DNA of 64,000 bases from Paramacrobiotus metropolitanus (Eukaryota; Tardigrada; Eutardigrada; Parachela; Macrobiotidae), in contig NW_026570222.1 of the NCBI RefSeq assembly GCF_019649055.1, positions 434,001 through 498,000 on the forward strand, given 5' to 3'. A program made the translations under genes and the position numbers. The notes beneath the pieces are model-generated. The model did not search any database, was not told the DNA's origin, and saw nothing but the letters and a program-made list of their open reading frames with translations. Below, piece after piece: positions 1-64,000 of this stretch. Each line of letters starts with the position of its first letter. Positions within the stretch are counted from its first letter, which is position 1.

Positions 1-3000
1 TATTTATTGCATGCTTTTTACTAAAAAAACAGTTTTGCAATTTGCATTACGTGAGATCATACTTACATAGAACCGTAGAACTACAAGGATATAAGTACAG
101 TATCTATATGTATTTTAATACAAAACAATACGCCTTTAAACTCAGAGTACATATAATTTCGTTATAAGGGTGTACGTACGGTCAATCTGTCTTCCCCGGG
201 CATTTCATATCCGGTGGGGCTTATTAACCGTCTGCCATATCCATCATGAGCTCAAGTGCCATAACCGGCGACTAAGTGATTTCTGTAAGGAAACTGACCA
301 GCGGTCAAATCCATTAGCGTGGCGGAAATGGAGATGCTTATCCCGGCAGATGGCGCGAAAAACACGGAAACGACAGCTACTTGCCATTTAATTTGATCAG
401 ACAAGAAAGAGTTCGCTCTGATCGTCAGTCTCGGAAAAGTAGCCTGAATCAACCGGACTTCATCTGCGGTAGATATGTATGTATGCACTACAGTCTACAG
501 ATACACGCTACTGTCTCAATACTGGGACATATAAATGAAATGCATACAGAATATGTACGCAAATGCAGAGACCATGCAGCAGTGATCTGTAATTCTGTGA
601 CAGACAGGCATGACAACAATAATATGCGACGTAGAAGACGGTAACCGCCTGCGGCAGATTCGGCAGATTCAGGGCCGTTTGACCACATCGCAGTGTAGTA
701 CGTATATGTGCGCTGCATCTGGGAAACCTACACCCATGACTGGTCTGGCAGAGTAAAATTTATATGTTGACAGAATGCGAAATGGCCGTGCTACCTATTG
801 TAAATATCTTCAAATCTGATGGAAGACGCTCTTCGTTTCTGCATGCCATGGTTTTATTATCATTGCTTTTTGTTGACATTTTCCTGTGCAATAGCGTAAC
901 TGAATTTTCCTGGATTTAAACGCTAAGCGTCCCAGTTCATGCATATGGTGGGTCAGTTTATTTAAGCTGCCGGTGTACAGTTTGAAGGACCCCGTTCTTA
1001 AGTATACAAACTGAAAATGGACCATCTGTGTTTGAAATACCTTACAACTGCCGTTTATACGTAGGTTTACATACAATCCGAATGTTTTCTTCGTGATGGC
1101 AGCTACTAACGTGATTTGAAATGTTTGAGCGTCGATTCCGAGCATCAAATAGATCCTTGACCGCTGTGACAGGTTTAAATACTTGGGACTGCTCGTATGC
1201 GATCGTGATGGAGCGCGCAAACAATTTCGACAGTTTGCATTCATAAGAAAATCGCCAAATGTATGCGAAGAAACTTTGGATTACACATGCATGAAAAAAT
1301 TATTGAGATTCGAAAGTCATTTTGTTGGTGTGATTCGGATTGTATCGTTTCCGGCGGACCAATTAATTAACTTGGACATATTCAGCAAGCTTTTACGCCA
1401 CCGTATCGGTTTTCACTGTTGAAGGTTGATACATGGATGATCATTTTCCGATTAGCAAGTAATACAGCATATATGTAAGTGGTTAATAAATTGCTTTATC
1501 TTGCAACAAAATTTACGATTAGGATAATAGGTTGCAAATACTGACGCTGATCGTACAATCGAGAGCAGCTGTGCCTAATTGCTAGGTTGGGTTAAAAATG
1601 TAATGTACAGATAGAAGAACTACCAAATATTATATGGTTTACTGGCCATTCTTGAAATACAAATTTCTCGTATAGTTTTTCCTGGTTTACACGTGCTGAA
1701 AAATTATTACACTGCTTTCGCACATATGTAGTTCCAATAAATGTAGGACAGATCCTTATGTTATTCTGTCTTCAGTCAACAAGGTCATTGAGTAATTTTA
1801 GAAGTTGTTCGATGTCCCTATTAACCAATGGAACTTCTTCAAAAAATTCACGGTCATAGACAACTGATTTCGTTCTTTCGGTAGAGCGGCGCAAATTTCA
1901 CATAGATTATTGCAGGGCTTCTAGAACAAAATTTTAGAATAGGTCCAGCTAGATATTCGTCTGCAGTTTTACTTTTCTGAACGCTCGTTTTCTGTTGGTG
2001 CAATTTTTTTACTTGAGCCAAGGCGTTACAGTAATGCAGGATATTTCGTATTTTTTATAAGTTTTGGGCCAAACCGCCACGACATACAACGAGTGGATTT
2101 CTTTACTTACTCTTTGGCTCTGCAGCATTGCACATACAGGTGGAAGTTATGTGGAATATTTTAATTTGCGAAGTCAAGCCTACGTAAGCATACCTTATAA
2201 ATATAATTTTTGCAAGAAATTGTGGCTGCCGGTATGACAGATCGATGATTCGCGGTGTAGCGATATATTATTAAATGCATGGCGCATATAATAAGCAAGT
2301 TTTCTTCGGTAAAATTGAAAGCCAATTTAAACCTAAATTTTTTAATTTTTTTTCGTGGTAAAACCCAGCAGGCCGATCTCACCAACCTGAAAAATATTCT
2401 ATCCAGTGAAGGCTGACTAGTGACTACTGTACATTCTCGCCTGTTTTTGCAACCAGAAATTCAACTCCTGCATTTTTTTTTAATTTAATGTCCCATAATA
2501 AAGGTGTGCTTTTTTATTTTTCATAAACATTCGATAATGCTTTAACTTACAGTACAATTTACAATATCTTACCTTACTTTTGTGGTTGAGGTTCGAAATT
2601 GCACGAAGTTGTCATAATATGTAACAACGTCTCTAGTAGCGGTGTCGAGTGTTTCTATTCGTTTGTCTTGCATTTGTATTATTAGTTTGAGAATTCTCTT
2701 TAAACTATATGCAACCAACTAAACAATGCCACTGACATACATAAAGTACAGAGAGTGAAAACTTATTTCAAGGTTATGACAATAATTTTCTTGTCTTAAG
2801 TGTTAAGCTACTGTTTTGTTGACAAATAAAAGAAATAGCTGAAACAATCCATAAAACATTCGCACCACATGCCCCTGTTGTTTCTGTCAAAGAATAGCAG
2901 TTAGGTTTGATTGATGCAGACAGAACTTTGACGGAGACCATTGACACTTCTCTTAGCAATCAGAATCCGTAGCCATGCTTAACACTGTTACCCCTATTAG

Positions 3001-3446
3001 GATTATTTAACACTTGAAGAAAACAAACTATGCTCAACATAGACCATCTTATACTCGTACTTAACAATGGTACGTCAGCGAAAACCGATGCCGGTTGCTG
3101 TGTTGATGAAACAAGTGTTTCGATGCCCAAGAGTGTTGCAGGCTTGCAGCAAATCAGCAAATACTTCTGCGTTTTTACTTTTTTGGTAATGAGAAGTTTA
3201 CACGTTGATAATGCATAACTTCCGGTGATGAAACCACATTTCTCCATTATAAAACTGCGATATGGGTATCGTTGTTTTTAAACATGGACACCGGGCATTT
3301 AATCAGAAAATTTTTGTGTCGAATTGTTTATTTTCCAGAACTTCATAAACAACTCTTGCCTCAGTCGGATTTACGTACCATTTTTACAATAGTTTGCTCT
3401 TCTGCAGTAGCACTTTCGCTGATTGTAAATGTTGTTTTTTTTGTTT
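1..3446. other. No gene recognised; upstream of liprin-beta
   Basis: Short open frames occur on both strands, but none looks like a known protein and none chains through splice sites into a longer frame. The stretch is AT-rich. It probably holds the liprin-beta promoter and an untranslated first exon, because a good splice acceptor (polypyrimidine tract then CAG) ends at 3450. I see no RNA gene or mobile-element end here. Confidence 0.5.
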
Positions 3447-3450
3447 GCAG

Positions 3451-3546
3451 ATGCCACACATATGCGACTCCAGTTGTTAGCTTTCACGCTCTTGCCGGCA
3501 TCCAAACAACCGATACTCTGATAAGTGACCACTGACATCTGCGAAA
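3451..3546 (+). promoter_or_regulatory. 5' leader of liprin-beta with a short upstream ORF
   Basis: A T-rich tract followed by CAG at 3448-3450 looks like an acceptor for an exon that carries the liprin-beta start at 3547. The first bases of this exon are an ATG opening a 9-codon frame that ends in TAG at 3480. Such upstream frames commonly reduce translation of the main frame; that effect is inferred here. Confidence 0.4.
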
Positions 3547-6500
3547 ATGCCTACTTCCCACATAAACGGAAACTCTGAGTTGGCGGAGTCAGGGAAATAT
3601 TCCAACAACGTACTTCTTGCTGCGCTGCAAGAAATGGATGCAATTATTGCCGGTAAATTTTACTTACGACTAGTTGACAACCGTTAGTGAAAGCGAGGTA
3701 CTTGTACATATAAGTAGGATAGCCTTGGTGATAGCATAAATTATGGGACCAAACTCACCAGTGTTAAAACGGGATTTTCTTAAAAAACTTGCGCAACTAG
3801 CAATGTCGCGTAATAAAAATAAACCAGTATAAAATTTCGAAAAGCACTTTAAGCAGTAAATCGCACACTGGATTTTCCGTTTTTAATCTTGTGAATTTTG
3901 CAGTGAAGGATTATACGAGTTTTTTATCATCCATCACAAACCAAACTACTCGTACCAAACTAGCTGCACAAAATAATTATAGTGACGATGCAGGCCGTAA
4001 TTGAAACGTCTTGTGTAATCCATAAACTTTCTTCTTCAAAAGGAATTTTACGTTAAATAATCAAATAACCACTTTCAAAACCATAATCAACAACGTTAAA
4101 ATGAAGTTACCGAATCATCAATGTTTTGTCATCACATTATTTACATGCATGTTAGTGACCCTGACAATCGCTGTTGATGACCTGTAAGCACACGATGTAC
4201 GGATTTACTTACATATAATTCACAGTTCGGCTCAAATATTCAGGCACTGAACCTTGTGTAATTAGACGACAGTCGCAGTAATCACTTAAATTCTCATATT
4301 AATATTATTAATGAAGCACAGGACCCCCACTACTGTTCAGTGATGTTTGTAAATAATCCTGTTACAGAGTCCAAATTATGTTTGGATAATATGCCGGAAT
4401 CCACGCCAGCACGCGCAGTCCACAATGGACACACGCCGGCATCCTGCGATCAGCTGTCCACTGCCGGCTTATCTCTGGATAAGCTGTCCCAGTCATTAGA
4501 GGTTCTCAGCGGAACAAACGGTCGGCTGGTGGGCATGAATGGCTCCGTGCCGGGCAACATATCAAAATTCGCCGGCCAATTGGAAGCGACAGCACTCTCC
4601 AAGAGCGTTCCCAAGATAAATAGCTATCGTGTTGCTCCCGCACAAGCGTCAGTCATTCTACAATTGGCAGATGAACTGAAAATTCAGATCCAACTGGCCT
4701 GCAATGACGGCCGGAATGAGGCCAAAAGTTTAACCAAGGATACGCGGCGGGTTCTCAGAAATTGGCTACTGGAGGCCGACGACATAAAATCCCGAAATCG
4801 TGTAAGTTTCGGCCGAGACCCAATACTCAACTACAGAAATTCTGCGGTATCAGTAATTTATTACTAATTACAGCATGGTAGAATGCTTTTAGCGATTCTG
4901 AGTTTCTGAGAGGAAAAATTAACGTGTTAACCGCTATTGACTACGAGTATTGGTATAAATTTTAAGTATTTAGGTAACAGTTTGTACAGTAAAAATGCCG
5001 TAAAGGGAAATTTTTTGTCGTCAAAGGCATCTCGCCAAAATACGTATATATATAGGCAAAAATTTGACCGCCGCCCACTGTCACAGCACATGGAAACCGA
5101 AAGCTACGAATAATCCGTCTTTTGCAAAGACATTAACATCTGCGGTTAATCTCAAACTAAAGTTGATCAAAAGAACCAAAGGAAACTTTCCGGGGCCAAA
5201 TTACGTAACTGACATCCCTTTAAATATGAGGAAACCATGGTGTCAAAATGTTCTGTGACATGATTTTGACAATGTGCGCTCGCGTTACGGCTGAGTACGC
5301 GGAATACAAGTCAAAACATTCATCCATTTTGGCCGGCACAAATATCATCCCAAGCAGATGGACTAGCGCTTTTTATGTTTTCGCCTGTTAACGCCCCGGA
5401 ATTCACACAGAGATGCCGACATCATGATGGGTTGGAAATGATCGGGTTTCCTTCCGCTGCTACTCTGGCCGGGAGAGTTATTTTGAGCCGGAAGTTTTTG
5501 CCGAATCGAAAGGATCAACAGCTAGTGTGCTCATTAGCGAGCTCAATTTGATTCTGCAGATAGTTATCGCGTATGTGCGCTTTTACGCACGAGTTTGTTC
5601 CATTATGCGGTCGTTAGCACAAGTCAGTTTTTCTTTCACGAGCGGAGATGCTCAAGCATAACGCCATCTTTTATGTCCGTTGCACATGTTTGTGAAAAGA
5701 AAATATTGTTCCGACAGTTTCTGTTGTTTTTCTCTCATAAGAAGGGAAAATGCATCCGGAAAGTGTGCAGTTAGAAAGTCCGGTTACTCACCCGTCGAAA
5801 CCATCACTATCAAAAAATTCCCTCAACAAGGATAGTGCAACCGAGCAGCATGTGCATGCGATGATGGGAACGAATTATGGGGATGAATTTGTTCTACCGA
5901 ATTTTTCACCGGTACTCTCATCCCGACGCCAAGTGTGGCGTCCGGTTCCGCTTCGCCACGATGTGTCGTCGAACGGCACCAATAGTTTACCGCGGCTGCG
6001 CAAAGCCTTTCCGGATGGCAGCCGCACATTTGTTCGCGACAATCAGGGACGACGATCACGACCTTCCTCACTGCATTTTCCTTCTGAGCAGTGCAGCAAC
6101 GGATTATCGTCCGATCCGGCCATTTATGGCGGCAATTACGACAGCGGTTATTTCGATAATTATTCATGCTCGTGCCTAAATACTGCCGCTCACAGCTCAC
6201 AATCAGCGTACAACCGAGCTTTCTCAGGGTGTGGTCATAGCTGGGAAAATTATGACGAACTGGTTCGTAGATTGTACTTTCGTGTAGTATTGTGTTTTGT
6301 CAGTAGCCTTATTGTCAGTGCCGTCGCACTGCAGGTATATGACTTATTCAAAATTCTGAATAATTCATATCTGCAAGCATTTCTGGGTGAAGTGTTAAGT
6401 GCAGCCGACTGCCATTTCGGTTGTCCGCTTATCGGCTTGTAAACAGTGACGAAGTGCAGGGGTAATAAATTCGCTGTTACGCCGTTTGGTTATCAAAACT

Positions 6501-9500
6501 CCGGAGCATCGCCATGCAGTATGTGTGCGCAGTGTAGTGGAAGTTAACTATCCATGTTTGTCCTTAAATACAGTGTAGCGGAGAATCCTTATCTGCATCA
6601 GCGTGGATTCCGAGTCGTGATTAAAAAGTATGTGGCATATGGTTTTGCAGAGCATTAATGGAGGGAACGACCATTTGAGCGATGCCGTTAAACGTCTTGA
6701 AGCTGAGCGAAATAGTCTTCAAAGGCAGTTGCAAATCGTTAGCGAACGGATGACTACGCAGTCGGACAAAATTCGGCAACTCCAGAATCTTCTCATCGAT
6801 AAAAGCTGCCAACTGGAAAATACTGAAGCGCTGTTACGTGAGGTAAACAAGTAAAATTTCGTAAAATTTTTTTGTTTGCTAGCTTTTTTTAACACTTGGA
6901 TCTGATTTAATGCAGACGAATTTCGGAATTACGACTATGGTAGAAACGATAAATATAATAGTGGCTTCAGAAATACAGTATCAATACGTATTGCAGTTAT
7001 ACGTATCTTTATGCGCAACTATACGAATAATTCTCCAGATGATTCGTCATTTCACTTCAGAGCTTGTATGTTCGATCGTATAAAAACTTTTACTGTATCG
7101 GAACTTTTGACAACTAATTTAGAGACTCCTCTCCCAACTGACTTTCTGACTATATGTGAAATTCTACGTTAGTACTAGTGTTAAGTTTTAAAGTACATGA
7201 ATTACGTGATAATACTTGTGAATGATCTGCATTCCGAGATACTTGAAAGACGTTTCATTATTTGCTTTATGCAATAAGAGAAGTGCCGGTGCGATAATGA
7301 TAACGGCGTACTTCAGTACTCCACTAATCATAATGTGAAACGAAACCATGAGTTCTGCATTGTCCACGCACGTTGTCGTAAATGCATAAGACTGCTGCAA
7401 AGTGGCAGGTAATTCTGTTGTGCTGTTGAGATGTACCACTCGGAATGGCCGGGATAAACATTTTTACTGTTAACAAATTTCTTCCAAAGTTCTTTACTCA
7501 GAGATGATTTTTTTTAGTTTTTGACGCTTTCGTGCCAGTTGTTGACCTATCTTTTTTCATTCAGGAATCACTCTCTCGATCGGCACTGGAAAGTCGTAAA
7601 GTGGACCTGTATGGCGAAGTGAAAGATATGCGGGCAAAAAAATTGGCAGCCGAAAAGGAAATGCTGGCGCTGGAAAGTAGATCACCGCATATCAAGGTAT
7701 CCGTTTAAAGTGGCCAAGTTATTTTTGAGGATGTTGCTCGCAGCACAGCGCAACAGTGTGTTATATATTGACTTGATGGATATGATCCTGATAGCGGCAG
7801 CGGGCACCGACGCCCGCCGACACATGTGTGTACCGAAAAGATTTGATGTGCTCTCAATTACCCACAGGAAACACACTTGGTGCAGAATGGATCGGATTGT
7901 GATCGGCTTAATGGGCCAGTTAAATCAGGATCCGTAAACACGGCTGCGCATGCACACGGTATAACCGAAAAATTCTACCAATATATACAGAAAATAAATG
8001 GAAATATGTAGTTGTAATCACCCAAATATTGCTCTTATTAAGCTTTTACTAATCATAGTGATTTGATCGCTTTACAGATATCACACAGGACACTTTAGAA
8101 AAAACTGTGCAATTGTTATCGGAAAAGCTGGATGAAAAAGTATGAATAATTAACTGATTTTATTGATTAAGCAGGCTGGGTTGACACTTGGCAGTAGCGT
8201 AATTGTGTTGTTGCATCAGTATTTGCGGCGATATTTAAATCAGCATTTCCATTTCATACGGATTCGTTTTTTTAGGACAGAAAAATTCGACAATTGGAAA
8301 GCTTACTGCACCGCCAAAATAATTATAATGGTACGCTCGCTACCTTTTTCGAAAAAATTACTTCAGCCAGGCGAATTTTCTGACTCGAAGTTTTGTCTGC
8401 CGACAGATAGGTCAGCCGTCGTAACGAATGGAAATGGGTTTACTGCCAACAGCTCTAATCCAGTCGATGTAAGAAAAAAGCTGCACATAAAGCACAGCGT
8501 AATACATGATCGAATCATACTTGCAACAAGTGCGTGTATCATTTCGCATGTGTGTCCGCAGCCGTAAAGGCATAAACCGAAATGCTCACAAAGTATATTA
8601 TTATTTATTGTATATACTGAGTTCGTAAGCAATGGGATTTGGTAATCTGAAATTTGATTACCTCTGTTTTTTGTAAACGATGCCACCGCCCTCAGTTATC
8701 ATGCAGTTAAAATTTTGCATACTCGTATTGCTTATAATTTTATACATTTTATATGGACAACCAGATGGTCATATTATGCATTCTGTTAGCTGACAGTGTA
8801 TTGTAGCAGTAAATTCAGAAGCGAGTGGGTTTTTCTTAGGCATAAGCACCTCTTGCTTCCTCTGTGTATATAAAATCCCTCCTGCGCATTTGTTTATTGT
8901 CTTTTGCAAAACCGTTGTGTTGCCGACTGGTTCGTGGTGTTGACGCATGCGCAACTACTTATAACCGGTCCAGCACACACGAGCATCAAGTGGCTGAATG
9001 CTAAAGGTCTTGTTTAACTTGTCGGTTGCAATTTGTATGTAAACAAATAAATTACGTAAAAGTTAGAGTTTTTTCATTGGATCCGTGCCCTTGCTGAAAG
9101 ATTATGATATAACAAATTTAGCCATTGTTTTCGGCATTCCTTTTCCTTTCAAATAATCAAGCGAAAATCAATTAGTGATCGACTAAATTAAGAGCGCCAT
9201 TTGCGCATTAAGAACTCCGAGTCAGGCTGTCCGCTTTACCCATACTTATTGTATTTGAAATTGGATTAATATTAATTTTAAGAAATTGGATGGTTGCCGA
9301 AAATTATGTGTGCATTTTCAGTCACGCGACGGCGGAAAACCGCCCCATACATCTCGTCTCTATCCATCAACAACGATTCCTAACCGACGTCACAATTCTG
9401 CGGCATTGGCCCACGCTAACTTAGCGCACAGCATCTCTGTCGGATCGGACGATAGTCTAACGGTACAAATTGACAAAACAGCCTTTCGAAAGTGCACTGC

Positions 9501-12500
9501 TTTGCCATAATATCTTTCATCATAACAGAAATACGCGGACTCCTTGCCCGCCTCCGAGGGAAACGGAATCAGCAGTGCCACCAACACGGGGTCACGCCGA
9601 CGCGAATCCTCCAGTAGGTTGAGTAGTACAACGCGGTCGCGCAGCACCGATGCCCGGCACTGGCGTTCCGACCGGCACAAGCTTTCGTCCGGCTCCTTTC
9701 GCGTGTCGCCTGTGTCGCCTTCGAAAAGCTTTGGAGAAAAACTCTCTCTTATCTCTGCTTCTTCTTCCTGGAATTTTCTCCGCAATCGCAGTAGCAGCAA
9801 CAGCAATGCTAATATTGCGTTGCGCGATTATATTCAGGAGATCAATCGCAGCAACAGTGTGCCCAATCTTGGACGTGTCGGTGCGTAGGTGGTGGGCTTG
9901 CTTATTTCAGTTCGCTCTTCGCTTTTCTGTTTTTTATTGTTCACAGTTCATATTGTTTGCTTTGGGCTTTGAACTCGGGTTCTTTTCTTCATCTTGCTTT
10001 TTATGTCTGCTTTACGTGCTAATTTTTTATATTCATCATGCTCAAGATAAAATACATACGTAATCTTTTAGTTAACGTTACCGATTTACCGAAGATTCGT
10101 ACTACATCTACGGTGGTATGAGAATAAGATGTCGTATTTGTAATTCGGTTCGTATATATTTTATGGGCAACTTGGTTTATTTGCTACTTGGTTTATTTTT
10201 GAAGGACTCGAGAAATTTATCTGCATGGTTATCCATATTTATCTAGGCAGTGAATCTGACCGGTTAAGGTGCTCGACACCAAAGAGCGGATCCTCAGATG
10301 AAAGGAAACAAGGCACCCTGCGGAGATTTTTTGAAAAGTAAAAATGATCCAACCGAATCCAATAAAATGGTTCTTACGTCTTTTGAAAAACCCAGTTGAC
10401 CATAATGATTTGAATTAGCGCTTAATGCATGCAAATCTTAATTTGAGAACCGGCTTTCTATTCCGAATCCATCTTTTATGAAAAATTTCGATACAGTACG
10501 TTTTCATTAATTTTTGCTATCTATTAGGTTTACGAGGGGTAGCTCTTCTGCTTTAAACGAAGAACAACCTTCCCCGCAAACGTTTAAACGGGGCGGCATA
10601 CGCGCCACTGCCGGTCCGCGTCTACAGCGAACAATGAATAATGCCCCGAAAAAATGGTAGGTGGATTATGTGTTGCGTAAATGTCAAAGGTCAATATCAG
10701 CAGTCCGCATTGCAGCACGGATTACGATTTATTTTATTATAAACTTTTAGCGCAGTAAGTGTACATTTTCTTCCTTGAATTTAGGGATGCAAGCGTTCCA
10801 CTTTCTCAGTGGAGTCATGAACAGTTAGTGCAGTGGTTGGAAGAAGAAGTACAGCTGCCTTTGACACACGCTGGGAAAGCATGGATTACAAATGGTGAGG
10901 ATCTGCTGAAAACAAACCCCGTCCAGCTGGAAAAGGTATGTTACCCTAACGCATCATAATTTACTGGTTTCACTATCATTTAAGGCGAATGGACGGTTGA
11001 ATCGAAAATTAATAACAAAATTTAATTGCGTTGTAGATGCTCGGGTTGTATCATCCATTGTACAAAAAAAAGCTGATTCTGGCAATCAAAGCTCTGGAAG
11101 AAAACGATACCAGCCCCTTGAACAAGCTTGATTATTTATGGGTACTGAGATGGCTGGACGATGTAGGATTGCCGCAGTACAAAGTACGGATGTTCGAAAA
11201 AGCTCGGCATTAATTCCCTTCTCTCCGATATGCCACACTGCTATAGTAGTGTACTAGTAATCACCGGTAACATAGCTAGTAAAACAAAAAAAAAATGTCG
11301 CGGCAGATTCTACGATATTGTATTCCACAGTGAATGTTTAGAATCAAAACACTAGGTTTTTATTAAAGTGATAATTATTTAAAACTACTTTTTAGGATGT
11401 GTTTGCTGAGGCTCGCGTTGACGGAAGGGTTCTTAACTACTTGACAACGGTACAGAATTGTGATTTCGTGCATTGTTTGTTACATACACTAAACAAACAT
11501 GACTTTTTATGCAGGACGATCTGTTTTTACTGAAAATTACCAATGCGCTTCACCATGCATCCCTAAAGCGTGGAATTCAAATACTGCGTCATTGTGGTTT
11601 CAACCCGGCCTTAATAAGGAGGCGACCTTTCAAACCTGATGTAAGAGAATCTCGCTTTGTTAAAGGACATGCTGGAACCATAACTTCTTTACCACTTACA
11701 ACAGAGAATAACATCCGGAACCCGAGTTACGTGGTTTAAAAATTGTTTTTTTTGACGTAATTACTTTTTCATAGATCCCGAATGAAAGTCCAGACTGTGT
11801 GATATATTGGAGTAATCATCGTGTTATGGAATGGCTTCGCGCGTTAGACTTGTCAGAGTACGGCCCGAATTTGTAAGTTTTGAAGGGTGTTAAACTGTTA
11901 ATGATGTTCAGATTTTTCTACTGTCGTATTTGACGTTGACTAAACAAAGGTCAAAAATTTGAAGTGAGTGAAAAGGGAACTGTTTTATTTAGGCGCGGTT
12001 CTGGAGTCCATGGTGCTTTGATGGTACAGTAGAGCGCACTGAATTCCGACTTGCGATATAATGATATTAACTGGTAAGCTTAATAATGGCTGTTATCCTT
12101 CGCCACAGATTCTCGAAGATCGTTTCAATGCGGATATTCTGGCTGAACTGCTGTCAATACCGCCCAGCAAAACATTGTTAAGGCGCCACTTGAATAAAAG
12201 TTTTACCGAATTGGTTGGGAATCAGATTATGAGACACAAACGGTCGGCCAGCGCGGCTTCCGGCTACGCTCCCCTTTCGCCTCACCTAAAACTAAAGGTA
12301 GGCAAAAACCTAAACTTTCACCGGTATTTGATTACACCCCTTAAAGTATTTCGCTAAGCAAAACAAGTAGAACAATTTCGCTAAGCAAAACGCTTCAACA
12401 AATTTTTTTATTTAGCCAACAAGACGTGGCTTCAGTTTACACCGAAGGCGTGGAAAATTAGAAATGGATGCGCAGGACTACCTTTGCCCGCCTGATCTCA

Positions 12501-12646
12501 AGGTTGACTTGGATGCATTTGTGATCGATAAGGAAACCGTTCGCGACGAAAACTCACCAGCAAACGGCAATGTGAACAAATCTCTTGCCAGTAGCAACAG
12601 CCAACTGAGTGTGCCTTCGCCAACTGTTTTGTCCTTAACAATTTAA
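3547..12646 (+). CDS. PPFIBP1-like: Liprin-beta (PPFIBP1/2-like) scaffold protein, 18 exons
   Basis: Liprin-beta is a scaffold that binds liprin-alpha at cell-cortex and presynaptic sites. I read 18 exons: 3547-3652, 4341-4801, 6651-6842, 7565-7696, 8089-8139, 8276-8330, 8407-8468, 9322-9462, 9529-9884, 10528-10656, 10785-10935, 11037-11183, 11396-11449, 11515-11640, 11775-11872, 11993-12023, 12109-12297 and 12416-12646. All phases join and give 903 aa. The N-terminus has the family signature (ALQEMDAIIA, like human ALEQMDGIIA). Exons 3-6 encode a short coiled coil. The RGGIRATAGPRLQR motif precedes three SAM domains. The second contains LDYLWVLRWLDDVGLPQYK, and the third contains HRVMEWLRALDLSEYGPNL followed by RGSGVHGALM, both hallmarks of liprins. 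The coiled coil is shorter than in vertebrates (human PPFIBP1 is about 1,000 aa). It could equally be called PPFIBP2-like. Confidence 0.93.
5750..6442 (+). CDS. Intronic ORF, possible alternative first exon with a membrane segment
   Basis: A 230-codon open frame lies wholly inside the second liprin-beta intron on the same strand. It is serine-rich and polar for about 180 residues, then has one hydrophobic stretch (VVLCFVSSLIVSAVALQ) near residues 178-194. A strong donor, CAG|GTATATG at 6333/6334, falls in phase 0 right after that stretch, and the next liprin exon (6651) starts in phase 0. The frame could therefore be an alternative first exon joining a membrane anchor to the liprin coiled coil. 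Read without splicing it is a 230-aa nested protein. I recognise no family, and no transcript evidence is available here. Confidence 0.4.
   Translation: MHPESVQLESPVTHPSKPSLSKNSLNKDSATEQHVHAMMGTNYGDEFVLPNFSPVLSSRRQVWRPVPLRHDVSSNGTNSLPRLRKAFPDGSRTFVRDNQGRRSRPSSLHFPSEQCSNGLSSDPAIYGGNYDSGYFDNYSCSCLNTAAHSSQSAYNRAFSGCGHSWENYDELVRRLYFRVVLCFVSSLIVSAVALQVYDLFKILNNSYLQAFLGEVLSAADCHFGCPLIGL
12348..12392 (+). repeat. Direct repeat of 16 bp in the last liprin-beta intron
   Basis: The word TTTCGCTAAGCAAAAC occurs twice, about 12 bp apart, just before the final acceptor. It looks like a local slippage duplication. No function is evident. Confidence 0.6.
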
Positions 12647-12665
12647 GGACTGTTTACTTTCATAT

Positions 12666-12671
12666 TTTATT
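12666..12671 (-). terminator. Probable CDK8 polyadenylation signal
   Basis: TTTATT on the plus strand (AATAAA on the minus strand) lies 213 bp past the CDK8 stop and only 20 bp past the liprin-beta stop. If both genes use their nearest signals, their 3' UTRs overlap almost completely in antisense. Confidence 0.35.
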
Positions 12672-12876
12672 TATGTTCTGAAGTTTATCACAAAGTTTAA
12701 ATCAGTGTAAATCTAAACAATGCGACTCGTAATGTGTTTCCTTAGCCGAAAATCATCAACAGTATCACCTGAATGTCTAGCAATGAAAGCACTTAAGCAA
12801 ATCTTGCACTCGTCACAGTTTGAAAGAAAAAGCATCACAGATGAATCATCAGAAAGCTAGCTAAGCGTACTTGACT

Positions 12877-12882
12877 AATAAA
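12877..12882 (+). terminator. Liprin-beta polyadenylation signal
   Basis: AATAAA lies 231 bp past the liprin-beta stop and one base before the CDK8 stop codon on the other strand. It is the first canonical plus-strand signal after the stop. If used, the liprin 3' UTR runs up to the CDK8 coding end. Confidence 0.45.
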
Positions 12883-12883
12883 G

Positions 12884-15575
<2,692 letters not shown>

Positions 15576-15871
15576 TATTTTCTGGATATCCAGCAGCGTC
15601 AAAAGGGATGCAAGGAAGCGATACCGCTACGACCATTTAACGATCAGCAAGTATCTGCCACAAATACGGAAAAGAATCCTTTGCGCTGGTATCTCTGTTA
15701 AACAAGTTTTGCTCAACGATCCGGAACCTTCTGATTGTCGATGAATAATGAGTCGTATGAGTTCTCACTTATGGTTAGGGCTCTGTATAAACAGTGAAAT
15801 GGTGATTTGAAAATTAATGGTACATAAACATCATTTTCATTGTGAATAACGTGATCGCCGCCTTGTGCACT

Positions 15872-15877
15872 CAGTGC
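15872..15877. repeat. Target-site duplication, left copy (CAGTGC)
   Basis: CAGTGC abuts the outer end of the left inverted repeat and is repeated exactly at 27302-27307 beyond the right one. A perfect 6-bp match at both outer ends supports a single insertion event. Confidence 0.85.
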
Positions 15878-16117
15878 TATGGCGTACCGATTGCGCAAAC
15901 GTTTTACGAACAAACGTTTTTTAGTTTTCAATCAAATGTTACACACATATAAATCTGACAAATGTTTATCAACAAATTTCTAACAAACAAATGCCATTGA
16001 CAAATGCTTTCGTTACCAGACAAATGTTTTTCACTATCAGACAAATGTTTGTTGACAAACATTTGTCTTTTACTGACAAACGTTTTTCACTATCAAACAA
16101 ATGTTACTGACAAATAT
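15878..16117 (+). repeat. Left terminal inverted repeat
   Basis: About 240 bp that match the right end in reverse complement. The first 69 bp are identical, and about 6 mismatches occur over the first 160 bp. The inner part is built from repeats of the type TGACAAATGTTT, plausible transposase-binding sites. At 16040-16067 a perfect 12-bp stem (GACAAATGTTTG, loop TTGA) is present here and missing from the right end, so the left repeat is some 30 bp longer. Confidence 0.88.
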
Positions 16118-17056
16118 TAGAAGCTCACCACGCAAATCTGACAGTGAGTGCGGACTGTGTGGTTACGTTCAGCACGTTCGACTCACCAAAATGTTGAGTC
16201 ATCTGTGTCTGCCATTCAGCTGTGTTTAGTGTGCTAGTTTCGCGCGCGAAAACAGTCAAATTTCGCGCGAAGCGCGAAGATGACGGACAGATTTGTTTAA
16301 AATCTGTCAGAAATTAGAAAAATCTCAAAAAAATAGCGACAGTTTCAGCGAATGAACTTAACGAACTTAACGAACGTTTCAGCTTAACGAAGCGGTGTCT
16401 TTTGGCCCTGAAAACTTGTACGCTTCGTCATTTTGACGGCTTACTTACTCTAGTCGAAACTAGTGTGATCGCATTTGTCTGTCAGAGTTTCAGAAGTTTT
16501 AAAGATCTAATTAATTGGAACATCCGTTAACACTTTGCTGAAAATGGAAAATTCAGGGACGTGCCGTTGGTAATCAGAAAAACCCGAAAAGCACGAAAAA
16601 CGAAGCTTGCTCGGAAATGACTGACTCGCGTGGCGTGCCGGTCTATTGGTCGGGAGTCCCCCAGACTCAAAAGTCCGTCGCGTGACGAAACATACTGCAA
16701 ATTTGCAATGGATTTGTTTTGCTGATCCAATGAATCATTTTCACGGCCGACAAAATTGTTTATTCATCAAGGTGCTACACTGGTATACCATTAAACGACT
16801 GGTATGGCTTTTAAATGACAGTTTTTATTTAATTAGTTTGCGGTTTCTTGCTTTAGCAGGTATCAGAGTGGTTAGAAACTAACAGGAAGTTGTTTAGTAA
16901 TTGTGGATTATCTTCTAACAGTACGGTTCGGGTGGCTTGAAATGGAGGATGTGACACGCAATAGACTGGCTGATTTGTTGCAGGAGTGGAAGCATATGTG
17001 ACCTTGGTACTGTATCTCCACTGATACGATTGGATCCTCCCTGGTGATGGAGGAGT

Positions 17057-19080
17057 TATGGCGGCTGGCGCGCCCGCTGCGGTGGCAACCGCGACTGCTG
17101 CAGTGGACGATCTGAATATCGCGGCCAACATGGAGGTCTTCTTGAAGAAAGACGATGGTTCTTATCTTGGGCTCAGGCCAAATCGCCTCCACGCAGTCGT
17201 TTCCTGGTCTGTTTGAAGACAGAGGATCCCAGGAGGCGGTTAGGAAGTGCATCACTGATCCTATGGTGCGAGTGATTTTGGTTCAGAATGTCCAGAAAAA
17301 AGGTAGGCGTTTCATGGGGCATGCAATATATAGATATTGAATGACGATGTGGCGGTTCCACGTGCAGTCGAAGTGCGTAGCAGTGTTTTTGATCAGTTAA
17401 TCTGGCCTTTCATTTGTAATTCTTGGGTTTTTCTGGCATATAAGCGCACCTTGTTGCTACATCCCGATTTTTGACATCATTGTGTGATAGACGCTTTGTA
17501 CTTTGTATTGGGATAAGACGCATTAATTTTTTTGAACATAAATTATATTTAAATTACATTACATTACTGTAAGTAAATTAAATTACCACGTTTTTTCTAT
17601 ATTTTACAAAAAATGCTTGCAGGAATTTTTTGTGGATTTCGGAATTTTATAATTATTCATAAATTATTAACCTGTTATTCAGTTTGTTGTACAGATATGT
17701 GTTGTGTTTTGTGATTGTCTGGTAGCTTCAGGCAGATTGATCGTCTGCCGAACGTCTGGTAAAAAAACAGGTCTCGAAGTGGCAAACTGATTTCAACTGA
17801 GTAACTACAAACTACTCGTACGTGGCGTAAGTGTCATGTAGCGCTGTGCTGCATGTATTGTACATAGCTGCTGGTTGAACATGTGCATATGTGCTGCGGA
17901 GAAGCTATGGAAATTAATAGTTGCTGTCCTGTTTTACAGAAGAAGAACCGGAAAATGACGCCAGTGACGCTGGTGGTGAAGTGTCTTATACGATCTCCAC
18001 CGAAATCGCTTACAAGGCGCAGAATGTTGGCAGGTATGTTACTTTTAATGTTTTCCAACTGTCGTTGTGCGGTTGTTGAGGAAGTCTGGTGAATCTGTTT
18101 TTAATTTTTTAGTGCTTAGAAAGTTTACAACGTAACGGTGTCGTAAATATAAACGCTAAAATTTAAAAAAAACTTTTTTGAGAAGCTGTGATCTTTTGTA
18201 TTTCCAACATTATTCATGCACTAGTAATTGCCACATTTTTTTGTAGCGTGGCAATATTGAAACGAGGAGCAGTTATCGACGTCAACAAAGACATTCCGTC
18301 CCAGCTCATCGTTTTGACTCGAAAGATGATCACCGCACAAAGTGTTTCATGCAATTATTGCCGGCATTATGGCACCATTTTTTAAATCTATTATCCGCAG
18401 CGAAAGTGGCAGTGGAAAGTTAGTTGACGCATTTCGGCTGCCATTTACCTGATAGTGGTAGCATTTCTGCTGGGCTTATCCGTGGAATTGTTTTGCAGAG
18501 AGAATGATAAAATTGTTAATACTGCGGAGAAAAAATTGGCTAAGCTGGAAACCGCGGAAGAAGGTCGCAAAGCGACAGTCCAGGATTTTGATCAGTGGAT
18601 AAACGATCCGAACGTTCTGAATCAGCTGCAGAATGGGGTCAATCGATGGATTAGGGAAATTCAAAAGGTACATACCGTATGTCTGTGTTTGAAATTTTGC
18701 GAATGGTGTCCCGTTTCGTTTATGGGCGGCATGGTGTTTCGGTTACCTTTTGCTTCGAGTTTGTAATAAGTTACTAATAAAAAAAAATGTTGATTTTATT
18801 ACATTTTATAGTTTGAAATTGCAGAAGTTGTTGAACTCTTTAAAATTGAATAACTTGTTATATTCGGTATTGGAGCAGTGGTAAATGACTACTCGTACTG
18901 GATGAAGCAGTGCACTGTCGCTTTTTCGTAATAAGATTTGGTTCCTGGAGCTTTGTTAACATTGCTTTACTTTTAGATGTGGCTTGTCTGCAGGTGACTA
19001 AGCTTGATCGAGACCCATCAACTGGACGAATTAAATGGTTTCTTCCGGTTTTTACAGATTTGATACACCATTTTCAGTAA
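17057..19080 (+). pseudogene. DYNC1H1-like: Broken fragment of cytoplasmic dynein heavy chain N-terminus
   Basis: Pieces match the tail of cytoplasmic dynein 1 heavy chain in order, with introns kept. They are 17155-17302 (ITDPMVRVILVQN), 17940-18033 (GGEVSYTISTEIAY), 18247 to about 18419 (VAILKRGAVIDVNKDIPSQL), 18499-18667 (LNQLQNGVNRWIREIQK) and 18994 on (VTKLDRDPSTGR). The third piece needs a frame change near 18,322 to keep matching. About 35 family residues between the EKKLAKLE and VQDFDQWI segments are missing. After GRIKW the similarity stops and a stop codon follows at 19080. The upstream frame starting MAAGAPAAV at 17057 is also out of frame with what follows. The real protein exceeds 4,000 aa, so this is about 5% of it. 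It lies between the transposon ends and is best read as captured host DNA that has decayed. Confidence 0.8.
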
Positions 19081-19099
19081 TTTTCAAATTTTATTGTAG

Positions 19100-19184
19100 T
19101 GCTGGCGACTGCAGCGGTCCGTATAAGGAAGCGGTAGCAGAATTGATGAGAGACATTTTTAACTGTAAAGTCGACAACCACTAA
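19100..19184 (+). pseudogene. Scrap of a second HECT-protein exon
   Basis: After an acceptor-like TTTATTGTAG, this piece encodes AGDCSGPYKEAVAELMRDIF and then a stop. It matches the start of exon 7 of the element's HECT gene on the other strand (AFDCNGPYKECIAQLLAGF), with the same exon phase and many changed third-codon positions. It is therefore an old paralogous fragment, not a fresh copy of the resident gene. Confidence 0.6.
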
Positions 19185-19199
19185 ATTAGACGTGCATGA

Positions 19200-19980
19200 T
19201 TAATCAGGTGGCCTGCTATTAAGCATTTTCTGTGGAATAAGGAAGGAATTTTGTTTTTGCCGAAGTTGATTTTTTCAGTTTCTTAATTTAGCTATGATCT
19301 CGGCATTGGTTACGTTTCAGACTAGAATGTTAAAACGATGCTACGTCCAAACTGCCATTTTTTGGACTGATTAATGTATGTACATACAGGGTACTACCAT
19401 TTGGCATGGTTGCTAAACTTTGTTCTTTTTGTACGAAATAAAAGGCACACAGAAAGTCAGTTTCGTAATATAATACTAAATTTCATTACTGCAATTTATT
19501 ACGATTTAGACCTTGTCCATACACATGTATCCAAGTACAGTTCGCATAAACTTACCCGGCATTACTCAACTATCAAAGAAAAATTCAAACACATGTACAG
19601 CTCGCTCTAATTTAGCCAGTAATAGCCGCACAGCAAAACGAAATTCATAAGCGCACTTCCGTTCTCATCTAACGTTGAAAAACTGAGGAACTCTACATTC
19701 ACGCGCAGACATCATTGACATTAAAAAATATCAACTACGATGGGAATGGAAAAAATTTAAGAAAGCGTAACTTGCTCATCAAATTGGTAAGTCCGGTTAG
19801 CTGTAAATGCCCGTCCATTAGTCGTAAAAACGATCCGCTCGATATCTGATTACTTCCACACCACAATTCTGCAAGAAATAAACTGCTATAAGTAATACGT
19901 CTTCTGTCGGCTGACGCTATCGAAAAAATTACTGAAACTAGCTGTGTAAAATTAAGGCATCAACTTATTACCTCGCTGTT
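19200..19980. other. No gene seen; 3' flank of the HECT gene inside the transposon
   Basis: AT-rich sequence between the plus-strand dynein remnant and the end of the HECT gene. The open frames here are short and unlike known proteins. Confidence 0.5.
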
Positions 19981-20001
19981 TTATTTGAACTGGAAATACC
20001 C

Positions 20002-23000
20002 CTACATCTTGTTGTCGACCGCGGCGATGCAGTCCTTCAGCAGTTCAAGAAGTTTTTCTTTCGAACGCACTCCAGTTGGCAACTTCAAGATGTTCGAACA
20101 TGTTCGCGATGTAGGCCGGCGGTTTTCATCACGTTCAGCGAAAAAATCGATGGAAATTCTCGGTACAGTAGGTATGATGTTAGATCCGGTGATAAATCTA
20201 AGCAGTTGCTTCCGTTCACGACAGTCCAGATCCTCAACGCAGATCTCGTCCAGCCACGCAACCATCTGCGCTTGTTCTTCAGTCGCATTTGCCTCATTCA
20301 GTGGTCTGAACTGCTCTAACATATCGCGGCCTTCAATCACTGATCCGGCATAAAGGCCTTCTTCAAAAGGCTTCCAATCGGGTCGCATTTGTAACAGTTC
20401 CTATAAACCGAGTGTGTGAGAAGCAAATGTTTGTTAAAATTTAAAAACATACTTTGCCCATTTTCCCAGCCGTTAATCCTTCATACAGGAACTTCAGATT
20501 TGCAGAACGTTTGGTGCATAGCTCATAGACAGCCATGTACCGGCAAAGCGTTTCCCGACCAAGTTTAACCAATGAAGACCACTGCAGATAAGTTAAACAA
20601 TATGCGATGAAAAGGCCGTTCGGTATGTAGTAAATTTTTTACTTACCGGGAACGCGGGGTTACTGTCTGCCCACATGCTAAAATTCTCCATTTCTTCCAA
20701 ATAGATCTCACCACTGCCACGCAAAATGTCTTGGATGATATCTCCTATAGTTGGTGCGAAGACGAAAATGTCATTCAACTGGATTGGAAGGTTCAAAAGA
20801 TAACGTAACGCGGAGGAATTAAACCAGTCCGGGAAAGGGCATCCATGCAAGATGCCCTCGCGAAGCAAAAATCCAAATGCACGTAGTGCATTGTGTCCTT
20901 CTTCCGTAAAAATAGGGACAGCGGTAATGAGCACAAATCCCTCATCATCCTCTTCATCTTTCGAATACCCATCAAATAAAGCAATGCCCAAGTTCGGAAT
21001 CTTGTATTTTCGAAATCCGGCCAGAAGCTGCGCAATACATTCTTTGTACGGTCCATTACAATCAAAAGCACTACAAAAACAGAAACCTGGCAGCAGTAAT
21101 AGACTTTAAGCTGTTATTACGTTAAAGCGTTCGAAAACTCACTTGCTCTACACATGCTGTGCCATGCTGTGCTTTACAGTAACTGCATACAACATGCAAT
21201 ACAACGAAGTACGTCCGGCTTAATATAACGTTTTCAACTATTTTTACATACTCGTCCATTCGTACGGTCATCCTGCCAGTCTGCGCCAAAGCGTCCGCCC
21301 GAGCCAGATAAAAATCGATGTAATTTTGAACGTTGTCGTTTTCACCTCGGATCCAATCGAAAAAGATTTCCTTATCCGGGCTATCCGGTTTGTCCATAGG
21401 GAAAACGCCGGTAACGCTAAAGCAAAGTTCTTCTCTCAAGTCCCGCAATGTTAGGCGACTGTTGGTTGGCTCAGGTAACGCTACCGAACCCATATTGACT
21501 TTCAGCTGGAATTTAAACGAACAACATTATAAAAAATTAGAGAAGGAAAACTGCAGAAGGAATGCGTATTACCCTAGGTAAATTTCGCCCGGTATTTGCA
21601 GCCTCGTCCCCACTATCGCCTTCTGAGGCATCGACTGTTATGATATCCAGAACTGTTCGCTTTCCACTCAAGCTTCCGTTTCGATGCGCTGTACTCACAC
21701 CAGAAGAACCTCCAAAGCCACCTGGTGCACGCCGAGGTTGAGCCGGAGATGAAGAAGGAGAAGGTGAGTCACTGAAGAACACTCGTGGAGGTCGACCTGT
21801 CCCGCGGCTTATCCCCGATGTACTCTGTCCAGATGTGATAGCAGGTCCGGATGCACTAGGTCCGGATGTGCTAGGTCCGGATGTACTAGGTCCGGAGATC
21901 ATAGCAGACTGCTCGTCTGAATTATAAAAATTGATCTGACCGAGTAGAATCATTTGGGATGCAAGTTTCATAATTTCGAGATATGTGCCATAATATTACC
22001 TTCAGTATAACGCAGCGCCAGCTCATCCACAGAAATGCCTTTAGACTAAAAAGCAAAAAAATCGAAATGCGGCATTTCAGACTTCAGCTTCTTAAAACCT
22101 CCATTTTGTACACTTTACTTACATCTGCTAACTGCTGCACAATTTCAAACGGAATTGTTATCATCCCTTCCCTGATGGCGATATACATGCGCCGCCGCGT
22201 CTCTTGTGGAAGTTGTTCAGTGTATCTGAACATCAAACTAAAATTTATCGGAAAGTTTATTAAAACAACATTTTATACATACCGTTGGTATTGTGACCAA
22301 GTAGCGGAGGACAGCGGCAAATCCCACGAGTGAACATTATTTCCTTCCGGCTTATACTTCGGCTTGTTCTTAGTCTGATTAGTTGCAGGTATGCGGGTGA
22401 GCAGAATCCACGGCCGGCCTTCCAGAAAATGATTAAACGCAGCCATGATTTTGGAATTGATGAAGTCTCCAGTGAGATGCAGTTTCGCGAAATTAATATC
22501 TTTTACTAATCCAGCCAAATGCATCAGCTCAATTTCGTTTGCACCCTCACTGCAAAATTAAGTATGTGGGCATACGAAAGGTCACAACACCATCAAAACA
22601 CCATACACTGCTGAAGCACAAGAATTACAATTTCACCTGAATTACAATTATTGTGACAATCAGCATATGCGCGAAAGCAGCGATGAGACATACACATCGT
22701 TAATTCATTAAATTAAGATTTAAAATTCTGATCTGCAGCAAAACCAGCAAATAAAATTTGTGAATAAAATTACTGAATATCCATTAGTTCAGTTTGAAAC
22801 GCATCACAAACCAATAATCATGACAGATTTTCAACATGATTAATTTACAACAACACTTACGATTGTCTCGCATGTGGAATGGGGTGATCATCGTTAAATC
22901 GAAACAAATACACCGTCCACATATGAATCCACGCTACTTCTGGATCCTCTTCTTCAGCACGCGGCGCCGTCGGTGTAGCAGGCGCTGAAGATCGCCAACC

Positions 23001-23609
23001 TTCTCCCCGGAAACGCTTTACCTGTCCATGACCGCGTCCACGATACCGACCACTGGGCGTTGAGTTAGCCAAGCTGGATGTCCCAAAACCGCAACTTGAT
23101 GGAAACCCGTATGTACTCTGCCCACGGACAGGGAATCTTGGAATACCAGCTAATCCCATACTGACTTGACTGCCGGGTAGCCCATATTGCTGCATCATAT
23201 TCGGCTGGTCTATAGTTCCGCGCATCCCGAATCCCGTGTTCATATTATGAAGAGAGCTGCGCACTGTACTTCCCGTTGCAGCCCCACCGATTCCTCCAGG
23301 CACTTGCTCTGCACTATTTCTGACGGTACTGACGGCAGATTGTCCAGTACGACCAGCATTGCTCGATATGACATTGCTCACGTTGCCGGTAATCGCTTTT
23401 TCTGGGTTCCCAGATCGCTGGTCCACTTCCGCTCTAATAATGTCAGTGCCGTTAGCCAAAACATGCATCCCATAATAGTGGCCACATCCCCGATTCCCGC
23501 ACAGGCTTCGTCCTACTGGACCACTCCATGAAAAATCCATTTCCTGGGGTAACGGAATCTGACAGGCGCAGCTCTGGCATCTGTAAACGAATTCTACTGG
23601 ATCACCCAT
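20002..23609 (-). CDS. Transposon-encoded HECT-type E3 ubiquitin ligase, 9 exons, 904 aa
   Basis: Nine exons close in frame: 23609-22861, 22549-22283, 22225-22123, 22045-22000, 21916-21573, 21505-21252, 21070-20647, 20581-20453 and 20400-20002. HECT ligases take ubiquitin from an E2 on a cysteine and pass it to a substrate. The N-terminus has a zinc-ribbon-like cluster (C11, C14, C37, C42, H44). The middle is low-complexity, rich in Ser, Gly and Pro, with a short GPSTSGPSTSGP tandem. The HECT region runs from about residue 588 (DAFDCNGPYKE) to the end. It includes LLRFITGSNIIP and the active-site segment RPTSRTCSNILKLP, with Cys873 at the catalytic position. It is about 317 residues, slightly short for HECT, and resembles animal G2E3-like sequences. 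An ATG at 23663 would add 18 residues; I chose 23609 because MGDPVEF leads directly into the cysteine cluster. Confidence 0.82.
21843..21897 (-). repeat. 18-bp coding tandem repeat in the HECT gene
   Basis: Three near-identical 18-bp units (core TAGGTCCGGATG on the plus strand) encode GPSTSGPSTSGPSASGP in the linker before the HECT region. The copies differ by single bases, typical of recent replication slippage in a disordered linker. Confidence 0.75.
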
Positions 23610-24359
23610 ATTGAGAAACCACATGCGCAGTGCGCGCGACAAAAAAGTCAAATAATTCCACAAAAACTCAGTAATGAAGCTTGTTCAACACTAAATTTAA
23701 AAAATCAGGGAATTTGCCACAAGCAACTAATTTTACCGCGTAATCAAGAGGCGGCAATCACGGCATTACACAAGCTTTGGTCAGAATTGACCAATGATAT
23801 GGGAGTAGCTCTAATAAGCCAATGGCGGTCCTTGCAGTGGTGGCGGTATACTGATGGGAACCAGAAAACACACCCCATCGGCGGTAATTTTCATGTCCAC
23901 AAGCCGCCATTCACTGTATTGTAAACCATTGTTTACTGCTATTAAAATGGACTTTTCCGTAAGCTCAACTGCAATAGGGGAAAATCAATATACCCGAATG
24001 CCTGTTGTTCTCATTAATAATACGGTACCACAAAACAATATCTTCACCATGAAAATGTGTGTAATACAGTACTCAGGAGAAAAACATAAATAATGCAGAA
24101 ATCCTGTACAACCGACACACATAATCCAAACAGAAGCATACTGCATTACGTCAGACAAGCAACTCAATATCAAATTTCTGTACTCATAACCACAACTACC
24201 GTAAAACAAGGCTGGCAGGAGAAATGCTTGCTTATTTTTAATGCGCATTAAACAATTTACCGTTACCGTTACCTAATATACGAATACATTCATGACCGGT
24301 ATCAACCGTGCACTCATAACGTCGACTCACTTTGCAGACACACAAGAAGCAGCCTTTCT

Positions 24360-26816
24360 TCAACCAAACTGATGCTCTATTAATTCCTTTGCTTCACGAA
24401 AAATGTTAACCCCATAAACTCCATCATCCACTGTAACATCCATGCTAGTCCGAATCAGATGAGCTTCATCAGGAAAGCTACTGACCACATCCATGACCGG
24501 CACTGAATCTCTGGAATGGGCGACTTGGTTGCGTATGTACTGCGGAAAGTTTTGAGGTTCATCTACATCAGCATCCGGCAACTGGTTATCTTCGCTTAAT
24601 ACGTGGTGCAGCGGGAATCCTTTCAGGCCTTTTTGCTGACATCCTAGAAGAAAAAGCTGTCTTGGCGACTTCCCGCCTTCCGTTGTAAGCCTATGGTTAT
24701 TGAAGAGCGAACTGAACTGCTCAAGCTTTTCTTGGATCTTGTTCAAATAAACCAAATGTAAAATCATCATATCGCGGGGGCTGGTAAAGTCCAAAATTCC
24801 CAAATTTTCCATTTGTATAAAGACTGATCGGAACAGCTTAATCACAACGCGGCCTAAATCCCTCCACAGCCGTTCTATCCGCTGATTGTGAACCGACGGT
24901 CCCATAATGATACTTGCGCGATTTTCTCCCATGTAATGCTCCATCCAACGTGCTACACCAAAATTTTCCCCTAAATTGAACAATAAGACAAACGTTTTAA
25001 CAACAAATTATGCAACTTCAAAAAAACAAACGAAGCAGCTACGGTTACAAATAAAACTCGTAGGAAGACCGCTGCATAGTTTTCAGATTTCAGCGCCGCT
25101 AAACGAAGAAAATCCGTTGCTCTTTAAAACTGTACTCGATATTGCCCAAATGAAGTGCACAGTATTTTAAAAACCCTTAAATATATTAATAATTACAGTT
25201 AAGAAATGTGCGCTAATATTGCAGAGAAATAGGTACTGTACGTATCATTAACACTTCTCACTCACCACCACAATCGCTTCTCACTCTCGACGGCACACCC
25301 CATGCTTCAGCGCCAGCCAAGAATGCTTGCAGCACCGTGCTAGCGCGATTATTCGTCGCCACAACAAGCGAAATAACCGATCGCGAATATCCGTCTATGA
25401 TACCATGAATTACGAATCCCCATCGCACCAACTTATGGTTTCCATCCATATGCCACAAAGCGTTCGGCCCAGCATTTGAATACACGCGTCGCGGTACAAA
25501 ATTTAAAAAACGGTTGGCAACTCCGTACGGATCAAGTCGTTTCAAAGAAGCCAGAATCCTTCTACGCTGCACCACCAGTCCGCCCGTTTTTAGCTGGCCA
25601 TGAACATAGCGACAACCGACATTCGGGAATGAGTTCAAAATATCCGCAATCACCAAATCCAGATCATCATCCGTAATGTCTACAAACTTCAAAGCAAGCA
25701 AATTCAGTTATTAACGACTAAATACAGCTATATCTGTTAGTCACTAAGCGTTGCAATAAATCGGTGCAGTTCTATTCTGTACGAGTGTCCAAAAAATCTA
25801 AAAATTTTTACACTTACTGTTGTTCAAAATAACACAATAAAACCAGCAAAAAATACCGCTAGCAGAACAGTGCAGCATAAAAATATTTTTACCGCGAATG
25901 GATCATCATCATACAGCATTAGAGATACAGCAGTGTGTAGTTTTGCACAGCGAGCCCATCGAAGGACATATCTTAATTCAGGTACAAATCATCGTATGAT
26001 AACCTCCACGCCTGCAAGCTGTACGAGTCTGATATCTTTATATATTTCAACAAATTAAGGATAAGAAATAGAACTGATAATGCTGTCCATGATAAGTTGA
26101 TAACTGTCATGTATTGAACGAACGGCATAATCTTTTATTATGTCCGCTCGGGACAGCAGCAAACAACCAACTAAACTCTAAACATGGCAACAATAACGGA
26201 CAACAACAATACCGTTGCTGGGGCACATTAGCCATAGGCCATTATCCATTTCACGAGATACTCGTACACTATTTGTACGAGTACAAAATACACTACAGTA
26301 ACCAACGGGCTTACTTTTTGATTCAGGTTAGCTGCTGCCAATCTGTAAGTAATTGTCCTAGGCGAGACTCCATAAAACCCAGCAATATCGTTAACAGTGA
26401 ATCCTTCCAATCGTAGATGGGCCAAATCATCCTCTGGGATCAATATTTTCCCGTACGAATTAGTGTCCAAACTGACAACAAAAACAGATCTGGTTCCATC
26501 CTCGTCTTCTTGTAGTAAGCCTCGTAAATCGTCAGCACAGTGTACCAACACATCAAACAACTCTTGCGCTTGCACTGTCTGATCCTCCGGATAATTTTCG
26601 CAAATGTTTCGCGTGTATCTATTAAAAGGAACAATTATAAAAAACAAGAATATCCCGCAAACAAGTTTCTTTTCCAGTTGTTTCCTACCCAAGTAAGTAA
26701 TCGATCTGCGTCAGCGCACCGTCAACGCCATCCTGATCGTGATCCCCATTCGGAGCTCTCAGGAATCTTGCTGCACGCCGTACAACTGAATAAGCAAATT
26801 CATAGAACTGATCCAT
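24360..26816 (-). CDS. Transposon DDE integrase, 4 exons, 487 aa
   Basis: Four exons join in frame: 26816-26689, 26618-26315, 25686-25266 and 24970-24360. Integrases of this RNase H-like fold cut and join the transposon ends. A helix-turn-helix-like stretch (LRLEGFTVNDIAGFYGVSPR) precedes the catalytic core. The catalytic acids are D225 in LWHMDGNHK, D282 in RVRSDCGGEN and E317 in VHNQRIERLWRD, with 34 residues between the last two. The same motifs are typical of the integrase-core proteins abundant in fish, cnidarians and other animals. No frameshift or stop is present. The start at 26816 (MDQFYEFAYSVVRRAARFL) fits the family N-terminus; an upstream ATG at 26882 is in the same frame. The gene lies head-on to the right transposon end and upstream of the HECT gene on the same strand. 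Confidence 0.88.
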
Positions 26817-27095
26817 TAAAATCCCGCTACCTTTACACAAAGAGAGACTAGGAGAAAACAAAAATCTAAGGGAAAACTTCAAAGGAAGCCAGCAACGTCA
26901 CAACGGTAAAAACCAAAACAATCCAGTACCGTCAAAAGCAGAATTCCAGCACCAACATGGACTTCCAGCAAAATACGGAGATTACATTGCCCTGTAATTG
27001 GACGGGTGGAATTGGAATTACAAAAATGTCAGAGTCCGTAGTCGCGCTTCCGGTGCACGAGACGGCAGTTACATTTGATCAAGACATTTCATTCT

Positions 27096-27301
27096 GACAT
27101 TGGACAGTAACATTTGTTTGATAGTGAAAAACGTTTGTCTGATAGTGCAAAACATTTGTCAGGTAACGAAAGCATTTGTCAGTGACATTTGTTTGTTAGA
27201 AATTTGTTGAGAAACATTTGTCAGATTTATTTGTGTGTAACATTTGATTGAAAACTAAAAAACGTTTGTTCGTAAAACGTTTGCGCAATCGGTACGCCAT
27301 A
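27096..27301 (-). repeat. Right terminal inverted repeat
   Basis: About 206 bp, the reverse complement of the left end, finishing GGTACGCCATA at 27301. Similarity fades near 27,096. It contains repeated CATTTGTCAG-type words, the complement of the motif in the left end. Confidence 0.88.
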
Positions 27302-27307
27302 CAGTGC
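27302..27307. repeat. Target-site duplication, right copy (CAGTGC)
   Basis: Exact copy of 15872-15877. It lies 2 bp from the stop codon (27310-27312, minus strand) of the retroelement fragment, so the transposon landed just behind that frame. Confidence 0.85.
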
Positions 27308-27309
27308 GC

Positions 27310-28190
27310 TCACAGCGAAGACGCACTGGCAAAGCTACTGCAGAGTGCAGACACGTGGTCGAATACGCATCTGTTGTTTATGACCTTCTCTGTGGTGATA
27401 AGTGCTTCGATACCATCTCGATCTTCTCTTGGGTTAAAAGGTAACGTACCCAAAACAGCCGTAGCATTTCCTTTTACAACGGCGAGACTAAAACGCTGCT
27501 TAATGAAAGCAGTAGAACGCGCTTCTCCAGTTAAGTCTCGAATTTTACGGCCCTTGAAATGCAACAGTTCATTGAAAGCGGGGCCAACATCTCCCAACGT
27601 CTCAATCACTAAAGGATAAAAAAGTTTCCATTTTCCACAAACGAATATGTCCGGCGCTTGGCATTTTCTGCGAGCTGAGCCACGTATCCAGCTTTCTTCG
27701 AGCTGCCGGTGACATGAGAGTCTGCAACCCGTGCACCAAATGGTTACATCCCACACCAGTGGTTTCCCTTCGCGGACTGGAATCAGCGTCATGCCGTCGG
27801 GCCTTTTCCCGTTCACACTCGATAAGCCGGTCGGTTCCAGTTGACAAGGAAAACCAGCGCTTTCATGGCAATACTGTTCATTTCTTTGTGCCGCGCCCAT
27901 CGTCCTTTGGTTTGACTTATTGCAGGACAACCCGTGGTGACCGTTAGTCTCTACTTGCTTACCACATGCGATACAGTTGTGCGCCACTTCCACTGGCAAT
28001 CCTAACCGCAATGCGACACCGATTCGAACATCGTCGTTTTTAAGGAATGTACCCAGACATGGAACGGGCAACGCATTCAACCAGGTTCCAGAATCTCAGC
28101 CAGCAAGACAGCCCTGTTACGTTCGTTTCCTTCTGTACTCGACATCAGCATGGCAATGTCCCGCTCAATCATTGCCCATTGGTGCATCCC
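27310..28190 (-). pseudogene. Retroelement C-terminal fragment (zinc knuckle plus KRPDG domain)
   Basis: The frame reads GTWLNALPVPCLGTFL, then RIGVALRLGLP, a CCHC-like knuckle (CIACG, then GHHGLSC), then GKRPDGMTLIPV and PLVWDVTIW. This order is typical of the end of reverse-transcriptase polyproteins found across invertebrate genomes. The KRPDG and WDVT pair looks like a PD-(D/E)XK nuclease-type core, which is my inference. Upstream of about 28,085 the frame must shift by one base to continue as RNRAVLLAEILEPG. No reverse transcriptase core is present, so it is 5'-truncated. The TIR of the neighbouring DNA transposon interrupts its 3' flank. Confidence 0.7.
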
Positions 28191-28541
28191 ATTTTATTTC
28201 ACTTATGTTTACCGGTGACTATTACTTACTGTAGCAGTACATACAGCAAATCGGAAAGAAAGGAATTATTGTCGGGTTTCTTGAACATCCGTACTTCGTA
28301 CTGCGACAATCCTACGTCGGCCAGCCATTTCAGTACACATGAGGCAAAAATAATCATAACTCACTGTCTACAATTTACGAACTCCATATATGCAATCATC
28401 TAACTTGTGAGCATTTCGGTCTATGACTTTACGGCTATGGAAACGCATGCAAAATCTAATTCGCACTTGCTGCAAATATGTTTATTATTAAAGCGGCTGC
28501 CGCTCAACACAAAACAGCCAAGAAATTTGGCAAAATGAGCA

Positions 28542-29594
28542 CTATGAATTATCCAAGAGTCCTCGATTTAGCGGCCCAGAAGACATTTTAAACTTCACTT
28601 TAAAGAGCCGGCAAACCGCTTCTGCTACACGAATTTCATCCGGTGACAACAAATGGCAATCGATAAAGACAATCTCTCCGGTCATAAGCAAGTCACTAAC
28701 TTGATCACTAGTCTTCCGATACACACCATCTACAAGATTCTCAAATTTAGTAAAAATATCCATCGTAATCAGCTTTTTTCCTTGATTATCAGCAATTTCC
28801 AGCATTTGATTCTTCAGAAACTCATGCTCCTTTAGGACTTTCCACAGTTCACTCCGAGAATCTGAAATATGAGCTTCGGTTAGCAAAACGCGAAAATTAT
28901 TGTCTAGCACTGATCAAGTCCGGCAATGATGATACTATTCGCCAAAGTTAATGGTTTGAAACAATTTCCTTCGGAAGTACCTTCAATTAATTGTTCAACA
29001 CCATAACAGTACATCAAACAAGAACCACTACATCTTAGTCTACATGACAGCGTGTAAGCACTTTGGTATTCGTAATTTCGTATATTGCAACGGCGTTTCC
29101 CAAGGACTAACTTACCAAAGTTCGCAAGGCGAGGAGCATGCTCTCCGTGCAGTTTAAGATGCTTTCGATGTTGCAAGAACGGATGCAGACCTGCAAGTTG
29201 TGACCAGGATTACTTTACTACGTTACTAGTACCATAACGATCAAGTTGTTTTCCGCTATGTTGAACTAATACTGTATTTCAGTTAACATTTAAATGAAAT
29301 ACCTTTGGGCAACTTCTTGGTCTTTTCATATTCTCGGATCCAGTCATCTTCCAGGTGATCAATTACCCCGCCAATATTAAGCCCGTTTGACAACCAGAGA
29401 ATTTGCGAGTTTTTATCGCTCAGTTGGTAACCATAAATCTTATGCAACGAAGCAATCTGACTGGTGTGCGCATCTTGCAACATGGAAAAGCTTTTCAAGC
29501 TCAAGCGGAGATCGTTCCTAAGGAATTCGACTTCTCTCTCCAAATCGCTGGTGTGTGTCTTCGGACGAGCTGCCAGTACTGCTGTTCTGTGCAT
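28542..29594 (-). CDS. Orphan gene, 3 exons, function unknown
   Basis: Three exons join in frame: the first ends at 29303, then 29190-29116 and 28909-28542, each with good GT-AG sites. From the first ATG (29594, MHRTAVLAARPKTHT) the product is about 244 aa. The open frame extends about 22 codons further upstream without an ATG, so a missing 5' exon is likely. A donor-like AAG|GTAAGT near 29,898 could end such an exon. Residues after the start form a probable coiled coil (SDLEREVEFLRNDLRLSLKS). A basic patch, PFLQHRKHLKLHGEH, spans the second exon. I recognise no family. Confidence 0.55.
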
Positions 29595-30436
29595 TTGACG
29601 CACCGGAAGGAACGTTGGCGCCGCCGTTTTCTGAACTAAATTTCCGGCCGTGCTATCCACAAGAAGATAAGACGCAGCACGCGCAAGTTAGTAACGTTTT
29701 ATTACTCTGGAGAATACTTATTCGGGGATACGCACATTCACATACAGCAAATTTTAAATTTTATCAAAGTAATAAATCCAAGTACTGTACTTAAGTAAAA
29801 CATAAAAATGATGAATAACAATTACAGCGCCGCAACTTACAACTTTATGTTACAACCGCCTGAACGAAATGAAAACGGAAAATCTTAAAAACTTACCTTG
29901 TATGACGTTCAGTGGAGTATAACTGGTTTGGTCTATGGATTAATGCAGTCTTGGCAAAGTCTACCACACAAAAATTTTAAAACACCTCGAAGTTCAAACA
30001 TACAAGCGGCGGGGGCACGTATGGCAGCAGCGACGGGATGGGAAATGTACAGACCACGTGCTTGAACCATAGGAATCGATGCGCAGCGGTTAGCCATCTG
30101 AAAGAAACAACTTCAATGTTCATGAAGAAGTTCTGGTTATAGATCGTCCATCCACACTTATTAAAAATCACAAAAACCACGCAAACAGCAGCAGTCCGAG
30201 GACATCTCAGAGTTAGGCCTACAGGGCTCTGTGATTCTTGCCTGGTTTCTTACCTTTCGAGCATTATCAAACAGATGGCTACCAAAAACCTCTGTGACGC
30301 AGACCTAAGGTCATTACCATTTTTAAAAAGTACAGCGCAGAAAACTGGATCAGCTGAAAACTTGACAGTTGACGACAGTCAGCTATGTATGGAATTCGCC
30401 ATTCGGATTTCAAATAAATCCAAAATTATTGGATAA

Positions 30437-30494
30437 TTAGGAGCGAGACATTACGAAAGCTAGCTTGCTAGCTTTCGTAATGTCTCGTTAGGAG
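30437..30494. repeat. Perfect 44-bp palindrome flanked by 7-bp direct repeats
   Basis: Two exact 21-bp arms (CGAGACATTACGAAAGCTAGC and its complement) at 30444-30464 and 30467-30487 are separated by TT. The direct repeat TTAGGAG abuts both outer ends (30437-30443 and 30488-30494). This looks like two transposon ends fused after loss of the interior, still flanked by a target duplication. It could form a tight cruciform or hairpin. Confidence 0.8.
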
Positions 30495-30499
30495 TTATG

Positions 30500-33140
30500 A
30501 TTTATCGACTATCCGCCGTCACCGTCACTATCGTGAATCTTCCTGATTTCCAACATCAAGACTTGACTGCAATGCAACTGCTGTCCCTAGCCGGCTGCCA
30601 CTACGATCCCTAAGTTGCTGCGGCTGGACGACAAAAAGCGTTCATAACGAAAATTCAAAACAACTGCGAATCGGTGATAGTTGCATTAGCCGACCGAAAG
30701 GTTATCGCAATGGAAAAGATTATTTTAAAAAATAACAGAAGTTCACAAAACTATTTCCATAAAAACGTTTTCTTCAACAATCAATTTGGCGCGTCACTTC
30801 GTTTTCAACTACAATAAAATAATAACACTATCATAAAGGATGCTAAATGGCCTACTCGATAGATGCGGTACAACAGTTTTTTAAAACATTCCAAAAGCGG
30901 CGCAGCCTCGTTAGTTTAAGCTTATCTTTCGATTTCTTACGGTATCTAGTATTTACGTAATATTTTTGTATTCCTGCAGAGTTTTATAGGCGCTTCCGCA
31001 CTGCCGACTACTTTTTAATAGTTGAAATTGCAGATACTAGCTTACCATTAGGTTTCTTTTCAGTACACGAAGAGGTGCAAAAAATCCCCCGGTTAGGTAC
31101 AAAATAAATAAATTTGCAGGTTCTTTAAGTAATAAGATCAGAGACAACGCGCCGGTAATTTTAAAGTTGTGATGGATTAATTTAGTTATAAAATATACTT
31201 TACTTTAATTGCTTAAAAGCCGCTTCAATGCAATGTAATCGTAAGATCTACGAGTAATAGTACTAATTGTAAATAACTAACTGTCAACTTATACTTAATC
31301 ATACTTAATCAAACTTGCATACTTAATCAAACTTTGCATACTTAATTTTTGCATACTTAATCAAACTTCTCTTTTCTAGTACTTAGTTCGTACTTTCACG
31401 TGATACTTATTAAAGGTCCAGTAAACACTGTCAACTTATCTTACGATTATATTGTGACTTACACGTTACAGTTTATAGTTAGAGATAGGTAACTTGGTAT
31501 CTGTCCTGAGCTTCTTGTGACTATCCACACTCCAGACTCAAAAAAGGAAAATCTCTTACAGGAGAAATTAATCAGCTTTGCCACTTCGTTAATAACTGAA
31601 CGGCAATAGGATACAATAATTATTATTCCAGTACTATAGTATTCGTACTATTGAAACACGATAAAAATACAGTATTCCATTGTGTCTGTGCGAATCGTCT
31701 GCATCACACTTTACGTGAGCTGCAACCGGATGCTACTGGTTAAGCTCAATACTTACATCGGCACCCGTTTGCCCTTTTCACCTCAACTCAAAAAATAATG
31801 TCGTTTTCATTTGTCCTAAATGAGAATATTGCAATGAAAACGAGTGGAGCTTCCTTCATCTTGCGAACCGAACAGGTCATAAACGCAAGTGTGAAGCATT
31901 GGCAAATGGCAAGTAATGGATTACACTGAGCGCTAAGGTCTACAGTACACAATATTACGAATTTGAAAACTAGGACGCATGTCGCGTGAATGCAAGCAAA
32001 GCCAAACAAGCGGAAAGCAAAATTCTGACCTCATCGGATCATCCACAGAGCCGAAAACGCAAGTGTCTTAAAAGTAAGTCTAACGTAATCAAAGTTAATT
32101 TTACTTTTTTTTTATAAAAGGATTTCAGAAAAGCGGCTTTATTAGTTCTTTTGCCAGTACTCTCTGCACTTCAACACTAGCAGTACAGTAAGTATAAGCG
32201 CGTTACTAAATTTGATGACGACTGTTCTATACATTACGCGCATACTCACGTCGTTCATTACTGTGGTGTATAACTAATCTGAATTTCGTAATGCCTTTAA
32301 CAGCCGTACAAACTTCATATTATTTGCTTCAGAAAACGTTTTTTAAGGAAACGTTTGCCGGTTACAGAGATAAATCGCATCCGAAATCGCAGCAACCGCA
32401 TGCACTGGCTATCATTTACCGTTTATATGCCTTATTAATAATAGCCGGTGGTTTGCTAATTTGATAACATGCATCGTACAGCACTTAACAGTTTGTGTGG
32501 CATTTCGTACTTGGCGGTGCTAGCAAGTTCAAGTTCACATAGCTCGAGGACCATGCCGGAACTCTAAGCAGCAGCATTCATACGCTTGACCGTCCGAATG
32601 GCCACCGTTTACTGTCTAGCAAGTGTACATTGCATTTAATTCGTTACGCCGATATATGACTTTTAAAATACATGGATCGCAACATACTAAAATAACGGAC
32701 CTAGAAAGGTGCAGATAGACACGCTTCATTGCCGCTTATTCATTTCTTACGCTAGGTAACATGTGCAGTGAATTTATACATGCCGCGAACTGTCGCTTTT
32801 TTAGTTGCCACTCAGCCCGTCATCTTGGCTTCTTCAGCCGGGCGGTCATCTGTAATATGGCCCACAAGGCGTTATTACCGTACAGCCGATAAAACACTCT
32901 CATCAAGTCGCTCCAGATTACATTTTATAAACAGAATTCTCTGCTATACTGTGTAGCCGCAACTAATTGGTCGCTACGATGTAACCGCAATCTAAAAACT
33001 TTAGTCGACAATTTTTACGGGGAATTACCGTTGCTGTTATTGTATGTTCATGCACACACGATGTTGATGTGAGTGCGCATTGTGAGTAGTGTGGAGGTGG
33101 GCCGCTGGTCGGCCGGTTCGAATGTATGGTCATCGTGAAC
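30500..33140. other. Gene-poor stretch upstream of PRDM1
   Basis: No conserved protein or RNA gene was recognised. It holds a tandem repeat at 31291-31368 and otherwise only short AT-rich open frames. It is the likely regulatory region and untranslated leader of PRDM1. Confidence 0.5.
31291..31368 (+). repeat. Degenerate tandem repeat, unit about 17 bp
   Basis: The words CATACTTAATCAAACTT and shorter forms (ATACTTAATC twice at the start) recur about four to five times with small length changes. This is a minisatellite-like array without evident function. Confidence 0.7.
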
Positions 33141-33150
33141 AGCCATCTGC

Positions 33151-36100
33151 ATGGAACATCCACTGGCTGGTCCAGTGGACCCTTGCGACACATGGCCGGA
33201 GCAGGAGTATAAGAAAAGATGCGTGTATGTTGTGCCGGACAAGGAGACACCCGACACCGTTGTCAACCGGGCCGAAGCTTCAGCGCCATCAAACGTCGTT
33301 CTGAAAAAATGCCCTCAGACTGCCGAAGTAAGTCAAAATCAACCAAACTACAGAATTTTGTACATAGTCTAATATCCCTTGCATAGATTTATGTATTAAC
33401 GACCCAACAAATTTTAAATCGCGTCCTAGTTTTTTATTCTGAGTTTTATTTACCCACTATTTCTCCATGTTCACGATTAGGTAAAGGGCGTATGGAGCAA
33501 ACAACTTATTCCCAGAGGAACACGATTCGGCCCGCTTATTGGCGAAGTGAAAGCACTCGATGTCCCGAAATCGGCTAATCGCAAATATTTCTGGAGGGTA
33601 ATGCCGGTGTATTAGCATTTATACAGTATACAGTTTTGCTTATAATGAAGTATTTTGGATTTAAGTTCAGCTGCCTAGAAGACTAAGTATTTATACCGGT
33701 CGCGTAAAATCGATACAGCAAGTATTGTATGACTGTATTCGCAGATTTATCAAGACGGTCATCTAAAGTTTTATTTGGATGCTTTCGACCTCCGGAAAAG
33801 CAACTGGATGCGATTCGTTAATCCGGCCTATTCGTCGTTCAGTCAGAACCTGGTGGCATGTCAGGAGCAGATGGACATATTGTTCTACTCTATTAAGGAA
33901 ATCCCTCCGGATACGGAACTTTTGGTGTGGTACTGTCCAGATTACGCCAAACGAATGAATTATCCAGTCAACGCGGATGTGGTCAAATCACAGCTTAAAA
34001 TAGGTTGGTCCAGCTTCCCCGTTAAAGTTCTAGAATCGGTTCGCGAGCAAAACGTGGTGAAATAAAAATAATTAGTGAACTAGAAAGGAAAATTAATCGT
34101 ACTTTACCGGTTTACCCGTGTCTGTACTGCTGCGTTTTTCATTTTTTTCATTACCGCACCGAAATAACGATGCCATTTGGCTCCGGTTTAATCTACACAG
34201 TTCGTTAATGGTTTACGTATGTGGTCGTATTATGGTTTTCCGCCTATGGGAAATAATGACTGCTCAATCGTTGCAGAGTACCGACCACAGCTGTTGCACA
34301 ATTCGTCAGTGCCCGCCTTAACAGAGCGGAAAGGGCATCCACGCCAGACGAATTACCGCAATTTCAGTCCAAGTGAGAACCAGTGCTGCGACCAGTCTCT
34401 GGACTGTGAGAAACCTCATTCCAGCACGGATTCTCAAAGCGATGACGATGAGAATCTACGGTCGACGACGGGAGGGAAACGCAACCACCGCAACTTGTCA
34501 CCCCAACAGGAACCGGTGCGGCTGCGCTGTGTGCCACCGGCAACACTGCGCGATACTTCGCCTATGCAGTACACACTGTTGGGCGGAAGTCCAGAAATCC
34601 CAGTCCAACAGCGCTCTTCTCTAGTTCACCAGGAAGCTAGCGGGTCCCACAAGAGTTTCATTAATGAGCGGCTGTCGTCGTACCGCGAAATGCAAACGTA
34701 TTACGGCATCAATGCTTCTCATCACATTCTCCCATCGATATTTGGCGGGGCCGTCGAAAATTTCCCGTACAAAGACAGCATTAGAGTGGCGGCCTTAGAA
34801 TCGTTTTTTGGTCAAAATGTGGATGAACTTCGCCGACGATGTTTCAGTTTGGGAAGCAGTGGCGATCGGACGAAGGAGATGAGCAACCAGATTTTTGGTG
34901 CTGTGCCGACTGTCGGCTTACCATCTTTATTTCGGCACAGTGTGACGTCATCGTTTGATAACCACGCCCCAGAGGAAGCGGTGAAGCGGGGCAGCTTGGA
35001 TTTGTCCTTTACTGACGGTCGCACAAGCACTCCACCGAGTCCGGTGGATGACAGCATGGGCTCGTTGAGTGACCATTCGTCGGCGGACAGCATAAGAAAA
35101 GAAGCGGACTCTTCGTCCAGAGGCTATAAAACCCTTCCTTATCAGCTGGAGAAGAAGAACGGAAAGCTGCAGTACAAATGCCATGTGTGCGTTAAGACGT
35201 TTGGCCAACTCTCCAATCTGAAGGTTCACCTGCGGACTCATTCGGGAGAGAGACCATTTAACTGTGGCACGGTAACGTTTTCGCGGTCATGACTTTCTAC
35301 CGTCTAAAACCTTTAATTTTTCAATCTAGCTTTTTCGCACACATAACATTAGCAGTCAGTAAAAGATATACACTAAGTAGCTTTACAGTGTCTGTTTCAA
35401 TAATTATTGTAAGAGTCATAGTTTTGATATGCGCATGAAATACACCAAGCACTTAAAAAATTGTATAGGAGGACGGGGTGATTGCCTTATGTTATGCAAT
35501 CCGAACTCGGTATTGTATGATAATTTTTGGAACAGTACCTTGAACTTTGGCCAGTTATCTCGAGATACCAGCCATCAGTAGAAAGTTTGGTCAAACAAGT
35601 TTGCGGCTAGAAAATTGCCGCGGGCGCTGTAGATGAGCAGCGAGACCGATTGTCTGCCGAAACCGGAAGTGAGAGTTGACGAATCTTATTCACAACAGCT
35701 CTTCACAACTATTGTGGTGTTTTGCAAAAATTTAGAACACCGTTCTGGTGATCAGTATAAGATGTTAAAGCACCGCCTGTCAGCGTCTTTTATAACATGA
35801 GATAGAAAGACCACCCTCTTATTTAAGGTCTGAGCTCGATGTTAAGTATTGCATAGAACGTTTATATCTAATCAATATTTAAAAAATTTTATAGGTTTTA
35901 AGCAAAAAATATTGGTGCAACTTTTCAATGTGCTCGGTATATATTTTGTTAATGAAAATCAGTGCAATCCCTTACAAACTCCTTCCCATGCATACGCACG
36001 TACCTGCTTATTCTGCTATGATTAGGTAAAATACTCACAAATACAGTTTGCAATGTGTGGTCGCCTACTGTCAACGTTGAGATGCTGTTCATCATCATGA

Positions 36101-37356
36101 AAACTGTATTTTTTATGTTTTAGTGCTCGAAAAGTTTCACCCAGTTGGCTCACCTCCAGAAACATCATCTTGTTCATACCGGCGAGAAACCACACGAATG
36201 TGGCATATGCCAAAAGCGGTTTAGCAGCAGCAGCAACTTGAAAACTCATTTGCGCGTAAGTCCAGTTGTACAAATTGCTGACTTTGCCTTTACTGGTACA
36301 CACCGGAATTGGCGGTATGCACCCCTTGCTATGAAACTTTCTGATATCGTGCAGTTTCCAAAAACTTTGCTTTATATATGATATTATTGTATTTTGGAGG
36401 ACACGAATAGTATTTCTAACTGTATTGCACGGAAAGCGTTAATGCTTGACCTTTGTCCCTTACTGTTAGTATTACTATTGTCATTTGTCCGTGCGTATGA
36501 TTACAACGTGCTTTTAATTCTGTTGACCATATATCCATTTTTTCAGTTACACAGTGGAAGCAAACCATACGGTAAGAAACCACAGAGAGTAACTGCAGAT
36601 ATTAGCTTGTTGCAAAACTTGTGGCAACATCGATTATTTACAGTACAAACAGAATTATAGATTTGAAACACGATTTGAAACACTTAGAGTTTTTGAAATT
36701 AAGTGGGCTGGGGATTTCATTACTTCCGGCTTAAAAAATAGAGCACTAAGTGATATTTTTAATACTTATTCATGATTTATAGTATTCCATATTTCTTCTG
36801 TAGCTAACAGTCAATTTATCGAAGCAGCTTCCGAAATCAGTGACATAAATAAATAAAATAAATTGAAAAAAGGAGATAATCTTTTGACTTCTTCGAATCT
36901 TTGAATCTTGAAGTGTCGTTGAAGAGTACATATATTGAGATGTATTGTACTATTTCCCTACAGTATTTTGTCTCTGCAGCATGCAAATTATGCCCTGCTC
37001 GATTCACCCAGTTTGTCCATCTTAAACTGCATACGAGACTGCACACAAACGAGCGTCCGTTTACCTGTCCAGCCTGTAACAAGAAATATACGAGTCCTAG
37101 CGGTCTGCGGACACACTGGAAGCAAACAAAATGCAGCTCTTGTGGAGATTTCCCCGAAGGTCATAGTTTCGGTTTCGCTGATGGTTCAATGGATCACTCA
37201 AGTCGCACATCCAGTCCGAGCCCGGATAATTCTGTTCGCGAAGACTCTCTACGATCTTCAGCCGGTTCACCTTCCGACCTTCCGTTGGCAGAGACCGAGG
37301 AAAGCGATAGTGAAAACGAGCTAATGGTTACTGGACACGATACACGAGCGCGATAA
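33151..37356 (+). CDS. PRDM1: PRDM1/Blimp-1 zinc-finger transcriptional repressor
   Basis: Blimp-1 is a nuclear DNA-binding repressor with an N-terminal PR (SET-like) domain and C2H2 fingers. Exons are 33151-33327, 33481-33597, 33745 to about 34,0xx, 34201-35271, 36124-36255, 36547-36571 and 36980-37356. The PR domain is recognised by [39 protein letters not shown] and [14 protein letters not shown] serine-rich linker follows, then [20 protein letters not shown], the family lead-in to the fingers. Five fingers follow: [30 protein letters not shown] (split by an intron), [29 protein letters not shown] and [14 protein letters not shown], the last ending as CCHC. The donor of the third exon is uncertain (a phase-0 site is needed; CCC|GTTAAA near 34,020 fits). 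The start at 33151 is the first in-frame ATG. Confidence 0.93.
35272..36123 (+). other. PRDM1 intron inside the second zinc finger
   Basis: An 852-bp intron splits the second finger between its two cysteines (GT|C). Nothing else was recognised in it. Confidence 0.6.
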
Positions 37357-38140
37357 GTGAAACCTTGTTGTGCTCGGTCTAATATTCAACTTTTTCTCGT
37401 TAAGTTTCGTTATCGCGCTTTTTTGTTGGGATATGGCCTTGTTCGCGTTTGTTTTATTGTGTTATTAATTGTCTACGAACTCGTTGGTAACATGTTAAGT
37501 GGCGTGTGTATGTGTGCGGTTCGTTAATGTTGTGTTTGTTTGTCCAAAAAAGATCTCCTCCATCCTTAAATTCCTGGATTCTTTTCCACTTTCTCAAGGA
37601 AAGAATTGCTCCTAGCAGTGTTCCTGTACCTTCTGGAATTTTTAATGTAAATAGTTCACTGTACAGAGAATTCTGGACACATTAAAGCGGTAACGAGAAA
37701 GCAATCTCTGAATAGGTAAATATGGAAGCAGTTATAACTATCGTAACTGGCTTATCCATTTCGGCAATAGCCAAATCACATCACTGTAGGCTCTACGCCA
37801 ATAGGCACTAATAAAAAGGCTCAAATTTAAACATCTACAAAGTGACCAAAATTATTATCTATTCGTATCTTTCCATAAATAAAGTACAAGTGTCTGCGTA
37901 TGTGATAATTTTGAAACGTCAAATATTGGCGCACAAATAATCCGAACAGATGCTGCGAATTCACGAATACGTTGCCGACTATCATTTATTGAAATCCTTA
38001 TTTTCACACGCGCAAAAATTACCAGCAATACAAGAAGTGATAATGTTGGCGTTTGCGCTGACTTAAAATACCAAATAAATACTAATCATAAGCCTTTATA
38101 CCAGAACATGCAAATCTGTGCTTCGATGATCAACCTCAAT

Positions 38141-40492
<2,352 letters not shown>

Positions 40493-42011
40493 GGCAAATC
40501 CGTTTTGAAATCGCTTAAAAGTACCGACCCAAAGGCTTATGCAATAGTAGCAGCAAGTCCAATAGTCCGATCCCTACAAAATTAGAACCATAATAAATTC
40601 ATAATTCATCAAAAACCTGAAAGGCTGAATGATTTTCCACTACATTGAGATTCGATGATGAGACTTACGCTTGTAATTCCTGTTTTCCTTCTGAATTGGC
40701 CAACAAGGGCAAACAGCAGAATTTGCGGGAGCAAACAATATAAAACAGGGAAACACACAGAGCAGGTGACAGGAAACTGGAAAAAGGGACAAGGTTGGGA
40801 AGGTGAATTCTGAAAAACTGCTACTGTGCATTTAGTTAAAATTAACTTTCTTGCACCGCCCTGATTACCAGTAATGCAGTAACGGTTATTATAAAATATC
40901 ACAGTAAATAACTGTAAATTACAAACTATTTACGCCAGTACCTTATTTTTTAAAATGCAGTAAGCAGTAATAAAATACTTATCAATAAACCAATAACATT
41001 TTTTACAAAATTTTTTGACGTCCAGGTCTGCCTACTTTAGTAGTCAGTCGGTACAAAGTACAAATTCAGAAAACCCTCAAACTGCCGTATACGGGTGATG
41101 GGCGCATGACAGACTGCATCAATACAGCATAAAATAGCCGGCGATGTCAACGAAGTATAAGATATACCGTATCCTGCAATGCACCAGCCGTTACAGACGT
41201 TTGTACTTTTAAGCTACTTTTTATATTTTTAGCTTTTAAGTGAGCATTTCGTAAATTATTTATCAACTCCGTTAGCATAAAATGCTTTTTTTGTATGGGC
41301 TATATGTAATATTTATGATGGACTCAAAAATGTGAAGTTGCCCACCGGTTATGGTTAGGCTCTAATCTGAAAGTGAGTGCTGCGTCCGTCGGCGTGGCCA
41401 TGATATTCTCTAGCCTTTTCTACTACTTTTCGTATTGATTAATATGGCTTGATTGGTTTGTGGGCCGGGTGGTATGTAACTTTTCCGATGTTACGGAATC
41501 ACACCGTTTTTTACTATTTTAGTTGCTCTTATTTTGTTAAATTTTCTAAACATACGGATCTTCAACAATGCAAACGATTTGTTTTCGTACGGAATTATTG
41601 GATTTATTAACCTACCAGGCTTATTGACGAGGCATCTTACAGCTTGTTGAACAACGTCATATTTTCTTATTGGATCACTTAATGATCGGAGATTCACCGT
41701 TCACGGAAAGAAATTACGGTATGTTCATTTCCAGTTGCGCCTGTTCTTGTATTCAAGGAACTTAATTGAATTATGTCGGAAAGGAAAATCTTTTGTAATG
41801 CATCTTATTTTATGGTGTCTGCGAGCAGGGAAGGCGTTCTGAAAGGCAGAAGTTGTTCGGAAGGCCGAAGAAACACAAGCATCGCTGGGCATTGTTCCGC
41901 TGTACCTTGGGCACGCTGTTATGCTAATTTGGATTGAACCGAGTGGACCCTAAAGAGGAGAATCTTTTAACACCGAGTTGCCGCGGTTCACATTCTGACA
42001 GCCTTGGGATC
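40493..42011. other. Divergent intergenic region between thiolase and G-beta
   Basis: About 1.5 kb separates two genes transcribed away from each other, so it holds both promoters and leaders. I see no further gene. The short open frames on either strand lack similarity to anything I know. Confidence 0.5.
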
Positions 42012-44097
<2,086 letters not shown>

Positions 44098-44775
44098 GAT
44101 GGAAAAGTTACAACAGAACTGCCACCTCTTAGTGCAAAACTCTGCAATCTCGTGCTGTAATGCTACGAACGTCGCCATCACATTTCCGTTCATTTGGAGG
44201 AGTATTTCTCGTTTCTGTATGTGTAATCTTGTGGGACTTTTCTACATTTCAACACAACCATCCCTCTCATCTGGACTTTTTTATTTTTCGCTCACTGTTT
44301 ATATGGATTGGACGAGGCTTACTAGCTCTTATCAAATCATTAAGATACGGAGATATCATTGGATTTCCTGTCGATGTGTTTGCCGATGCGCTGCGGTTAC
44401 GCTTATCGTTGTCTAAGATACCGTATCTTGTTCTAATGATTATGATGCAGTTTTACAGTGTCATATTATATGATTTTTCATTTGCTTGCACGACTGATAA
44501 TCTCCGAATATGTTTTAAGTTTTTTATTTTTATTGCACCGTGTTCAGTTTATGTTTAATCTTGTTTGTATTTCGACTGATTTTTTTTCTAGTCCATTGAC
44601 AATGAGTACATCAGCGAATCTTGGAAGATGCGGCTTTTCCGAAATTTCTGTTACTAGAATAATTATTGTCTTAACGCTTATGTCGTTCGGTGAAATCTTG
44701 CAGATTGCCGGGTATATTACGTGCATTAAGGTTTAGCGCATTTTATTCGTTCTTCATCTTACTTATTGTCAAACG

Positions 44776-44781
44776 AATAAA
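44776..44781 (+). terminator. G-beta polyadenylation signal
   Basis: AATAAA lies about 680 bp past the G-beta stop, just before the hAT-like element at 44821. It is a plausible 3' end for the transcript. Confidence 0.4.
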
Positions 44782-44820
44782 ATTTTATTTATACTAGCAC
44801 AGCCATTAGTAGTGGCGGCC

Positions 44821-45929
44821 CAGTGATGTCCCGTTTGCAGTTTTTCAAGTCCCGACCGCACTTTCACGATCAGAAACTTTCCCGCACCCGCTCCCGCACC
44901 CGAGCGCTCGGACCGCCCCGCAACCCGCTCTGATTCCCGATTTTTAATGAATCAATAATTTTAATAATTGTTACAAATTTATTACAAAATTTTTGGTGTA
45001 AAGTTTCGTCGAAAAGTTTAATGGATAGGCATTTTCTAAAAGACTAGACCTGCATGCTAAATCTTACTTTTACTTTTCAAAAAAAACTGAGCTTGGCTCG
45101 TAATTATAAATTTGTTAGAACGGCATCCGCCCTTTCAAATTATACAATTGCCGTAAATATATTATCGCCATCAACTATTCGATTTTCTTTCGAAACCGAC
45201 GTTTGCGTCACAGGAGCTACGTAGCTAGCCGCCGCTTATTAAATTTTGATACACGGCTGCTTTACTCGTATTAATCTTATGTTTCGTTAGGTTCCTTAGC
45301 TTTTATTAGGCTTTTTAAGTTTTCCTATTTTTGTCATTTGTTTCTCAGCTTCTCTTATTTTTCTAAACTTTTCTTAGATTTTTATGCTTCCTTAAGCTGT
45401 TATTTTTTTATGAATTCCTTTGTTATTCTTATTATGTTTTCTTTTGTTTCTTGATTGTTTCGGAAATGTGTGATTTCCGGATGTTAATGGTTTCCAAAGT
45501 GAACATTTCCGAAATAAACGGTTTCCGAAATTGGTTTCCGAAATGATGGGGTGCCGCTGTATGCCGCGGCCACGGTTACAGATACGGTACTCGAAGCCAC
45601 CTTGCGAGGAGGAGACTGGAGTTGCTGTATCGCAACTGGATTCGCTTTGAACCTGAGACCCACCCTAAGACACCAACTTTCGCGCGAAGCGCGAAGCTGA
45701 CGCACTTTTGGCTGCGAAAATTGCTAGAAATTCTATACAAAATTTTTTTAATTCAAAGAAATCCCGTGTTTTTCCGAGTAGCGGGCGGGCGTACCAATCA
45801 GGCTATATTCCCGACCGCACCCGATCCGAGCAGAAAGCCTCCCGCTACCGCTTCCGAGCCAAAAGCGGGTGCGGGGTGCGGGAATTTCCCGTGATTTACC
45901 GAGCCCGTGAAAAAAACGGGACATCATTG
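44821..45929. mobile_element. 1.1-kb non-autonomous hAT-like element
   Basis: The left end CAGTGATGTCCCGTTT and the complemented right end CAATGATGTCCCGTTT form imperfect inverted repeats. Inside each end is a GC-rich stretch with repeated CCCGCACCCG-type words, in opposite orientations. Ends starting CAGTG with a following GTCCC are common in hAT transposons. No transposase frame is present. The expected 8-bp target duplication is not seen (left TGGCGGCC, right GGGCCCAT), so the class call is tentative. Confidence 0.45.
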
Positions 45930-46271
45930 GGGCCCATTACATAAATGTACTCTGTATGAGTATCAGTGCGTGTTATGCAGTGTTATGTCATCGATTTAAT
46001 TGATGCTGGCATAGCTGAGTTCGCAAGATATCTTGTAAAGCAGAATGTGTCTGACTGTCGGTTGTAAATTCCAGCTTAAGAAACAGCTATTTCCAAATGT
46101 TGGACACTGCATGGAAGGGTCTCCACGTTGCACGGTTGGATTTAAAAGGTTGTTAAGTTTGTTATTGGGCAATAACATAAGGATGACTTCGGAAAAAATG
46201 GACTCTGTCAGTCTGTCCATTGTCCACCAACCAACAATTTCGAAAAAGCAGCCCTCGGTTTTGCGCCTTAT

Positions 46272-46346
46272 TAAGGGAAGTGGCCCGGTACATGGTACCA
46301 AATTCGTGTACATTCTCGGAAACTTTCACTTTCGCGCACTCCCAGT
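46272..46346 (+). repeat. Dispersed repeat, copy A
   Basis: About 75 bp sharing the core GGTACCAAATTCGTGTACAT and the end GCGCACTCCCA with 63547-63620. Both copies also share the lead-in TTAAGG(G)AAGTGG. Copies 17 kb apart in unrelated sequence suggest a transposable-element family. Confidence 0.6.
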
Positions 46347-46351
46347 TGACC

Positions 46352-46364
46352 GGGGGGGGGGGGG
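46352..46364 (+). repeat. Run of 13 G
   Basis: An uninterrupted homopolymer right after repeat copy A. It may be a slippage-prone site or a sequencing-length uncertainty. Confidence 0.8.
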
Positions 46365-47799
46365 CGGAATGAAGTTCCATGTTTAAGTTTCTGGTAGAAT
46401 TCGTATTCTCCTTTTTTAGAATTATTATATAACTTCTTGAAGCTTTCATGAGCTGTTTGAATTTTTCAGCTTTTTCTAGGATGAATTTTTATTTACTTTT
46501 TTTAGTGTACTTAATTTATTCAATTAGAGTCTGAAGAGTCGACCGTCGGTGCAAGAACTCTAAATGGGTAATGGGTACCGTAGGTATCTAGGGTAGTGGT
46601 CTTGGTCGGTGGCGGTGCACAAAATATTGTAACAGGCAAAATGAGCGGGATTTGTCGGTGCCGCCTATTCCTGACTGCGCTGGTAAAGTACAGTAAAAGT
46701 ATTAACGCGCTATGCATAGATTGCGCGTATTACGTACGTACGTGTTATGACGTACGTGTTGTCTGTTCCGTTACGTACGATTTGCTGTTCTTAACTTCTT
46801 ATCTAACGCATTTGATCGCTAATTGCATCCATGATTCTGGTTGAATGGATCAGTCTGAAGTTTCTAACTGCAACTAAATCTGTGAGCTTGTTTCTAGCTG
46901 AAAGGTCGTGTGACTCTAGGTTAGAAGGAAGTTCATATCTCGTTCTGTTCTGTTCTGTTTGTTCGTTCGTTCGGTTTGGTGATTAAACATTTGGGAAGTT
47001 CCTGAGTGTTTCGGTTTCGGTAACTTTCGTTAGGCACAGCAATCCGCTCGTACCTAGCGGAAGTAGGCAGTAGTACCACTTACGGAGTCCACAGCATATT
47101 CCCACTCTACCGATTGAGTAGGTTTGATCATCTAGTGCGGTTGTCGCGGTGCGACTTCCGCATAGCATGTCAGTATTCTGTCAACGAAGACAGCTCAATT
47201 GTCGCGTTCTTGTATTTCTTAATAATTATACGTACGTAGTACGTAATTTCGGATTGCGTACGCACGGCATATACTACTATGTTTTTTTACGTTAGTACTT
47301 CTTTCTTCGGTGTAGCTTTTTTATTGTACCCCTTCCGCTTATAGAAAAACAAATAAAATCACAACGAAGTACACTCAATCAGCACAAAACAGCCTCGGGA
47401 GGTCTAAGAACAGAGAACAACTGATCTAAATTCGCTCCCGGTGGAGCTGTTCCCTGAACGGAAGGCGCGTTTCCGCGCTGGACTACGTACTGGCTGGCGC
47501 TACAGTACTTATTTAAACGTACAGTACAGTACTCGTATTTAACGAGAACTATTGAAGTGTAGTTATCGGTAAATGTACAGGCATCTCTCCCGATAGTAGA
47601 AGGCGGTCTCGGAATTCGAAGCGCCGAAAAGCTTGCCCTTCCGGCCTTTCTGGCCTCTGCTTATTCGGGGGCTCCACTAACATCGGAAATAATCGAGTTT
47701 AAACCGGAGATCTACTGTCGTGATTCTGGTACAGAATGGCAACAAATAACCCAAAAAGACCTCCCGTGCTCGAAGCGCGACCAGTCCAGAAGGTATGAC

Positions 47800-48612
47800 C
47801 CTATTATCCAAATCATCGCTGAACGGTTACGAACGACAGCTGCGAACGACATCTCCGAACAGGCGCGGTTGCGGGGAGTGAGCACGAGAGATAACGGCGC
47901 ATGGTTTTGGGAGCGCTCCCGGCTGCCTCCCTTGGCAACCTTCTAACGGACTCTGCGGTACGAATCGCTGTTGGTTTACGCCTTGGAGCATCGGTCATCG
48001 CCCCACACCGCTGCGTTTGCGGTCAGTAGGCGGATGCGCGTGGCTACCATGGCCTTAGCTGCAAGAAATGTCGCGGGAAGTCCTACACATAAATGCCTTA
48101 ATGCCATTGTGAAGCGCAGCCTCGCACCGGCCGGCTTCGAAAGTGAATTGGAACCACTCGGTATTTTCCCAACAGACAGCAAGCGTCCAGACGGCGTCAC
48201 CTTGACACCATGGGAGAGACCACGCATGTTGGCATGGGACGCTACGTGCGTCAACACCATGGCCATCTCGCACATTGTAGAGATATCCGGACAAGCGGGA
48301 GCAGCAGCTGCGCAGGCCGAGCAGGGCAAGATTGAGAAATATCGTAACATCGGTCAGGACTACATATTTCATGCTCTGGGCTTCGCGACGCTTGAACCGC
48401 CCGGACCGGATGCTGCCCGCACGATAACGGAATTTGGACAGATGATACGACAGGAAACCGGCGAAAAACGAGCTACGGAATATCTTCGCCAGCGGATCCG
48501 CATAGAAATTCAACGAGGAAATGCAGCACCGATCTTGGGGACAGCGCCGATGGGAGCAAATTTAGATCAAATTTACTCTGTAATTAGGCCGCTTGCGTCG
48601 ATTGACGCTTAA
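47800..48612 (+). pseudogene. Decayed retroelement C-terminal fragment, second copy of the family
   Basis: Same domain order as at 27.3-28.2 kb: DNGAWFW, then ALPAASLGNLLTDSAVRIAV, a knuckle (CVCG, then GYHGLSC), then SKRPDGVTLTPW and LAWDATCVNTMA. Frame changes are needed near 47,910 and 48,085, and an in-frame TAG lies at 48027-48029. After 48,090 the frame is open to the stop at 48612. The two copies differ a great deal, so they are old or belong to different subfamilies. No reverse transcriptase core was seen upstream. Confidence 0.68.
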
Positions 48613-51323
48613 TGAGTGATTGTTTCCATATCTGTGTTGATCTGAAATCCACTGTTAATTGTAATCAAAGTATATAAAACTTGAAGACTGAAAAAAAAGT
48701 ACGATTTTGAAAAAATATTTGAAGTGTACGTAATAAGTCGTACAGATACATACTGGATTTTGCGTAGTTCGCACGTACGGAAACACTTTTGTACGCGTGC
48801 ACGTACTCTAAAATTGTTACTGTATTTATATGGACCACACAAAAACGGTTTGCAATGGTTCTTTCTCCTTGCTCAGGATTAGCTTGGATAACTGACAATC
48901 TGACATTCATAACCTTTATCATAAAATTTATGTATTTGATTGGAATCTGGATTCTTCATCTTGCGCATTCCGGTATAATTTTATAGTGGATAGCATTAAT
49001 TGCAATTTGTGTTTGTTATAAATGGAGGAGCCAGATGCCTGTTTTTGCTAGCATTGTGCACAAAAATCTGCGGGAATTTTGGATTTGTGGGCTTGTCTCA
49101 GGTACGAGTTACAACTACAACGTTACAAGTTACAACTACAAATACAAGAAGTGAGCAGAATTCTGCATAGCTTCTCACAGTTATCAGCTAAAAATTATCT
49201 GCTGTTTAGCCTCAGTTTAGGTGTTGTATTAAACATTCAGTGCCTCAGTGTTGCGTATTCTCTGTGTCCTCGTAACGGCGATACCACTGTACATATTTTT
49301 AAGCCCGTATGCAGTAAGTTTAATGGAGCCCTGAACTAACGAGATCCTTAACCGTCGTTCATCGGTTTAGGACTTTATACCTACGGTTTGAAACTACCTA
49401 ATAAGATCCTTTTGCAATTTTCGTAGTCTGTTTTTGGCATTTTTATCAAGATAAGTATTTACGTTAGTAAGTCATCAGTATTGAGCGTAAAACATTCCGT
49501 GGTCGAAACTCGCAGTGCTGAGAACCTCTACAGTAGCGCACTGACGAAAGTGGCAGTTTAATATGACCGTGTTTGGTTAACTTGCGAAGTTGCGACAGCA
49601 GTGGGATGTTTTTGGCTGCTTCATTGGATTTTGCATGGCTCACCATTTCGAAATTGTCTTTTAATTTGGAATTTTGGCTTATTTTGAAGGTTTGAGCCGT
49701 TTTGAAAAATTCACGCCGTAATGTACATCGTATGTGCAAGCAGCAACTGTAAACGTGCAATTAGCGAATAATAAATATTGTAATAATTTTTTTGTCGGGA
49801 TGATTGTTGTCTTTTAATGCGTTATCCGGTAATCCTACTCTTTTTGTCCCAGTCAGATATCAGCTCCAAAGTCCTGATCTTGGTGACTTGGAAACAGAAT
49901 AGCGGTTGCTGTTGAAAATAAATACGTACTCATTATTATCGGTGTTTATTTACGAATGTAAGTTTTTTGTTACCCTTGTTGAGAGTACAGTACCTTCTGC
50001 TTCTAGTATTTATTGCAGATAGAAGATTATTGTAAATATTGGTTTTTGAATTTGCGCCACTCAAGGTACGAAATTGAGATATTTGTTCGTTAACAGTGTG
50101 CTTTTTTTGCGTTTTTTAGTAGTATTAATAGTACGCTACTGGGATAATTTGAGTAGTACTAAAATTGGCATTGCTTGGATAATTGCGTCTTAAATCTGCA
50201 GAATTCGCATTAAATGTGATGCAGTATGCAGCATATCATTAAACACCTTATAATTAGGCTAAATTAGCTGCTGTTCTACTTGCTCATAGGATAGCCGCGT
50301 TGGCGGCAGAATGCACATCGCTAGCGGTTATTATTTGTTTAGTAAATCCATCCTCGGCAGGCGGTTTTATTTGTGTGAAAAGATTGACTTCTGATTATAT
50401 CTCTCATGATTGTACAGCATATGTAATCTGGAGAACGAACAAGTGCCATAAATCTTACTTTATTTGGAAAATGTTCAGCACTTGTAACATTGCCTTTACT
50501 TGATTATTTAAATTAATTAATTAGATTATTAAATGATAAGTTAATTCGTAATAAGTTTTAGTACTTATTGTAATAATATTACAAAACCTTTTGGTCAATT
50601 TTATTTTCGTGACGACAGTTAGGAAGGGGACCAGGATGGATACTGCGGCAGATATTTCAACAAAATCAGCGGGATTGCGATAATTAATAATATTTTTTGG
50701 CTGCTGGTCCAATTTTTCGAGGCCGGGACGCTTTGTAGAGTTTGAAAGGATAGCTGAGCAATGAAGATTAATTTAATTAAGACTGACAGTTGTGGGGTGA
50801 ACAGAAACAGCCAAATTGCAGCTAATTTGTGGTAATGTGGTTTTTCTTCGTTGAGATAGAAGAACTGGTAATAGCTGGATATCCATCTTTTAATTTAATT
50901 TATAAGTTTCTGTTTAAAGCTGTATTTGTACAAATTATATTTTTAGTTTTTAATGGACCATAAAATCTTAAAAAATCTAGTAAAACTAATAATTATCGTT
51001 GCAAAGGCTGTTTTCTGTTTGCAGGACTGAAACCATCTTCAGTTGGCGAGTATGGTGTCCAAACTGGTACTGGAAATCGACGAGCAAAGAAAAGGATACT
51101 TTCGGTCCTGTCGAAAATATCGTGCATATAGGTGTGTTAACGTGATGCAGTGAATTGCGTGATCGATTGGGTAAGTGCTTCACAGCTGATTGAATGATGC
51201 TCCCCGCCGCAACGCATACGATGGCACAGTAAGTAATTTCGCTGATTATACGTTCGCTCTAGGTTGTAAAATTTGGAGCAGTTAGTGAGCACTGGATTTG
51301 GTTTGGGTTTGTTGTGAGAAAAG
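48613..51323. other. Gene-poor stretch upstream of the kinesin
   Basis: No conserved gene was recognised in about 2.7 kb. Short local repeats such as GTTACAACTACAA occur near 49,105. The last part should contain the promoter and leader of the kinesin gene. Confidence 0.5.
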
Positions 51324-54300
51324 ATGACACCGGACGACAAGACATCAGTTCGCGTAGCTGTCAGGTACGTTGAATAATGAACTGCGAACGGAAAACGCGT
51401 CTATAGATAAGTAGCTAAATCTGAAGTTGTATAGTCTGTTCTTTATTCACTACGACCTGCATTACTGCATAGCCCGCACAGGTAACCTTCTTTAGTAAGC
51501 ACTCAAGCGGAAGGTATGCTTAAAACGAGAACATCGTTGTTTAGCACGTTTTTCAATTGAACGTTTGTACGTAGTGAATCTGTGACATTTGCATTGACTA
51601 TTCGGAAGTGCATGAAAAGAATTATCTTGATACCATATATCGCCTAGGGATATTGTAATATTGCTTTTTTGTAAAAGACTATCGTATCGAATCCACTTTT
51701 GACTTTCCCTCCTCTTTTTGGCTGTCAAATTTTCGTAGATATATGACTGCTTTTACACATCTTATTGACTTGTTGCAGTAGCTCCAATTATTCTTAAATC
51801 TGGGAAAAATTAGCCACCGAATTTCGGTTATAGCACCTTCAGTTCACTACTTGTTGTGAACGATGTAGGAGTTTTTTTATAGATTAAAGTTTGACTTTTT
51901 TGTCAGTAGATGCAGAATGAAATATTTATGACGCTGCCAGTCCCGGTGATGCTGTAACGGTTCAAGTTTCGATTACGGTTCACCGGTTATGGCTTGCTTA
52001 TCGGAAAAACTCTCGATTTAATTTCCACATAAATCTTGACATGAAATTTATGTGCTAAACTGCTCCGTTTCCTCTGAACCCAGGAGTAAGTGCTGATCAA
52101 ATATGAAGTTCATGCTTTATGCAGAAGCAAACATCATCTGAGACAGATTTGCCGAGTGATGATTATATTGATCCATAAATCTTACGAGCTAGTGGCTAAA
52201 CTGTTTTTATTAGCAAATTGTGCGAACTGAGCAGAAGCGTTTCTTTTTGTGAACGGACATACGGTAATAACTCGGAAACGAAAAACCAGTTTCGCTCGAT
52301 CAGCCGTGCTTTTGCACAACATGCACCGCTTACTCTTAATAATTGTACTGTACCGAAAAGAACTGGTGTTACTATTTTCTGTCGTTATTTGAATCTGGTA
52401 TCTGTTAAGGCTTCTCCAGAGTGTCATTTCATATTTTGATTTACGGAAATTGTCATGTGGTGTCGACCGGCATTAGTAAAGCGAGTAGGCATGTTGTTGC
52501 AAAATGTCCAATTCAGATGATCTGTCTTGATTACCCCTAGAGTAGCTCTTTCGTAGTTGTGACATTCGCTCTTTTAGACCAAGTGGGATTATATGCTCTA
52601 AAGCCAAGTTTTAAATTCCATCAAAGCAAAACTGCATCTGTACATGAAAAATACTGTACGCGATCGAATTACAGTTGTAGTAGTTTTGTGTAGCGTGTTG
52701 CTGGGAACAAGAGCAGCAAGCAGTCAAGGAAGCTTGTCATTATTAAATTTATGATTGAGTTGCATTCGCTATTGCGTACTTGTATTGATACCGTTGCTGT
52801 GCAGCCTGCGGTTTGGCGGGGCATAGCGGTTGTCGTAATGGTTATTCCCGGTACTGCATCTTGCTTTTTCTAAAGAATACAGAAATGTTACATAAGACAA
52901 AACTTTAAAATCATTAGTTTTATGTTGAAAACTCATGTTCCGTTATTTTTAATAGGGTTCGTCCTCTGTCAGCTCGTGAACGAGAGGAGTTTCAGTCCGC
53001 TTGTTTGGCCGTGGCCCTCGCCGAATCGCAGATTATTATTGGAACCGAGCGGGCCTTCACCTTTGATTATACTTTCAACTCTGATACGGAACAAAATGAT
53101 GTTTTCCATATTACAACTAAGGAACTTGTTGACGGGTGAGCTATTGTTACAGTATTTATTTGCTAATTGTTATTATGTATTTGTATTTCACTTTTGCCCC
53201 GAATTTTCGGTATGTTTTATAAAAGACAGGTTAATTTTTTCATTTATGTGATAGATGTTTTGCTGGTTTCAATGCAACCGTCTTGGCGTATGGACAGACT
53301 GGTTCAGGGAAAACCTATACGGTATCAACGGATTGAATATGAGTTACTGTTACAGCACTTTTTATGTGTTATAACTGGAGATGGTTTTTTCAGATGGGTA
53401 CAGGGTTTGACGTGAGCATTCCAGAGGAAAATTTGGGAATTATTCCAAGGGCGGTTGAATACATTTTTCAAACAATCCGTGCAAAACAGATAGATTGTGT
53501 TCAACAGCAGCTGCCACCACCGGTCTACGATATCACGGTTCAGTTTATCGAGGTAAGCCTTTATTTGCGCGTATGGTTATAGATTTCCAGCGAGTATTTT
53601 GCAGCTGTACCAAGACGAACTGATTGATTTACTGGACCGAGCCACCCGCCCTGTTCTTAAAAAGGTGCCGTTTTACAAGTCCTAACGAATTAATATTGAT
53701 TGATTTTGAGTGGAATGTTGTCATTTATAGAGGTCGAAGCCGCCAAGACTGGGTGAGGACAAGAATGGGAACGTCTGTCTGTTCGACGTGTGTACAAAAC
53801 CGGTGCAAGCACAGGAAGAGGTGCGTGACTTTGCGGGGGTGCCCAAACGGACGTTCAAAACATGTTGACAGTTTACTCGTAAAAATTTGTCGATTCAAAG
53901 GGGTAATCTTTAAAACTATTCATCGAATTTATAGTTAAGTAAAAAGCAGTAGGAATTGAATTGCTTTGTGAAATTGCAATGCAGAAATTGCATTATGAAA
54001 ATTTTCGAAGGAATTTTAAGCATTCAAGTAAAGGTTTCAAATTGGAGCGAGCGTTTTCTAATGGTTAATGCAACCATCAATAATTGCAAGAAACGTTAGT
54101 TGCGAAGAATTGGTTTTTAAATTGTATCATCCCGTTTGGTTTTTAAATTGTATCATCCTGTTTTTGTATTGGTTTCCTTTAGTTAACGTAAATTTTATTG
54201 AGTTTTTGAATGTGATCCATGTTTTGAACTTAATAATCACAAAAATTAGTATGGTCTCTAATTTCCAGGTCATGGATTGGCTGAAACAAGGCGCTCTAGC

Positions 54301-57300
54301 TCGGACAACGGGAGCCACAAATATGAACGCACAATCATCCCGCTCTCATGCAATTTTCACTATCCACATAAAGCAGAGTATTCAACAGTTACCAGATGAG
54401 GTACGTCCGTAACAGCCTCGAGCTGTATGTTTTCATAACATTCGTTACATTTTTTAGAATGACCCCTCTCCCCAATTTCTGACAACGTCAGCAAAATTTC
54501 ACTTTGTGGACTTAGCCGGCTCCGAGCGACTGAAGCGAACCAAAGCAACCGGGGATCGCGCCAAAGAAAGCATTGCTATCAATAGTGGACTGGTAATTCC
54601 GCTTCCGCTGCTCGCTAGTGTTTTATTGATTTTGATATACTGATCTGTCTAGCTTGCTTTGGGGAATGTTATCTGCAAATTGGGTGACAAGGCGCTGAAA
54701 GCCACGCATATACCTTACCGGAGCAGTAAGCTTACCCGTTTGCTGCAGGACTCTTTGGGTGGAAACAGGTGCTTCATTGTCAGATTAACTGAACTGACAG
54801 ATTTCATTATTTTTATTGTTTACGGTTATAACAAAATAAACTTTTATTAATCTGTTAAATAATTGGCTTGTCGGTGTTCTTCGTTCACACGGAATTGTTA
54901 TGACGTTATGCCTACATTTAAAATGTTAACGATTTTCAGCCGGACTGTGATGATTGCTTGCGTGTCACCGGCGGAACAAGATTTCGTGGAGACGTTAAAT
55001 ACTTTGCGCTATGCAAATCGAGCCCGCAATATACAGAACAAAGTCTCAGTTAATCAAGACAAAACGGGACAGACGATTTCACTGTTGCGAGCACGGTGTC
55101 AAGAGTTGGAAATGCAATTACTAGAGTACCAGCAGGTAAGCAATGAGAATTCATAACTGCTAGCTGAACAATGAGTGGTTAAGTAGATGTCGCAATGTCT
55201 TACAATATCGCATCGAGTTTTTGCTTGTGTCTAACAGGGCAAGCGGCAACCAGGTGTTGATGCGTACAACGACATGTTTATCGAAAACAATACGCTGCAA
55301 AAAGAGAATGAATCGTTAAGGCAGAAACTGAAAGACATTGCGGAGGAGCTGCAAGAAAAACAACAGCGTAATAATGAACTGCGTGCAGAGATTGAGCTGC
55401 TGCGAGAGCCGCGCAATGATAAAGTCTTCAGCCCATCGCGTACGCCCTCATTTTCACTTGTTTTGATGTTATTGAGAGCTCATGAAACGTTGCTGTTATT
55501 TCAGCAGAGAATCTCACCGACTGTGATAAGATTAGATTGCATTACTGCTCTCTGTTGGAAGAAGCCGAGTCTAATTTAAAAAAGAAAGAAGTGGAACTGG
55601 AGCGTGCACGCAGTACCAGTCGAACACCTCCAACTTCACCGTACAAAACTCTGTCGGATTCGGTAAGTTCAGTTTGTACATCTGCTCCAGTTTACCCTTA
55701 AGTCATGGGAAGACAAACGCACTGAAAATGTGTTTTTGGAAACCGCTCTGCAGGGCTCTAGGACGTACCGCATTAAAAGGTGAGCTACAAACATTTCATC
55801 ATTACTTCTACCAGACTTGATTAACGGGTAGTTTTGTAGGGCCAAACCCCGGACACCTGTTTCAGACGATAAAGTCAACGGAGAAAGAAGCCTCGAAGTA
55901 AGTGGATATTCCTTGGTTTTTTATTGCCAAGGGTATCGGATGACCGAAAGATTTGTTTAAAAATTATTCACAGTTCCGGTTATCGCGTGGGTTCGCAATT
56001 CTCATTATTTTTACTAGGGGTCGCGGATCGAGGATGATGATGATGTTTTTGGGCTAGATGAGTTATCTCATGAAGGTATTCGCTGCCACTTCCACTTTAA
56101 CATCTGCTTTGCGGTGAGCCAATTGACATCTGTTTTATTTGGATTTTATAGATGTGAACCATCAGATAAACGTGGCAGAAATAGAGGAGCAGATTCAGGA
56201 AAAAGAGAAACGACTGTCAGAGCTCGTCGAAGAGTTGGATGCTCAAAAACAAAATTACGAAAGTAAAATCCAACAGTTGACCTCTCGCATACAGGAAGTC
56301 GAATTGGAACGAAATGCTTACCTCAATGACTGCCGAACGAAAAAAGGCATGAGTCAAGAAGAAGTACGCGCCCGTGACGTTAAGTATCAGGAACAGTTGG
56401 AAGATCTGCGGCAGAAGTTGAAGAGCGCTCATGCCCTTCGTGATGAAAACAAACGGCTGCATAAGACCAACGCAACCTTCCAGCATAAAGTGTCCAGTTT
56501 GGAGACTGAAATCGGGCAACTCAAGAGGTTAAAATGCGAAATTATGAAAAAGGTTGAAAAGGACAGCAAACTAGCCCGGCAGAAAGATATCGAGCAGACC
56601 CGTGCCATTAGTCAAAAAGATAAGGAATCTCGTAGCGTCCGTAAGGAAAATGCTGATCTCAAACAGACGGTCCATCAGCTGACGGCTAAGTCGAATCGTC
56701 TCAGGGACGAATTGCAGGCAGCCCGGCGCGTCCAGAAAGGTGGGATGACTGATATGGTGGCCGGTCGTATAGGCAAACGACTTCCTGACGAGACACTAAT
56801 GAAATTGGCGTGGGAGGACTTCTTGAAAAATGTAAGAATATTCAATGTTTTGTCATAGACATTACGGAACGTCGGAAATATGCATGGCTTTTATATCCCT
56901 GACCCTGACAGACTTACCTATATGTTCTTTGTTGTACGTATTTAGTCGCTCGTTTATAGTTTTCTTCGGCGCAGTTTGGTCTTAAGTGTTGTTAATGGTT
57001 ACAGTTCCATGCCGTTGTTTACAAGCGAATGCGCTTACGGGCATTTGAGAAGCAATTGGAGCAGTACGGGTTAGAACTGAAAAATCTTAGGGAACAAGCA
57101 TCAGATCTCGAAAAGCGAATCTCATTGGCTGCCGAAAAGCAGGTCGGTTGCATTGTCTGTGTGTGATCTTGTACATTTTTGCAATGGTTTGTGTGCATAT
57201 ATAGGATTTTGCGATGGTGGACTCTTTGAAAACGCAGTTGAACGATACGAAAGCGACGATCCATTTCATTTCTCAGCAGAACACTGAGATTCAAAACGAA

Positions 57301-59089
57301 GCTGCCTCATGCGAAGAAACCCTCGAAGAGTATAACTATATGGATTCAGCTTTTCTTCGGACCAAATTTGCAGATGAGTTCGCCAGTCGGTATTTCGTTG
57401 AACATTTGTTGGAACTATGCCAGGGACAAGTAAGAGAAATAATGTTGTTAATATTATGTTAACATTTGTTCGTTTGTGGTTTATTTGAGCTACAACATAA
57501 TCATTAATTACTGTTAGAAGAAGTTATAACTATAACCAGTACCTTTGCGTTACGAAGTCTGTATTGAGTTTTGCATTTTCCTCATGCTTTCCTTTCCTCG
57601 GTATTGAGTTCTGTATTTTCCTCATGCTTTTTTTTGTAGCATGAACGTATCAATACACTGGAAAAAGATGCCCGAACGCGAACTGACGAGCATTTATTTG
57701 TAACGAAAGAACGGGACATACTACGGGTCATTCTACAGGCGTATATGATGGACTCTCCTACGCAGACCAAAGTCGAAATAACTGAGTAAGTGGTTTCTGG
57801 GTTCACGATTGTTTCGGTGATGGGCTTAAATTTCTCTTATGTATGGTTTTTCGACATTTCTCTACAGATTATTACAGACACTAAGACCACTTCTTCGGGC
57901 TATCCACGTTGTGGCATCTGTCGTGTTTTGCCCTTTGCAGAATTGTTGGCTCTCTGTAGAAGCTTTGTCTCCTTTCTTTTTGCTTATTATCTGCATTGTG
58001 TTGCTCGTCGTGGCCCGTATTGTATGTTTGGCTTATTTTGTATTGTGCTTTGATTTTGACATGTAGTTTCGCGCGATCTCATCTAAATGCCAACGGAATA
58101 CAAAGCAAACAGAATGACGATATTATTCAAAATATTCTTCTGGCGGCGCCACCCACTCCGCGCTGTAGCACAAAAACTAAGGTACAGTAGAGTTATGCTT
58201 GTCGAAGAAGCTACGACATTGCTTGTAGATGTACAATTGTGTATATCCGTGATTTGTACATTTAGAATGGTAGTGCCGATCATTATCGTTTTGCAGTGGT
58301 GAAATTTTTATGTAACTTATTTTGAATTTCACATGTTTTTAGATTAATTCAGTTCTGTTTCTGTCAGGCACGCCAAATAACCTTGAATGGAGTTGAGCAG
58401 ATGTTGTTAGCTAACGGATCTAATAAGTCGTCCTCTGTATCGTCCGGTTCCTTGAGCACCGTTTCGGATAGTTCGATGTCGGACGTGTCTCCCATTGACA
58501 TTCCGGACAGTGGTTGCATAGCTGCAGTTGGGCCCTTCCGTCAGCCTCAGATACCTCTTGCTCTTCGTTTAAAAAAGGATCACAAAAACAAAAAAGGGTA
58601 ACTGGCTAACTTTTTTGCGCAACTTCGAATGTTTACCGTCCATCACGCTGGCTTCCCTTTTTTCTTCAGCATATTTCGTGCACTTACATGGCAAAATACT
58701 CGTATCATTACGTTACATTATGTCTTCTTTTGAGTAAATCTTTGCTGTTACGTTGTATTTGAAATCTATTTGAGATGCCCAACTTAATGTTTATTTTGTT
58801 TGTTTTCAGATTTTTCAATACACCAGGTTCCCTCGATCAAAATATGCATGTTCTGAAAAGCGAAAATTTGGCCTCCCCTTCCAAAAATGGCCCAAACCGT
58901 TCCTCTAGCCTTAATGAAATAGCCTCAGTTGCTACGAATTCGTCCAGTAAATCTTTTGTGTCCGCAAGTCATTCCTTGGAAAATTTAGCCCCGCCGTTTG
59001 TGCAGAAATCTCAGCCACCAGTTCGGCGTCATCCGTGTCAGGCCAATCTCAACGTCAAACCGAATACGGCGACACCAGCTCGGAAATGA
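51324..59089 (+). CDS. KIF21-like: KIF21-type kinesin (kinesin-4 family) without WD40 domain, 22 exons
   Basis: Kinesin motors walk on microtubules; KIF21 proteins act at growing microtubule ends. Twenty-two exons, 51324-51364 through 58810-59089, join in frame to give 1,163 aa. The motor spans about residues 1-370. It has the P-loop [10 protein letters not shown], then MGTGFDV (a KIF21 feature), switch I in [11 protein letters not shown], switch II in [11 protein letters not shown], and [17 protein letters not shown]. The neck reads [18 protein letters not shown]. The stalk has coiled coils from about residue 400, including the long exon 56152-56831 rich in Glu, Lys and Gln. The tail is Ser-rich, with NTPGS near the end. 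Vertebrate KIF21A/B are about 1,600 aa and end in seven WD40 repeats; none is present here before the stop at 59087-59089, and the next gene faces the other way 420 bp later. Confidence 0.9.
54111..54157 (+). repeat. Tandem duplication in a kinesin intron
   Basis: TGGTTTTTAAATTGTATCAT is present twice in direct tandem with few differences. It is a slippage-type duplication within an intron, with no sign of function. Confidence 0.6.
57560..57638 (+). repeat. Direct repeat next to a kinesin splice acceptor
   Basis: GTATTGAGTT followed by ATTTTCCTCATGCTTT occurs twice within 80 bp, the second copy supplying the polypyrimidine tract of the acceptor before 57640. The first copy lacks an AG at the matching place, so only the second is usable. 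Confidence 0.55.
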
Positions 59090-59508
59090 ATCCAGAGATA
59101 ATTAGAGATAATTTATCCGTTTCGTTATTTTTCAGCGACAAGAATTTTCGCTGTGTGGGTTGAATTTTCTGTGCCTTAATGCAAGATATTTCAGAACTTT
59201 GCTGTGTTAGAATGTCAGACCAAAACTGTCAGAGCGTTTATATCTTCTGACTTTTGCTCCTTTGTGTACGTTTGCCTGTTGTATTGAAGTGTACACATTT
59301 TTGTAGCATTTGACGTTTGAAAAGTATTAAACTATTCAATCAACATACGAAACGAAATTATTTGCTAGTTTACACTTAATTTGTCTGTATTTTTATATTT
59401 CTGTATTAAAGTGACCATTTTTAGTTATCCCCTCTTATTTATACCTACCCTAGGTTATGCGTATTGACGAGTACCAAATACCAATGCAATATAATATTAT
59501 CTCCTTCA
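59090..59508. other. Convergent 3' ends of kinesin and EDEM2
   Basis: The 420-bp gap holds both 3' untranslated ends. ATTAAA at 59326-59331 is a candidate signal for the kinesin transcript. No gene is seen. Confidence 0.5.
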
Positions 59509-62295
59509 TCAGCTTCTTGGGTTTATTTCACCATATGAAAGCAAGTCGTACTCATCGTCCACGCCGCAGCCCAACATACTGGGGTCGCCGTGAGGTATGA
59601 ACAAATTAGAAACATGGAAGCTAGTTGTTTGATTGGCCGAAACCAATGCGACCGGCGAATTCAAGCAGTTCCTTGCGGGACTTTTGTTAAATAAAAAGAT
59701 AAAATCAATGAAATTCGAACTACAAACCCGAAAGTACTCGCTCAGCGCTATATCACACTGGCAATAATCATACAGACTGCACAAGCCTACCACTGACAAC
59801 TCTCCGTTACTAGTGTTTTGAGCGTACGAATAATCAGAAATTTCTGGCGGAGAATCAACGGGAAGGGATTCCTGGTTTTTGACGGGACGATGTAAACGTT
59901 CTGCATCTTTCGTCAAACCCAGGATAAACAAAATGTCCATACTGCTTTGCATACGGCTAACATAATCGTCAACTTCCTTTTTGTCCGTTGAGCAACACTG
60001 TATGCCACTGATATCCAGCGGATGTGCTTCGGTGTTGAAAACAAAGTTCCCCGATGATACGACACATTCTCCGTAGGCACCTCGGTGAATTTCCGCCACG
60101 CCATTATCATAATGGATGAAATTTTCTTCGTCAAAAAGTAAGTACAGGTATTTAGTAGTTTCGGCAAGAAAGAAGGATTCCATTCGATTTTCTAGGCGAT
60201 GTGTTCTTACATCTTTGATCTGCAAGATTAGTTTCAAAAATCCCAATCGCAGTAAACAGAAAATCACGAAACTGAAAAAACAACTGCACACTTTCCATGA
60301 GAACAACCGTACCGTGGCATATCCGCACGGCACCCTAGCAATTTTTTCGATGGATTCGTAGATTTGGGCTCCCATATGTAGCAACATTGGATCTTTTGTT
60401 ACTTGGTACAAATGATAAATGCTCTCCACAAGTTCTGCGCAAAAACGAATTACCAATGCTTATCAGAAACGAATCAATGCGGTAATACAGTACCTGGTCG
60501 CAATGGATAGCCCTCTCTACCGTGGAATGGATGCCCTTTCATGATTTCGTAAAACTCCGGTGTTGCACCGTAATGCCTCCATATGTTGAAATAATGCATA
60601 ATCGATCGATATGCAGGGCTTGCGTCGCCTGTGGTGGCCTACGGAAAGAACACATAAGACAGGTCAAGATCAGATGATTTCAACGACTCGTTCCAACCAT
60701 AACTCCCGGCCAAAACGCTTCCAAAGACTGGAACATGGCCATGGTAATGTGTGCTGTAAAGGAAGACACCCAAAAATACCAATCGTCGCGATTAAGGTGC
60801 TTATGGATGGTTTCGGCGCTTTCTACAACACATTCATCCCGATTTCAATAGGAACCACAAGCTCCTGTACCAAATGTTTGAAGGTCTGTTACCTACAAAC
60901 ATTGCCATGAGCTCAGTATTCTGAAAAGCACTGGCTCCCTTGGCCAAGTATTCATAATACGAATCCACACCGGCCCCAATCCCAGCATCAAGCGCAGTCC
61001 AGTGGCCCGTCTGGACATTAATGTGGTTACCCACCTACAGCAGTACATTACTGATTACTACCCACACCGGCACTGAGATGAAATTTCAGCGCCGTGCATA
61101 CTAATCCAAATTTGGTTCTGCTGTACCACAGTGACCGAAGGGCTTTCAGAGCAACTTGCTCGAAAAGTGGATCCCCGGTCAGACGGCTAAGTGTCCCGAA
61201 TTCCAAAATAAACGTTCCCACTCCAGCAGTGCATGTCACCGGCGTTTCATTGGAAGGCACGCCTTTCCTCAAATTCACCTACAAAAACAAAATTAGCATT
61301 TCTAAAAAATCATGACAGTATACGTATCGCAAGAAAAACACAGAGTTTAGCTTGAACTAGTACTCTACGATACGTCGTAGAATAATTCCAGTCCAAAAGA
61401 AAGTATTTTATTACAGTATACTACGAAAGCTACGTTTGAGAAAATAAGATTTTGCAGGATTTAATTTAATGCAAAGTAAAGACGACTTACCGTCCCATAA
61501 GGCATCCCAGTGACGGTTCTGAAAGCTTCAAAATGTTCGTTCAATGCCACAAGTCTGCATGACTAGCTTCGCACCGCGCACACCATCTCTCACCGGGAAG
61601 AATTCGCTGCGCAGCATCTTCCGCCAAGCGCAGCAGCGGGCCACTGCAGGGCCAGCCGGGCTCCACGTCGATCCCTGCTCGTCGCGCCAACAGGTGCGCA
61701 GAAAGCAGACCACCGACCACTACAACATACAAACGGCCGTTGGAGCATCAGCGCTACCGGAAACTCTATCACTTGCCCCGAATGTTCGTCTCGAAGACAC
61801 TGACGTTGACATCTTTGTCAAAATGCAAGGAAGCAGCCAAGTGACTGGCTACGCGGCGAAATTCGCTGAAATTTCCCATCACTGCGAGTGTACTTAAAGC
61901 GTCGATCAGCGTCAGGGAATAGCTATTGAAAAATAACTCAATTCAAACGTGTTCAAAATCCAAGCATGTTGGGAAACTGCAAAACGTTTCGCAACTCACG
62001 ATCCCCACGTGTCCGTTCCGTCGCATGTCAAAGGACGCAGTTCGTCCAAGGGGAATGCATTGTTCAGGTAAGCATCGTATGCATGGTAAAACATGCGCGA
62101 GACCTTGTCCCTAGGGATTAGGGATACAGTGGACATCCAGTATCCAACTATCCAGCGATACATCCTAACAAAGTCCGTTCATGGAATCTGTCGTGCCTAC
62201 CTGTATTTCTCCCGTTTTCCTCGGTCGAACTGCACGAAAGAGGACACGCATACAAAAACATGAAATACGGAAACCGTATTCAAAAGAAGTTTCAT
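59509..62295 (-). CDS. EDEM2: EDEM2-like ER alpha-mannosidase
   Basis: EDEM2 is a glycosyl hydrolase family 47 protein of the ER lumen that starts mannose trimming of misfolded glycoproteins for degradation. The first exon (62295-62201) begins [20 protein letters not shown], a clear signal peptide. Following exons give [130 protein letters not shown] and [12 protein letters not shown]. All align in order with human EDEM2 and fit it better than EDEM1 or EDEM3. About 12 exons and roughly 600 aa. One intron (donor at 61777) uses GC instead of GT. A 48-bp intron probably interrupts the last part near 59,690-59,735. The stop is at 59509-59511. Confidence 0.92.
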
Positions 62296-63235
62296 TGTAA
62301 ATTAATTTGTATATCACAGCTTTTTAGAAGTGTGAAGTCGGAAGTAAACAGGAATAAACAAATACTACAGTACTGTATGATTTACAGCCGTGATACGACG
62401 GAAGTGGAACAGCAGGAAAATTCAAAATAGGAGCACGATCAACGTGTACTTTGCTAAGAACTGAAAGAAGACGCCTCTCCGAGAAGAGCGGTTCTGTTTC
62501 GACGAATTAAAGTGACGCGCGGCTAACGGGAAAATTGCTCCTCGTAGACCTAACGCTATAACGAACCCCACCCACAGCCAATGAGCAGTTCCTTAGCCAA
62601 CGAATCCTAATTGCACACAGAACTTAAGAGAAATTTTCTCCGATTCAAATCATTACAAAGCCATTGCATTTAAAAGTAACCGTACATGCGATATTAAACC
62701 TTTTTAAATCCCAGCGTCAGATTTTTCGTTTTCCTTACAAGAAAGATTCATTTTCACGTTTTTTTTCTGTCGATAACGGTATCGCTGAATTTCACTACTC
62801 CTGTTCATGTTGTTGATCTAATCCTCCTGGAGGGATTGGATGGGCGCTATTCACGCAATTCGGTTCATTTTATGGACTTTAGCGTCGTGCTCAGTGGCAG
62901 CGTTTACACATCCAATCTGCCACAAAATCCATTGGAAGTTGTTGCTTTTCAGTGCCTAAGCGCAAGCCCAAACACGAAAATAATTAATATTACTGTATTT
63001 GAAATTAGAAATTTTAGTTTTTATCAAAAGGAGGGCTTAAAAGCAAAGCGCAGAGCGTATCGACCGTGATAACAGGTACCCGATTTTTTGTTATTATGGT
63101 TACGATTTTATTATTGTTATAATCTGACTAGCGTGTGAAACATTTTGTGAATTGTAAAAGGTACCAGATATCGACATATGCCTCGTTTAGGAAGAAGAAT
63201 TGAAGATAAATTTCTCTCGCTCGTACTAACTTTTA
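62296..63235. other. Upstream flank of EDEM2, no gene recognised
   Basis: This region should contain the EDEM2 promoter. The open frame at 62836-63069 has no recognised features. Confidence 0.45.
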
Positions 63236-64000
63236 TTTTGACCAAATAACAAATGAACCTTTTTTCAGATACCTTTCCATATGTTACACTTTCAGACCAG
63301 CAATGGAAGCATTACAAAACTACTTTTTGTTTAAAATGAAAAGTCAAGGACCGTTTTTGTCCTACCGAAACATGCTTACAAAGAATTCTAAAATATCAAT
63401 AAATTATCACTTCCACTTAAGGAAAGCCTTTCGACAACACTAACATGAGCACTCGGGTTAAGACTATGGTTAAAACTAAGATCAACAACCAGGTTTTCAC
63501 TTTAATCAAAACTAACGTTAGCACTCGGGTTATGGCTCCGGTCAAATTAAGGAAGTGGGCCGGTACAAGGTACCAAATTCGTGTACATGCACGAAAAGTT
63601 AACTTTTGCGCACTCCCAAACACATTTTTAGTTTTATTTTATGACATTCTGTTGCCAGATGATTTGTATACACGTTATGGCTGTTTAAAAATTCCAAAAA
63701 GTTTACCTGCATTCCGGTGTACCAAAAGTCTCAGTATGGACCGATCTACTTCAAATTTTGCACATAAATGCACACGGTCTTTCGTGTTTACAGCGATCTA
63801 GACTTTCATGATTTGCTTAAAATCTTAAAATGAATCTTGATATTTTAGAATTCTTTGTAAGCATGTTTCGGTAGGACAAAAACGGTCCTTGACTTTTCAT
63901 TTTAAACAAAAAGTAGTTTTGTAATGCTTCCATTGCTGGTCTGAAAGTGTAACATATGGAAAGGTATCTGAAAAAAGGTTCATTTGTTATTTGGTCAAAA
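63236..64000. mobile_element. Perfect 164-bp inverted repeat with 437-bp spacer, cut by the window edge
   Basis: 63236-63399 and 63837-64000 are exact reverse complements (outer word TTTTGACCAAATAACAAATG). The right arm ends at the last base, so the true length is unknown. The spacer has degenerate ACTCGGGTTA repeats and copy B of the dispersed repeat. It is probably a foldback or MITE-like element, or a duplicated inverted segment. No transposase frame is visible in the part seen. Confidence 0.65.
63547..63620 (+). repeat. Dispersed repeat, copy B
   Basis: Partner of 46272-46346 with the same core GGTACCAAATTCGTGTACAT and GCGCACTCCCA end. It lies in the spacer of the right-edge inverted repeat, suggesting that element family also seeded copy A. 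Confidence 0.6.

Follow-up and report, generated by a model that had tools for sequence, protein, structure and literature searches.

Positions 15878-27301 of the window, which is the whole stretch of 64,000 nucleotides that was analysed, were occupied by an 11,424-bp DNA transposon of Paramacrobiotus metropolitanus. We read it, with a probability of about 0.85, as a complete, recently moving cut-and-paste transposon of the IS3EU type that carries a HECT ubiquitin ligase as the standing second gene of its lineage. The termini of the element were TA..TA, with both end positions (15878 and 27301) exact, and it was flanked by the 6-bp target site duplication CAGTGC reported in the initial annotation, in exact copies at 15872-15877 and 27302-27307. 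The left terminal inverted repeat (15878-16118) started with TATGGCGTACC, and the right one (27097-27301) ended with CGGTACGCCATA. The arms were 96% complementary over 173 nt, and their similarity resumed beyond a gap of 35 bp in the right arm and reached approximately 240 bp at the left end and 205 bp at the right end, in keeping with the inverted repeats of about 200 bp described initially; the outer identical run, given there as 69 bp, measured 70 bp. The motif ACAAAYGTT was present in the left end in six direct copies and one inverted copy and in the right end in five copies, which stood as the reverse complement on the plus strand; one copy was found in the element interior and three in the remainder of the window. 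Neither this repeated motif nor the dynein fragment described below was part of the initial annotation. When the flanks of the element were joined with one duplication copy and used as a query for an empty site, no unoccupied copy was found among the 40 places scored out of 164 candidates; two of these places were the flanks of the element, and the other 38 were repeats that matched the outer right flank.

The initial annotation had described two intact multi-exon genes on one strand, encoding a 487-aa integrase with D225, D282, and E317 and a 904-aa HECT protein with the catalytic cysteine. Both genes were on the minus strand, with four and nine exons and GT-AG introns, and all of the named residues were read from the spliced genes. 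The transposase gene (24360-26816) consisted of exons 26816-26689, 26618-26315, 25686-25266, and 24970-24360. Its product contained an rva_4 integrase core (Pfam, E = 9.6e-73) and a sub-threshold rve match; there was no integrase zinc domain in the Pfam search, and helix-turn-helix matches were weak and below the cut-off. No match was found among the solved structures compared with the transposase. The DDE residues were read in 22 of 24 transposase loci. The Pfam results for the 487-aa protein, with neither an OTU or Ulp1 domain nor a zinc finger before the core, led us to reject a Ginger1 identity. All 17 long elements with both ends defined started with TATGG and ended with CCATA, as expected from the TA..TA and TAYGG..CCRTA ends of IS3EU, and 6-bp duplications were exact in 15 of them. 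The comparison with IS3EU recommended in the initial annotation accordingly gave a fit in ends, duplication, and integrase-like DDE core, the three features by which we would place the window element in the IS3EU superfamily.

The HECT gene (20002-23609, minus strand) was read as nine exons (23609-22861, 22549-22283, 22225-22123, 22045-22000, 21916-21573, 21505-21252, 21070-20647, 20581-20453, and 20400-20002). The HECT domain (Pfam, E = 3e-15) covered residues 588-904 (20002-21070, minus strand), and Cys873, in the sequence HTCFNVLLLP, aligned with the active-site cysteine of UBE3A, as expected of a HECT-type E3 ubiquitin ligase. The active-site cysteine was kept in 19 of the 20 loci matched by this HECT protein, and the HECT gene of the copy on contig C8 was likewise open through nine exons (920 aa). 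Residues 1-60 (23430-23609, minus strand) formed a cysteine/histidine-rich module with the pattern CxxCxC ... C ... CxH ... H, for which there was no matching Pfam family; at E = 0.01, HECT was the only Pfam family in the 904-aa protein. G2E3 has PHD-like zinc fingers, and a G2E3-like identity was rejected because no such fingers preceded the HECT domain in this search. Positions 19091-19200, adjoining the dynein fragment, could be read as a small HECT-like exon on the basis of one 40-bp inverted match (73%) to HECT exon 7.

To learn whether integrase and HECT genes occur together between the same ends in other copies, as the initial annotation had proposed to check, copies were located by searching the genome and were excised individually; the ends of the C112 copy were taken from the end search and those of the C5 copy from wider flanks. 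Both genes or their remains were contained in 17 insertions with both ends defined. The 6-bp duplications of 15 of these were exact and mutually different, and the two exceptions were C4 (5 of 6 bases) and C8 (a 5-base duplication, TATAG). All 20 loci matched by the element HECT protein were less than 20 kb from an rva_4 transposase, compared with none of the 12 other HECT loci, and the chance of a single site being so close to a transposase of this kind was approximately 0.007. Three of the 20 loci (C45, C312, and C86) were without defined ends; an inverted repeat at C45:386816/401358 was rejected as an element end for want of a matching duplication. The end pairs of C137, C10, C37, C26:6711, and C2:1426104 were left out, as they did not match as ends. 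Two findings had been named in advance as arguments against the pairing, and neither was borne out in full. HECT copies of this type at a host locus distant from a transposase were not found. Copies with the same ends and no HECT gene did exist, either with transposase parts (C51 and C231) or without them (C12, C83, C14, and C88:417214); all of these were short, and C51, C12, C83, and C14 occurred alongside full HECT-bearing copies. These results supported the observation that the integrase-HECT pairing is a standing one. The composite appearance of C112 (41.8 kb) and C121 (24.3 kb, with two transposase copies) could suggest that the HECT and transposase genes come from two separate elements inserted side by side or one into the other. 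We regard this reading as refuted, both for the window element and for the entire family, since 17 separate insertions each had one matching pair of ends around both genes, and the end sequences differed among families.

The HECT and transposase genes also diverged together. The Mantel correlation of their distances was 0.94 for 11 copies (0 of 5000 permutations), 0.95 for seven copies, one per family (32 of 5000), and 0.75 for the six copies without family G (138 of 5000). In IQ-TREE phylogenies, the transposase tree joined family F to D (support 65) and the HECT tree joined it to B (support 94), a conflict that may reflect an exchange of genes between families. Between window and C8 copies, dN/dS was 0.32 for HECT and 0.09 for the transposase. 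Division by domain covered three pairs, one of them for the HECT domain only, and gave dN/dS values of 0.23, 0.12, and 0.27 for the HECT domain and of 0.11 and 0.11 for the N-terminal module (two pairs, one of which was window and C8). Over the whole HECT gene, four other pairs had values of 0.53-0.79, with intervals reaching 1 for the two from family C, and a fifth pair had a value of 0.58 with a very wide interval; some HECT copies were visibly degraded. The presence of the HECT gene in at least seven diverged element families under purifying selection indicated that it helps the element.

Such weak constraint in some pairs would suit another explanation, namely that the HECT gene was caught by chance from the host, in the manner of Pack-type capture, and amplified with an element that makes no use of it. 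This group of elements does take up host sequence. The window element itself contained, at 16572-19026 on the plus strand, the 5' part of a host cytoplasmic dynein 1 heavy-chain gene with its introns, the source of which is still in the genome (C5:652737-655254); the C5 gene contained the dynein domain, and there were PDB matches to cytoplasmic dynein 1 heavy chain. Family B elements likewise carried fragments of two host genes, one for an aminomethyltransferase (presumed source, C6:1126702-1127228) and one for a mitochondrial carrier (presumed source, C62:686299-686601). These captured pieces decay: several family B copies had stops in them, and the dynein fragment, with 90-94% DNA identity to the host copy, was broken by two 1-base deletions and one 87-base deletion. 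The plus-strand exons that had been considered as a third element gene were rejected, being this broken fragment. A piece that is only 6-10% diverged and yet broken is the contrast case for the HECT gene, which was found in every family with defined ends, a transposase core, and a length above 11 kb, in three different gene arrangements, and the HECT domain of which had dN/dS well below 1 in all three pairs that could be divided. Furthermore, 13 stretches from the 12 other HECT loci gave, at most, short and weak alignments with the C-lobe of the element protein (E of 4e-6 or higher). We therefore regard chance capture as improbable; co-occurrence, co-divergence, HECT-domain dN/dS, and the kept catalytic cysteine together indicated that the ligase is a standing gene and not an accident.

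A standing ligase suggests that this mobile DNA uses the protein-disposal system of the cell to spread or persist, and the ligase may manipulate host protein turnover, as the initial annotation proposed. The transposase would bind the motif copies in the ends and, judging from its DDE core, cleave at TA..TA and integrate the element with 6-bp duplications. The HECT protein is predicted from its domain and cysteine to accept ubiquitin from an E2 on Cys873 and to hand it on to a substrate, which may be chosen by the N-terminal module together with the variable middle region. The most likely substrate, at roughly even odds, would be a nuclear host factor involved in silencing, surveillance, or repair. 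Our second choice, which we consider rather unlikely, is that the ligase is a transposition factor that attaches ubiquitin to the transposase or to the strand-transfer complex, which would then be cleared by the proteasome or an unfoldase after insertion. ClpX clears the transposase of phage Mu and is a model for such removal. The joint divergence of HECT and transposase is consistent with this function. Proteases removing ubiquitin or SUMO are known in several DNA transposons, and the Ginger authors propose in the part of their paper cited here a role of the ubiquitin pathway in transposition and argue that the proteases may serve transposition and repair (PMC2836005). Against it, the HECT protein evolved faster than the transposase, both in dN/dS for the window and C8 copies, as given above, and in amino-acid sequence, in which A copies differed from B/C copies by 51-53% for HECT and by 25-28% for the transposase. 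In another lineage, moreover, two rva_4 transposases (C86:257374 and C158:197836) were intact and had no HECT match. Some other target has a still smaller chance.

Considered more widely, we propose, tentatively and at slightly less than even odds, that the window element represents an old HECT-carrying IS3EU lineage, probably present in other animals too, whose ligase tags a host factor involved in defence, repair, or chromatin, or else the transposase complex, so that it is removed. In a prokaryote genome collection we found 10 relatives of the transposase, two of which (48-49%) were on contigs of 3.4-3.7 kb in a sponge-symbiont bin; these two contigs, probably sponge DNA, were without HECT and too short to count against the pairing. 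The viral contigs searched contained no HECT and one weak 58-residue match to the transposase. A selection-kept E3 ligase as a second gene across diverged families places the active, target-choosing step of the ubiquitin pathway inside a transposon and makes a role of this pathway in transposition testable through what a single protein ubiquitinates. Should this target prove to be a silencing or repair factor, the ligase would be a natural means of opposing the control that the host exerts over mobile DNA; should it prove to be the transposase, the ligase would explain the clearing of the complex after insertion.

The initial annotation had stated that DNA transposons normally carry a transposase alone. 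This was overstated, as the portions of the literature consulted report that IS3EU, Kolobok, and RAG-like elements carry other genes and that Ginger1 transposases contain ubiquitin- or SUMO-protease domains. Its remark that no described element was known to join an integrase with a HECT gene stood, in that our literature search found none. IS3EU/GingerRoot elements have TA..TA termini, 6-bp target duplications, and a DDE integrase-like transposase, as does the window element, and HECT or ubiquitin does not appear in the main text of that report (PMC10045372). Fungal IS3EU elements, with TAYGG..CCRTA ends and 6-bp duplications, share with it the possession of standing extra genes, which are TET/JBP dioxygenase and alpha-kinase genes; one of them is proposed to counter silencing, and the sections cited mention neither HECT nor ubiquitin (PMC12730594). 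Styx of Zymoseptoria, a multi-gene DNA transposon for which 6-bp duplications were used in the search and which its authors derive from a two-protein IS3EU element, has extra genes with GATA, CCHC, and DUF3577 domains and, unlike the window element, no HECT gene in the account cited (PMC10853768). Host HECT ligases such as G2E3 share the C-terminal HECT domain with the element protein, whereas the N-terminal part of the latter had no PHD or other Pfam domain and its similarity to the 12 other HECT loci was weak. RAG1 and RAG1-like proteins, as far as the cited part describes them, also associate E3 activity with a recombinase, but as a RING-type domain inside the transposase instead of a separate HECT gene (PMC7204232). 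Ginger1 elements are integrase-like animal DNA transposons tied to the ubiquitin/SUMO pathway, as here, but in the passages cited their OTU and Ulp1 proteases are fused to the transposase and remove ubiquitin or SUMO, whereas the window element has a separate ligase predicted to add ubiquitin (PMC2836005). If the proposed lineage exists, it would be a degradation-based counterpart both to the anti-silencing TET genes that fungal IS3EU elements carry and to the domains by which other transposons encode deubiquitinases and SUMO proteases.

The element was delimited exactly at window 15878–27301 (11,424 bp), where the initial annotation had placed it, with ends TATGGCGTACC.. and ..GGTACGCCATA flanked on both sides by the 6-bp duplication CAGTGC. 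The outer 70 bases were identical between the two ends, which upheld the claimed identity of the outer repeat and corrected its length from 69 bp. The inverted repeat extended to approximately 240 bp at the left end and was interrupted by a 35-bp gap. The motif ACAAAYGTT occurred in six direct copies and one inverted copy in the left end and in five copies in the right end, with one more in the interior of the 11-kb element and three in the remaining window; the copies in the ends are probably transposase-binding sites. Rereading of the two proposed multi-exon genes, supported by Pfam, confirmed both as intact. The transposase gene (four exons) encoded 487 aa with D225, D282, and E317 and an rva_4 integrase core (E = 9.6e-73), the HECT gene (nine exons) encoded 904 aa with a HECT domain (E = 3e-15), and the introns of both genes were GT-AG. 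In an alignment of HECT C-lobes, C873 was aligned onto the TCFN cysteine of UBE3A. Adjoining the insertion, a 261-codon open frame (window 27310–28095) without a Pfam match belonged to a repeat present in dozens of copies in the genome and resembled the terminal part of a retroelement reading frame.

When the genome (169.8 Mb, 533 contigs, here given C-numbers) was searched, there were at least 49 matches to the left end, at least 113 exon matches to the transposase, and at least 77 matches to the HECT protein, the last of which we grouped into 20 loci. An rva_4 transposase lay within 20 kb of all 20 loci and of none of the 12 other HECT loci found by a Pfam HECT search, for positions entered by hand from the homology and Pfam results; the chance of a random site lying near one of the 28 rva_4 places was approximately 0.007. 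The integrase–HECT pairing therefore recurred in other copies. By protein distance, the copies formed at least seven families, and both ends were defined for 17 of the 20 loci: in family A, the window element (C2:449878–461301) and C8:2384186–2398472; in B, C5:585373–602832, C112:159810–201641, C26:897781–915124, C34:383542–398632, and C2:1429497–1444585; in C, C85:355695–371868, C2:2579710–2596437, C4:2275291–2291396, C64:840587–855865, and C121:206497–230768; in D, C3:2712260–2726739, C421:6217–22976, and C61:555145–573138; in E, C88:13874–32810; and in F, C28:190128–206656. The ends of C45 and C312 (family E) and C86 (family G) were looked for and not found.

All 17 elements began with TATGG and ended with CCATA, and 15 had exact 6-bp duplications, no two alike, which indicated that they were separate insertions; the exceptions were C4, with 5 of 6 bases matching, and C8, with the 5-base TATAG. 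The ends of C88 and C28 were chosen by a scan scoring end match and duplication, in which each was the sole perfect score, and their inverted repeats were recovered independently by BLAST. Those of C88 (L097, L098) were very long, with blocks spanning approximately 2 kb per side. The left end of C61 was present in three copies approximately 2 kb apart (555145, 557190, and 559227), each adjoining AAATTT, with one right end. Two elements looked composite: C112, at 41.8 kb, and C121, which measured 24.3 kb and contained the transposase twice.

The initial annotation had raised the case of the same ends never holding HECT. Short copies without HECT did exist, and all 17 insertions with defined ends held both genes or their remains. 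Family ends and transposase parts were found at C51 (3.4 kb) and C231 (3.9 kb), family ends with just the N-terminal part of the transposase at C4:3001692 and C6:949169, and family ends with at most a trace at C12, C83, C14, and C88:417214; these copies look like deletion derivatives. Single family-C-like ends (TATGGAATWCCGAATGGCCGGGAG) at C137:275380, C10:1280652, C37:964576, and C2:1429419 had repeated blocks approximately 3 kb away, but at these positions none was paired with a matching second end. In a separate rva_4 lineage, two open frames of 436 codons (C86:257374–258333, L083; C158:197836–198798, L084; 42% identity over the aligned part) had no HECT match nearby in the genome HECT search. 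Transposase relatives L087 (with an open 441-codon frame) and L088 showed 48–49% identity; their short contigs were binned with a sponge symbiont but are probably sponge DNA, and neither contained HECT.

Gene layout varied across families while the HECT–transposase pair was retained: HECT was downstream on the same strand in families A, B, C, and F and convergent on the opposite strand in D. In E it preceded the transposase on a shared strand, and in G the two genes were divergent. Residue differences among families A–F were 25–39% for the transposase and 50–65% for the HECT domain (51–55% and 73–78% for G). Pairwise distances of the two proteins were correlated among 11 copies (r = 0.94; 0 of 5000 permutations as high), with one copy per family (r = 0.95; 32 of 5000), and without family G (r = 0.75; 138 of 5000). 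Both trees recovered the same families; the transposase tree placed family F with D (support 65) and the HECT tree placed it with B (94), so one HECT gene exchange is possible. C45 and C312 matched over the whole compared stretch (97.7% in the main block) and may therefore be two alleles of one insertion.

Several pairs showed selection on HECT. Between the window element and C8, the transposase had a dN/dS of 0.09 over 465 codons and whole HECT one of 0.32 over 869 codons, with 0.11 in the N-terminal module (bootstrap 0.04–0.25), 0.47 in the middle, 0.11 in the stretch preceding the HECT domain, and 0.23 (0.14–0.35) in that domain. The corresponding HECT values for C3 and C421 were 0.11 (interval up to 0.54), 0.32, 0.42 (interval past 1), and 0.12 (0.03–0.26), and the HECT domain of C45 and C88 gave 0.27 (0.19–0.38). 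As counter-evidence, whole-gene HECT values were 0.53 (C5, C34), 0.61 (C26, C2:1429497), 0.79 (C85, C2:2579710), 0.64 (C2:2579710, C4), and 0.58 (C45, C312), the last with a very broad interval; a value of 0.84 was obtained for family C transposases. Degraded copies were among these pairs, and the family C intervals extended to 1. Between families, synonymous sites in HECT were saturated and pN/pS alone was obtainable (0.54–0.58). Of the 20 HECT loci, 19 retained the active-site cysteine, and the one that did not, C61, was broken. The DDE triad could be read at 22 of the 24 transposase loci; coverage of the remaining two was incomplete. The C8 HECT gene was open through all nine exons (920 aa), in a model having one intron with a GC donor and one exon delimited by requiring an open frame.

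Host pieces had a different fate. The window element had captured, together with its introns, a 5' part of the host gene for the heavy chain of cytoplasmic dynein 1 (window 16572–19026, plus strand). The host copy (C5:652737–655254) was 90–94% identical and continued into the dynein N-terminal domain, and the genome transposase search found no transposase beside it. Since the captured copy differed by approximately 6–10% from its source, compared with a HECT dS of 0.38, this capture was younger than the window–C8 split; although younger, it was broken (two single bases missing in one exon, 87 bases in another), whereas HECT was open in both elements. Family B carried fragments of aminomethyltransferase and mitochondrial carrier genes, several with stops (C5:597313–598050, L009; C5:590660–591034, L008; also in C112, C26, C34, and C2:1429497), whose likely sources are C6:1126702–1127228 and C62:686299–686601, respectively; the match to the second source also contained one stop. 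The group therefore occasionally captured host sequence and let it decay, yet kept HECT. No close relative of the element HECT was found among the other HECT loci sampled, the best four matches per query to its C-lobe having E = 4e-6 or worse over 31–62 residues.

We infer that the DDE enzyme would move the element by cut-and-paste transposition and that the HECT protein would transfer ubiquitin through C873, its substrate presumably chosen by the N-terminal Cys/His module, which was seen in the aligned sequences of families A–D, F, and G and not recovered in those of E. A second transposon gene under selection must benefit the copies carrying it. The main rival reading is that HECT acts on the transposase complex; we favor a host nuclear factor as the likeliest target, because HECT changes approximately twice as much as the transposase and because fungal IS3EU carry TET/JBP genes, which their author links to escape from silencing (PMC12730594).

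In the titles and abstract starts of the open-licence papers found on ubiquitin ligases and transposons, no DNA transposon was described as carrying a HECT gene; a description that is undocumented or given only in a database may exist. The account of IS3EU with TA..TA ends and usually 6-bp duplications is by Kojima and Bao. Extra genes are reported in Kolobok (PMC9587614), Styx (PMC10853768), and RAG-like elements (PMC7204232), and ubiquitin/SUMO proteases in Ginger1 and other transposons (PMC2836005). IS3EU is described as having TA..TA ends and usually 6-bp duplications (PMC10045372), and the ends reported for fungal IS3EU, TAYGG..CCRTA (PMC12730594), are like the TATGG..CCATA of all 17 elements here.
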